Positions 1 to 64,000 of a DNA stretch of 64,000 bases are shown here, in pieces. The DNA is from Isoetes taiwanensis (lineage: Eukaryota; Streptophyta; Lycopodiopsida; Isoetales; Isoetaceae), in assembly GCA_021234155.1 (NCBI GenBank), contig JAJEKV010000053.1, positions 7,393,424 through 7,457,423 on the forward strand, given 5' to 3'. A model generated the notes under the pieces. The model was not told where the DNA came from, did no database searches, and saw only the letters and a program-made list of their open reading frames with translations. Each line of letters begins with the position of its first letter. The first letter of the stretch is position 1. The translations under genes were made by a program, and so were the position numbers.

Positions 1-925
1 AGGGGAAGGAAAAGGGGAAGGCTGATTATCATGGCTACTTGAAGGACCTGGACTTACCTGGCTGCCCGAGGGCTCCATAACATGAAGAGATCTGAGAATT
101 TCTTCATTTAGGTCTGCCATGACACGGTTAACTTGGGAATTCCACTCGGATTCTCTTGTCTGCTTGTCGTCGGCAGCCAAGGGATTCCACTCTTGCTCCT
201 CAACACCCTCCAAGCCATAAACAGTTGCTATAGTCTTGGTATATTTGGCAATTTTAGCATCCCTGTCCTTTTCCCACTCGGCATTCCTCCTAGCAACATA
301 CTGCAAAGATATTTCCCGCTCTTTGCCTCCTTGTCTCAAGCTATCGACCCCTTCATATCAGAGACCCGTTCCCAACCAATCTTCATTGCATGGTCTTGGC
401 ATCTTCTGAGATATCTTCTTTGATTTCTGAGATACCTGTACTCGGGGTCCATCCTGTAGGAAATATGATAAGCCGATAGGTCGCGGTTTGGCCTTCTCTT
501 CTGCTTTGTTGTTGCCTGCCTTCGTCTACCCACTGGAGCTCCTTCCACAACAACGTCCAGGTTATGCACATTGCTCATATGTGCCTGGAGCCTCAATCTT
601 TTTTCGGTGTCCCATACACAACTAGGGGACTAAGCAAAGAATGCCTCTTTTTCTTGAGGGAGTAGTAGTATGCTTGCTTCATGTGACGCCTCTATTTTTG
701 AAGTCGCCATCACCGAAAAGCCGCTTCAACCTCAGGAGGTAAACGCTCCCCTGTGCCTTCTTCCTCTTCTTCTGCCTGTGCTTTCTTCGCAGATCCCTTC
801 TTTGCCCCCTTTTGAGAAGCAACCGGATCCTTCCCCTTCTCGGCTGCTGCAGCTTTCCTTTCTTCATAGCTGGGCTGGTACTCACTATCAGAGTCGGAAA
901 GGCTCTCACTATCTGATGGCATTGC
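1..925 (-). pseudogene. degenerate unknown gene, Ser/Asp-rich N-terminus, partial
   Basis: I do not recognise this family. On the minus strand coding sequence appears to begin at an ATG near 922 with an acidic Ser/Asp-rich leader (MPSDSESLSDSDSEY), then a Lys/Ala/Glu-rich stretch. It continues through two further frames to the left window edge. The middle part (336-605) is strongly basic, with repeated Arg/Tyr residues. The last part (1 to about 350) reads openly to the edge with charged, helix-like composition and no ATG of its own. Breaks are visible: a TGA near 710, an in-frame TAG at 630-632 where CAG would give Gln, and a one-base shift near 350. The pattern suits a decayed transposon gag-like gene or an unknown nuclear protein. 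It is truncated by the window. Confidence 0.35.
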
Positions 926-1221
926 GCTGGTGCCCAAGATTCCACAGAAATAGAGCTTTGCTCTGTGGCAGCCCTGCCCTTCAATGCAAGCGGCCCAAGC
1001 CGGCGCCAGATGAACGGAGTTTGAGTTTCGGTTTGATCAGGTGGGAGTGCGAGCAGCAAGGAACTAACACTCAGCGCCTTCACCCGCGAAGAAGAACTCG
1101 AAGAACTCGGCCATAGCCAAAAAACAGTGAAGCTCGTGGGTTCAAACAGGTTTACACGTGGCAAAGAGCCATTGGCTCTTCTACACCATTAGATTTCATT
1201 TCAAATTAAAAAATATGCTTC

Positions 1222-1271
1222 ATATGGGACTCTTCGACTATGATTGATATGGGACTCTTCAACTATGATTG
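1222..1271. repeat. 25-bp direct repeat, two copies
   Basis: Two adjacent copies of a 25-bp unit (starts atatgggactcttc) differ by one base. The stretch from about 1170 to 1430 around it shows no gene. Confidence 0.8.
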
Positions 1272-1435
1272 ATGTACCATTTAATAGTATAACACGCAAT
1301 GCAAGGGAATAATATCACATGATTGAGGTTCCATGCAATCCACTATCCTTATCTAAATTGCATGGCATTGTTCCATTGTCATTGGTGCAACATTTTCTGC
1401 CAAGCTTCCTAATTATTTGCCATTGCACCTAGTTG

Positions 1436-3025
1436 TCCAGACTAACCACCACACCTTGTTGTCCAGGTCTAACACTTCGAATGGTTGTCTAGGTTTACCA
1501 CTAGACATGGTTGTCCAGGCTAACCATTGCACTTGCATGTCCAAGTTTACCATCTCAAGTGCATGTCCAGGTTTACCACTAGACTAACTTGTCTAGGTTT
1601 ACCACTAGACATGCTTGTCCAGGCTAATTATTGCACTTGCATGTCCAAGTTTACCATCTCAAGTGCATGTCCAGGTTTACCACTAGGCTAATTTGTCTAG
1701 GTTTACCACTAGACATGCTTGTCCATCTCAAGTGCATGTCCAAGTTCACCATCTCAAGTGCATGTCCAGGTTTACCATCTCAAGAACATGTCCAGGTTTA
1801 CCACTAGACATGGTTGTCCAGGTTTGGGTCTTTTTTTATTGGTGGTGTACAATAAAACAGTCCAGGACATAGGGTGCTGGTTGCCCTTCAAGCTACCCTT
1901 CATTGCCCTTCCCTTGCCCTTCATTGCCCTTCAAAAAATACTGGGATGTTCTTTAGTTATGTATAACATAATGAGCATATTGGTAATGTGAAGCCCTGAT
2001 CACACATGTTACCTATGAAGGTGCTGATTTAGTGCTTGAATTTCGTTTTTTTGTACACCACTAGCAAAAAAACACCCGTTTACCATCTCAAGTTCATGTC
2101 CAGGTTTACCACTAGACTAACTTGTCTAGGTTTACCACTAGACATGCTTGTCCAGGTTTACCATCTCAAGTTCATGTCCAGGTTTACCACTAGACTAACT
2201 TGTCTAGGTTTACCACTAGACATGCTTGTCCAGGCTAACCATTGCACTTGCATGTCCAGGTTTACCATCTCAAGTTCATGTCCAGGTTTACCACTAGACT
2301 AACTTGTCTAGGTTTACCACTAGACATGGTTGTCCAGGTTTACCATCTCAAGAACTTGTCCAGGTTTACCACTATACATGGTTGTCCATGTTTACCATCT
2401 CAAGTTCATGTCCAGGTTTACCACTAGACTAACTTGTCTAGGTTTACCACTAGACATGGTTGTCCAGGTTTTCCATCTCAAGTTCATGTCTAGGTTTACC
2501 ACTAGACTAACTTGTCTAGGTTTACCACTAGACATGCTTGTCCAGGCTAACCATTGCACTTGCATGTCCAAGTTTACCATCTCAAGTGCATGTCCAGGTT
2601 TACCACTAGACTAACTTGTCTAGGTTTACCACTAGACATGGTTGTCCAGGCTAACCATTGCACTTGCATGTCCAAGTTTACCATCTCAAGAACTTGTCCG
2701 TGGTTTACCATCTCAAGTGCATGTCCAAGTTTACCATCTCAAGTGCATGTCCAGGTTTACCATCTCAAGAACTTGTCTAGGTTTACCACTAGAGATGGTT
2801 GTCCAGGTTAACCATGGTTGTCTAGGCTAACCATCTCAAGTGCATATCCAGGTTTACCACTAGACTAACTTGTCTAGGTTTACCACTAGACATGCTTGTC
2901 CAGGCTAACCATTGCACTTGCATGTCCAAGTTTACCATCTCAAGAACTTGTCCAGGTTTACCAATGTAGAATGACATGGTTGTCCAAGTTTACCAATGTA
3001 GAATGTCCAGGTTTATCAATGTAGA
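1436..3025. repeat. minisatellite array of about 26-bp monomers with higher-order pattern
   Basis: About sixty monomers share the core tgtccaggtttacca. Each monomer ends in one of a few variants (ctagactaac, ctagacatg, ttgcacttg, tctcaagtg). Four variant monomers recur in the same order at several places (for example near 1585, 2115, 2200, 2508, 2610 and 2870), which makes a loose higher-order repeat of about 104 bp. A unique gap lies at about 1830-2080. Because the monomer is not a multiple of three, reading frames across it are by-products rather than genes. The array fades out into single tgtagaatg units near 3025. Confidence 0.9.
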
Positions 3026-3433
3026 ATGTAGAATGTTGTGCAGGCAGAATGAACATCAATGTAGAGACCTTGGCCTACGGATGTTGGAATTTTATGTCAG
3101 GCTAAGGAGGAAGATAGAAAAGATTGCTTTACCTACAAACTCAACTCAAGCATGGGACCCGGGTGTTGTCAACGTTTAAGAAACAAGAAAAACCAGTTTG
3201 TTGAAGCAAATGAGTTATTTCTTTCAATACCAATTGTTTATATATACCTAAATGAGTTTCAAACTAAACTGCTTTTGACCTAAAAAACCAAATGACAAGA
3301 ATAATTTTCAAAAAAGAAGTCATTTCATTTATAAAAAAAAAAGCCCGCAGGCGATTAACATGTAGAGAATGTACCAGAGGGTTCACAAAATTACAAAAGG
3401 TACATTCTGCACCAAAAAATGAGCTTAGAGAGC

Positions 3434-3852
3434 TTAGAGAAGCTTCTTCAGTTCTTCAAACTCGGCTTCATCCTCCGAGTAATCAAAACAGGTACCTGCA
3501 GTGGAGGCTTTAGAGGAGACTTCCTCATCTTCAATTCCCTCTTCCTCGGACTCCTCAGAAGAAGGCACGTCAAAAAAGACCTCAGAAGACTCAGAGTCTT
3601 CTGAGGCCTCCTCCTCCTCACAAGAGGTGTAATCAAAGGAATCAGAGGAGGCGGAGGTGTAGGCAGAGGAATCAGAGGAGGCGGAGTAATCCATGCAGGA
3701 TTCAGAATCTGACACCTCAAATGGCCCGGAATTACCAGGTGGCATCAGCAAGGACAAAGCCTGCACAAAAGGCACATCCAGTAATTTTCTCCTCTTAGGA
3801 GAAGAAGAAGAAGAAAGCTCCCTTCCACGCCAATCGCCTTCGACATCTTCCT
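3434..3852 (-). CDS. acidic Ser/Glu-rich protein, probable 3' terminal exon
   Basis: The minus strand reads openly from a good splice acceptor (tttgccatag, junction near 3852) to a TAA at 3434-3436. The peptide has a Ser run followed by a basic cluster (PKRRK, possibly a nuclear localisation signal). It ends in about 80 residues dominated by Glu, Asp and Ser (for example SEESEEEGIEDEE). I do not recognise a family. The 5' exon would lie rightward: a Pro/His-rich open frame starts with an ATG at 4232 and runs to about 3990, but I cannot prove the join. It could be a small nuclear or chromatin-type protein, or an ORF1 of a mobile element. Confidence 0.35.
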
Positions 3853-3939
3853 ATGGCAAATGAAAATTTGCGCTAGTATATAACCTAAAAATTGTGATGT
3901 CAACCTAAAAAATTCGTATATATAACCTACAAAATTCGT

Positions 3940-3999
3940 GATTTTTCGTGGACATTTCCCCCATAACTCGATTTTTCGTGGACATTTCCCCATAATAGT
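3940..3999. repeat. 30-bp direct repeat, two copies
   Basis: The unit gatttttcgtggacatttcc occurs at 3940 and again at 3970. It lies in the presumed intron upstream of the acidic exon. Confidence 0.8.
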
Positions 4000-4599
4000 G
4001 CCGCCGCGGAACGGCGCCATAATGGCCAGCCGAGGCCATTGCGGGAGCGGGTACGGAGGTGATGATTGAGGAGACGAGTCAATTCCTTAAGCGGGTGCGA
4101 GCAGTCCCTTTCCTTCGGTTCCAAACTTCCAATCCATAGCATGGGACTCGGATGCATGCCTCGGATAGCGGATGGGCCATCCGGGATGGCCGATGGATGA
4201 TGCATTGGCGGGGCGATGGCTACCGGATCCATGGCCGAGCTTACCACGAATTCCTGCCGGGGTTTACCACATCCCGGAGTAGGAATACGGCGCTCCCAAA
4301 ACAAAGGGCTGGAATGGAATCATGAACGCCGGAACTGTAATCGCTGGAGTAGAATCGAAGCTCTATCTTCAAATATATCTTCAATTGAAGCTCTATCTTC
4401 AAATAGGGAACGAAGGGAACCAAATGGATGCCCACATCACATTGCAGATCGGAATTTGCAGATCGGATTTGGACAAAGCTGGCAGGTCGGATTGCTTATT
4501 GCAAGTTGGATTGCTTGTCAGATTACTTGTTGCAGGTCGGATTGCCTGTTAGGTCGAATTGCTGGGCGAATTACAGAGTCTAAGTAGGAATTACAGTGT

Positions 4600-7500
4600 T
4601 GAAGCAAGCTTCTCTGTGAAAAACATGCAAGCAAACCACAAAAAGATTAATGAGTAGTGGAAAAGCAGATTTTACGAGACAGGTCTCTTATTATAATCCG
4701 CTTCTTATAAAGAAGCTGTGGAAAAGTAATTTTTTTAAGACATGTCACAAGAATGACATGGCACCTCAAATGCTGTCTTATAGTTTTTAGACAGCCAGAT
4801 TTTAAGCCAGCCGTGGAAAAAGGGCCTTAAAAGCAAGGATAAATCTGACCTATAGCATTGAGGCTCAAAATCTGATCTGCAGCATTGTGCTCAAAACCCG
4901 ATCTGTACATCTGATGTGGGCATATGCCGCAATTCACAGATGCGGCAATTCTTTGTGTTTCTTGAGATAATATCCATTTTGCAAAACCTCTTGCATGGAG
5001 GCATGAAAGGATCCCTGTGGCCCTGACTCAAACATGGATTCAGGTGGTATTCAGAGGGAAAATCTAAGAGGAGTGGGAAGATCAAAGTGGAGAGCAATTG
5101 CAGAAGCAGAAGGGGGGCGATCCGGGCGGAAGGTGTCACTAAGGAGACTCTGCTCTGCTGCACGGAATGGCGAGCTTTCATGGCATTTAAAGAACAAAAG
5201 GAGTAAGACTCTCTTCTAATTTAAAACGTAGTGCTCGGCATTACAAAAAGTAGTACTTGCATGTTAATTAAGGTACACGTTGAAGGGGACTTGCCACCAT
5301 CTGCCAGCCCCCTTTTTTTTTCTTTTGCAAAACATGTCATTTAGGGGATCTAGTGATGCCTTCTCAACTAGCATCACATGTTGCCGACTTAAGCCTTCTC
5401 GACTTGGGAGTCGAGAAGGTATAATGTTCAATTCTTTTAACTTCTATTTTTATTTCTTAACGTTTAAAGTATAACTTTATTTCTTAATAATTAGTTTTAT
5501 TATTTAGTATTTATTTCTTAATAATTAATTTTATTAATGTGGGCAATTTACTAGTAACAAATAGATGCGCTAAGATTTGCACATTTTAGCCTTTATTTTT
5601 GGTCAAGATTCTAGTGGTGCTTCAATTTTACCAATTTCCAGGTGTGTCCCAAATCCACCTAAAAGTGATTCTAATTTTACACCCTAGTTTGGGGGTGTAA
5701 AATTAACAAGACGAAGATTTTTCGATAATTTTGGGCCCTAAAATGGGTCATGCAATTGTAAATTGATGGCCATTTTTTAATTGAACCCCAATTTAAGGTT
5801 TTTTTAGGGAATCTTTGAAAGTATTTTTTTGTGGTGCAAACGCATGTCATTAGTGTGTCAATATTAGTTTATAAACAATGGTCTACAAGCAATAATGGTC
5901 TCATAGTCGCACTCTATTTTGGAATAGAAAATCACGCTATTCTGGAATAGTCTCGTCCTCTCATGCTATTGGAATAGGAAATGGAAGTAAACATATTTAC
6001 ACTATTCTAAGATAGTCTCATAGTCCCATTTTATTTCAGAGTAGAAAATGAATCGTAAAGATATTTCAAATACGAAATAGGGTCCCGGTGGAAGACAAGA
6101 GTGCATGGATCATAAGAACAATATCTAATAGTTCCTTGAAAAATAATGTAATGCTTTTCATTTTTTTCTCTATGTGATGCATTCTCTTTTTCATGTCAAA
6201 ATGGTAGATGCTTACTATTCTAAAGCATGTGTAAATCAACAAGTGAAAAGGTTCATTCTTATTTAATGTTAGCTAATAACTTAGTATAAATTTAGCCCCT
6301 CTTTTCTGCTTGAATGGTAAAAATAGTTTTTGGGCTAAAAAAGCCTTAGATTAAATTGTAATCACCAAATTTCGTCGATCACTCCTAAAAATGCCATATC
6401 TAGAGGTTTATGTATTTCAAATTTATGCACCACTTCTAAAAGAGCCATATTTTTAGGTTCACAGTTCATATTTTATGCACCAATTATATTCTGAAGGTGA
6501 ACATGTTGTTTTAAGAGGGAAACCTCAAACAGAACCATGCGCAAAGTCGAATAACTAGTTTAACTAGACTGAAAAATAAGAAACGCTCTTTGCAAACTCA
6601 ATATATCTCTCATATCTTCACTTATTTTAGCCCATCTTTTTGTAATAATGTATATGGTGAAGCATACTTCACTCATGTACTCCTCTCCTTCCTCATAGAT
6701 GTGCTCATATCTTGTCATATCACTACAGTGGCCCCTTGCTTAACTAGTTTTATATGCTTTTTAAGTTAGTACTAGTAAACGTGTGCCCGGCAACCTGGCA
6801 TGTGTTTTTACTCGGACTTTAACGTCCATATCTGCAATGTGTTTTTACTCGGACTTTAACGTCCATATGTGCAACTTCGACAACAATGCATGTTTATATT
6901 GGCAAGAATAGATATTATTTGTTTTTGTAATTATTTTTGTGTCTAATAACATAATCATCAATGTATTCACTTTGCATTTATGAATTTTAATAGAAAAAAC
7001 AATGCTTTATAAGGAATGTGGGGGCAGTTAAATCTACTTTTAAAGACAAAAATTTGAAAAGATAGATCCAAAACTTATGCTCAAAATGTCACCCCTAGAG
7101 GGAGTTAAGTACATCAACAAACAATAGATAGAGAAATGCAAAACACAAAATTTTGTCATGGTTCATTGGCATACTTTAGTTCATAATAGAACTCTAAATA
7201 TACATCTCCACATGGCGCACATCATCAAAGGGCCTAATCTTGTACTTTATTGGATGCTCCCATGATATCTTCACTTCTTCGACAATATAGTATCTTAGCC
7301 GAGTTACGAAACGTACGTTATTGTCTGGCAATTGCAATTGTGTCTGGCATTGCTGCCGCATAAGTATGGGCATATGTTGACATAGGCATTTAATGTAAGG
7401 CTGCTTACTCAAAGTTATTACCCATTATAACTTTTATGGAATGCATGGCGAAGTTATTTTAGTTGTGGATCCCTCAAAGGTGTGCTCGGAAATGTGAGAA

Positions 7501-9690
7501 CTACATCCTTTTTAAGTAAGTGGATGTAAATATGCTTCAAAGAAGAAGAAGAAAGGTTCAAAATTACACAATTTAAAACTGAGGAAAACAGATACACTTG
7601 TATAACATAGACCAATTTTAAAATTGTGATGTATGTTTGATAGTGCAGTCGGTCTTGCGTTGGACGTTAAAAATACTCCCCTTAAGAAGAACAAAGAAAT
7701 AGAAAATGGAACAAAAAAGTCCATCAATATTAGTCTACAAACAATGAATCTTGAGCGTGGAAAACTAGCTAATTCACATGAACATGAACCACTATATTAG
7801 CAAGCACAGGTTTAGCAAATTAGAAATAGGACTATATGAACCATTGTCACTAATCGGAGAAACACGAGATTAACAATCTTGCAAATGGGCTGAGGTTTTG
7901 AATGATAGCCAGATGGATCATGCCATGCCTAAGACTAGAATGAATTGAATTAGGTGTGGCGTAAGACTAGAGCCGGGGGCGATTTTTGAGAGGACAAAAC
8001 AACCATTGAACATGGGCATATTCCCAAAGATATGCCCTATCCCAAAACCACAGCCGTCCAACCCAAGTCAAGATGGGGTCAAAACCCCATTTCCACGTCA
8101 CCCTAAGGTGCATCAGAAAGTATTCGATTGGAGTCAAATGCGTACATACTGAGTGCTTAACACCAACTACACAGATTGCAGGAAAGACGAACACACTGAC
8201 TGCTTAACAACAAGTACACAAATTGAAGAAAGACCATCCCTGTTCAACAATGCCCACTTCTAACACCAAAATACATGTGAAGACAGATTGCAATAGAGCG
8301 AGGATGCACTGCAGCACCCAGCAGCATGTCCCCTGATGCCTAGCCTAAGCAACACAGAAGGAGCCTAAATACACACTGTAAAAGAGCAGAAGAGGGCAAA
8401 ACAAAACAAGGAATGCAAGAATGGGGATTTGAACCCCACCGATTAAATCGGTACCAGATTTCATGAATGAAGCCTCCATTTACCATCACTGCCATTACAC
8501 CAACAACAGAAGGAGCCTGCATACACTGTAAATCTTCTTATACAGTAATGGCAAATTTTGTACATGCATACCCCACAAACGAGGAACTTTATGTACGGTG
8601 TAGATCAAGGAATAAAGGGTGCATATGCCTATCTAACAGCTCTCGCTGCCCTACATCACCCCCGTGTGAATATGCACCCAAACCAAAGGGGTTTTCAGGG
8701 GGGGGTTTAATTATAAGTGTGAAGGTTAATGGTTTGTGTTATGAAATTTTTTTTGGCCCCTTCGGGGCCTTGGAAAAATTATTCATATTTTTTAAAGAAA
8801 AAGATCGACATATAATAAGAACATAAATTTTGTGCTAAATCGAAGTGCTATTATTGTGTTTGAAATACCAAGATGATTGCATGGATCAACAACTTGCCAT
8901 AATTCCACATTCCACGCTATAAATAATGTTCTTATCTAGTCACGTGGCAAGATATTTGCAATGAAAAATAAATTCTACAATCCACATTCTATGCTACAAA
9001 AAATGTTGGTATGGACTTGGAGTTCTTCGTATGGAGTCATGCACAATATGGAGTGATGCTGAGGATGAGGAAGGAATATCTAACATTCTTTATAAAGAAC
9101 ATAACATCTGGATAAAGGACATGACATCACTTTCACCACTTTGGTTATTGCTAGGCTAGATTTCTATTTTTAAGAAGAGGATTCATGGGGAGTTCCTCTC
9201 TTCTATATACTCTTGATTTCCAGTCCCAACTAACAAACTAACACATAAGATCTTAAAACTCCAACTATGAAACTAGCACACAAGATTTTAAAAATGAGAA
9301 AGTTGAAGCACATGTATATATAACCAGCAAAAGGTATTCCTTATTTTACAACCTTGTGGTTTATTGGATTTCTAACAAGGAGCGTGTAATCCTCCTCAGC
9401 TTTCTTTTTTGCTTCCTGCATCATGAGATTGATTGAGAAACTAAAAAGGATACTGAGAAACTTGGGTAAGAAGAGCGTATGCATGGTGAAAATAAAAAAA
9501 TCAATGCAAACAAATGCTTACTTCATGATCACATAACCCATGAATTGTGCAGACTTCTAGAATGCCACAGCCTCAACAAAATGCAGCTACTGGAAACCAG
9601 CTTCTGTAGATGGAACTGAGAAAACAAAGTTTGTGATGTTGATGGAAGTCCAAATGAAATTGCAATAGAAGATTCACAACAGAACATATG
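4600..9690. other. gene-free AT-rich stretch
   Basis: I see no supported gene in this 5-kb stretch. Open frames are short, lack family features and have no convincing splice context. Small structures include a 37-bp direct repeat (6801-6837 and 6838-6874) and a diverged direct repeat containing acagaaggagcct (near 8348 and 8503). On the minus strand near 8428-8445 there is a tRNA T-arm or B-box-like piece (ggttcaaatcc), without a matching A box or acceptor stem. Confidence 0.6.
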
Positions 9691-9696
9691 GCAGTG

Positions 9697-9817
9697 GGGT
9701 AGAATGCATTATACAGCCCCCCTCCCTTGTGTCGCTGATATCTGACCCTCCAGGCTTGGATTGGAGGGCTGGGATTGTGCCACGTCGGAGGGGGGGGCTG
9801 TATAATGCATTCGTCCC
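9697..9817. mobile_element. 121-bp MITE, hAT-type (8-bp target duplication)
   Basis: The ends form an inverted repeat of about 26 bp (left gggtagaatgcattatacag; right its complement with two mismatches), each running into a C or G homopolymer tract. The element is flanked on both sides by the same 8 bases, tggcagtg (9689-9696 and 9818-9825). An 8-bp duplication is the hallmark of hAT-superfamily insertion. The 70-bp interior has no coding capacity, so it is a non-autonomous MITE. Confidence 0.85.
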
Positions 9818-10060
9818 TGGCAGTGGAATGGATCGATTAATGTTGCTGCATTGTGCAGCTAAAAGCGATACTGAGAAATAATTGATACTGAAGAAACATT
9901 TGAAAACAGAGCATTTTCAGATATAATATACTTGAAATTTGATCGAATACTTAAATATGAAACAGAGGCACAACAAATTTAAGCGTGGATATGAAATACA
10001 GAGTAAGTTTGGTACCTGGAGAGCCAATCGCCTGTAAACTGCTTTGCTTGGACAAATCTC

Positions 10061-10568
10061 CTAGTGTGTTGCCGGAATGCTCCCCTCCAATGCATTATCT
10101 GCCAGATTTAAGGTTTGTAGATTCTTCAGCAACCCCAGTGTGGCCGGAATGGTGCCGGATAATTTGTTGGAGTTTAGAGACAGCTCCTGCAAATTCGTTA
10201 GCTTGTCTAATCCAGCTGGAATAGGGCCCGAAAGCTGCATTGTCCAGATTCAAAATTTCGAGATTGACAAGCTTGGATAGATCTGATGGAAAAGCACCTC
10301 CAATCCCACACAAGTCTTCTTCCCCTTCTGTAAACAGAGTACAAGAGAGATCGAGCTGTTTGAGATTAGAAAGGCCGAAGAATGCAGCAGGGATGGGACC
10401 ATTGAGCCCTGTATTGGATGCCAACTCAAGGCCATGGAACGAACCAAAGAATGCAGGAATGGTGCCTGAGAGACGGGGATTACTAGAAAGGGAGAGTATT
10501 TTGAGCTTGGTGAGCTTAGAAAACGAACTGGGTATGGCTCCATTGAAGCCAGATGCAGCCGGAGACAT
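10061..10568 (-). pseudogene. leucine-rich-repeat protein fragment, frameshifted
   Basis: The minus strand encodes about five or six plant-type LRRs with the LxxLxxLxLxxNxLxGxIP pattern (for example FNGAIPSSF, NGPIPAAFFGL, GPIPAGLDKL, SGTIPATLG). It ends at a TAG at 10061-10063. A one-base shift near 10,230 moves the reading from one frame to another in the middle of a repeat, after the LEILNLDNA segment. No kinase, transmembrane segment or signal peptide is seen. The 5' part would lie beyond 10,568, and the copia element is inserted 190 bp upstream at 10,757. This resembles the extracellular repeats of receptor-like or PII-2-like proteins. The fragment is too short to name. Confidence 0.7.
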
Positions 10569-10757
10569 ACCTAGAGCTGCATAATCATCTGAAACAGACG
10601 TGCCGCCCCTTTGCGCTCTAACTTTAATGGATCTCTTATCTCTGCTGCCCTTCCGGCTTGAAACCCCTTGCCATCAAAATGTGAGCTCAAGGAAGAACTC
10701 GCCTAAATTGCCGCATCATCGATCCAAGGGAAGACATTTCAATGCAATCGTCCATCC

Positions 10758-12122
10758 TGATGAAACATGCAACAGGAATAAAGCAAACACAAGTGAACTG
10801 ATAGCACAAAGCAGAATAAGACGCACAAGAACTGGTGATTGTTCCATTGATCAGATGTGGTACTTATACACTTGTCATAATAGATACGCGCACTTTATTG
10901 GCTCCCGGAACCGAGTTCGCGAACCAATCGGGTTCGCCTGTTTAACCCCACGGATTCGCCCAGCGAACCCGTTAGGTTGACGGGCACCGAGGTGGCGCTT
11001 ACCCACCGGTTCGCCCAAGCCGTAACCCGAACCGTGGTTAAGGGCGAGGCAGGTGTCGGATCAGGTCGAGCAGAGGGCGCTGCCGGATCGCCAGGCGTGG
11101 TCCGATGAATCTCGGCCGGGTATGGATCCGCAAGTGTATGAATCTCGCCGGGCCGGGTATGGATCTGCTGGGTATGAATCTGCTGGGTATGGATCTGCTG
11201 CTGCCGGAGCTTGAGAATGAAGAGCTTGGGCTTGGCCCTGATTTAGCATTAACCTAATTCCTTGCTGCTGCTGTGGGGAAGAAGACGGCGCCGGAGCAGA
11301 TATGGCGATTCCATGGCCGTGAAGTGCAAAAATTGGGCTCCCCCTTCCCAGCACGAATTGCTGTACCTCCGGAACGCCATAGCCTCCACCCCTTTATTCT
11401 TCATATATGCCTTCTCAAACAGATCTTCATATATGTTCTTCTCGAACAGATGTTGGAGGCTGGGTCGCTCAACCAGCATGTCTTCTATAGAGTGTGCGGG
11501 CAAATTTCTAACTGGAGCCAGAGGCTAGTTCGCAAGGGAAAGCCATAACTTATGCCTCTGCCATCTGCAAAACGGCGAAGAATCACAGCTTTGTCTCTGG
11601 ACTTTTCTGTAAATGCTTCCGACTTTGTATTTTTTCTGTAGATGCTTGCCCATATCTCTAGCTCTATATGTTTTCTGTAGATAGCCTGTCTAGATTAATG
11701 CAGATAATGCTCTATGGCAAAGAATCCATAGCTAGACAACTTTCCATAACTAACCGGAGTGCCCAAATCTCTAGCTTAGTTGCTTTAAGCATAGTGTATT
11801 CTTGCCGGAACAGCCGTGGCCGGCAGAACCTCCCCCGCGCTTAACCCTGGTTCGGGTTCGCCCAAGCGAACCCGGTGGGTAGCGCCACCTCAGCGCCACG
11901 TCAACCTAACGGGTTCGCCTGGGCGAATCCGTGGGTTCGCTTAAGCGAATTTTCTGGGTTCGCTTGGGCGAACCCGGCTGGCTCCCGAACTCAATTTCGG
12001 GAGCCGATCGAAGCACCGATAATAGATAGGTACATCAACCAAAACGGTAAGTACCAACTTCCTATAATCAGTCACCAACTTCCCATGATTACAGGCGTAA
12101 ACTTCTTAGATTACATAAATCT
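10758..12122 (-). repeat. 3' LTR of the copia element, split by a MULE
   Basis: Bases 10758-10886 and 12029 to about 12122 together match the 226-bp LTR at 16403-16628 almost base for base. The gap is the Mutator-like insertion plus its duplicated target. The inner edge is imprecise because the last bases differ from the other LTR. I see no clear polypurine tract next to it. Confidence 0.88.
10887..12018. mobile_element. non-autonomous Mutator-like element (long TIRs, 9-10-bp duplication)
   Basis: A 1,132-bp insertion splits the copia LTR. Its ends are imperfect inverted repeats about 165-185 bp long (about 10887-11050 and 11835-12018), both rich in the octamer gggttcgc and its complement. 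Both sides carry ataatagata (10877-10886 and 12019-12028), while the intact LTR holds this sequence once, so the target duplication is 9 or 10 bp. Long TIRs plus a 9-bp duplication define MULEs. The interior (11060-11830) has no transposase. It has a short direct repeat (gggtatggatctgctg) near 11,156-11,202 and open frames of unclear meaning. Confidence 0.85.
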
Positions 12123-12211
12123 ACTTAAAATAAGAAGTTTATTAAAAAATTAACCCCTACTGAAACAAATGCACTGAAATAAACTGAAGGTCTTCAAGAC
12201 AGCAACAAGTG

Positions 12212-14189
12212 TCAATTTGAAAATTCAGTGACTCCAATCATCTTCAGAAAATGCTGGAACTTTGGTCTTCCCAATGCTTTGGTCATAATATCTGCAGCCA
12301 TATCTGCTGTTGGACAGAAATCTAGCTTGAGCATTCCTTTTTCAATCACGTCTCGAATGAAATGATATTTGATATCCACGTGTTTCATTCGTTTATGATC
12401 AACTGGATCATTTGCTATGCATATTGCTCCCTGGTTATCAACTTTGACAATCATACCTTGGGTGTTTTGAATTTGTAACTCCAATGCCAGACGCTGCATC
12501 CACAATACTTCATTGAAAGCATTGCCAATAGCATAGTATTCTGCTTCTGTGGAAGACTGAGCCACACATTTTTGTTTGCAACTGCTCCAACTTACAGGCC
12601 CTCCCCCCATCATGAAAACAAAACCAGAAGTTGATTTTCTATCAGATGATCCAGCCCAATCTGAATCAGAATAGCCAATAGGCAGTGTGTCATCTCGTGA
12701 GCAATAATGGATGCCAAGTTTCAGGGTACCAGCCACATATCTAAGACAACGTTTGAGGGAGCAGCAATGGGTCTGTTTCAGATCATTAGAAAATTGACTG
12801 AGTTTTGAGATGGCAAGGGATAAGTCCGGTCGGGTGGCAAGAGCAGCGAAATTTAATGTTCCAATGATGTTTCTGTACTGCTCACGAATAGGCAGAAAAT
12901 TTGGAGAGCAAACTGGGTCATCAGGATGGAGAATAACACCATGTTCAAGTGGGGTAAGCACTAGATTACAGGAAAGCATGTCAAGTCGAAAGAGCAAGTC
13001 TGTCAAATATTTTTCTTGATGCAAAAACATGGAACCAGCTGATTGGTCATAATGGATTTGGAGGCCAAGGAAATGATGAATTTTACCTAAATCCTTCATT
13101 CGAAACTGAGAACAAAGGCTCTGTTTGAGTTGGGCCAGGTCATCTGGATTTTCTGCAACAAGGAGGAGGTCATCTACATAGCACAGTACAAGGAGGACTT
13201 GAGGAGCAAAAAGGTACTAGACACTAGGATCTGCCACACTTTGAGTGAATTTCAGAGAAATAAGTGTTGTAAAGTTTCAGATACCATGTTCTTGACGCTT
13301 GACGAAGTCCATAAATTGCTTTATGAAGATGACACACCATATTGGCTCCCTGCAGAAATCCTTCTGGTTGTTCCAGCAAGACATTTTCCTGTAAATCTCC
13401 ATGAAGGAAAGCGTTAGCAACATCCATCTGATGTATACTCCAATGTCGCTGACTGGCATATGCCAATATGAGACGAATGGAAGTGAGTCGAACCACGGGA
13501 GCAAATGTCCTGTCAAAATCAATTCCAGGGATCTGGGCAAAACCTCGAGCCACAAGCCGAGCTTTAAATCTGTCTACAGTTCCATCAGCTTTATATTTTA
13601 TTTTATAAACCCACCTGGAACCAATTACTGAACGATCTGATGGACGGGGAACCAAGGTCCATGTTCCTGCTTGGTGAATTGAATCCAATTCATCCTGCAT
13701 GGCATGAAGCCAGCATTCTTTCTCTGCACTGTTAATAGCTTCAGAATATGTTTGAGGCTCAAGGATATAGTCAGATGCTTGTAGAGCATAATCTGCTAGC
13801 CATGCTGGAGGTCTCCTGTTACGAGCAGGGTGTACATAAGGAACATGGTTTGGAATGAGTGAATCTGAGTCCAAGCTGGTTTCTGGAGTAGGAGCAGTTG
13901 GTATGGTCTCTGAAGTAGTGTGAGCAGATGGTACAGGTGTATTAGGTGAAGCATCAACAGTGGATTTTGGAGTGCAAGGAGCAGGAGCAGATGGTACAGG
14001 GGCAATGGATGGAATGTCAACAGAGTCCTCAAGCAAGATAAATGTGGTAACAGGCTTTTTGTCAGAGGGAAAACATGGTTCAGATTCATTGAAGGAGGCA
14101 TGCTTGGAAATGACTAATTTCTGAGTCTCCAGATCGAAAAGCGGTATGCCTTTTGATGCATGGAATATCCTAGGAACATGGCAGGGCAT
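12212..14189 (-). pseudogene. copia reverse transcriptase and RNase H, frameshifted
   Basis: The upstream part (14189 to about 13280) carries the copia RT N-terminal signature (WVYKIKYKADG, RFKARLVARGFAQ, DFDRTFAPVV, QMDVANAFLHGDL). The frame then shifts near 13,280. The next segment contains an in-frame TAG (13217-13219) and then the catalytic YVDD box (about 13,165). The open frame from 13099 holds the RNase H domain (GYSDSDWAGS, STEAEYYA, ALELQI...KVDNQGA) and ends with TGA at 12212. The protein would copy element RNA into DNA in virus-like particles. The breaks make this copy non-functional unless they are sequence errors. Confidence 0.93.
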
Positions 14190-15046
14190 GTTTGCACAGA
14201 GAATTTGGAAGATGGATGTTGTAGCTTAATGAAAGCTCTACAGCCAAAAACTTTCAAATGAGTAAGCTGCACAGGAGCATTAGACCATACCTGCTCAGGA
14301 ATCTCATTGTCAATTGCGTAATGAGGTGCTCTCGCGTTGAGAAGATAACTTCTTTGTTAGAATGGCTTCTCCCTTAATCGGGGCTGGAACATTCATTGAA
14401 ATCATGAGAGTTTCGCCATTTCAATCGACTTACGTTTGCACTTTCGGCTCTCCCATTTTGTTCTGGAGTATAAGGTACAGACAATTGATGTGTGATCCCA
14501 TGATGAAGAAGAAACTCCAAAAATTTTCTAGAGTTGAACTCGCCTCCATTATCTGATCTCAAGTGTTGAATAAGATCTCCAGTGGACCTTTCTATCATGG
14601 TTTTGAAGTTGACAAAGTGATCAAAGCATTGACTTTTGCGCTGCAACAGATACACAAACAACTTTCTGGAAAAATCATCTAGAAAGATGAGAAAATATTG
14701 GCAACCTGTGAAGGTGGGAGGCTGAATAGGAACACAAATATCTGTATGAATCAAGGCCAAGCGTCGGGAAGCACGAGAAACAGATAATTGAAAGGAAGAT
14801 CGGGTGATCTTACCTTGTAGACAAGCATTGCATGCTTTCGAACTTGCTGAATGTGCTTTTAGCAGGCCAACCTTGATCATGATCTCAATCCTGTGAGTGG
14901 AGATGTGTCCAAGTCGATGATGCCAAAGTGTTTGAGCTGTCGGAATCTCAGAAATGCAATTTGCATGCTCAGAGCTCAGGAGAAGTTGGTACAGATTTCC
15001 ACAGCGTCGGCCTTGGAGAATGATCTTCTGATTATGATCTATGATA
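14190..15046 (-). pseudogene. copia integrase, frameshifted
   Basis: This continues the polyprotein in a shifted frame. It shows the HHCC-type region (HHRLGH just upstream and CNACLQGK near 14,820), then the DDE core: HTDICVP, FLDDFSRK, RSDNGGEF, and TPEQNGRAE at about 14,420. The frame is lost just after the DDE glutamate, near 14,410. It recovers in another frame to about 14,190, where the C-terminal box (HLKVFGCRAF, then FLGYS) is legible. The join to protease is broken by an extra T in a T5 run near 15,062. Integrase would insert the element cDNA into the genome. Confidence 0.9.
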
Positions 15047-16258
15047 TCACATGAATACTTTGAAAAAGATGCCTCGATCTGTAAGCTTGCTTACTGAAAT
15101 GAGATTTTTGTGAAGCCCTGGCACATGAAGAACTTCCCGAATCAATCTTGACGCATTGCCAACAACAATGCGTGCAGTACATGAAGCAATAGCTTCTTGA
15201 GTATGAGAGTCTCCCATTTGAACAAGTTTGGGAGTAGCAAGTTTGTCATAAGTAACAAACGAGCCCCGATCAGAAGTCATATGACTTGTGGCTCCTGAAT
15301 CCAGATACCAAAAGGAAGAATCACCTGGAATATCTTCGATGACAGCAAATAAATATTCTGTAACCTCTGTGGCAATCATGCCTTGTTCAGGAATTTCAGC
15401 ACTTTTGGGCTCATCCTCCACAATGTGGGCCTGTTGAACATCATTGACAGATTTAGAGGCTGGTACAGGGGCAACAGCTCTGCAATCTTTGGCCAAATGA
15501 CCATTTTTTTGACATCTGTAACATGTGATTTTTCTATCTTGTCGACCACGTCGAGCAGGCACTTTTGCAGAAGCAGATGAATTCGAACCTTTTGAAGAAT
15601 GATCTGTGAACATTACTGTATCTGAAACATTTGGGCGATTCTGCCGTTGGCGAACAACTTCATCTTTGAGTCGGGTAAATGCCTTCTCAAAGGTGTAATC
15701 ATCAAGTCTGCCTTCCATGTTGACCATTAAACTATTGAGGAGCATGGAGACCTTTTCATCTTCAGAAACCTCGACCCCAATAGCATGCAGCTCATCCAAG
15801 AGGTCTTTCATTTGGCATACGTGTTCCATGAAATCTCCACCTTCAAGCAACTGTAGATTATACAGCTGTTTTCTGAGAGCCAGACGATTGCCTGCAAGAT
15901 TAGATGCATAATGATTTATCAGAGTATTCCAAATCATGTATGCAGACTTAGCTCCTTTGACAAGGCGTGCTGGTGTGTCTTCCAGACTGGAGCAAATGAT
16001 AAGATGTGCCTTCCTGTCTTTCTCAATAAAAGACATCGAAGAAGCATCTAATACAACTTCAACCGTGGCATCTTCAGAGGCTTCAGGTGAAGTAGGAAGA
16101 GTTGGGGTGGAGGAAGCGTGATTGCTCACTATCTCCCAAAGCCCTTTATCTTCAAGAATCATTTGAATGCGCCATCGCCACATCTGGAAGTTTTTGCCAT
16201 CGAAACGTGGCACAAGGCGCCATTCAAAATTTGATAAGGTAGACGTTGCAGCATCCAT
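15047..16258 (-). CDS. copia Gag and protease
   Basis: I chose the ATG at 16258 (MDAATSTLSNF), because the frame upstream of it runs into the leader and LTR. A copia Gag (UBN2-like) domain covers roughly residues 10-240, with the usual W-rich start (FQMWRWRIQMIL). It is followed by a CCHC zinc knuckle (CYRCQKNGHLAKDC), which binds element RNA. Next comes the aspartic protease with its active site in WYLDSGATSHM. The frame ends at a TGA near 15047, shortly after LISVSKL, because of a one-base shift in a T run. Confidence 0.93.
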   Translation of the reverse strand: MDAATSTLSNFEWRLVPRFDGKNFQMWRWRIQMILEDKGLWEIVSNHASSTPTLPTSPEASEDATVEVVLDASSMSFIEKDRKAHLIICSSLEDTPARLVKGAKSAYMIWNTLINHYASNLAGNRLALRKQLYNLQLLEGGDFMEHVCQMKDLLDELHAIGVEVSEDEKVSMLLNSLMVNMEGRLDDYTFEKAFTRLKDEVVRQRQNRPNVSDTVMFTDHSSKGSNSSASAKVPARRGRQDRKITCYRCQKNGHLAKDCRAVAPVPASKSVNDVQQAHIVEDEPKSAEIPEQGMIATEVTEYLFAVIEDIPGDSSFWYLDSGATSHMTSDRGSFVTYDKLATPKLVQMGDSHTQEAIASCTARIVVGNASRLIREVLHVPGLHKNLISVSKLTDRGIFFKVFM

Positions 16259-16388
16259 CCTTAACAAAAACAGAACTGTCAAACAATTGTCGACAGAGTG
16301 ATTGTCGAGCAAATGTCGACTAATCAGTGATGAAAACAATACTGAAAGAAAGTATAGCAAGAAGCGGCTTATGCTTTGGATCAGCGTC

Positions 16389-16402
16389 GTGGGCCCATAA
16401 CC
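16389..16402 (-). promoter_or_regulatory. primer-binding site matching the iMet tRNA anticodon arm
   Basis: The 14 bases directly inside the 5' LTR read gtgggcccataacc on the plus strand. From memory, this equals the anticodon stem-loop of plant initiator tRNA-Met, including its CAU anticodon, rather than the usual tRNA 3' end. Priming from a half-molecule of iMet tRNA is known for Drosophila copia and yeast Ty5. The site abuts the LTR end exactly. Confidence 0.8.
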
Positions 16403-16628
16403 TGATGAAACATGCAACAGGAATAAAGCAAACACAAGTGAACTGATAGCACAAAGCAGAATAAGACGTACAAGAACTGGTGATTGTTCCATTGATCAGA
16501 TGTGGTACTTATACACTTGTCATAATAGATAGGTACATCAACCAAAACGGTAAGTGCCAACTTCCTATAATCAGTCACCAACTTCCCATGATTACAGGCG
16601 TAAACTTCTTAGATTACATAAATCAACA
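16403..16628 (-). repeat. 5' LTR of the copia element, intact 226 bp
   Basis: It starts TG and ends CA on either strand. It is flanked outside by the catcc duplication (16629-16633) and inside by the tRNA-like primer site. It is short for a copia LTR but within the family range. Confidence 0.93.
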
Positions 16629-17031
16629 CATCCTGCATAGAAGCAAAGGGGAAATGAAAGCTTTTCATTCCGGTGGGCTGCCCTAGCCCCGTTTTTGCCC
16701 TAGCCACTGCCTTTTAACTTTACCGTTGTACCAAAGATGGGCAAAGAAACCTGTGATGGGAATCCAAAAGCGCCCATCTCATAAAAATCCAGAAGCACGA
16801 AAACAGGAGGTCGGATTGCATCCACAATCACCAAAGCAAAAACTAGGGCAAAGAACTTAGAAAAATAAGAGAAACCCTAAAATTAACAGCTCGACATGTG
16901 CATGTAATCTCTAAGATGTGAGGAAAAATAACAATAAAAAATTACAAGCCCTTAGATTAAAAGTAACAGGGTTATCTTAACCATTGGAATGGCATGGAGG
17001 AGGATGTCATAGAAACATAGGTCAAACCATA

Positions 17032-17207
17032 GGAATAGAATAGAATAGAATAGTTTTTTTAACGTCCACGGAGACCAATAGGTCATGGGACCCATACAAT
17101 GGGCTAGTACAATCATTACTACTAGGATTAAAAAACCCCTGTCTCGAAAGGTTTTCAAGGGAAAAACCTTTGCAGTAATGATGATACTAGACAAGCGGAG
17201 ATAATGA
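17032..17207 (-). other. LINE 3' UTR with stem-loop and (TATTC)n tail
   Basis: Downstream of the LINE stop the minus strand forms a stem-loop (arms atcattact at 17112-17120 and agtaatgat at 17174-17182) around a GGTTTTT...GGGGTTTTTTAATCC core. It then carries gggtcccat, ggtctccgtggac and a run of A. It ends in a (TATTC)n microsatellite at 17032-17053. The same block occurs near 36.1 and 39.6 kb with different tails. Confidence 0.75.
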
Positions 17208-18107
17208 CTACTGAGGGCTCAGTAATTGCAGATGTTTATCTAGAACCTCAAGTATGTATAATGCCAAGTCATGCACAGATGGTGCTCTGAGAAGTTGTGG
17301 AAGCGTGGAATGGAATGCTAAGGTCAAAAAATGATTCCGGGCTATCTCAAAAGCAGAGCAACTCAGAAGAGTATGGCTTTCATCTTCAATAACCTGTAAC
17401 TGGCAACAGACACATAGTCTCGCTTCTCGCGGCAATTGCGGCCGCTCCCATCTACCTGTCTCAATCCGTAGCCTGTGGGACCCCGTGCGAATTGATGCAA
17501 TAGCTACAAGCTTGTTCCTGGACAATGAAATAAGCAAACAAGCTTGGGGCCCTGGTGCCAAGGTGGGATTTATGTGTGCATGATAATGACCAGTTTTCAC
17601 TTGGGCCAAAGTAGCTGCGTCCCAAATCTTTTGAGAAAAACGACCATTGAGATATTGTTGCAAAAGCTCGGGGATCGAATCGGCAAGCATCAGCAAAGCT
17701 GCTCGGTTGCACAGCCAAACCGCAAACCATGTAGTGCAATGCTCTTTCCAACATCGTTTCAAACGCTGAGGAGATTCAGCCATGGCAAGTGCAAGAACAG
17801 GATACCTAACATCATCCATGTGGTGCACCTTGCAGATATAGTGGAGATGGCGCTTCATGGCAGAATGTTGAAGAGGCCAAAAACCAGTCTCTTGTAAAAG
17901 AATAGCATAGGGCATCGTTGTTTTAACTCCGAGGCTGTAAGTGAGAAAGGACTTTTGCACCCGCTCCAAGCTCTCCCAAGCACTAGCACTAATGGCAGGC
18001 CCCCACACTTCAGAACCATAGAGTAAAACAGGCTCTACCAAAGCCCGAAACAAGTGGGCTTTCCGTGGCCAATCATGAATTTCTGCGCGAAAACAATTGT
18101 TTTGCAT
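17208..18107 (-). pseudogene. non-LTR retrotransposon ORF2, C-terminal part only (5'-truncated)
   Basis: The 299-residue frame starts in the late thumb or connection region of a LINE reverse transcriptase (HLFRALVEPVLLYGSEVWG) and ends with a Cys/His zinc-binding motif (CVCCQLQVIEDESHTLLSC). The stop is a TAG. The RT fingers and palm and the endonuclease are missing. The ATG at 18107 is internal, and homology seems to begin at about 18,115. This is the usual 5'-truncated LINE copy. It is a different family from the L1 element at 42-46 kb. A relative of its zinc motif lies at 35.7-36.0 kb. Confidence 0.85.
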
Positions 18108-18415
18108 GAAAAAAAAAGATGAAAGGGGAATTAAAAGATGAAAATTTAGTGCGCACTCTTAGAGTGCGCATTAGTAGATGTACGCATTAGTACACTCCAT
18201 GCAATACGACCTCTAAATCATAGTAAAACCATTGGAAAAAGTGTACAAAATTTTCAAAAAAACCCCCTGTTATTATGCTACATATTGCTTGGAATTCAGC
18301 TTCGACTTCAGGAAGCATACCTCAAAGCCATAGGATTCTACCAAATCCATACAGAGCTGCCCGCAACAGGCAAAAGACAACCCAGATGACATGGCAAAAG
18401 ACTGCTAGAACAATC

Positions 18416-18583
18416 CGTCCGCTTCGCCAGAAGAAGACCAAATCCCTACAAATCGGCACAACCCTAGAAACCGGCAGACCCCTGCTTCGCTCTACAAATA
18501 CGTCCGCTTCGCCAGAAGAAGACCAAATCCCTACAAATCGGCAGAATACTACAAACCGGCAGAGCCCTGCTTCGCTCCACAAA
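18416..18583. repeat. 85-bp direct repeat, two copies
   Basis: The unit beginning cgtccgcttcgccagaagaa at 18416 recurs at 18501. The surrounding 18.1-19.0 kb shows no gene I can support. A short inverted repeat, gtgcgcactcttagagtgcg, lies near 18,150. Confidence 0.85.
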
Positions 18584-19402
18584 TCCGGCATGCCCATGAG
18601 CATCCCGACAAGCTAACACCAGAACACCATGAGCATCCACCGCTGTGGCCATCGCCGGAGTACTCCATGACGACTGCAAGCCCCTTGCCGGAACTGCCTC
18701 TGCCCTTCTGCATCCGCTCCACGCGCACAACAAGCCATCGCCACGACTCCAGTTCTAAAAATTAGCCCTTCCCGAAAAAAACCAAAACAACCCATTCGAC
18801 CATTGCCAAACCAAAACCAAATTAGTGAGTCAGCAAAATACTATTTTTACATATGAATACATGGCTAAACCTTGCAAAATCATATGTTACATGACCCCCC
18901 AACAACATTTTGGAAACCTAATGTGTCCGCAATCAAAAACAGTATTTTTCTAACATATGATTGTGGAAGGTTAAATGTGGTATTCGTATTGAAAGACGTA
19001 TTTGGATGATGGTGGCACCTGGGTTAGGTTTGGAAACCGACGTGGACTTGTGTTAGAGAAAGGGAGGGTTTTTTTTTCAGGTTTGTATTTGAACAAAGCT
19101 CCAGAGGAGTGGCGGATAAGAGCTCATGCTAATTTTGGCCCCTGCTCCACCGGAATATGCTCTCTGGCTAAAGCTCCACCGCCGAAGGCAGGTTCGGTGT
19201 TCCTTCATTTCTGGCTATGGCGGTCAGAGGCGGCGAGGCAAGAAAAGACCTTTTTCTACCTCTACTAACATTATAATGTCGTGCTTCAGAGCCGCTAAGT
19301 AGTGCGCCCTTAGTTTTCTTTCTCTGCGGTTTGCCGGAGCGATTTGGTGGTTTTGAAGGGGATTTGGAACGGATTGACGGCTCTTAAGGTGGTGTTGGCT
19401 CT

Positions 19403-19633
19403 ATGTTTGGAAGCAAAAGAGCTTCTGGCAGTGATTTAGGAAGGATATTGCAAGGAAAACTGCTTTGGGTTCTGCTTATTTTTTCCCTTGCGGTTCACAG
19501 CAGTAGTGTCAGCAGCTGCATGCATAATCTGATCAAGCGTCCATATATGACAAAAAGAAAGACCAAATTCAAGTGTTCTTCACCGGCAGAAGGAAAGGAA
19601 ATTCCACAGTTACAGAAGAGGAAATCTTATTGA
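19403..19633 (+). CDS. small ORF with signal-peptide-like N-terminus (doubtful)
   Basis: A 76-residue frame starts MFGSKRASGSDLG and has a hydrophobic stretch (LLWVLLIFSLAVHSS) at about residues 22-36, then a basic Cys-containing tail. It could be a small secreted peptide or an open frame in an intron or UTR. I recognise no family. There is no promoter or splice evidence. Confidence 0.15.
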   Translation: MFGSKRASGSDLGRILQGKLLWVLLIFSLAVHSSSVSSCMHNLIKRPYMTKRKTKFKCSSPAEGKEIPQLQKRKSY

Positions 19634-20676
19634 GTCTGAGTAGGAAATCTTGCTCTTGTGTTTTCTATGCATCTGTTTTTTTTTCATATGGCTATTGCTC
19701 TTTTTTTTTTCAATTTATATGCACCTTAATCCTTTCTGTATGTCTGACTGCGTTGATGTTCTCTATACACGGTTCTTTTCGCGTAGAAATTTCTGTTTTC
19801 TTCTTGTTTTCTTTTAGTATTTCTTGCCGGATCCTAGGGAGGCATGGTGCCCTTGCTTATTCTTCCGTTCTTAGAATTATCCGTTGCCTCTGGTTCTTGG
19901 CGTTCGAAACATATTTTTGTTTATCTTCGCACAGTCTCTGATAAACTCGAGTCCATTCTGAACAAGCCCCTTTGGTCCTACTGTAAGATATTATGTGTTC
20001 TATGTACTTTGGTCTGCCTGTACTTAAGCTTCAGGGCATTGAGCATTGGACTGGTTTACGACCCTGGTTATAGGTCGTGGCACGATCATGACCGTGGGTT
20101 ATTCTACGGGATGGAATCACTTACCGTTGGGATTGCGCCATATCAGCATAACCAGGGTAACTTTATTTTCACCCGACTGGAACTGGAACTGGAACTGGAA
20201 CTGGGGGTTCAATTCCCCAGGCTCATGTGATTCTGCAATGTTCTTGGTGTTCTCCAGTTATGAAGTATTGTATTTTATTGTCATGGTGGAATGTGGAAAT
20301 ATTATGGAGTAGTCGATTCCATTGGATTCATACTGGACTGTATAAATGGTGGGTTTGACTCTATAAATGATAGAATATTTTTTTATCCAATGGTGTGTGC
20401 TTTGATACTGTCCCCTTTAAAATTGGGTCAACACAGGCTGGTTTGACCCAAAAAAGACTTGAATTAAGTGATGCGGATTTGTGCAGGGGGAATATATTCC
20501 CAGATGTGCCGTTATCCAACGGCTCAAAACCATAATACACGCTTTAATCATAATTAATAACCATTGAACATGGAAAGCTACCTTCTTATCTTTTGGAATG
20601 ATAAGGCCTACTGAAACAGAATGTTGCCTCTCTGAAGCAAAGTGAAGGTATGATCCATCTTTCGCCTCATCAATGC

Positions 20677-20796
20677 GTGCTCAAGCCAAGAACCTAGTAT
20701 TCTCTAGTATACCTTGCGAGGCACCAAAGGGAGGCTGTGCTCAAGCCAAGAACCTAGTATTCCCTAGTATACCTTGCGTGGCACCAAAGGGAGGCT
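20677..20796. repeat. 60-bp tandem duplication
   Basis: Two adjacent copies of a unit starting gtgctcaagccaagaaccta differ at only two positions, which implies recent duplication. Confidence 0.9.
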
Positions 20797-21268
20797 TCGA
20801 GCAGGGAACCTTGCCTGTGTCATCCACGTGCTCTATATGAAAATGAGAATTAACTTGAGTTTCTACATGATAAGAATGTTAAATTTTGCATTCCCTCAAA
20901 TTAGTATTAAGAAGCATCACCTCTTGCCTTTGAATCTTAACAGTTGCCAAATGTCTAGATATTATGTGCTCACAACACATAACACATAAATACATTGCCT
21001 ACATAAATGTTAGTGTATAACTTTATACTCTCCCAATGGAATTGGAAGGTTGCATGAATGTAAAGCAATCAATAAAATCCATACCAATCCAGATCTGAGC
21101 AAAATCTCAAGAGAAGTTGCATGACTTGAATTAGATTGATTTTTTCTCGTCCATGAAGATAGAATAAAAGAAAACAAAATTGATTTTTGAACATCTACGA
21201 CAATAAATAAAGATTAATAAATAGTCTATGGGAGATTCAAAGAATAAAATACTTGGGAGAGAGATCAC

Positions 21269-21351
21269 ACCCTGGAACGTGGGTGTTATGCCCTATTATA
21301 TAACAAATGACAGTCAGAGGCCAGTAGGGCATACCACCCAAGTTCTAGGGT
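21269..21351. repeat. 83-bp hairpin (miniature inverted repeat)
   Basis: The arms accctggaacgtgggtgtta and the complement of the right end (accctagaacttgggtggta) pair over about 28 bases with few mismatches around a short loop. It could be a tiny MITE or a hairpin RNA source. I see no clear target duplication. Confidence 0.6.
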
Positions 21352-21732
21352 ATTATCTGCCTCAACAAACTGGCCCGCGAGGTGGTTTTATGGTGTTTAT
21401 GGCCGGTGTTTATGCACCGTCAACGTGTTACTCTTACTAGTGGGTAACACCACTGCAACCAACGGCTGAGATTTGATTTCAGCTATAAAACTTGAGGGCC
21501 AGGTTGTTAAGGAGTTAACCTCATTCGCTCTACAAGGTTTAACGTGTCTAGAACTAGTATAAACTTCACGTAAATCGTTAGTTGAAAAGGTAACATTTTA
21601 TTTAAAATAAAAAGCTCTTTTTCAGGTGCTATTGGGTTTATCAAACAGGTGATAACTTGATGGTATAAACACTACATGTACCATGTAACGCCTAGTTAGG
21701 CTGTTAATGAACGTCCTGTTATATAAGCCATG

Positions 21733-24700
21733 TCAATCACCATAACCATTGGTAGCAACCTGATCAGCAAATGTACTTGCAAATATTTTATCAGCATTCC
21801 CAACTTCAAATCCATCCCTTCTATGGCGCTCATAAACCTATAATTGAATTTTGCTTTGCACTAGTCAGCATCAGCATTAGTAGTATTAGCAAATGGATAT
21901 TTAGGACAATATTGAGCACTTAATAAAGTACAGGCTTAAGACTGGATCCCAATTCTACTATACTTCCAAGATCCAAAATCATTTAAAAGTACAGATTGTT
22001 AAAAACAATTGCATACCTGGTCACTGGGCAGATGTTGATATTGAGCTAGAACTAGGCGTTCTGCAAATTCTATGTAAGAAGCTGGAACTTGTTGCGTGAC
22101 TCCATCAGCAAAGCTATAAGGGAGCAAATCGGCAACTGAGGAGCTCTGCTGCAAGCCACCATCCGGACTAACTGTCATTGCAATGATGGACCAAATTAAA
22201 CCATAAAAAAAACAACTAAATAATAACTTTTCGAGATTGGAGAATGGTAACGCTACCTTTCAATGTGCCTCCTTCTGAATTCAATCTAATTTTATGATCC
22301 ACTAGCAGCTCATTTAGCTTTCTTATTTTCTGAAGCTCACCCTTCAAACGATGTACAGATATAGTCAAATGGTTTAAGCTATAGCCATTCACTAAAGTCC
22401 ATGCAGCATATTCACTTTCTCTGCAAGTCATGATCATGGCTGTTTTATAAATATTATTAATACAGAAAGAACAACAATAGGACACTCCCAAATATTCAAG
22501 CGAAAATTAGCAACAAGTTGTACCTGGCAAGACGACAATAATCAGCAGAAGAAGGAATAGGCCATGGCAAAGAATTTAGCACACCAGCTAATGCAGCATG
22601 TTGAGCAAGTGCACTTGCTTGCATTGTATATGTCTTTATTATTTGCTGATTTCAACAAAGCACATAAGTCTGAATCTGTATTTCTGAAATTTAACAAGTA
22701 TCAAATAGTTTGAATCTTTGTCATGATCAGCCATTCATTAGTTTCTTGAGATGACATTGTTTTTCTGCAGGTAGCTGAATCATTTTTTATCCTTCACTTG
22801 TATCGGGACCAAAGAGGAGCTATATGATGTTTCAAAAGCAAGGTAGAAAGAACTCTTTGCAGAACATGCTTCCTTCTCCCATACTGTAGTGCTGTAATTT
22901 GGACAATAATGAAGCCATGACAGAATGAAGTGTCCTGTATGTGATCAGCAACAAAGGAATCTTGAAATAAATTGCAAGTGATTAAAATCCCAAGAGAGAG
23001 GCAGGTTCTTGTAGTATTGCATAAAGCCAACTTTTTGTTAATTTGTGACTTGGTTGTATCAATTGCCTCCAAACCTTAGCTGCCCTTGAGGGCGAATAGG
23101 CAGATGTTTTTTTAAGACACTAATTATAAATGACTGCAGGAATATTGAATGACCTACAGATCCACATGAGAGCTAGTGACAAGACCTGTACCCTCAGAGT
23201 TCTTTTGTGTGCACAAGCACAATATGATATCAAGAAGGCTACAGTGCTTGATTGTATGCCACAAAAAATAAGTCACAAGTTATGCATGTCAGAAAACAAT
23301 TAGGTTAGAGACATACAAGGGTATGAATGATTAATTGATTGTCTCAGGTCAAACTCTCTTTTTCGCAGTCAAAAGCTATAGAGCATGAGGTAGAGGATGG
23401 TTGTATTACAATGTTGAAAAAACATTTCTCGCGGCTAAATTATGTCTATAATTTGGTGCCTAGCTTTCACAGCACAAAAAATTGCATATTTTGCCAAATA
23501 GAGTATATTTGAGTGATAGGAACTATACCTGTGCTTCAGAACTCAGTTGGTCAACAAGAAGCTCAGAGATAAAAATCCTTGGCCATGCACCATAAACACC
23601 ATCGCCTTCAACGTCAAGGAATGTTTCTGGTGGAGAATACCAGAATGCTCTAAGTTTCTTTTCTGGAAAATGAAGCTCATCGCGTCTAACAAAGCCCATG
23701 TCAACAAAAAACTGAGCAATGGAGTCAATTCCTACACCATCAACCTGAATAGGGAAAATTAACTATGTCAATGTTTTTAAGTACAATAATGCAATAAGGT
23801 GAAAGAACCAAATAACCAACTGAATTTAAAGATAATCATTATGGATTCCAATCCGACAAATCACCACAAAAAGAGATAATTTACCCCAAATGTACGGAAT
23901 GCAAAATGATCATAAGAAAGAGGCCCCTCATTTTTGGCCCGTACGAGCTCTAAAGCAGCCACAGCTGTAGGGTTCTTCTCGAGATAAGGTTTTACAAATG
24001 CTGCTAGGACATTCTGCATAAAAGGTAAATGCCCTGCCTGTTTCACAGAAAACCTATCAATCAAAAAAAAGCAAGGAGCATCTGAAAACATTACACCTAA
24101 TTTACTTGAAACCTCTTCCAGGAAATTGAGAAACATGGGTTATTATGTTATAAAAAAAAACGCTTATTTGTCAAAGGTTTTGTAAACTGCAGATTGTATG
24201 CCATTCATCATATAGCTAGGTAATCTATAGCAAGTGAAAAAAAAAAAATTCTTCTTTAGTTGCTATCCTGATCACATGCTGATAAATACAATGCACCATC
24301 GTATCCTTACAAATTTATATCCACAACTATAAAATCAGCTGTGAAATGACTAGTAGATGACTCAATTGTAGCTTAGTTACCAGCCACGCATATTGCCCAG
24401 TAACTTTTTTTGCCCAGTTTCAATCTCAAGAGAGAGTGAAGTACAATACGTAGTGACTACAAGTCTCGTGTTCTCACTCTGACCACGTTTGTTCATTGCT
24501 TCGAATTGCTGTCTATTCCTACTTCCTCCAAACACAACCTGGGGCAACTTTACAGACTAAGGCAATACGTCTTAAGGGATGCTTCTAGCTTTCTTAATTT
24601 CCATCATTTTTAAATATAAGCTTTTTCTCTAGATATCAGGCACCAAAAAATAAAATAAACTTCCCCATAAGAAGCAAACCACATGTCAGAGATCAAAAGT

Positions 24701-24988
24701 ATATACACAACATCTTGAGAATCTACACGGCAAAAGGAGAAAACTGACCATATCACTCGAAAACGTTTCTGAATTCGCAGAGGAAGCAGATTTTAATCCT
24801 CGTCGAAGTATAAAACTCTGGTTAAGAGCGACTGATCTTTTTATTTTACTCTCACAGCTTGCTGCAGAATCGAGAGCGCGGAGGAGGGAAGAAGAAGGAA
24901 ACTTGCTTCGCAAAGCTCTCGAGAGATTGATGCAATTGGGAGATAGAGCTTGGTGCTCGAGGTGGGTCAAATTTGCTGTTAGGGCCAT
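21733..24988 (-). CDS. FLO7: DUF1338 protein, 2-oxoadipate dioxygenase/decarboxylase-like, chloroplast
   Basis: Seven exons with GT-AG borders and matching phases: 24749-24988, 23885-24013, 23529-23744, 22524-22645, 22257-22420, 22017-22171 and 21733-21837. Together they encode about 376 residues. The first 80 residues are Ser/Ala/Arg-rich and look like a chloroplast transit peptide. The DUF1338 signatures follow: SYDHFAFRTFG (His116, Arg120), PRIFISELLVDQLS, SEYAAWTLVNG then NHLTISVHRL (His253), SPDGGLQQSSSVAD, YIEFAERLV (Glu325 or Glu328), and RRDGFEVGNADKIF at the end. In this family two His and a Glu bind Fe(II), and the enzyme converts 2-oxoadipate to 2-hydroxyglutarate in lysine breakdown. 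The plant homologue is FLOURY ENDOSPERM7. It is the only gene here with no frameshift or internal stop. The function is inferred from the family. Confidence 0.93.
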
Positions 24989-25439
24989 GGCGTGAAAGAG
25001 CGCATTTCCTTGTGCTGCATGATCACGAAAGCTTGTCCTTTTGGAAGCTTTATTGCCCCTTCCAGATCCCTGCTGTTAACATTATAGTGGTCGACGGAAA
25101 GCTTGCCCAACACATTTGCAAGAACTCTAGCCGTGTTGACATAAAAAGGTGAGCACGGTTTCCACCTGGTTCTACGTGTCTAGATATGGATAAGCACCCA
25201 CTCTCAGTCCATAAAGCAGAAGAATATTCAACCAAACAGTAGGCTACAAATAGTGAGATCAACCTTTTGGCATCAATATGGAAACAGGGTCGCATTTATT
25301 CCCTGGCGTCCATTCTGCTACTGACACGTGTCAGCCCCCCACAATCCGGAATAGAAGTTGGGTCTTCCAATTCTGGATGACTGGTTTAGCAGGTTTCCCA
25401 TGTTTTTTTTCTCACTATTTTCTTCATTCACTGAAACTT

Positions 25440-25640
25440 ACACATTGATTCAAAACATCAAAACATTCAAAACATCATTGTATTTAAAACATCATTCAAA
25501 ACATCACTGTATTCATTCAAAACTCATTCAAAACATCACTGTATTTAAGTTTTCACTGTATTTAAAACATCACTGTAATCAAAACATCACTGTATCTTCA
25601 CTGCATCACTGGATTCAAAACATCATTGTATCACTGGATC
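25440..25640. repeat. degenerate short tandem repeat (aaaacatcactgtatt)
   Basis: About a dozen imperfect copies of ttcaaaacatcactgtatt follow one another between the DUF1338 promoter side and the 3' end of the recombinase gene. There is no coding potential. 25.0-25.4 kb, upstream of the DUF1338 ATG, shows no obvious TATA box. Confidence 0.75.
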
Positions 25641-26518
25641 ATTAACTAGATACTGCATATAATAGATGCTACTGGATCACAACTCCTGCAAGTTCATCTC
25701 CTGCAAGACATAATATGGAATAAGCAAAACATAATACAATATGGAAACAAACAAACTAATTAAAACTTACAATGATTTTACTAATGATCCTGCCTCACTC
25801 AAGCTGCCAACGTTTATAACAAAATTCTCAATCCTGTTACCTATGATTGAAACTCTCCCACCACTAGAAAAAGCATTTTCATCATTGAAATACTTCTTCA
25901 ATGCTGACTTCTCATTCAACACATGATCTAGGTCACTCATATAGGCATCGTCAATAACGACAGGGGCAAAAACTCCACTAGAACAACCTGCAATTAAATT
26001 AAAAACAATAAATAAACCTGCAACTACAAAAATTCAAAGAAATAGAAATATTTAATTACCAGAACTTGCAACAATATTTGTGACATCTTTTAGCGGAACG
26101 GAATTCGAAGAGCAGAGATCAGCCGCCTTTTCCGCATTACCAGATAGGCCAGCATTCAAAGTCTGTACGTTAGCAGAAAAAGACTCGACATACGTCTTAC
26201 CAGAGTTTAAACATTCCATCGCAGATGCCTTTGCTACAATTCCACTTTGATCATACCTCTGATAAGACTCTGGATTTTTATGCCCTGTAATTCTCATTCC
26301 AATCTCTATCGGAACACCTGAAACTGACATATGGGTAAAAGTATGCTGGTGGGTATCAAAAGCATGCGTCCGGATGCATGCTTATAGCAGGATTTTAGCC
26401 CGCTTAAAGCACCCCTGCTTTTGCTTAATTTGGGTGCTGGTGGGTGTAACTGCCCGTCATTTTTTTCACGCCCTTCATGTACTCACACGTCCACCTCACC
26501 AACGAACCGTTAGGAAAA

Positions 26519-29038
26519 TGATTGTGGGATTTTGGCTGGATTTTCGCGCGAGTGGTAGTATGTTGCAAATTCGATCGAGCCCAGAACTACTTCGATCTCA
26601 TGGCCCGCGCAAATTCTCCCTCCAATTCACTTATTCTCCCTCTCTCAGGAATTTCATAGCGCTCCCTGATATCGGCCTGGAGGCAATCACACGTTTAGCA
26701 TTGGATTTTCGGCCTGATGAATTCCAATACAGTGTTCCAGATTTGTTGGATGTCAATGCAACACAGGAAATATCGCGTGAAGATCCAGTTTCCTCTGCAA
26801 TTTACAAGAAATTGGATGCAGAGAGAAAGAGAGAATACAGATTACGGAATAAGATAAAGAAAAGCAGCTGTTGAACGGGAAGATCTGATCATGAGACGCA
26901 GGCAAGAAATAGCCAAGCTTGTACTTTAACAAGCTCACCAAAAAACATTCACCCGAACTCAAGGCCGATGTGATGAAGAGGGTGATTCATCACCACGAAA
27001 TGGAAATCTCAGAACCTGAAATTTTGCCAAATAGTGCAAGGCAGCGGGGGTGATGCTCAACAACTTGAAACAGACAATGGCAGCCACAAAGAGGCAAAGG
27101 AACCATGATATTTGGAGAGCCAGAACTTCGACACTGGTGATGGCTTCTTCCACAAAATCGAGATGTAATTCCACTATGGCAGGGCTGTTAGGTACATCTA
27201 ATTCTTGCTTTCATGCCTGTGCTTCTTTATGCTTTTAAGTGCTTGTATCTGCTGAGTGATGCTGGCTGGGATATGTTCATTGATTAATGTGCAATATTTC
27301 TTATGATAAGTTCCAAAAGGTCAACAATTGCAACTACTGCATTAAGAAAATCAGAAGCTGTCTTTGGATATAGTCCGTGGTCTTGCTTCCAAAGGAGGTT
27401 GAGGTGCGATTCTCTCACCCCTGTGCAAGCAAAGCATAACAGAATTCTGGAAACAAAATAGCAGAGTCTCTCCTTGCAAGAAAGATGTTGTGAACACTGT
27501 TGGAGAGTCAGGCTTCCAAATTTCTTATCCCTTACACCTTATGGAGGTCACACAGGTATAAGTTTCCATACAAAAGCTCCTTGCTATTATTGCATAAATA
27601 TTTCTAACCAAAGGTCACCATTCAGCTGCAGCTATTTCAACAATACAAAAAGGCACATCCTGAACACCCTGTTTGCTTGAAGGCTTTCGAGAAGTTGAAG
27701 CCTATTTATGTAAAGAAAGTATCAGAAAGGGAAACCTGCTGTTGCATATACCATATGAAGTTGGAGTATGCCAGGGTAGGCCTGAATGCTTTAAGGTCAG
27801 CGAAAACTGGATTTCATGGTGAAGAGTGCAAGTGCTGTTGTGAGGTCTGTGGACCTGGTGAGAAGTGTCTGGCCAGCCAACATACGTATGACTCAAGCAG
27901 AAGTGTGCCATAAAAAGTCTTCCTATATGTCCAAGAGAAAGAGAGAATCATGAGTTCTTGCTTGAATGGAAAACGTTTGAAAAGGTAATACTCTCTTTAT
28001 TGCATGCTGAAACATGCTGCGATGTGATTGTCATCCGCTGAATACTGTTTTTGTGCTTTCAACTTGCGCTAATCTTCTGTTTTATGCCACAGACCTTGTT
28101 ACAGATTCCAGTGGAGACAGAAGAAGCTGGTGGAGTTGCAGACTGTGTTACCAAGGAAGTGCCAGGTGGTAGCAGAAAGAAAAGATCTGGGAAACAAAAG
28201 TAAGAAATCCAAGGTAGCTGGTGGGACACGGTCTGAAGCTGCAGCACAAGACGAGACCTCAAATGGCAAGGGGAAAAAAAAGAAAGAACCAAAGCCAGTC
28301 CTTAGATTGTCTTACAAGAGAACGACAGTGAAGGATTTCATTCATATCTGTGTTCCACATTGAAGATATTCGTGCCACACAATTACAGAGCTAGATGGCA
28401 GGCCATGCAATTCAGGAGTTGCCTTGACAATATCCAAGATGGCACCATTGTTTCTGTAATTGATTTTGCAGAGAATTACAGCATAAAAATACAAAGGGAG
28501 CCAACATTGACACAATGACCAGATAACAATTCTCGTCCACATCACGTATAGGACGGACAACAGCTCTGGGATCAGAAAGCTATTGAAGGAAACCCATTTT
28601 TACTTAAGTGATGACAAGATTCATGACACTCTTTTTGTGCAGCACTGTCTTAGAAAGCACAATTCATGGCTTGTATCAAATGGTGTAGAATTCTCCAGGC
28701 ATATAGTTTGGTCAAATGGTTGTTCTCGCCAATTCAAATCTGCCCGGCCATTCTATTTCCTACCAAGATATTACCATGAGCTAGGGAAGGAAATAGTATG
28801 GAATTTCTTTGGGACAGCCCATGGTAAGGGAGAGCACGATGGGCAAGGGGCAGTCCTTAAAGGGGCATTCACTAGAGAGCAACTCAAGTATGATGGGGTG
28901 AGATTTAGGGGTGCTGCTGATGCCTGTGAATTCGCAACTCGTTGGAATGAAGGTACCAACAACGGGGACATCAAAAGGTATTATGCTTTCATCTACTATA
29001 TTCTGTTGAGTAATGCTAGCCTACCATATGAAGGTTGA
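26519..29038 (+). CDS. DDE/RNase H-like transposase (DFAENY...SxGCxxQFK...HGKG family), decayed
   Basis: Coding runs in several short frames joined by two good introns (27556-27631 and 27985-28092). Upstream is a Lys/Arg-rich coiled region (ERKREYRLRNKIKK). Next come FWKQNSRVSPCKKDVV and FEKLKPIYVKK...RETCCCIYH...ECKCCCEVC (a Cys-rich DNA-binding candidate). The presumed catalytic core reads DFAENYSIKIQ, SDDKIHDTLFVQHC, SNGCSRQFKSARPFYF and FFGTAHGKGEHDGQGAVLK. Related proteins, as I recall them, have SDG at the second acidic position. Here it is SNG, so a catalytic Asp may be lost. The end is TGA at 29036-29038. At least three one-base shifts and two internal stops are present. The start is uncertain; I used the first in-frame ATG near the left terminal repeat. 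Confidence 0.7.
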
Positions 29039-29251
29039 AAATGGTAGGCTACCAGCATTTGTCTTAAATTTTGAAGACCTTTGTCTTAAATTTTGAAGAC
29101 CTTTATCTGGAATTTTTATGTTGTATTAGAGACATTACTCAAGATTACTCAATACTCAAGATTACATAAAGTAATCATACATATATTACAAAAGGGTAGT
29201 GTACAATGGTAATTTCATGAGTCATTGAAGTTTTCAGAGTGGTTAGAGTCG

Positions 29252-32200
29252 TCAGGAATGGTGCCCAACAACTGCCTTTGTACCTCTTCTGGTGAGGATA
29301 TAATAGGCCGAGACAAGATAGTTGTTGAGACAGTAATCCAGCACTGCAATTGTCTCCTTTTCCAACCATGCATCAGTGATGTCTAACTGTGAGATTGTTT
29401 CTTCTACTGTATGAGAAGACAAGTAATCCAATGCTGGACACACAAACTTCTGCAAAAAGTTGTCCTCTTCCTGCCCCTTGAAAGGCATAACAGGAACGGT
29501 TGTGTGTGCAGGGTTTAGAAACCCTTTGTGTAGGCTGTCATCTACCAAAAAATCATACCATGATATTCCGAAAAATCCTCAAGTACAACCTTGAACTCCT
29601 TGAAAAAAAATTGCTTTGCTGTGCTGGTTGGATGCTCGCATGCATAGCACTGCTCTTGACCAGATCCGCAAATCTGGAAATAATGCATCCACCATATCCC
29701 TTGTATTCCGAAGTAGAGAAGCACTCCAGATCACAATATCAAACCTCTGCAGTGCCCACTCCACAAACTCATGATACCCTGGTCTGCAAATGAGGTACTT
29801 ACTTGCAGTTTCTTTTACAACATGGTTCGTTTGAGGTGGAGGCAAGAATTTTTGGCCCATTCTCCTCTGTTGTGTCTGTGCCAGTACACCATTTATGTCA
29901 AGCACCATCAACTTTCGTCTGGGTGCCTATCCCTCAACGTTTGCAACCACTGTCGATGTGTGCTGCATTGTGCTTGACTGTGCTGCGATATGTGCTGGAC
30001 TCTGTTGGGAAGTGCTATCGAGATGTGATGGATGTTGCTGCGATCTGCTGGACTTTGCTTTAGCTTTGCTACCAGATGATGGAGAGTGCTGATAGCCATA
30101 GTTAGATACATCTGTAGTAGTATCTCCCTGCCCCCAATATATGGGTGTTTCCTGGCTATCAGTAACCCTTGCAGTGGCCCTCCGTGCTTTATCCTTCGTT
30201 TCTTCATTCATGACCTGCCTTGTTCTCCTGCATGCAAGGATGTGCTCCAATTACCAACTGAAATTTGTAGAGAATACACATTCTGAAATATAACAGGATA
30301 ACATGCACCTTTTGTATGTTAGAGTTTGTGTTGGCACCTCTTTATCTGTATTGTCTTCTTCATCAGATTCACTAAGTATAACCCTGAATTGACTTCTTTT
30401 TCTGCAGACAAGTTTTTTACAGAAGCCTAAGTTGAATGAATAATCCAAACCAAAACTTGCACATTAAAGGTGGAATAAAATAGGGATCAAATATATTAAT
30501 TATTTGAACAAAAACCTTTTGGCTGATGGTTTAGGGTTGTCTTGAGCAATCAAGGTTTGCCTGCCTGAAATACATATGGCAAAATTACATTAGCCTTTTT
30601 TTTTTTTTTTTTCAAATGCTACTTCTATAAGGACGTCCTCATCAAGATTATTTTCTGACTCACCCTCACTCTCTTCTTCCACAACCTTCCTGGTCCTTGA
30701 CCGTGTCAACCTGCTGACCTGCTTAACGACTGCCTGAACCTGCTTGTCGACATCTTCGCCATCGTTTTCCTTCCCTGCAGCAACCGTGTTAGAGGAGGCC
30801 TTTGTAGAGGTAGCTGCAGAATTTGGAACTATAATATAATTGTTGGCACCATCAATACTACTTGAATCTCCCTTGGATTCTGCATGCTTTGGTGTCTCCA
30901 GCACTGTGCTGCCAGGTGCTGCAGTGTGCTTAAGACTACTGGTAGTTTGCTGTCCAATGTCTACAGCATCTTCTAATGCTGCCAATTCAAATTGAGAGCC
31001 TGAAAATAGGCATGTACCTTTATTTCCCATGTCTTAGCTGTGGAGTTTGAACCCCTGTGGACCTGTGCTTAGCTGATCCTGGGGTCCTTTTACTTCTTGG
31101 TGTGTTGACTTGTTTCCTTTTCCTGCTGCTATCAGGAGTTGTGGCTACATGCTCATCAACATCAATTATCTTGTTCTCGGTTTTGTGAGATGCTCCAGCA
31201 TATAACACTTCCTGCTTTATTGTATTAAACTTACCCAATTCCTGCACTAACCCTATAGGAATGGTCTCTGTGCACTCGAGGCAGCATCTTTTTTCCATGA
31301 GCAAACTGAGGCAGCTCACGTGGTAATGATGTCCACATTTCATCCGCAGGCTGAGGGTGTAATCATCCTGGAATGCAAGACCACAGGTGGAGCATCTCTC
31401 CTCATCTCCAATTGGCAATCGGAATGGTATTGGAGTGATGCTGACCAGCTGATCATTTCTCTTGGTCATCTCCCTCAGCCTGGTGACATTGTGTAAGTGC
31501 TGCTGGGCTTTTGCAAGGAGGGACTCGTTGTTGGCAATCTCAGCAGTTAGTGCAGCCACCTTTTGTACCATGGTTTCATCTATTGGCCCACCCCCCATTT
31601 CAAGTAGGGACTTCAGCATATACTCTGTCATATCTTTCTCCCTCTCCAAAGAATGAATCTCAGCAAAGACACCTGCATTAGGATCTGACAGTGCTTGAAG
31701 ACGTGCAATATTGTCCTTTATGGTCTTCAACTTCCCCTCTGCAGCCGAGAAGAAGGTGCCCTTTGCCTGAGATTGTGCAACTAGTTTCTTCTTTGACACT
31801 AGGTCACTCTGTTGCATTTTTAGGGCATCCTGCATATCTTGGATCATGCTCAGGCTATCATAAGCTGAGAATGCTGCTGGGCACATTGCGAAACTCTTGA
31901 ATGACAACCCCCTTCTAATTTTACAGTAGTGCCTGCTGAGGCTGGCCTTTCTGCTATGCTTTCAGGTGCTGTTGTCTGCTGTGATTTGCTGGGCTCTGCT
32001 TTGCTCACAGGGCCGCTAGTGCTGGGTTCACTCTTGACCTTGCTCGAATAGGCCCTACTTTTTGCTGCCACTGCTGCCCAATTAACCTTGAAATTTTCTG
32101 GATCCTGCTTGGCCCTCTGGGAGTTGTTGAATGCAAATAAATAGGAAACCGTCTTCCTTACTTCTCTATTCTTCAACCCTTCTGGGTATATCTTGCTCAA

Positions 32201-32563
32201 CAGTTCAATTCGAGCTTCTTCATGCTCTGGCCTTACTTTGTCGATTGATGTTTTGTTGGGAATGACACCATTGGTATCCCAAACCTCATTATAATCTGCA
32301 GCAGAAATCACATCCGTTCGAAATTGAGAGGGATGTACACCCTCGTTTGATAGACCCGCATAAGCATGGAAGTCCTCATCTATTCGGCAATCAGCCAGGT
32401 CCGGTCTTAGGGGCAGGTTCCTTCTGGGCTGAAAGAAAGCAAGAAAAACAAATTAACAGGGCACCGTAAGCCATCAAAATTGGCAGTGCATCTTGCTTAC
32501 CCTGCGCATGGCATCCATTGGAATTACTGGCTGAGCCGGCAGATTAACAACCTGCTTCACCAT
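29252..32563 (-). CDS. RING-like finger plus FCP1/NIF phosphatase-like fusion protein, transposon-borne
   Basis: The ATG at 32561-32563 opens a 63-base exon (MVKQVVNLPAQPVIP) with a perfect donor. Intron 32429-32500 is phase 0. Exon 2 (from 32428) holds a conserved-looking domain (DYNEVWDTNGVIPNKTSID, YLFAFNNSQRAKQDPENF), then a coiled coil (31,880-31,480). A RING-type zinc finger follows at about 31,395-31,260 (CSTCGLAF...MKCGHHYHVSC...CCLEC), then a long acidic, Ser-rich linker. Short exons near 30,530 and 30,400 lead to RRKLMVLDINGVLA (29,915), CRPGYHEFVEWALQRFDIVIWSA and LVDDSLHKGFLNP, which are the motifs of plant FCP1/NIF-type HAD proteins. The motif is DxN rather than DxD, as in that plant subgroup. 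Flaws: TAG at 29927-29929, A-run shifts near 29,545 and 29,605, and a G-run shift near 31,910. The function may be nuclear, in ubiquitin or CTD-type regulation; this is inference. Confidence 0.65.
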
Positions 32564-32855
32564 AGTGCGTTTGAGTTTTGGAATACTAGAGCGAATGCGG
32601 AAATTCTCGAGCTTCTTCTCCGCGGGCTATTTGGCCGGAGTAGCAAAAGGTGGGGAACACGGTTGCAAATTACAAATTCAAAATTCGCTACCCTTCGGGT
32701 CACATTTATTAGTTACGGTGGGCGGTAAGCAGGTTATGATTAGAACAGGTACGCCCTATGTGAAGTGACGGGCATAGAATAGGTTAGACTTCAATTGGTG
32801 AAGGGTGGAAAAAATAGTATGAAGGGTGCTGGTGCTGGGTGCTGAACCGCGTTTA
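32564..32855 (-). promoter_or_regulatory. probable promoter region of the RING-FCP1 gene
   Basis: About 290 bp separate the ATG at 32563 from the right terminal repeat, so any promoter must lie here or in the repeat. It contains subterminal gtgctggtgctgggtgctg repeats. I see no clear TATA box. Confidence 0.35.
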
Positions 32856-34953
32856 TTTGATACCCACCAGCATACTTTTACCCATCTGTGTGATCGCTGT
32901 GGTCTTGCAACTTTTATTTGTGTAGTTACCTTCTAAATGACAGATTGCTGCCATATCTCTCAGCCAAGTACCAATAGTCTTCGAAGAGACATGATTAGTG
33001 TTATACCAAGTCTCAGATCTAGGACGATTTATGGCCTACAAAAAGACAAACCTGCCACCAAATTTGTCCTTCACCTCATACTTCGGCAACCTAAATTCCA
33101 AGTGCTTCCAGCACTCTATAACATCCTTCTCATAGCATCTTACCAGCTCACGAAAATCCTCAGGTTTACATTTATTTATTCCGCCATGCCAATTTTTACT
33201 CGTCGTCTCGCAATACTCAAGGTATTCCCTAATAAAGTCCTTCCCAATTGCAAACTAGAAATCACGCACCTTACGCAACTCTGTGCCGCCGCGAATAAGA
33301 AATCTAGGCATGCAATAAAATGCAAACCTCTTTTGCAAGCCCAAATTATTGGTTATTTGATGTGCTTCATGTCCCAAAATCCGAGATTGATCTTCCCTGC
33401 TAATAATGTCAGACTTCTTCCGCTTTGGAATGCATCCGGCTGCAACAGACTCTTGCATTGCCACCTCCAATGCTTTACGTGCCTTTATGAACTTTATATC
33501 ATTATAAGTATCAATTAACGTCTCTTCTGTCTTATTCTGAATCATTCTTGCATCTTGTGCACGACGCAAAATTCTGTTAAATCCTCTATACAAATTGTGC
33601 AACCTGCAGAAAAACAATATAAAAATATGTTCAAACTTACCTAAATATTAAAAACAAATATAAAAACAAATGAGAACTTATGTATCAGGAGGATAACACT
33701 TTCCATCAAGTCGTCGCACACACAACATGAATTCTTCCAAATTATCAGCCAGCTCTCCCAAGGGAATTTCTTCAATCGCTTTATCTATTGATTTTCCAAC
33801 GTGCAATCTCCATGCATCAAATCGACCCCTGATCCAGTCGTCCTTCATTTCAGATGGATTTACAAATGGTGCATTCACCCTCTTAACAAGTTCAGGATCC
33901 AAAGCGGTAATCCCACCAATACGTAATGCCTTCTTTCCACAACGACTATCAATTCCAATATCTCCAGCTCTGCCATTTTCTACCTCTGCAATACCACTGC
34001 CATCTTCTACATCTCTGCCATCTTCTACATCTCTGCCATTTTCTACACCATCTCCCATAATTGTGTCATCTTCAAATGGAGTACCAAGAAAGAAAGAAGG
34101 ACAACTCTCTTCCAAACTGCCACCACCTAAAAGAAACAAAATACATTATTGAACAGCAGAACAGACCAGCACAACAGACCAGCAGAACAGACCGAAAAAA
34201 TAAATAAAAAAAACCCTACATACCAGCAGAACATCGTCCAATGCTAGAAACATAGGCATTTACAGCCATAGAATTATTTGCATCTGAAATCCTAGCTCCA
34301 GAACTCGTGCCTCTAGAAGCATCTGCATATGAACTCGTGCCTCCAGAAGCATCTGCATTTGAACTCGTGCCTCCACAAGCATCTGCAATAGCAAAAGAAC
34401 GTTGCATGCAAGAATAAATTAAACTTTAATTAGAATAGAACTTACCTTTGCCATCACAAGTGCTTAGGGGAGCTAAATCCGAACAAGAAATACCTGCAAC
34501 AGAAAAACAAAGCTGGTCTGATGCTAAAAACTCCTCAAGATTCATGAAAAACTCCTCAAGATTCACTAAAAACTCGTCAAGATCAACAAGTACCTGCATT
34601 ATTTCGACCTACTACTCCAACTTCGCTCAAAGAACCAGCTGTTAAAGCTAAGGAAGAAAAATCAGCTTGCAAAAAAACTCCAATACTGCAAAAATGAAGC
34701 CAAAAATACCTTGAGCAAGCTTTCTTCTGGCCACCGCCTTAGCCATTCGAAGGGAAATCGTGTTGGGATGCATAGGCGGCCTCCCTGAGCGCCTAGGGGA
34801 AAAGGAAGGCAAATTTTCCTCCCCTGTTTCCATATTGATGGGGAAAGGAAATTGGCTGGACCGGAAATTGGTCCCCAATTTCCTTTCCCCCATACATCAA
34901 TTGGACAAAAGAATAGAGCATATGGACCTCATATTTGAACTTATGAATCCATA

Positions 34954-35715
34954 AGGTATATAAGGTATACGATGAGATAATTATGACCTTTTAATGGACG
35001 TAAAAACCAGTTAAAAACCATTCTGCCTTCCGTCCTATAGCGCCATGCCACGTGGCATTGTTTCAATTTTAGGAATTAATAAAAATATCTTCGTGCTTCG
35101 TCGGCGGCTGTTACCTGCTGCTCCAGCATTTTATTTGCATTCATATCGTTTACCAAGCCATTCCTGCAGTTTTACCCTGCATTCGGATCTTTTACCCAGC
35201 ATTCTGGATCGCAGAATGGTTTTAACTGGTTTCCACTTTATAGGAAAGCCCATTTAGTGGGCTTTCCTACTGTGTCAACAACGCTCCGGGGTACCGCGCA
35301 TCGCCCTGTTTCCAAAGCAGGAAAGCCCTGTTTCCAAAGCAGGAAAGCCCACTAAATGGGCTTTTCTATATATGTGACTATCACAATAACCATATGTATC
35401 TATGCTTTCTAGAGAGTGTATTCTTTATCCATGGTCGCAACCACATGCAAGGGAGCGCCAACATTTATGTCTTATCGGGTATCTATGGAAGTTGCCTGGT
35501 GGAAGGAAAAATGAGCCCATTGACTCTCCAGATGGAATGTGTAGGAGCAGAGGTGCATATATGTACAAACTGAATAAGATCACAGTCACTTGAGGCAGTA
35601 TCTTGGCACCTGCTTCCTCATTAAGCTTTAAGATGCTGGAGCTTTAGAATCGGTAAAGACGGCATATTACAAAAGCCAGATAAACCCCATGCTTGAATGA
35701 GGTCCACAACGCTAT
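34954..35715. repeat. intergenic stretch with nested short palindromes
   Basis: There is no gene here. Near 35,240-35,270 a perfect hairpin (aggaaagcccattta with its complement) occurs. Near 35,304-35,370 a 22-bp direct repeat (cctgtttccaaagcaggaaa) occurs twice, followed by a second copy of the hairpin arm. Confidence 0.6.
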
Positions 35716-36216
35716 ATGCACACACATTTGCCTACGAAGAAGCCTAGACTAACATCGTTCACTCGTGCAAGTGCTCATTGCCTCAGAATTGAGACAGGCA
35801 GATGGATCCTAAAGGCACGAGAGAACAGGCTTTATCAATGTTGTCAACTGGGAGTTATTGAGGATGAGTACTACACTCTTCAGAACTGCTCGACATTGGA
35901 CCTATCCATGCACGCTATGCAGAGCTGGTCCTGCCTACCCAGCCACTCCATGTGATGTTGGACATGGCTTCAATGGGGTTATTGGAATCATATCTCCAGG
36001 AGGTGATGGATATGCGCACTCAGTTATGTCCTCTGACACTCCCTTGAGACGCATCATTGTGCAGTTTATTTTACTGCCAAGGTTTTTGCTCAAAAACTCT
36101 CGGAGCGGGGGTTTTTAATCCTGACAGTAACACATTTGTTGTCTTTGTTTGGGTCCCATAGGCCCTTGGTCTTCGTGGACAATAAAAACCCTTTTATTTT
36201 ATTTTATTTTATTTTG
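35716..36216 (+). mobile_element. 3' fragment of the 17-kb-type LINE, (TTTTA)n tail
   Basis: A short frame (35716-35955) carries ASAHCLRIETGRW and CCQLGVIEDEYYTLQNCS. These match the zinc-binding end of the LINE frame at 17.2-18.1 kb. The same 3' UTR follows: stem ttactg/cagtaa (36071-36076 and 36125-36130) around a GGTTTTT...GGGGGTTTTTAATCC core, gggtcccata, and ggtcttcgtggac. It ends in a (TTTTA)n microsatellite (36191-36216). It is a 5'-truncated insertion of the same family. Confidence 0.8.
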
Positions 36217-37160
36217 AGGAAAGAGAACTTTTAATTACTGAGCAAAAAAAGAATACAAAATTTGTTAAGACGAACTTATCTTCGATAATAAGTAGAAAAT
36301 AATCCTAACCAACAGAAATAATGAAAACCAAATAAATATATCCTTTTGCAAAGCAATAGCAACTGTTTATACTGCCAAGTTCTAATAAGCCAATTGTCAC
36401 TTGTAAAAGTTTGAATGCCGACAAATGACTGTATAGGATCAAAATTGATATATATAGAAAAACTCGCTCCACGAAGTTATATTGTATCATGCTGCATCAT
36501 ACTATATACTGTATCATAAGGCGTGGTGTCTTTAGATTAGAACCAAACACACTCTTCTACCATGTCACCGATACCAAGGGCCAGCGGGATGGGTGGGGAA
36601 AATCATGGAATATGAGACCAGTTATAGATATATCCAAGTAGCCACAAGGAATGGAAATTGATATCTGCAAATGCATTCGTCCCCATTATCACAAACCTTC
36701 CAATGTGAAACTTGTAACTATTCCTAAAGGCTTTGTACTGTACTGGAGACATGAAAGCATGAAAGGAAAAAAAATGTCAGAATGTTTAAACTCCAAGTTG
36801 AGCTTGCTTGATTTGACAGTTTTGTTGTCTATTTCCATGTTGTGGCATGTTTTTTTCGATCCCATTTTGATAAGGAAGTTCTCTTTTTATCGTGAGCTTT
36901 TGTCTGTTTCATGCGAGCCCTAATTCGAGAATGCCATCGATCCGAGCCATCGGATCGGTATTCTTGAATAAGGCGAGCATGCATCTCTTCCATGCATGCA
37001 TGCATTGCATGCATTTTCTCGGGCCGTGGTTCGTTTGGGGATCGCTATTTCTTGCAGGTTCTTCATCGACTTCTCATCGGTGTTTTCTCCTCTCTCAGCA
37101 GTTCCCTTGACTCCCACCCACCCTCCCTCCCTTAACTCCGTATATTATTGTACATGTTAT
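36217..37160. other. intergenic, no gene recognised
   Basis: No gene supported. A run of catgcatgcatgcattgcatgc near 36,993-37,015 is a small self-complementary patch. Confidence 0.5.
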
Positions 37161-38005
37161 TTTTTGTCGTGTGGCATGCATGACCAGCCCCTCGCATTTC
37201 GAGGTTGTTGTTTTCTTATCTTTGTGTTCTAGTTTGTTGATGTGCAGGTATAGTGGGACGCGCGACTTCGTCTTCTTCAGGCTTCATGGGTTTCTTTGTG
37301 GGAGCATTTTTTTGCAGCCTTACGTTGTGTCCAAACCCCTTGATGAGGGCTTATCACTAGGGTTTTTCCTCGAAAACCTGAAAATGCGGGGTTTTTTAAT
37401 TCCGGTGATAAGTTGTCGGCAGGTACACTTAAGCGACATCTGTAGAAATTTTTTAGAGTCCAGCTGATATAACTAGATATTCCCTATGGTTTTTCATTTT
37501 TTGTGGGTAGCTTGCAAATGTGCAGCTACCCACTCTCAACCATTGAAGAATTCTGTTGAGATGCATGAAAAGCCTAGCTAGCAGATAGATAGGCTTCTCA
37601 TTCATCTCGGTAGATTTTCTATAATGATGGATAGTGGGTATCAGCACACATGCGAACTACCCACGAAGAAAAATAAAGGGAATGTCCAATTATACAGCTA
37701 GGACCCCAGAAAATACAATGCTAATAGATGTTTGGTTTATGTACCTGCCGAAAGCTTATCGCCGGGATTAAAAAACCCCGCCCTTTTGGGTTTCGAGGAA
37801 AAACCCTAGTGATAAGCCTTCGGCAAGGGGCTTGGACAAACGTGAGACTGAGAAATTGCTCCCAAAAAACCCATGAATGGAGAAGTTGAAGCTGCTGCTG
37901 CTTGCCAACTTGTACTTGCACATCACCAACACTAAAACAAATGTGAAAAAACAAACCTCCTAAAGTGGAGGGGCTGATCATGCATGTCACGCGACAACAC
38001 AAAAA
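37161..38005. repeat. 850-bp near-perfect palindrome (fold-back element)
   Basis: The left arm (from tttttgtcgtgtggcatgca at 37161) and the complement of the right arm (ending near 38005) match along almost their whole length with modest divergence. The match runs down to a centre near 37,585 (arms gagatgcatgaaaagcct and aggcttctcattcatctc). Each arm contains the cttatcac...gtgataag stem-loop with the GGTTTTT...GGGGTTTTTTAATCC core seen in the LINE 3' ends. A transcript would fold into a long double-stranded RNA. It could be a fold-back transposon or an inverted duplication that feeds small RNAs. Confidence 0.85.
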
Positions 38006-38340
38006 AAAAAAAACCTCTTCAAATAGAAGGGCTGATCACACGTGCCGGGCAACAAATGTTGCATTTGCCAATGAGTTGGTTGTGAAGCAACCCAAGCAAC
38101 CTGTTTTTGAAGTAGATAAATAGTGTAATATCCTTGTTGATCTCGAACTTTTGCATGAATGCGCTATGCCAGCTTTTAAAAATCTCGGTCTGAACCTCTG
38201 ATTGATTTTGTGGGATCAATAGAGTCTTCTAGACGTACTACAGAAAGCGGGGCAGAAAGGTATATAATTTTACTTGTGCTACAACTATTTTCTGCATTTT
38301 TCATTGTGGTATCAATCCTTCATATTGTTATATTAGAACT

Positions 38341-39030
38341 TTTAGTGAAGGTGACGGAGAACATTCCAAAGAAGCCATCAGGATGCAATCAAAGCTTGCA
38401 AAGCCTGGAGAAGTGGCAATGTATAAACGACGTTTAGAAAAAGTGAAGAGCAAGCTTGTGGCAATCAACATGCATGATGAATTTGAGCTCACCTTATGTG
38501 ACGAGGATGGTAAAGCCAAGTTCAAGATCTATTTCCATGAATATAACAGTGTATATATAGGACAGGCAGCGAAGATATGTGGTACAACATTTTTTCCTCG
38601 CATTGCAAAAACGAGGCCCATTTGGATAAATATTTCGCTAGAGTGAAGGTGAACCATGTTGATGAAAAACTTGGGCCAGGTTTGCATTTTTGGATTATTG
38701 ATGTTTTACTCCAGAGTTTTCTATTCTCTAACTACCTCCTAATTATTTTCTACACAGATGAACGTGAAAAGCTTGTATTGGATGCAAGGGCTGCTGGAAG
38801 GTGAGCTTACGAAATGGTCAATGGAAAATGGCACGCCATTCTCACTGTACGTCCCTTCTGTTGGAGAGTACAACAATCTTAAGAGGATTCTTATCACTTG
38901 TGATGTTTGTTCAAGGGGTCTAAAACTTTTTCCACCAAGCGGTAAACTATTTCCATCCCTGATCATTGTGATGAAGCCAAATATGATGTCTCTATTTGAT
39001 TGTGCTCTTTTTCGTCTTCTTCTTACATGA
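38341..39030 (+). CDS. unrecognised possible exons
   Basis: An open frame from an acceptor-like ttatattag at about 38,336 to 38,646 has balanced, protein-like composition (KRRLEKVKSKLVAINMHDEF, then FKIYFHEYNSVYIG). A second frame begins after ctacacag at about 38,758 (DEREKLVLDARAAG, followed by a donor). I recognise no domain and cannot fix a gene model. It may be part of a diverged host gene or an element. Confidence 0.25.
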
Positions 39031-39524
39031 TTAATTGTATGAAAGGTGATATTATAGTTTCAGCAATGGAAGATATCACCTCCCAAGCCCGTGTTAGAAA
39101 GTAGAAGAAAATCACAAAAAACTTGGTCGGCCATCCAAGTTCTCCACACTAGAAGCGAAACAGCAGTCATTGTTTATCTTCTTACTACGGGGTTTGTTAA
39201 TATCCCACTTTTGTGCTTTATTCTTGGCGGTTCTGTGTTTTTCTAGATAGGGCATGTCATCTTGTAGTGCAAATGAATAATAAGTGTGCAGGTTGGCTAA
39301 AAACACTTGTCAGAACTTGGCTGATGCATTGCTGTGCAAGAGGTTCAACATGCCTTCTCTAGTTTTTGGTTGAGTTTTTGTCTTCAGCATGTTCTAAACA
39401 GGGATTTTCTGTAGGGATTTTGTTCTATCCACTTGTATGAAGCCATTAATCCCAATTAGACTTTTTCAACATTCCATTGTACCTTTTTTTTTATCACAGT
39501 ATTCAACTCCTAAAAGATACATGA

Positions 39525-39653
39525 CTCTCAAAAACCCTTCGGGGCGGGGTTTTTTTAATCCGGGTAGTAATCCGCTTGCTGCGCTTTTGTATTGGGTCCC
39601 ATAGACCGATTGGTCTCCGTGGACGATAAAAATACCTTCCTTCCTTCCTTCCT
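39525..39653 (+). mobile_element. LINE 3' end, (CTTC)n tail
   Basis: Only the last 130 bp of the 17-kb-type LINE remain: aaaacccttcggggcggggt, tttttttaatccgggtagta, gggtcccatagac, ggtctccgtggacgataaaaa, and then a (TTCC)n microsatellite (about 39635-39653). It is a very short 5'-truncated copy. Confidence 0.75.
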
Positions 39654-40196
39654 AAGATTTATCCATTTTGATTGCTGAATTCAATGTCCCCAGTCCATTA
39701 TATTTTTCTTAGTCTTTCATTTCTATAGTTCTAGCCATATCTAAAGGCATTTTTCAGACCATACTACTACGATTTTAGTAGACATCAAAATTCCATATTC
39801 ATTTTATAACAACATTCTCTCAGACCCATTCTAGAGATGTCTTTTTCCAGCACTTCAGCCTATATTAGAACATGTAATAACCTATTATTTACTACTGACT
39901 TTATTGCTAACCTTCCTGTACTTTTCCAAACTTGAATGCACTATTATAAACTTTACCACTATCTGACCTGCCTCAGCTTGCGCCACAATTCGTTGTTCAC
40001 ATGCAGCAAGATACCTTTCATGGATACGTTCGCAAGAACGTTTCATTGATTCATTTCCCTTTATATAACCTTGAATAAAAATGATGCTATTAAGGCAGAG
40101 AATATATCCTCGGTAGTCAAGTTAGGTTTCATCAGTTTTAGCAAAATTTCTGTGAGAAATCTACCTATACCGCTCTTCTGCAATTAGATTGGCAGA

Positions 40197-40390
40197 AAGT
40201 GGATGAGTTATATGCAGTTGAACAGAAGGCCAAAGAAAAGGTCATGGCAAAGCTGGAACTTCTCCAGGCTGAACTTAGTGCTCTATATGCTCAACTTTTG
40301 AATGCCACTGCTGCTTTAGAACTTGCTCACACAAAGTTCCAATTGCAAATCAAACTAGATGTCAGAGAAGAAGCTTGCTTTCAAAGGTGA
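40197..40390 (+). CDS. short coiled-coil exon, unknown
   Basis: After an acceptor-like gattggcag, a frame of about 63 residues reads as a continuous amphipathic helix (MDELYAVEQKAKEKVMAKLE and onward, Leu/Ala/Glu/Lys-rich). No family is recognised, and neighbouring exons are not found. 39.7-41.4 kb is otherwise without a supported gene. Confidence 0.25.
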
Positions 40391-41471
40391 ACTCAAGCTC
40401 CAGATACAGCTCCAGAAAATTCATTGAGGGATAGATTCAGGTACCTGAGGCAATTCAAGCCTCCAATCTAAGAAGATATTCATGCCACGACTGAACATCA
40501 CTCAAATCCAGATAAGAAACATGCAACTTAACATGCAAGTTGCAATATAAACTTCCTGCATATTTAACTTGTTCCTGCAACTTGTTCTATTTCTTCCACT
40601 CCACATCCAAAAACATTCAAAAATCGTGAGAAACTCCAAGGCCATTACGACAAACTGTTTCACTCTGCCATACTAATACTTACATTCACGTCCCCTAGAT
40701 GGGAATCATGATCTCAGACATGGGATCTTTTAAGACTTTCAAGTATGTCATCGCTACAACAAGAATCGGGACCCATTAATTTAACGTTTTTCTAGGCTTC
40801 GGTGCAAATGCAATCGACACCACTGGAAAGGTGTTCATGCAAAAACGAATTACTCACCTTTTTCAAGACAACTATACCAGAATAAGTCTTCATGCAAAAT
40901 ATTTTCTGTTCTTCCTTCCCATAGGCTAGGTGGAGATCACTAATGGAAGATAACCATAGATAAATTGTTATCACTGTTATTGAATATTTTTTTCCAGCTT
41001 TAACGTCCATTTCTACAACTTGAGCCTCTCCCAGTTTGAGTTATTTTACTATGTACTTGGACTGTCTCAGTTTCCAACTTCTGCAATTGTTTCTTGTGCC
41101 TTTTACTTCCAAGGTATTGCTCTCTCTAAACACCTAATGTGTTGCAATCAACTTCACATATGGAACACTAGCTTGGTCATACTTCTGTGAGATTTTCCTC
41201 ATATCAATGTACTTGCATAGTTTTGGAATAAGGCTTGGAACTTTTGCATGGTTCTCTATTGCATTTGATACTTTTATTTCATCTCCTTCAGATAAAGGCG
41301 CGGGTAAATATATTTGGTACGCATCTCAAATGGTTTTTGCACATACCATTGCTTTAGGTAACGTTCTACATAGCACACCATTCAAATCAAAGACTAGTAC
41401 TTTTGGGGAAGCCGAATTATGTCTGTAATGCAAACAATAACGTATGACATGAAAGAAATGGAACAAGAAAA

Positions 41472-41556
41472 CGCGCCAGGCGCGATTTAATTAATGATGC
41501 ATGTCAACAAAATCTAAAAATATGAAACAAAGGAAACTCTAAATCGCGCCAGGCAT
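41472..41556. repeat. short inverted repeat (gccaggcgcgattta)
   Basis: The bases gccaggcgcgattta near 41,476 and taaatcgcgccaggc near 41,542 are complementary at 14 of 15 positions and frame an AT-rich 50-bp spacer. It may be a tiny MITE. No duplication is seen. Confidence 0.5.
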
Positions 41557-41574
41557 GCTTGTCATTAGTAAAAT

Positions 41575-41847
41575 GCATGGATATCATAAGAAAATGAGCA
41601 TTGTCACAATACCTTTCTTCTTCATCAATCCCCGTGCTGTCTTCTTCCATTGCATCCTTATTCTGAGTTGTCTCCGGTCTGCTAAAAGTATCAATTTGAT
41701 GATATCCACTGCCCCCACTAAACGGTCCATGATATCATCGATTCTAGGCATTGGGTAACGATCCTTGATTGTGGCTTTATTTAAAGCCTTATAATCAATG
41801 CACATCTTTTTTCTTTACAAGGATCACAGGTGAGTCCAATTGGTGAG
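41575..41847 (-). pseudogene. Ty3/gypsy reverse transcriptase fragment
   Basis: The minus strand reads SPVILVKKKD, then MCIDYKALNKATIKDRYPMP and RIDDIMDRL, the well-known start of the gypsy RT domain. It is followed by a degraded QIRIR-like segment. A few residues are missing between KKKD and CIDY. It is cut off by the L1 LINE at about 41,848. No LTRs are visible. Confidence 0.85.
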
Positions 41848-41975
41848 CAGGAATGGCAAATGGTTACTAAGAAGAAAGGAAGGGGCAAGAAGAAGATTTA
41901 TCCAGGAACCAGCCGAATCAGTCCAAGAAAAAGCACCATTCAAGGAGGAATGGTTACAGGTAAGTATAAATATTA

Positions 41976-42835
41976 ATGGACCGAACTTTGAGTTGCATTA
42001 CCTGGAATCTTCAAGGTATTAACAGTAGCATCAAGAGGGAGCGTTTGAAGGTATGCATTCTCTCTCTTAACCCTGATATTCTTTTTTTACAAGAGCACAA
42101 GATTCATGATATTCATCATGAAAATATTATCAAGAAGACTCTTCCTAGTGGCTACAGTCTATGGTCCATTCCAGCTCAAGACTCTTCTGCAGGATTGCCA
42201 TCATTTGGAGGGACAATCTTGACTTAATTGATCCCTATATGGTCAGTGATAGGGAGGGCAGATGGCAGATTCTCAGCTGCAGCTTGAGAAAAGTGAGATT
42301 AGCCCTCATTAATATTTATGCCTACAACAATCCAGGGGACAGGATTAAGGTTTGGACAAAGGTTAAGGATAGTTTAGATAATATTGAGTATGATGAATGC
42401 ATTATGGGAGGAGACATGAATATGGTGACCAATGATTATATGAGGAATAAGAATTTCAAGCCCTTGTTGCCTCAGGAAAAAAATATTTGGAATAACCTCA
42501 TTCAAACTCATCATCTTGTGCTGGCTAGGACCAAGCCTAATGATTTCAGTTGGACTGATAAAAGGGTGGATCCCATCTGGTGCCTTCATGACAGATTCTA
42601 TCTTTCAGAAAACCTTTGGAATAATAGCAACAGAGTGGAGAACATGAAGGGGTATACCCTCTCTGATCACTTCCCACAGAAAAGTATAATTTCCACTCAA
42701 AATCAGAGCAGAAATAGAAAAACTTACTTCAAATTGAATGTAACTCTGCTTGATCACAATGACTTTATGATTAAGTTACAAGATATGATAGAAAGATATC
42801 CCAAACCCTTGGGTAGTTCTGGCTGGATGGATTAG
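41976..42835 (+). pseudogene. L1 apurinic-type endonuclease domain, frameshifted
   Basis: It begins with ITWNLQGINS and FLQEHKIHD (the catalytic Asn and Glu region of the exonuclease-endonuclease-phosphatase fold). It shifts frame near 42,190 and continues with NIYAYNN, IMGGDMNMV and TLSDHFP, the remaining active-site boxes (GDxN and SDH). A TAG at 42833-42835 separates it from the RT frame. Replacing that T by C would give Gln and a continuous ORF2. The domain nicks target DNA to prime reverse transcription. Confidence 0.88.
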
Positions 42836-42904
42836 TGGGTCAGGGTATCAAAAGCCATTAAGAATTGGCTAAAGGAATGGGGGAAAGAGATTCACTACCG
42901 GAAA

Positions 42905-45631
42905 ATGGCTCACCTTAGGAATCTTAGAGAAACCCTTCCTCATGCTCCCAGGGATCAAGAGGATCAAATCAGAAAGGAAATAGAAAAAGAGGAGATAAGG
43001 ATTGCTAGAGGATGGAAGCTTAAGTCTAAAATCAGGGAGATCAAGGAGGATGAGAGATGTAACTCAAAATTTTTCTTTATCAAAGCTAAAGGTAGGGCTA
43101 AGAAGAATCATATCTTTGAAGTCCTGGTGGATAATGATTATATTACCAAGGAAGAGGACATCAAGAGAGCTGCAACCATGCATTTCACCAACATTATGGG
43201 AACTAACCATGATTGCCAGCCTGCTATTATGAATAATTTTATAAATCTTCAGGCTAAGGTTAGCAATGAGCATAACAGGGATTTGGAGAAGATTTTCAGT
43301 AACAATGAGCTATATCAAACGGTTAAAGATATGGAGAATGGGAAAACGCCCGGGCCGGATGGCTTGCCAGCTGAATTCTTCAAGAAAGCCTGGCCTATAT
43401 TGGGGGATAGCATCACAAGCTTAGCTAATGAATTCAAAATGCAGAAATGTCTTGATGCTAGGATAAATACTAGCCTCATTGCTCTCATTCCCAAGATTGA
43501 TATGCCTAGCAATTTCTCTTATTACAGACCGATTTCTCTCTCCAATGTGATCTACAAAATTATCTCGGGTACCATTGCAGCTAGGCTTAAGCCTGTCCTT
43601 GAGAAAATTATTAGTTCTTCTCAGTCAGCTTACTTGAAGGACAGATATATTTTAGATAATGTAGTTACAGCCATTCTAGGTTTGAATTGGGCCAAAGATT
43701 CTGGTCAAGACATTGCTCTCATCAAGTTAGATATCACAAAAGCTTTTGATATGGTAAGCTGGAATTTTCTGCTCCAATGTTGCAGTGCTCTTGGCTTCTC
43801 TGAGGAGGTAATAAATATTTTTTATGCTATTTTGAATAACTCTCGTTCCTCTGTCCTAATTAATGGGGAGTGCAGCCCTTTCTTCCCTCTGAGAAGGGGG
43901 GTGAAACAAGGCTGTCCACTGGCCCCTTTCTTGTTCCTAATTGTGATGGAGGCTTTACACAGCAGACTTGAGGAGGCCAAGAATACTAATATGATCCAAG
44001 GGCTTTCTCTGCCTAGCAATAACATTATGGATCAAATTCTTAATGGGCATTTTGCAGATGATACATTTCTCATGGTCTCTATGGAGGAAAACTCGATCAT
44101 CAATACTCAAGCAATCCTGGACCAGTTTGGAGTAGCATCAGGTTGCAAGATCAATCGAACTAAATCAAGGGTGATGGCAAGAGACCAGGTAAAAGGAGGG
44201 CAAACAGCTGCCCTTCTTGACTGTAAGTATGACCCCCCCACCTTAAAGTCCAAGATTCTTGGGATCCCCTTTGCTATTAAAAGTAGCCCCTCTGATATTT
44301 GGGATGGGATTATCGAGAAATTTCAGAGAAAGGTTGACAGCCTTAATTCTAAGTATCTGTTTAAAAATGGAAGGGCCATCATAGCTAATTTTGTCATTGC
44401 TTCTTCATACGTTTATCAATCATCTGTTATTCTTGCTCCCAAGAAGGTCTCTTCAAGGCTCCAGGGTATAATTGGGAGATTCATTGCTTCTGGTCAGAAT
44501 AAGAGGTGTTGGACACCTGTATCCATGGAAGAATGCTGTAAAAAAAAGAAGGATGGTGGTCTAGGAGTGATCAATATAGACAAGCAAGGGATTGCACTCA
44601 CAGCTAAATGTTTTTTTAAAGCTGCTTATGGACTCATCAATCATCCTATTTCTATTATCATTCAGCACTACATTAACAAGTGTCATCCTTTTGGGTGGAG
44701 GAATGTCAAAATGCATCTCCCCCACTCTATTTATTTTCCCTTTACCATTCCTAATTCTACTCCTGGCATTTTGAAGAAATGGATCAGGGCATGGATTCAG
44801 GTTAGAAATATGTATAAGTGGAAAGAAGGCCTGTCTATGGATCAAACTATATTTTGGAATCCTGCTCTGATCACTAATAATGAAAACTTGTGCTTAGCCT
44901 GTCACTTCCCAGATCAGGTTAAGAAATGGTGCTCTAAAGGTATCATCTATGTGCATAACATGTTTAATGACCAGGGCCTGATTCCCTTTGAGAGCTCTCT
45001 CTTGGCTGAAGAAGGCGAGGACTGCAAGTTTTTGTATAATAATATTTGTACCACTTTGACTTATGGCATTTGGTCCATGGATGGCATAAACTGGAACCAT
45101 AACAGTTTGTTGACTTTTACTGTTAGGAATGCTTACAGGTCTTTGATGAGGAATCAGGAGATTGCCATCCACAGAAAGTGGCAAACTGATCCGGACAGAT
45201 GTAGAAGGAACCTCACTTTCATGTGGTCCAGCCCGATTTTCCCAAAAATCAAGTCTTTTATGTGGCAACTTTGGCATAAGGCTCTGGCTACAAATATGAA
45301 GAGGCATAAACTCCACATGGCTGAGTCGGACATCTGCATCAGATGTATGGCAAGCAGGGAGGATGAAAATCATTTATTCAGAACATGCATCTGGGCTGAG
45401 TGGATTCTGGAGCTGGCCTCAGCCTACCTGGGATATGATCTATCCTCCCTCAGCTATCTGGATTTCTTCCTTCCGAATAACCCAACTGATTGGAGGATCT
45501 ATATCCTCCTTTGGAGAATTTGGAAGGGGAGAAATGAATTTGTGTTTAACTATGATATCATACACCCGGAGGGAGTAATTAGACAAATTAAATATGATGT
45601 TGACTGGATTCTTGAAGGACTATCAAACTAA
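42905..45631 (+). CDS. L1 reverse transcriptase with zf-RVT domain
   Basis: An intact 908-residue frame. RT boxes in order: KTPGPDGLPAEFFKKAW, YRPISLSNVIYKIIS, LIKLDITKAFDMVSW (catalytic Asp), RRGVKQGCPLAPFLF, and GHFADDTFLM (FADD catalytic pair, about residue 383). Next come KINRTKS and LGIPF in the thumb. The C-terminus carries the plant zf-RVT motif (KIKSFMWQLWHKAL, CIRCMASREDENHLFRTC). The ATG at 42905 is only the first Met after the TAG, and in-frame sequence extends upstream, so the true ORF2 starts in the endonuclease. The length is usual for the RT half of a plant L1 ORF2. Confidence 0.93.
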   Translation: MAHLRNLRETLPHAPRDQEDQIRKEIEKEEIRIARGWKLKSKIREIKEDERCNSKFFFIKAKGRAKKNHIFEVLVDNDYITKEEDIKRAATMHFTNIMGTNHDCQPAIMNNFINLQAKVSNEHNRDLEKIFSNNELYQTVKDMENGKTPGPDGLPAEFFKKAWPILGDSITSLANEFKMQKCLDARINTSLIALIPKIDMPSNFSYYRPISLSNVIYKIISGTIAARLKPVLEKIISSSQSAYLKDRYILDNVVTAILGLNWAKDSGQDIALIKLDITKAFDMVSWNFLLQCCSALGFSEEVINIFYAILNNSRSSVLINGECSPFFPLRRGVKQGCPLAPFLFLIVMEALHSRLEEAKNTNMIQGLSLPSNNIMDQILNGHFADDTFLMVSMEENSIINTQAILDQFGVASGCKINRTKSRVMARDQVKGGQTAALLDCKYDPPTLKSKILGIPFAIKSSPSDIWDGIIEKFQRKVDSLNSKYLFKNGRAIIANFVIASSYVYQSSVILAPKKVSSRLQGIIGRFIASGQNKRCWTPVSMEECCKKKKDGGLGVINIDKQGIALTAKCFFKAAYGLINHPISIIIQHYINKCHPFGWRNVKMHLPHSIYFPFTIPNSTPGILKKWIRAWIQVRNMYKWKEGLSMDQTIFWNPALITNNENLCLACHFPDQVKKWCSKGIIYVHNMFNDQGLIPFESSLLAEEGEDCKFLYNNICTTLTYGIWSMDGINWNHNSLLTFTVRNAYRSLMRNQEIAIHRKWQTDPDRCRRNLTFMWSSPIFPKIKSFMWQLWHKALATNMKRHKLHMAESDICIRCMASREDENHLFRTCIWAEWILELASAYLGYDLSSLSYLDFFLPNNPTDWRIYILLWRIWKGRNEFVFNYDIIHPEGVIRQIKYDVDWILEGLSN

Positions 45632-45954
45632 TGAACCTTTTATTTACAGGAAAAATGTTTATGCTGATGAGAAGAATCAAATGGAAGAAGATCAAGCTGG
45701 AGGCAAACAAAGAGTGGACCAGAGTGTTTGGATCACCAAATGTTCTCGGGCATGAAGAACCTTGTACATGCGATTGCAGTTGTGATCAGAATATGGATAT
45801 CAGGCGAGCTTCAATATGCAGGGCCAAAGATGCTAAGGGAAGATATAACATGTCGAAAGCAGAGTCTTGTGGATGCGTATTCTGTACTTTGAGCATATCT
45901 GTTAAGGGGAAAGGGAGGAAGACCACTAATCTGAATCTCAGATCCTGCTACTAA
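45631..45954 (+). CDS. small Cys-rich frame overlapping the LINE RT stop (TAATG)
   Basis: An ATG shares its A with the RT stop codon (TAATG at 45629-45633). The 107-residue product has a basic start, a CTCDCSC cluster and further Cys near the end. I recognise no domain. It may be a third ORF or chance reading in the 3' UTR. The stop is TAA just before the poly(A)-proximal UTR. Confidence 0.3.
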   Translation: MNLLFTGKMFMLMRRIKWKKIKLEANKEWTRVFGSPNVLGHEEPCTCDCSCDQNMDIRRASICRAKDAKGRYNMSKAESCGCVFCTLSISVKGKGRKTTNLNLRSCY

Positions 45955-47482
45955 AAAAGGAAACTCTTATCCGATGGACCTGTCAGAAATATCTTACCCC
46001 GAACTTTTAATAGACATAACTCTATCTAATTTTGTTATAAGTGCTAAATTTTGTGACTTATAATAGCTAGGAGGAGTCCTCACCCTCCTATCTATTCTCG
46101 GGTTAAACTTCCCTGTACAAAGTTTTTTTTCTGTACCTTTTATACTCCCTTAAATATAAATATACCGACCAATCAAAAAAAAAAAAAAAAAAACCTTTAT
46201 ACAATCTGTTTCCAGATTCCCAAACTTAAAAATTCTTACAGAAAAATTAAGTCTGCAATTTGCAGCCCTAGAAAATCTACAGGACAAATTTCCTAGGCCA
46301 AAGATAAAGTTAGATTAAAACTCCAGATATTGGATAAATTCAAAGGTACACATATTTCCAAAAAATCAAATTGTTTAACCATTAAACCTTATGATTGTAT
46401 CCAATGAGGTATCCCATCGAATGTATACATAGGTTCCAAACTGTACATGTTTACAGCAGCTTTCATACATTGAATTTCTCCTTATGGAACATGCTTACTT
46501 GATAGCTTGTAGATTGAACCATAGCTTAAGTAGAAGTAGAAACATCAAAGCATGGAACAAGAAAACCTGGTTACCTGCAGTTAAAGTACCCAAAGATTAG
46601 CCGGCCATTAGGGTAATTAAGGCGTAACCGGCATGTGTAAGCTATAGATTTTCTTGGGTTTATCCCCTTTACCATGCCACAATGTATTAAAACATAACTG
46701 TGCACGTGAATAGTTCCAAGTTCTACTGGTATTAAAAACAGTGAGGCAAGATTTAGTTATATTTCCAGATCGTTCATGCTCAGATGCTCCCTTACCTTAG
46801 AGCCATCGTGAGTTTTTACTTGAAGTTACCCATGTACTTACTTCATGATTGCCATTAGTTTATGGCCAGCCCCTTGTGCTGTGCTGCTCAACTAAAAATC
46901 AAATTACCAGTAAATCCAGACCTCTGTCCATTAAACACCATCACATGGAATTTACTTATTTAGTCCAGTGGTATATTCTGCTAGACCATTTACCTATTAT
47001 TTTACCAAGGCTTATCTAACCTTAGCTATTTCTATATATGCAACAACATGGATCATTTAACCTTGCGCATTTATCCTATCGAAGTGATACGAGCAGGTTT
47101 ATATCATCTAATCAATCTCATGCCAGATCATAGTCCATATAATGGGTTAACACCTGCCAGACGTATGTAACTTGAACCGGTCAGACAAACATGAGATCTT
47201 CTTCATAATTAGGAATAAAAACTTAATCAAATGCAAGTTAAAGAATGCATTATTAGGCTCAATACCTTTTGTTACCTAAAAACCCTTTGGATTATTCAGA
47301 TCTGGACAATTTTAAGCGACAAGTTTGTAGACTGCAGCTTTTCATGGTCATATACCAGATCCAGTTAAAGCAGAATGTAAGATGACAGAAATATTTCATG
47401 CTTTGTTCATTTTCATAAGCAGATCACTAGATCTAAGTCTATATTACTCATTAAGTATAAATAAAAGGAAGAAACCCAAAAC

Positions 47483-47815
47483 CTGAATGGTCTTCGATTT
47501 TTGGAGAGCTCCCAATTGTAAAGATGAGTTGGTTGGTGCCTTCATAGGATCTGGTTCTTTGTGAGAAGTCTCAACCTCTTTGATTGCAGCCTCTTGCACA
47601 GTGTTTTCAGCAGCTTTGGTGCTAGCATTCCCTTCCTTGATGTTGGTATTACTAACATCATTTCCAGAGATTGAAGAACTCTTACTGTTATTCTGCCCAG
47701 GGCCTTTGGCTGCTCTTCTAAAATCGAACAATTTCTTGTTCTTTGGCCCTGCTTCCCTTTCAAACTCCAGCCTCTTCCTAGTAGCCATGTTTAAATCACC
47801 CTTCTTTCTACCCAT
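47483..47815 (-). CDS. exon 1 of the array gene, copy in unit A
   Basis: The frame starts MGRKKGDLNMATRKRLEFER. It is Lys/Arg-rich, then Ser/Asn-rich, and ends at a splice donor after KSKTIQ (junction at 47,482-47,483). A TATAAATA box lies about 90 bp upstream (47903-47910). In this unit there is no following unit, so the exon would be orphaned against the LINE. The basic N-terminus could bind nucleic acid or carry a nuclear signal; this is inference. Confidence 0.6.
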
Positions 47816-48423
47816 TAACCAATAGTTACATCTGATCCAAAGCATCTCTTCCTCACCAAGATGTATAATGTGAAGGGCCATCCGAATGGATTGACATGCA
47901 CATATTTATAGCAGAATATGGCGTGTACTTAGACATCTCCCATACATCTTAAGTTGTGTCCTTAAGTTTCCAGCAGAGAAAGAACATACCTAAAACGGAA
48001 TTTGTGAGCAGCTTATTGCCGGACAGAGGTCACGCCTTCATCTGTGGCCGTTCCTTGATACCGGCCACGGTAGATGTCGATCATACATAACCCTAAAAGG
48101 TTAAAAGACAATTTTGAATAAACCATTACGTTATCTTTCTTGTATTTTTAATTATAATTTGGGAAAACAATACTCCTTATACCATTACCTCATATGTCCA
48201 TATTTTTCCAATCATGTTAGATAGAGTAATGGTTTTCAATTATTACTTCCATTATCTGAGATATCCTCATAATAATAAAAAAGCCTTCCTCCATCCGTTG
48301 TTTGGGGGGCAATTGCAAACCTAGATGTTAATGCAATTCATACAGCAAGGGGTGCAGGGCCTTGCTGTAGCAAAGGCCCTGCCCTCACAATATTTTAACA
48401 AGTAAGACATCTCCAGCACCTAT

Positions 48424-50475
48424 TTAGCCTTTTGCTATTTTCGCATTAAGTACACGTACCATGTCTCCAAAGTTGTACAGAAGACCAGGGAAGTGTTCTT
48501 TCTGCAGATATCTTGAGACAGTTCTGCAGACCTCTTTTTCACCAAAACCATTGTCAGCAAATGTCATTATCAGGTTGTATATATCTTCGGCTGCACCAGC
48601 ATGATCAGAGTGTGCATAAAGATAGGGCATGATTTGTGAGATTATTACTTTAAGAGCCTGCCAGTATGGTCTGCAGCTATCTGCTTTGATAAACTTGTAA
48701 ACTTGGAAAGGTAGATTAACTCTTTTATCATACCTGGAGATGGAGTAAAGCCCCTATTCTTATCTTCAACTTTAATAGTGATGTTGAGAAAGTTTGCTAT
48801 GTAACCATACTTCACATTGTCAGCAACCCTATAAATAGTTTCATCCTTAATGCCGAGATGTTTCATGTTGTAAACTGTAAGTTCCCCGTCTGCCAAGAAG
48901 AAGTTTTCAATATTATTAGCATTGATAACATTGAGGTCATCAATGTATCTGGCTGCATAGTCGAACTTTTTAATGTCCAGAAACCTTCCATAATGAGCAA
49001 GTTTTAACATGAATTTTAACTCATGCCAGGCCAGGTACAGATTGCACCAAGCTGGGCTACATGAGAATCCCATGGGAATGCCTTTTTTCTGTCTCCATAT
49101 ATCATTACCTGATTGGAGGTAGCAGTGGGTCAGGAGCCATGCATTTATTTCATTGAAGTCATCTTTCTTCACAATGGACCAGCATGTTTTTTCAATATCC
49201 TTTTTAATGTGTCTTTCCCATTTAATTTTGAAGTCTCCATCTTTTTTTTTTATTAACATGTGCAAACTACGTTGATCCAGTCTCATATGTTCCCATACTA
49301 ATTCACTGATGTCATTAAGGATTTCAATGATCCCTTCTTCTCCATAAAGAGGTATATTCTCATAACACTTTGTGATGTCAGCCGAGAATACATTATCAAT
49401 CCTGCATGGAAGGTTCAGGATTACATCATAGGAAGAATTTACTATCCATGATGCATTAATTTTGCCTTTGTAGAATAGTCCAGAGGGTGCAAAGGAGTCT
49501 CATTTGCAAAGTAGAGGCCAGATCTCCAAGAAGTTGTTGAGTATGGCAGTGATCCATTGTGCCATCTCTGAAAAGATGGATTCAAATGCATTAGTTAACC
49601 ATCTGTATTCCGATTTGTGTGCTTTGAAACTTGCCATCAGATATGGGAGTTTATTATGGCAGCATTTTGCATTTGTTAACATCTTCTGAATGTCTTCCTT
49701 ACATTGCATCTTGATGCTATCAGGTTCATCTGCTATTTTCTCAAAGTCATCCCCATTCATTCTTTTTCTGGCCATATCTAGAATATGTTCTTGGCAAATG
49801 AACACTGGATTGTTACCAGCTTTGTCAAGCCCAGAAATGTATAAATTGTGTATCAACCATTCCAGGTTTTTACAAACCTCAGGATCATTCCACAGAAATC
49901 TTCTAATTGGTAGATCTCTCCTGATTTCTACAACTTCCATGTGTGCATATTTCATCAGTAATGAAGTAATGTTTTCCTTATCTGAGTCAGTCAGGTCCAA
50001 AGTATCATATTTATGAACCTCCCAAAATTGCTGGCATAGCATAGCAAAATCCTCCATAAAACTTTGCACACTAAAGCTGCAATTAGGGATATGATTGAGC
50101 CCCTTGGCAAACGCCATTCTTAATTTTTTGCAATGGATAACTCCCAGATCTGTAGTTCTCACATGACCTATATTAGGGTCAATGTATTTTGCAAGAAATG
50201 GATTGCAAAGACGGGCATTTTATATTTTTGTTTTCAAAGAAATATAGAGTAAGGTTTATGTACTGGCCCTTTATCCGCCCAATGTATCTCCAGGCAAATG
50301 TAGTTTTATCAACCAAATCCAGCCCACTGTCCTGGAGTGCTTCCCCAATGACTGTGTAAAATATTTTTCTGACATCCATTTTTTCCAAGGATTTAGACAG
50401 GAAAGTAAGATGTACTATTCTCTTGTCCTTTGATTCTTTGTTAGACTTCAAGTGTCTTTTTCTGTTGATATCCAT
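48424..50475 (-). pseudogene. Penelope-like reverse transcriptase, unit A copy
   Basis: This is colinear with the intact 682-residue frame of unit B but split into four pieces by indels near 48,640, 49,290-49,500 and 50,170. Catalytic boxes remain (GIPMGFSCSPAWCN, YAARYIDDLNV). Several of the differences from unit B fall at CAG or CTG. Confidence 0.85.
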
Positions 50476-50692
50476 GGTGATGACTCTGGTATGTGCATTA
50501 TTTTCCTACATGAACAGAATAGTTAGTAAAACGTGCTATATTAGCTAAACTGAAACAAATTAAGCTATAAGCCAAAAAGATGTCTTTATATCAGTATTGT
50601 CAAAAAAGTTTTACAATATGGCATGAGCTTAGAAGCTCTATTATATCAAAGCAAATGCTATATGGTGACTAATGTCACACTGTTTCATTTTC

Positions 50693-52211
50693 TCACTGAG
50701 TCTGTTCAACTTGTTCAATATCAGGGGGTGTATTGTCATCCAGAGATATAACTTTATTGCCACCTTTGATGATAGTATCACTGTCGGAGCTAGCAGCAAC
50801 CTGTGCAGTATTACATTTAGCCAAAGTAGGGTCCACGGTAATTCTGGGCGCCATTTTGAAAACCACTTTAGGAGCAGGTTTAGTATTCCTGCTTTTGATA
50901 TTAGTCTTCTTATACATAGAGTTTCTATTAGTGAAATCTGAACTTTCCAGCAGAAATGAGATAGGTTTCACTGTTTTTTCAACTATGTCCGCCATCCTTG
51001 AGTTCCCATAGAGGGCTTTCAGATTGGTATCAGAGTTATCAGCATATATCATGGTCATTTCCACCATAGTTTTTCTGACTTCCAGATAAGCCAAATGTGC
51101 AATAACAGCAGGTTTTAGTACATTATTAAGGAGTTTAGTGATGATCACCATTTTCTCAATAGGGGAAGTCTCTTCATAAACTGACTCCATATGGTTTAAT
51201 AAGTACCAGATTGCCTGGTCAAACCAAATAATGCCAAAAGATCTGCGCATGTAGATTTTTGTTCTTGAAGCATTTGCACTTGAAATATGGCCCATGAGTA
51301 CGCCACATCCTTTTGAGGAAAAAATCATCTCTTGTTTCCCCGGGGAAGGCCATGTGGCCCTTCTGGCACAGTTGAATAGTAGGGTCCTTGTTGCATACTT
51401 CATCAAGAAAGGTCATATCAAACGGGAGCCTGTGGTTAATATAAGTAAAGATTTTCTCCAACTTTATCAAGTAGCTTGTTTTAGCCTTGCTGATTTCATC
51501 TTTAGTGATCCCCGCTAATGCAATCCAAGTGTCGAGTTGATTGGGGCTAGGGCAATCAAATTTTGACTTTTCCAAATAGCGTGGTCATAGCCAAGAGCCT
51601 AGACATTCAACATTGTTCAATAATGATTGGGAAACAGGAGGAATTTCCTAATGTGAGATTAGGCACCTCTTCCAGAGTGCCTTGGCTATCTTGAGGATTT
51701 TCAGAGGTATTAGCCAGCTGGTCACCAATAAAGAGATCTTTATCAGAGAAAAGACATTCAGATCCTTCTGTTTCATTGTTATCCCTCATTAGCGTATCGA
51801 AATGAGTTAGGGATACCATTACCCTTCTCTAAGGCAGTAAGACCTTTCATAAAATTACGAGCAATGTCATCCTCTTGGCATGTTCTCTGATATAGGATAC
51901 TATTGATGTTGTTATAGACTTCCAGGATAGCCCCTTTGCACTTATTGTATTCGAAATTTGCTTTCTTCAGAAAGGAGAATAACTTGAACCAGCCGTTGAA
52001 GCCCAACCAAGTGACTGGGGATCTTGTTTTGTCCACCAGGTTGCATTCTTTGAAAGTGATATACTCATGAATTTCTTTGTTTCTAATGCAGGCCAAAATG
52101 GTCTGCACTGCAATATTGGGGCTCTCAATGCCACACTCATTATACTTGAAGAGTACTAGCTCCTTGATCCAATGATCACTAGCTTCAATTTCAGTTATCT
52201 TTGGAAGTTCC
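50693..52211 (-). pseudogene. exon 2 (ORF1-like) of the array gene, unit A copy
   Basis: It begins at an acceptor (tttttcag, exon from 52211: ELPKITEIEASDHW) and runs to a TGA at 50693 through three shifted frames. It has no start codon of its own. The product is unknown. It contains CNKDPTIQLCQKGHMAF and KCKCFKN, possible metal-binding clusters, and an acidic stretch (GSECLFSDKDLFIGD). Confidence 0.6.
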
Positions 52212-53597
52212 TGAAAAATTATTCATATAATTAGCATTCTACAAATCCTGTAAGAATATAACTTTATCTTGGTCTCTAGTAAAACTAGAAAGCTGAGTCT
52301 AAGATAAAAACCTTTATACAACTGTTTCCAGATTCCCAAACTTAAAAATTCTTACGTAAAAATTAAGTTCCAGCAATTTTTGCCCTAGAAAATCTCCACA
52401 GACAAATTTCCTAGGCCAAAGATAAAGTTAGATTAAAACTCCAGATATTGGATAAATTCAAAGATACACATATTTCCAAAAAATCAAATTGTTTAACCAT
52501 TAAACCTTATGATTGTATCCAATGAGGTATCCCATCGAATGTATACATAGGTTCCAAACTGCACATGTTTACAAAGACTTTCTTTCATACATTGAATTTC
52601 TCCTTATGGAACATGCTTACTTGATAGCTTGTAGATTGAACCATAGCTTAAGTAGAAGTAGAAACATCAAAGCATGGAACAAGAAAACACGGTTACCCGC
52701 AGCTAAATAGCCAAAGATTAGCTGTGGTAGGGTAATTAAGGCGTAACCATTGTGTAAGCTATAGGTTTTCTTGGGTTTATCCCTTTACCATGCCACAATG
52801 TATTAAAACATAATGCGGCATGTGAATAGTTCCAAGTTCTACCGGTATTAAAAAAAAAGTGAGGCAAGATTTAGTTATATTTCCAGATCCTTCATGCTCG
52901 GATGCTCCCTTACCTTAGAGCCATCGTGAGTTTTACTTGAAGTTACCCATGTACTTACTTCATGATTGCCATTAGTTTATGGCCAGCCCCTTGTGCTGTG
53001 TTGCTCAACTAAAAATCAAATTACTCGCAGTAAATCCAGACCTCTGTCCATTAAACACCATCACATGGAATTTACTTATTTAGTCCAGTGGTATATTCTG
53101 CTAGACCATTTACCTATTATTTTACCAAGGCTTATCTAACCTTAGCTATTTCTATATATGCAACAACATGGATCATTTAACCTTGCGCATTTATCCTATC
53201 GAAGTGATACGAGCAGGTTTATATCATCTAATCAATCTCATGCCAGATCATAGTCCATATAATGGGTTAACACCTGCCAGACGTATGTAACTTGAACCGG
53301 TCAGACAAACATGAGATCTTCTTCATAATTAGGAATAAAAACTTAATCAAATGCAAGTTAAAGAATGCATTATTAGGCTCAATACCTTTTGTTACCTAAA
53401 AACCCTTTGGATTATTCAGATCTGGACAATTTTAAGCGATTGTAGACTGCAGCTTTTCATGGTCATATACCAGATCCAGTTAAAGCAGAATGTAAGATGA
53501 TAGAAATATTTCATGCTTTGTTCATTTTCATAAGCAGATCACTAGATCTAAGTCTATATTACTCATTAAGTATAAATAAAAGGAAGAAACCCAAAAC

Positions 53598-53930
53598 CTG
53601 AATGGTCTTCGATTTTTGGAGAGCTCCCAATTGTAAAGATGAGTTGGTTGGTGCCTTCATAGGATCTGGTTCTTTGTGAGAAGTCTCAACCTCTTTGATT
53701 GCAGCCTCTTGCACAGTGTTTTCAGCAGCTTTGGTGCTAGCATTCCCTTCCTTGATGTTGGTATTACTAACATCATTTCTAGAGATTGAAGAACTCTTAC
53801 TGTTATTCTGCCCAGGGCCTTTGGCTGCTCTTCTAAAATCGAACAATTTCTTGTTCTTTGGCCCTGCTTCCCTTTCAAACTCCAGCCTCTTCCTAGTAGC
53901 CATGTTTAAATCACCCTTCTTTCTACCCAT
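53598..53930 (-). CDS. exon 1 of the array gene, copy in unit B
   Basis: It has the same MGRKKGDLNM start and the same donor after KTIQ (53,597-53,598), with TATAAATA at 54016-54023. The reading phase at the donor is 0. The acceptor at 52,212 in unit A also opens in phase 0, so a transcript crossing the A/B junction would join them in frame. Confidence 0.65.
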
Positions 53931-54536
53931 TAACCAATAGTTACATCTGATCCAGCATCTCTTCCTCACCAAGATGTATAGCGGGAAGGGCCATCCGAAT
54001 GGATTGACATGCACATATTTATAGCGTAATATGGCGTGTACTTAGACATCTCCCATACATCTTAAGTTGTGTCCTTAAGTTTCCAGCAGAGAAAGAACAT
54101 ACCTAAAACGGAATTTGTGAGCAGCTTATTGCCGGACAGAGGTCACGCCTTCATCTGTGGCCGTTCCTTGATACCGGCCACGGTAGATGTCGATCATACA
54201 TAACCCTAAAAGGTTAAAAGACAATTTTGAATAAACCATTACGTTATCTTTCTTGTATTTTTAATTATAATTTGGGAAAACAATACTCCTTATACCATTA
54301 CCTCATATGTCCATATTTTTCCAATCATGTTAGATAGAGTAATGGTTTTCAATTATTACTTCCATTATCTGAGATATCCTCATAATAATAAAAAAGCCTT
54401 CCTCCATCCGTTGTTTGGGGGGCAATTGCAAACCTAGATGTTAATGCAATTCATACAGCAAGGGGTGCAGGGCCTTGCTGTAGCAAAGGCCCTGCCCTCA
54501 CAATATTTTAACAAGTAAGACATCTCCAGCACCTAT

Positions 54537-56585
54537 TTAGCCTTTTGCTATTTTCGCATTAAGTACACGTACCATGTCTCCAAAGTTGTACAGAAGACCA
54601 GGGAAGTGTTCTTTCTGCAGATATCTTGAGACAGTTCTGCAGACCTCTTTTTCACCAAAACCATTGTCAGCAAATGTCATTATCAGGTTGTATATATCTT
54701 CGGCTGCACCAGCATGATCAGAGTGTGCATAAAGATAGGGCATGATTTGTGAGATTATTACTTTAAGAGCCTGCCAGTATGGTCTGCAGCTATCTGCTTT
54801 GATAAACTTGTAAACTTGGAAGGGTAGATTAACTCTTTTATCATACCTGGAGATGGAGTAAAGCCCCCTATTCTTATCTTCAACTTTAATAGTGATGTTG
54901 AGAAAGTTTGCTATGTAACCATACTTCACATTGTCAGCAACCCTATAAATAGTTTCATCCTTAATGCCGAGATGTTTCATGTTGTAAACTGTAAGTTCCG
55001 GCCCCGCCAAGAAGAAGTTTTCAATATTATTAGCATTGATAACATTGAGGTCATCAATGTATCTGGCTGCATAGTCGAACTTTTTAATGTCCAGAAACCT
55101 TCCATAATGAGCAAGTTTTAACATGAATTTTAACTCATGCCAGGCCAGGTACAGATTGCACCAAGCTGGGCTACATGAGAATCCCATGGGAATGCCTTTT
55201 TTCTGTCTCCATATATCATTACCTGATTGGAGGTAGCAGTGGGTCAGGAGCCATGCATTTATTTCATTGAAGTCATCTTTCTTCACAATGGACCAGCATG
55301 TTTTTTCAATATCCTTTTTAATGTGTCTTTCCCATTTAATTTTGAAGTCTCCATCTTTTTCTTTTATTAACATGTGCAGCTTCTGTTGATCCAGTCTCAT
55401 ATGTTCCCATACTAATTCACTGATGTCATTAAGGATTTCAATGATCCCTTCTTCTCCATAAAGAGGTATATTCTCATAACACTTTGTGATGTCAGCCGAG
55501 AATACATTATCAATCCTGCATGGAAGGTTCAGGATTACATCATAGGAAGAATTTACTATCCATGATGCATTAATTTTGCCTTTGTAGAATAGTCTGTAGG
55601 GTGCAGTGAGTCTGTTGCAAAGTAGAGGCCAGATCTCCAAGAAGTTGTTGAATATGGCAGTGATCCATTGTGCCATCTCTGAAAAGATGGATTCAAATGC
55701 ATTAGTTAACCATCTATATTCCGATTTGTGTGCTTTGAAACTTGCCATCAGATATGGGAGTTTATTATGGCAGCATTTTGCATTTGTTAACATCTTCTGA
55801 ATGTCTTCCTTACATTGCATCTTGATGCTATCAGGTTCATCTGCTATTTTCTCAAAGTCATCCCCATTCATTCTTTTTCTGGCCATATCTAGAATATGTT
55901 CTTGGCAAATGAACACTGGATTGTTACCAGCTTTGTCAAGCCCAGAAATGTATAAATTGTGTATCAACCATTCCAGGTTTTTACAAACCTCATGATCATT
56001 CCACAGAAATCTTCTAATTGGTAGATCTCTCCTGATTTCTACAACTTCCATGTGTGCATATTTCATCAGTAATGAAGTAATGTTTTCCTTATCTGAGTCA
56101 GTCAGGTCCAAAGTATCATATTTATGAACCTCCCAAAATTGCTGGCATAGCATAGCAAAATCCTCCATAAAACTTTGCACACTAAAGCTGCAATCAGGGA
56201 TATGATTGAGCCCCTTGGCAAACGCCATTCTTAATTTTTTGCAATGGATAACTCCCAGATCTGTAGTTCTCACATGACCTATATTAGGGTCAATGTATTT
56301 TGCAAGAAATGGATTGCAGCACGGGCATTTTATATTTTTGTTTTCAGCAAATATAGAGTAAGGTTTATATACTCTGTCCTTTATCTGCCCAATGTATCTC
56401 CAGGCAAATGTAGTTTTATCAACCAAATCCAGCCCACTGTCCTGGAGTGCTTCCCCAATGACTGTGTAAAATATTTTTCTGACATCCATTTTTTCCAAGG
56501 ATTTAGACAGGAAAGTAAGATGTACTATTCTCTTGTCCTTTGATTCTTTGTTAGACTTCAAGTGTCTTTTTCTGTTGATATCCAT
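54537..56585 (-). CDS. Penelope-like reverse transcriptase, intact 682 aa
   Basis: Single frame from ATG 56585 to TAA. N-terminal third: CPCC (residues 87-90) followed by GHVRTTDL and CKKLRMAFAKG, a segment I associate with large Penelope-type or related RT ORFs. RT core: YRWLTNA (290-296), motif A FSADITKCYENIPL (Asp365), motif B GIPMGFSCSPAWCN (464-477), and motif C ARYIDDLNV (Asp511, Asp512). The thumb contains FLNITI and SRYDKRVNLPF. No GIY-YIG endonuclease is visible at either end, and there is no RNase H or integrase. The A-to-B spacing is about 100 residues, longer than in LTR or LINE RTs and reminiscent of the TERT finger insertion. In-frame sequence extends upstream to an acceptor (gttcatgtag), so it may be a third exon. 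Confidence 0.85.
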   Translation of the reverse strand: MDINRKRHLKSNKESKDKRIVHLTFLSKSLEKMDVRKIFYTVIGEALQDSGLDLVDKTTFAWRYIGQIKDRVYKPYSIFAENKNIKCPCCNPFLAKYIDPNIGHVRTTDLGVIHCKKLRMAFAKGLNHIPDCSFSVQSFMEDFAMLCQQFWEVHKYDTLDLTDSDKENITSLLMKYAHMEVVEIRRDLPIRRFLWNDHEVCKNLEWLIHNLYISGLDKAGNNPVFICQEHILDMARKRMNGDDFEKIADEPDSIKMQCKEDIQKMLTNAKCCHNKLPYLMASFKAHKSEYRWLTNAFESIFSEMAQWITAIFNNFLEIWPLLCNRLTAPYRLFYKGKINASWIVNSSYDVILNLPCRIDNVFSADITKCYENIPLYGEEGIIEILNDISELVWEHMRLDQQKLHMLIKEKDGDFKIKWERHIKKDIEKTCWSIVKKDDFNEINAWLLTHCYLQSGNDIWRQKKGIPMGFSCSPAWCNLYLAWHELKFMLKLAHYGRFLDIKKFDYAARYIDDLNVINANNIENFFLAGPELTVYNMKHLGIKDETIYRVADNVKYGYIANFLNITIKVEDKNRGLYSISRYDKRVNLPFQVYKFIKADSCRPYWQALKVIISQIMPYLYAHSDHAGAAEDIYNLIMTFADNGFGEKEVCRTVSRYLQKEHFPGLLYNFGDMVRVLNAKIAKG

Positions 56586-56802
56586 GGTGATGACTCTGGT
56601 ATGTGCATTATTTTCCTACATGAACAGAATAGTTAGTAAAACGTGCTATATTAGCTAAACTGAAACAAATTAAGCTATAAGCCAAAAAGATGTCTTTATA
56701 TCAGTATTGTCAAAAAAGTTTTACAATATGGCATGAGCTTAGAAGCTCTATTATATCAAAGCAAATGCTATATGGTGACTAATGTCACACTGTTTCATTT
56801 TC

Positions 56803-58313
56803 TCACTGAGTCTGTTCAACTTGTTCAATATCAGGGGGTGTATTGTCATCCAGAGATATAACTTTATTGCCACCTTTGATGATAGTATCCTTTTGAGCTA
56901 GCAAAGAACTCCAGGCAAGATTACATTTAGCCAAAGTAGGGTCCACGTAATTTCGGGCCATTTTGAAAACCACTTTAGGAGCAGGTTTAGTATTCCTGCT
57001 TTTGATATTAGTCTTCTTATACATAGAGTTTCTATTAGTGAAATCTGAACTTTCCAGCAGAAATGAGATAGGTTTCACTGGTTTTTCAACTATGTCCGCC
57101 ATCCTTGAGTTCCCATAGAGGGCTTTCAGATTGGTATCGAGTTATCAAAGATATATCATGGTCATTTCCACCATAGTTTTTTTCGACTTCCGGATAAGCC
57201 AAATGTGCAATAACAAAGAGGTTTTAGTACATTATTAAGGAGTTTAGTGATGATCACCATTTTCTCAATAGGGGAAGTCTCTTCATAAACCGACTCCATA
57301 TGGTTTAATAAGTACCCATTGCCTGGTCAAACCAAATAATGCCGCATCTGCATGTAGATTTTTTGTTCTTGAAGCATTTGCACTTGAAATATGGCCCATG
57401 AGTACGCCACATCCTTTTGAGGAAAAAATCATCTCTTGTTTCCCCGGGGAAGGCCATGTGGCCCTTCTGGCACAGTTGAATAGTAGGGTCCTTGTTGCAT
57501 ACTTCATCAAGAAAGGTCATATCAAACGGGAGCCCAGGGTTAATATAAGTAAAGATTTTCTCCAACTTTCTTTGTAGCTTGTTTTAGCCTTGCTGATTTC
57601 ATCTTTAGTGATCCCTGCTAATGCAATCCAAGTGTCAGAGTTGATTGGGGCTAGGGCACCGAAATTTTGACTTTTCCAAATAGCGTGGTCATAGCCAGCA
57701 GCTAGACATTCAACAGATTGTTCAATAATGATTGGGAAACAGGAGGAATTTCCTAATGTGAGATTAGGCACCTCTTCCAGAGTGCCTTGGCTATCTTGAG
57801 GATTTTCAGAGGTATTAGCCAGCTGGTCACCAATAAAGAGATCTTTATCAGAGAAAAGACATTCAGATCCTTCTGTTTCATTGTTATCCTCATTAGCAGA
57901 ATGAAATGAGTTAGGGATACCATTACCCTTCTCTAAGGCAGTAAGACCTTTCATAAAATTACGAGCAATGTCATCCTCTTGGCATGTTCTCTGATATAGG
58001 ATACTATTGATGTTGTTATAGACTTCCAGGATAGCCCCTTTGCACTTATTGTATTCGAAATTTGCTTTCTTCAGAAAGGAGAATAACTTGAACCAGCCGT
58101 TGAAGCCCAACCAAGGATTTGGGGATCTTGTTTTGTCCACTGGTTGCATTCTTTGAAAGTGATATACTCATGAATTTCTTTGTTTCTAATGCAGGCCAAA
58201 ATGGTCTGCACTGCAATATTGGGGCTCTCAATGCCACACTCATTATACTTGAAGAGTACTAGCTCCTTGATCCAATGATCACTAGCTTCAATTTCAGTTA
58301 TCTTTGGAAGTTC
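56803..58313 (-). pseudogene. exon 2 (ORF1-like) of the array gene, unit B copy
   Basis: Acceptor ttttttcag, then exon from 58313 (ELPKITEIEASDHW). It continues through WLGFNGWFKLFSFLKKANF, the acidic stretch, WIALAGITKDEISKAKTSY, CQKGHMAFPGETRDDFFLKR and a Lys-rich end to a TGA at 56803. Three one-base shifts interrupt it, mostly where unit A differs at CAG or CTG. No known domain. The position before RT suggests an ORF1 or N-terminal extension of the RT protein. Confidence 0.6.
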
Positions 58314-59703
58314 CTGAAAAAATATTCATATAATTAGCATTCTACAAATCCTGTAAGAATATAACTTTATCTTGGTCTCTAGTAAAACTAGAAAGCTGAG
58401 TCTAAGATAAAAAAACCTTTATACAATCTGTTTCCAGATTCCCAAACTTAAAAATTCTTACAGAAAAATTAAGTCTGCAATTTGCAGCCCTAGAAAATCT
58501 ACAGGACAAATTTCCTAGGCCAAAGATAAAGTTAGATTAAAACTCCAGATATTGGATAAATTCAAAGGTACACATATTTCCAAAAAATCAAATTGTTTAA
58601 CCATTAAACCTTATGATTGTATCCAATGAGGTATCCCATCGAATGTATACATAGGTTCCAAACTGTACATGTTTACAGCAGCTTTCATACATTGAATTTC
58701 TCCTTATGGAACATGCTTACTTGATAGCTTGTAGATTGAACCATAGCTTAAGTAGAAGTAGAAACATCAAAGCATGGAACAAGAAAACCTGGTTACCTGC
58801 AGTTAAACAGCCAAAGATTAGCCAGGGTAGGGTAATTAAGGCAGAACTGACAGGTAAGCTATAGGTTTTCTTGGGTTTATCCCCTTTACCATGCCACAAT
58901 ATATTAAAACATAACTGTGCACGTGAATAGTTCCAAGTTCTACTGGTATTAAAAACAGTGAGGCAAGATTTAGTTATATTTCCAGATCCTTCATGCTCAG
59001 ATGCTCCCTTACCTTAGAGCCATCGTGAGTTTTTACTTGAAGTTACCCATGTACTTACTTCATGATTGCCATTAGTTTATGGCCAGCCCCTTGTGCTGTG
59101 CTGCTCAACTAAAAATCAAATTACTCGCAGTAAATCCAGACCTCTGTCCATTAAACACCATCACATGGAATTTACTTATTTAGTCCAGTGGTATATTCTG
59201 CTAGACCATTTACCTATTATTTTACCAAGGCTTATCTAACCTTAGCTATTTCTATATATGCAACAACATGGATCATTTAACCTTGCGCATTTATCCTATC
59301 GAAGTGATACGAGCAGGTTTATATCATCTAATCAATCTCATGCCAGATCATAGTCCATATAATGGGTTAACACCTGCCAGACGTATGTAACTTGAACCGG
59401 TCAGACAAACATGAGATCTTCTTCATAATTAGGAATAAAAACTTAATCAAATGCAAGTTAAAGAATGCATTATTAGGCTCAATACCTTTTGTTACCTAAA
59501 AACCCTTTGGATTATTCAGATCTGGACAATTTTAAGCGACAAGTTTGTAGACTGCAGCTTTTCATGGTCATATACCAGATCCAGTTAAAGCAGAATGTAA
59601 GATGACAGAAATATTTCATGCTTTGTTCATTTTCATAAGCAGATCACTAGATCTAAGTCTATATTACTCATTAAGTATAAATAAAAGGAAGAAACCCAAA
59701 AAC

Positions 59704-60037
59704 CTGAATGGTCTTGATTTTTGGAGAGCTCCCAATTGTAAAGATGAGTTGGTTGGTGCCTTCATAGGATCACGGTTCTTTGTGAGAAGTCTCAACCTCT
59801 TTGATTGCAGACCTCTTGCACGGTGTTTTCAGCAGCTTTGGTGCTAGCATTCCCTTCCTTGATGTTGGTATTACTAACATCATTTCCAGAGATTGAAGAA
59901 CTCTTACTGTTATTCTGCCCAGGGCCTTTGGCTGCTCTTCTAAAATCGAACAATTTCTTGTTCTTTGGCCCTGCTTCCCTTTCAAACTCCAGCCTCTTCC
60001 TAGTAGCCATGTTTAAATCACCCTTCTTTCTACCCAT
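59704..60037 (-). CDS. exon 1 of the array gene, copy in unit C (would drive unit B)
   Basis: MGRKKGDLNM start at 60037, Ser/Asn-rich middle, donor at 59,703. A one-base indel near 59,810 (CAG/CTG site) disturbs the frame relative to units A and B. The downstream partner is the acceptor at 58,314 in unit B. Confidence 0.6.
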
Positions 60038-60122
60038 TAACCAATAGTTACATCCGATCCAAAGATCTCTTCCTCACCAAGATGTATACGGGAAGGGCCA
60101 TCCGAATGGATTGACATGCACA

Positions 60123-60130
60123 TATTTATA
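60123..60130 (-). promoter_or_regulatory. TATA box in the leading unit
   Basis: TATAAATA on the minus strand, 86 bp upstream of the exon 1 ATG, is conserved in the same place in units A (47903-47910) and B (54016-54023). It lies inside the part retained in the truncated unit, which fits a promoter for the downstream copy. Confidence 0.6.
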
Positions 60131-60493
60131 GCAGAATATGGCGTGTACTTAGACATCTCCCATACATCTTAAGTTGTGTCCTTAAGTTTCCAGCAGAGAA
60201 AGAACATACCTAAAACGGAATTTGTGAGCAGCTTATTGCCGGACAGAGGTCACGCCTTCATCTGTGGCCGTTCCTTGATACCGGCCACGGTAGATGTCGA
60301 TCATACATAACCCTAAAAGGTTTAAAGACAATTTTGAATAAACCATTACGTTATCTTTCTTGTATTTTTAATTATAATTTGGAAAAACAATACTCCTTAT
60401 ACCATTACCTCATATGTCCATATTTTTCCAATCATGTTAGATAGAGTAATGGTTTTCAATTATTACTTCCATTATCTGAGATATCCTCATAAT

Positions 60494-60518
60494 AAAAAAA
60501 AAAAAAAAAAAAAAAAAA
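60494..60518. repeat. A25 run at the right edge of the array
   Basis: Twenty-five consecutive A separate the truncated unit from unrelated sequence (catattttatac). The other edge of the array is also an A-run (46175-46193), and the internal junctions have 5 and 7 A. Confidence 0.95.
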
Positions 60519-60592
60519 CATATTTTATACTATAGAGGCATCAAAAAAACAAAAGTGGGCATTGCCCATATTTAGTCGCTATGGGCTCTGCC

Positions 60593-60943
60593 CTATATAC
60601 AAAATCCTAAACTAAAAGCTCCTAAGTCAGCATTTGGAGCAGCGGTAGCACGCAGGATGAGGTAAAGGCACTGTTCCGGGTCCCCGCGCAGATGCAGGAC
60701 CATATCCTGCAGATTTGTCATGGGGTCGGGAGTATCCGCCAACTCAGCCAGCCACCCATCCATTGGGATCTCTTGGTTACACAGCTTCCAAAGATCGAAA
60801 TCCGTCATCTTGCAAGTTATCCATTCGTTGCAGTTCTTGGGCATGGTATTAGGCATATCCATCACAACAAACTGGTGTTCTCCTCTCGCAACCTCGTTCG
60901 TCTTATATAGTCCTACCGCCTGATGGTTGCTCTTGTGACCCAA
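60593..60943 (-). CDS. hypothetical ORF, 116 aa (doubtful)
   Basis: The frame MGHKSNHQAVGLYKTNEVAR to a stop at 60593 has plausible amino-acid balance and a DLWKLCNQEIPMDGWLAELAD segment, but I recognise no domain. It lies head to head with the gag-like region at 61.4 kb. Confidence 0.25.
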   Translation of the reverse strand: MGHKSNHQAVGLYKTNEVARGEHQFVVMDMPNTMPKNCNEWITCKMTDFDLWKLCNQEIPMDGWLAELADTPDPMTNLQDMVLHLRGDPEQCLYLILRATAAPNADLGAFSLGFCI

Positions 60944-61302
60944 TCACATTGCTGATGACGTGTCAACATGCAAGGCACGTTCCAATCCAAGATTCTGCTA
61001 ATCAGCTGCAAATCTCGTCATGGTACAAACCCTACGCACTGAGGTGACTGCCACCATTTTAAAGACGTTCGACTCTCGAGTTGCCCCTCTTAATTATTTC
61101 TCCTTATACCACGACTGTCCACCATCATTACTCATACCTCCTCACGATGTCCCATCCCACCGTTCACTTCCGTTCATCTTCTCCGTTCATTCGCTCTTGT
61201 TGCGGTTTGGGGACAACCAAAATTTTTGCATTAGGGGAGCTTTCTTCATCTCTGCTGCCATCTGGCACCACCAATGGTTCAGATTCCACTTTCCTGGCTG
61301 CT

Positions 61303-61309
61303 TATAAAA
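61303..61309 (+). promoter_or_regulatory. TATA box upstream of the gag-like gene
   Basis: tataaaa lies 96 bp upstream of an ATG in good context (gccATGgcc, 61399), a normal plant TATA-to-ATG distance. Confidence 0.5.
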
Positions 61310-61398
61310 CCTTTCCTGAACAGACGCGTGCCCTAAACGTTTTTGCAACTCTTTCGCTCTCTGTCTTCTGCTTTCATCCCTTTTCCTTGTCGATCGCC

Positions 61399-64000
61399 AT
61401 GGCCGCTTCTCCAAAGCTTCCAACTCTCCAGGCCACCGCACCAATGGATCCCGGCACCCGCTCTTTTTGAATCTGTTATTTCTCCACTGCAACTGTTAGG
61501 GATCCTTTGGAAGGCGCCAGTAGAGAAGCCGCTGAAAGGGCAGGGTTGTTTGAGTTCTCCAAGCAAGAACTCCCTATTCCTAATCCCACTCAACTTCGAT
61601 AGTTTGTCACTCATCTTGTCAAGACTGATGCAGGTTATCAAACGGTGGTCGATCAAAATAGTATCACCATCAATCCGACTCTTCTAGCTCAGGTATTTCA
61701 ATTACCTAGAAGAACACCTTCTTTGAATTGGGTTGCTTTGTAGGATCATGACGTCACAGTTTATGACCAAGCTCCCTATGCGGCCACTACTCACAAGCTT
61801 ACCAATATTGCAAAGCCCCATGAAGCCTTTGTCAAGTTTCTGTGGCGGAAGTTCTATGATTATTCCATAAAGAACACCCACATTAACAAATAGTTTTTTC
61901 ACACTGCCATTGTTGCCATCCACTCCCAGAGATTTGTTGATTGGCCTCAGATCCTATTTCAACGCCTGCTTCATGAAGTTGATCGCATTCGCCAGTCTCC
62001 AAGTTATGGCCAAGAATCCGCAATGGGTGCACATTTCAGGCTATCGTCAACCATTGTCTCCCTGTGTCCAGTCAATTAACTCCTACCAATCTTGATGCTG
62101 CCTCTCAAGCCTCCAGTGACCAGCCATCTTCCACCATTCCTGCCATCAAAGAACTTTAAGAAGAAAGTTCCCGTCACCGTCCTGAAGAGCAGCCATCCCC
62201 ACAACCTCAAGAGCCACGCCAGGGTCCTGTCATCAATGTCCCATACTCTCAGTCCACGAAAATTGAAAATTCACATTCTCAGCAAGTCTCTCAGCGCACT
62301 GCATCTATCATTCCACGGCCTTCCTTGCAAGTTCAAACTCTGCTACCTCCTCAGTCCCGACGTGCCCTATATCAATATGAGCAAGTAGTCACTGAATGCA
62401 TGCTCTGACTTCAAGATTCGCAGGAGCACTTCATGAATGGCGTCAAAGATTATATGGATTCCACGGATGCCGTTCACCGTGAATTCCAGGCTGCCACCAC
62501 TCAAGTTCAAACTCTAGAAGACAGCCTCCAACGTAAGCATGTTGCCTTGCTACAGACCCGTGACGCTCTCAAAGCTGAACAAGACAAGAGTGCTACGTTA
62601 GAAGACTAGCAAGTTCAATTGCAAGCCACTATTCAAGAACTTCTGTCTCAACTCAAAGATAAAGATAAAATTCTTGCTGACAGCCAGAATTTGTACATCG
62701 GTTACACAGTGATTACACCCGTCAGCTTCATCTTCTTGCCCAAGGAGATGTCCGCATATCTACTCTAGAAGGTCAACTAGCAGCAGTTCAAACACAGGTC
62801 ATGGCGTTGCAAGCAGCTTGCAGAAGCTCAGAAACAGAAGCTGATTGATGACATGGAAATTGCCAGTCTTTAGTTACAGCTTTCTACTCAAGGGCCGTCA
62901 TCATCACAGGCCACGTCACGCCTTCTAGCTGCAAAGGATAATAAAATTCATGACATGGAACATCAGCTGCAGCAGGCTATTCAATCTGCTGAAGAAGCTC
63001 AGAGTCAGCATAAGACATATCTTCAGTTAGCTCTCACTATTCCAGGAGATTTCTCCACACCCACAAGTTATCTGGACTATGTTGTCATGCCACCATCTCT
63101 TCCTGCTTAAGTGGTATTCTGCAAATGGCAAAATTCATGAGCCCTTCAGCACCAATGATTTCTATGATCAAGATTTCTTTATTTTTCGCCTGGTTCAACC
63201 CATGGCCTATGTCATTCAAGATTTCTATCTAGCAGACACTCTGGATAAGTTTGATGATGGGCAAAGCCGTGCCTTCCGTGGCAATGAAAATGCTAAATGG
63301 CTTTTGCTATCTGAGAACAAATACCTTCAGGATCAGACATGGGCCACTGCCTTTAAGGATGAGTATATGCAGGAGCTTGCTCATCACCTCCCTCTTTGGA
63401 TTGCTGAAACTCTGCACCAGGTCAGAAAAAATTTGAATGAAGATATGGGGATCCAGTTTGCCCAGATCTATTTATAGCATCTTGGAGGATTCAACACTCT
63501 CCGTGCTTACCTTGATAGTCAGACCATTCCCACGGAATGGGTCCCTCCCTGTGTACATCTTGCTCCCCTGTTCAGACTGGGAACAATGGTGTCAGGCTTT
63601 AGATGCTGATCTCCTGAAGGAATTCCGTGATCAGGCCCAGAAGCCCACGATGCAGCCTCCTCCTGAAAATCATCTGTATGCATCCTTGGGAGTGCCTCCA
63701 TGCCGTCAATATCTCACATCTGATTGGCATTTCCCATTTTGGACCACGGTTCTGGCTGATCACGTTGATTGGACTCCCGCTCACATCTCTATCGACCTCA
63801 GGTGGGATCCACATTTTGTTCGCCGCTGTGTCTAGCAAGAGGGTGAAACCTTGGAGCACACTGGCAATTGGATTTATATCCCGAATGAATGAGGTTGGCA
63901 GACGCCAGCTCAAGCCGTCTGGAGTCTCACCCAGTTTTTAGAGCGTGCTGCTACATCGTTTGATCCCTCAGTTCATCGTCAAGCTGGATTCTGTGCAGCT
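61399..64000 (+). pseudogene. gag-like or unknown coiled-coil gene, many in-frame TAGs, runs off edge
   Basis: From MAASPKLPTLQA a frame can be followed with stops at 61600-61602, 61741-61743, 61891-61893 (all TAG). After small shifts further TAGs lie at 62607, 62871, 63475 and 63833, plus a TGA at 62406 (CGA or CAG expected). The first third has a globular part (SITINPTLLAQVFQLPRR, RFVDWPQILFQRLLHEVDRI) reminiscent of plant retroelement Gag N-terminal domains. Pro/Gln-rich sequence follows, then a long Gln-rich coiled coil (62,480-63,020). Last is a globular part (WHFPFWTTVLADHVDW) cut by the window end. I cannot name the family. Nearly all stops sit where Gln fits the coiled-coil pattern. 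Confidence 0.45.

Follow-up and report, generated by a model that had tools for sequence, protein, structure and literature searches.

The array described here is built from a retroelement that, judged from its sequence, is present in many copies in Isoetes taiwanensis and follows the plan pseudo-LTR (pLTR), internal region, pLTR, with LTR-like fixed ends. It is most likely of the Penelope-like kind without a recognisable endonuclease, an assignment made by anatomy and not by a tree. Each pLTR contains a promoter-like sequence, a first coding exon (exon 1) and the 5′ portion of a putative intron 1. The remainder of that intron lies in the internal region, followed by ORF1 as exon 2, which ends in a stop of its own, and, beyond a short spacer, by the reverse transcriptase (RT) as exon 3.

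In the window, by which we mean the whole 64,000-nt stretch analysed, the array occupies positions 46194–60493 of the minus strand and consists of two head-to-tail units of 6.11–6.12 kb and a leader of 2.09 kb. Self-alignment matched 46189–54395 to 52306–60502 at 97% identity over 8,253 bp, and 46187–48282 (the last repeat) to 58409–60502 (the leader) at 98.4%, which confirms the tandem array of the preliminary description. Read in the element's sense, it follows an A25 tract (60494–60518, the 5′ flank and a T-run in that sense) and begins with the leader (58409–60493), terminal repeat A, in which exon 1 (59704–60037) is frameshifted and TATAAATA stands 93 nt upstream of the ATG. The boundary module of putative intron 1 (58360–58452; hairpin A, AAAGG-T7, hairpin B; alignment A3) leads into unit B. 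This unit has a Cys/His-rich, frameshifted exon 2 (56806–58313, stop at 56803–56805), an open RT exon 3 of 692 aa (54537–56615) that starts in phase 0 at the acceptor TGTAG/G, a conserved pseudoknot-like RNA downstream of the RT stop (54434–54500, by covariance model and pair counts) and a purine-rich motif (54396–54409) abutting pLTR B (52306–54395). The latter repeat lies between both internal regions, carries an intact exon 1 (53598–53930) and has an inner T-run of just 5 nt at its 3′ edge. In unit C, exon 2 is frameshifted (50696–52211) and exon 3 has frameshifts and stops (48424–50505); the conserved pseudoknot-like RNA after it (48321–48387) scores 80.7 bits with the covariance model, and the purine-rich motif (GGATGGAGGAAGGC in sense, 48283–48296) abuts pLTR C (46194–48282). 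This is the last copy of the array, with an intact exon 1 (47483–47815, MGRKKGDLN...KTIQ) and the 3′ edge AAAGG at 46194. On direct reading the 3′ flank is an A19 tract (46175–46193, again a T-run in element sense), the poly(A) tail of a LINE whose ORF2 (42836–45631, plus strand) matches LINE RT and zf-RVT in Pfam. Most of the window copies are broken; open frames persist for the RT in unit B and for exon 1 in repeats B and C.

A TATA box and an ATG exon at the downstream end of every unit, and splice sites in phase 0, had also been proposed, and both observations hold. In all three repeats TATAAATA precedes ATG...MGRKKGDLNMATRKR by slightly more than 90 nt. The phase-0 donor is CAG/GT (the exon ending at base 59704 in the leader and 53598 in unit B), the acceptor at 58313 is likewise in phase 0, and other loci have the same junctions. 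A third coding exon has to be added to the earlier two-exon view, the RT frame, downstream of the exon 2 stop, opening at a separate phase-0 acceptor (in unit B at 56615). Exon 1 has a coding length of about 101–120 aa, and its dN/dS of 0.18–0.35 (7/9 pairs computable, dS being high in 5 of those 7) shows, at the level of sequence comparison, a constrained coding exon under purifying selection. Full TATA matches upstream of exon 1 occur in 4/17 loci (the window, L001, L020 and L022), the remaining loci scoring 6–7 of 8 and shuffles 6.1–6.6; branch-site motifs are modestly above shuffles (9/15 and 10/16 versus 5.0 expected). Since a phase-0 acceptor precedes exon 2 as well as exon 3, either may be the splicing partner of exon 1, and what had been taken for one full protein may be a pair of proteins (exon 1+2 and exon 1+3). 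A conserved phase-0 GT within exon 2 has a mean donor score of 6.2 versus 6.1 for the exon-1 donors (by an approximate matrix), and may leave room for splicing of an exon 2a to exon 3. A donor at the extreme end of exon 2 was unsupported (mean score −1.6).

The leader had been regarded as 5′-truncated. It is instead a complete terminal repeat with a 5′ edge common to other loci: wherever the left edge could be resolved (16/16 loci), the leading repeat begins at one and the same T-tract, in L009 9 nt beyond it, which argues that the leader is no chance truncation and that the plan is repeat–internal–repeat. Of 17 other RT loci fetched, 15 carry exon 1 in the left repeat, broken in some. The expectation that other copies are always led by a truncated repeat with exon 1 is thereby borne out in part: the damaged copies L002 and L014 are without a full left repeat and without exon 1 there, and the leader is not truncated. 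In L001 the complete leader lies about 1 kb out of place, and L005 ends about 50 nt beyond the usual right edge. Alignment A3 was made without L002 and alignment A4 without L002 and L010. The 5′ edge of a copy is T7ATTA, immediately after GGAGGNAGG, and the 3′ edge is AAAGG-T7 or a close variant, both within longer T-runs. Within a locus, the left repeat and the right one are alike at about 92–98%, and repeat length in the family is 1.7–2.7 kb.

Genome-wide, the exon-1 motif has 417 exact matches (its reversed pattern has none) and the RT motif 315; among the matches listed, 35 of 100 exon-1 matches (417 in total) lie in a same-strand pair 5.5–8 kb apart. Because 10/17 of the other RT loci visibly end after a single right repeat, the single repeat–internal–repeat form is common and bare units are not the norm. 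The placement of promoter and exon 1 in the preceding unit agrees with the promoter-like sequence and constrained exon 1 found there and with a putative intron that spans the repeat/internal junction; what changes is the leader, which is a full repeat. A working copy would need a repeat in front of it, because the terminal repeats contain what looks like the promoter as well as the initial part of the protein.

Exon 1-to-RT-motif distances (n = 22, among matches listed, 100 of 417 for exon 1 and 81 of 315 for RT) are all at least 4.6 kb, where at most 3.7 kb is our estimate for a copy without intron 1, and none of these 22 pairs is free of this putative intron. Among the matches listed, 53/81 RT places are without an exact exon-1 motif, a count that covers 100 of 417 exon-1 matches and, confined to the contig range in common, 81 of 100 RT matches (315 in total). 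The idea that these represent RT without exon 1 was abandoned when three of the 53 were fetched and 3/3 carried a diverged exon 1 in both repeats. Exon 1 lies upstream within 9 kb of 18/31 RT places (31 of 64 RT and 44 of 150 exon-1 places, among matches listed).

The RT exon matched RVT_1 in 15/15 aligned members (best 2.3e-6, Pfam) and, weakly, the group II intron RT model in 13/15 (best 2.9e-5). Profile comparison with the plant's own TERT gave a single weak 44-column motif-B stretch (E 0.0021, probability 13%), and comparison with the other TERT exon and the window LINE gave E values of 0.13 and 0.38. The dN/dS is 0.05–0.16 in exon 3 (6/12 pairs computable) and 0.06–0.30 in exon 2 (3/6). 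The Cys/His-rich ORF1 had no credible Pfam match and no known domain, and by Pfam protease, RNase H and integrase are absent from ORF1 and from the RT exon, in which RVT_1 is the sole family. Profile search found no solved structure for ORF1 or RT, and the AlphaFold models (pLDDT 41 and 52, respectively) were too poor for fold comparison. An RT stretch, KCxC...GHVRTTDL...LR..F.KG, resembles what we take to be RTs of the Naiad/Chlamys kind. The Naiad/Chlamys clade has an N-terminal GIY-YIG domain, unlike the element, in which Pfam found none in 15 members of exon 3 and 9 of exon 2. Four of the genome's 121 GIY-YIG places were inspected as possible Penelope elements and none carries the element's RT, L016 having helicase-like frames instead. 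About 5 kb upstream of L018, a GIY-YIG place, lies an exon-1 copy of the element family. Among viral contigs, 35 pattern stretches were considered as relatives and none was confirmed.

Conserved RNA structures lie at both copy boundaries, and the 3′ boundary AAAGG-T7 falls inside putative intron 1, between hairpins A and B. In the pseudoknot-like RNA 96.8% of cells are paired with 16 two-sided cells, and in hairpin B 94.6% with 17, levels reached by 0/500 shuffles in each case, although relatedness of the sequences inflates such covariation counts. On weaker measures, pairs with two-sided change were reached by 2/500 (pseudoknot) and 75/500 shuffles (hairpin B), and further pair types by 33 and 22 of 500. 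G-U outnumbers A-C cells 12:1 and 7:0 in the covarying helices; tolerance of G-U and hardly of A-C points to sense RNA, and the bias shows a function of the predicted helices in sense RNA, not strictly the template strand. A permissive Rfam search of the array gave three matches (E 1.1–5.4), none a ribozyme and none credible, and no hammerhead or other Rfam family reached the gathering score in 15 of 17 loci, where a minimal hammerhead could escape Rfam. The structured RNA after the RT, which has no Rfam match, is possibly a processing or self-cleaving element at the 5′ edge of the repeat.

Copies sit in poly(T) in element sense, the window array in the poly(A) tail of the LINE, and all resolved outer edges lie in T-runs. 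The outer left T-runs are 12–34 nt (11 loci) versus 5–11 at the start of the right repeat, and the outer right T-runs 11–26 (7 loci ending in flank; 19 in the window) versus 5–8 at inner junctions, with the exception of the displaced leader of L001. Target duplications are unrecognisable within T-runs. A target-site duplication of the LINE that would prove a split tail was sought and no match was found. LINE 3′ ends found no support as a general target: the flanks of L012 and L003 are repeats, and the matches stop short of the poly(A), by about 110 nt in L012 and 23 nt in L003. By eye, a short ATTAATG motif is common to four right flanks (L006, L009, L011 and L012).

We consider it probable that this is a Penelope-like element without a recognisable endonuclease in which exon 1 is joined to exon 2 or 3 and unspliced sense RNA is copied from AAAGG-U7 in intron 1. 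The putative promoter of the leading pLTR would make one pre-mRNA, in which exon 1 could be joined to exon 2 for ORF1 or to exon 3 for the RT, and the unspliced sense RNA would serve as template. Reverse transcription would start at AAAGG-U7, with the 3′ end of target poly(A) paired to the U-tract, the mirror image of LINE priming polarity; at the other edge, the A-tract of the cDNA would pair with a target T-tract. Beyond the right pLTR, single insertions have target T's and no hairpin B, which would require a tandem, circular or read-through RNA as template; the second pLTR may be supplied by tandem or circular RNA or by a template jump, and tandem arrays may reflect extra rounds of copying or later recombination. 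A precedent for internal initiation is the anole Penelope element (PMC11167929).

An LTR retrotransposon-like cycle, in which strand transfer forms the LTRs, GGAGGNAGG is a polypurine tract and LTR–LTR recombination makes the array, could account for the fixed repeat edges and for the purine-rich motif that immediately precedes the right repeat in 16/16 aligned loci (varied in three). We judge it unlikely, given the absence by Pfam of the protease, RNase H and integrase families noted above, repeats that end in T7ATTA and AAAGG, not TG...CA, and no site resembling a tRNA primer seen by eye after the left repeat. Antisense RNA as the template would keep introns as well, and in work on rotifer Pen families (PMC3846280) antisense and unspliced sense templates are weighed for intron retention, the antisense one being proposed there. 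The G-U bias of the covarying helices fits sense RNA, with the restriction on template strand given above, and an antisense template seems to us distinctly improbable.

Least probable is that the array is of the ordinary Penelope-like type and its leader truncated by accident, exon 1 being upstream noise and the RT expressed otherwise. The common left edge at the T-tract opposes accidental truncation, constraint on exon 1 and its recurrence in left repeats oppose noise, and an RT frame that opens at an acceptor, with no start codon common to the alignment near its start, opposes other expression. Such a reading is already disfavoured by these comparisons.

With canonical Penelope/Poseidon elements, as the rotifer Pen (PMC3846280) and anole PAc (PMC11167929) papers portray them, the element shares pLTRs in tandem or partial tandem, a pLTR with a putative promoter (recognised here by TATA match alone, full in 4/17 loci) and ORF start, intron retention (here of putative introns), copy ends at a site of internal RT initiation close to a stem-loop (inferred here) and AT-rich targets. 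In Pen2a the pLTR is described as carrying, besides a putative promoter, the first 12 aa of the ORF, or 22 with the tail (PMC3846280), whereas here an exon of about 101–120 aa lies in a 1.7–2.7-kb repeat. The descriptions of canonical elements also place GIY-YIG endonuclease and RT in one ORF, whereas here ORF1 and RT are separate exons, the element's boundary falls within a putative intron, the edge of the leading repeat is fixed, and neither GIY-YIG nor a pLTR hammerhead was detected. Coprina and Athena are Penelope-like elements that, like this one, have no recognisable endonuclease, of a kind reported from selected animals, fungi, protists and plants; they attach largely at chromosome ends with telomeric repeats, whereas the examined copies of our element are in T-runs. 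Athena is named in PMC3846280. Like LTR retrotransposons, it has terminal direct repeats and fixed edges with a purine-rich motif before the right repeat; unlike them, it ends in T-tracts, has a coding exon inside the repeat and has no protease, RNase H or integrase family. Among the papers listed, titles and abstract openings on Penelope in Selaginella, Isoetes and lycophytes mention no such element, most subscription papers lying outside this survey, and the main text of the Isoetes genome paper does not contain the word Penelope.

How Penelope-like elements keep introns despite moving through RNA is an open question. A start site in intron 1 would be lost from spliced mRNA, and if unspliced sense RNA alone is copied the intron is kept. 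One may speculate, more tentatively and with doubt, that splicing gates the life cycle, the start site barring spliced mRNA from copying, one shared exon forming the N terminus of two proteins, a structured RNA setting the other end and poly(A) targets being primed by the A-strand on the U-tract. With 417 exon-1 and 315 RT exact motifs, a boundary inside a putative intron and covarying RNAs at both edges, the question becomes testable in one plant by RNA sequencing. If true, the design would be Penelope-like with edges resembling those of LTRs, and would stand between two textbook classes.

The array in the window lies on the minus strand and runs head to tail from 60493 down to 46194, and comparison of the window with itself resolves it into two units of ~6.11 kb behind a 2.09-kb leader. 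The 2.09-kb terminal repeat (pLTR) is present three times, at 58409-60493 (pLTR A, the leader), 52306-54395 (pLTR B) and 46194-48282 (pLTR C), each on the minus strand, and alternates with the internal region. Exon 1 is located in the pLTR, and exons 2 (ORF1) and 3 (RT) are internal. The frame is open in the RT of unit B and in exon 1 of pLTRs B and C; as assembled, frameshifts affect exon 2 of both units and the leader's exon 1, and unit C has a broken RT. The window also holds a minisatellite at 1432-2963 with a 26-bp unit and longer periods of 78 and 104 bp (TGTCCAGGTTTACCACTAGAC...), and an 834-bp near-palindrome at 37164-37997, 76% self-complementary and perhaps a fold-back repeat. Two short blocks with 99% identity (10756-10886/16401-16531 and 12019-12121/16522-16624) are separate at 10.7-12.1 kb and side by side at 16.4-16.6 kb, a layout that would fit a rearranged or intron-free copy of a single locus.

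In the genome searched (1.658 Gb, 1,110 contigs), 64 of 4,791 candidate RT places were scored, many of them without an internal stop. Seventeen RT-bearing loci were fetched, 14 chosen from the scored list (L001-L014) and three for lacking the exact exon-1 motif (L020-L022), and two flank pieces (L023, L024) were added. Self-comparison revealed the repeat-internal-repeat plan in all fetched RT loci except L002 and L010, both interrupted on the right. Left and right repeats within a locus are mostly 97-98% identical, lower (92-96%) in L003, L008, L012 and L020-L022, and 99.8% identical over the partial repeat of L014. Since this exceeds the partial match to the window's repeats (mostly 73-88%, at most 94% over short stretches), the sequences indicate that the two repeats of each copy share one source. 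A run of five exon-1 motifs on one strand within 31 kb (G000:C922:232629-263592; spacings 6.4, 5.9, 6.3 and 12.3 kb) suggests that arrays longer than that of the window exist.

The preliminary description of two full units behind a leader, head to tail, was upheld together with its donor and acceptor coordinates, but the 5′ truncation that it attributed to the leader is no random one. The left repeat opens at the same T-tract as the right repeat in 16/16 loci with a resolvable left edge (L001, L003 through L023, L004-L013, L020-L022 and the window); that of L009 starts 9 nt past the T-tract. L002, cut within the exon-2 region, and L014, with a truncated left repeat, have no such edge. The full leader of L001 is displaced ~1 kb from the internal region; at L001:2476-3452, read in sense orientation, a T-run and ~1 kb of other DNA come after the leading repeat, whose final 87 bp then recur before the internal region. 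At 11 places (L003, L006, L008, L009, L011-L014, L020, L022 and the window) the right repeat ends in AAAGG or a close variant, with T's behind it; L005 ends ~50 nt beyond this point and L001 runs on into a further unit. Because the outer T-runs (left 12-34, right 11-26) are longer than the element's own (5-11 and 5-8, respectively, except 16 at the displaced leader of L001), the insertion target is a T-tract in element sense, which in the window is a LINE poly(A) tail. Copies also insert against one another, given that the left flank of L006, L008 and L010, and by eye L003, consists of the 3′ end of a further copy of the same kind. The right flanks of L006, L009, L011 and L012 have a short ATTAATG motif in common in the sequence leading to the target poly(A), as would be expected if insertions favoured a particular repeat family.

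Both boundaries carry conserved RNA structures. In the element 3′ of the RT stop GCAGGGCCUU pairs with AAGGCCCUGC, and a GCUGUA further downstream pairs with the loop's UACAGC; a longer single hairpin, judged by eye, is an alternative fold of these bases. The first-helix model matches both window RT 3′ ends and 16 of the 17 RT loci (not L010), its alignment already holding all matched copies except L002 and the window's second copy. CGGNNGGAGGNAGG is found 30-70 nt further on, immediately 5′ of the repeat's T-tract, in 16/16 aligned loci, varied in three. The order at the other edge is hairpin A, AAAGG-T7, hairpin B. Covariation counts, which come from related sequences and overstate their independence, gave for the post-RT element (16 sequences) 96.8% paired cells and 16 two-sided cells, a number reached by 0/500 shuffles and no slid version, with weaker support from pairs with two-sided change (reached by 2/500 shuffles) and further pair types (33), and for hairpin B 94.6% paired cells and 17 two-sided cells (0/500), pairs with two-sided change being reached by 75/500. 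Hairpin A folds in 17/17 (mean z -2.6; 15 below -1). Since G-U cells exceed A-C cells in both counted structures (12:1 and 7:0), the acting molecule is probably the sense RNA. Rfam returned nothing credible for the array or 15 of the 17 RT loci.

Exon 1 encodes M.RKKGDLN.ATRK... (~101-120 aa), ends in phase 0 at [CA]AG|GT in every intact copy examined, and is present in the left repeat of 15/17 other RT loci, broken in several (e.g. L003, L005, L012). The exact motif occurs 417 times genome-wide (reversed control, 0), and 35 of the first 100 matches listed belong to a same-strand pair spaced 5.5-8 kb. Exon 1 is under purifying selection as judged by dN/dS, at 0.18-0.35 in 7/9 pairs, of which two have dS 0.21 and 0.89 and five dS >1.2, the other two pairs giving no computable value; corresponding values were 0.06-0.30 in 3/6 pairs for exon 2 and 0.05-0.16 in 6/12 for exon 3. 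Exon 2, Cys/His-rich and 508-548 aa in nine open copies, starts at a conserved phase-0 acceptor and ends with its own stop behind a conserved tail. Exon 3 starts at a second acceptor, also phase 0; its aligned copies have no common methionine near the start. Most simply, exon 1 would be joined by splicing to either exon 2 or exon 3. Within exon 2, a conserved phase-0 GT matches the donors of exon 1 in score on an approximate matrix, and may allow alternative exon2a-to-exon3 splicing.

Inserted copies have their 3′ edge at AAAGG-T7, a site within the putative intron 1 of a transcript from the leading repeat. We infer a mechanism, of which the exon 1-to-RT distances alone were observed, where transcription would begin in the leading repeat and reverse transcription would initiate at AAAGG-T7 within intron 1. 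The anole Penelope enzyme likewise starts internally, 111-118 nt into the ORF, in a stem-loop (PMC11167929). If RT starts in the intron, spliced mRNA would be no template and introns would survive; in agreement, 0/22 same-strand exon 1-to-RT distances were short enough for an intron-1-free copy (from 100 of 417 exon-1 and 81 of 315 RT places). Priming would use the 3′ end of the target A-tract, paired with the U-tract, and the opposite edge would form where the cDNA A-tract meets the target T-tract. The second repeat could come from a tandem or circular RNA or from a template jump; as the right end of single insertions is without hairpin B, the model must invoke tandem or circular templates.

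The exon 3 product is confirmed as an RT, with RVT_1 in 15/15 members (the window copy under the curated cut-off). Its similarity to the plant's TERT is confined to one weak motif stretch. Canonical Penelope elements reportedly carry GIY-YIG and a hammerhead, whereas Pfam found no GIY-YIG in exon 2 (0/9) or exon 3 (0/15) and Rfam no hammerhead in the array or 15 of 17 RT loci. Away from this RT, the genome repeatedly has GIY-YIG frames of 118-156 aa (L016-L019), with helicase-like frames upstream in L016 and an exon-1 copy of the present family ~5 kb upstream in L018. Penelope-like features are the pLTRs, the tandem units, the coding start in the pLTR, the retained, here putative, introns and the internal 3′ edge; in rotifer Pen2a, 12 aa at the start of the ORF, or 22 including the tail, are encoded in the pLTR (PMC3846280). 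On these likenesses we claim that the element would work like a Penelope-like element and is probably a member of that group, from which its LTR-like fixed edges are a real difference.
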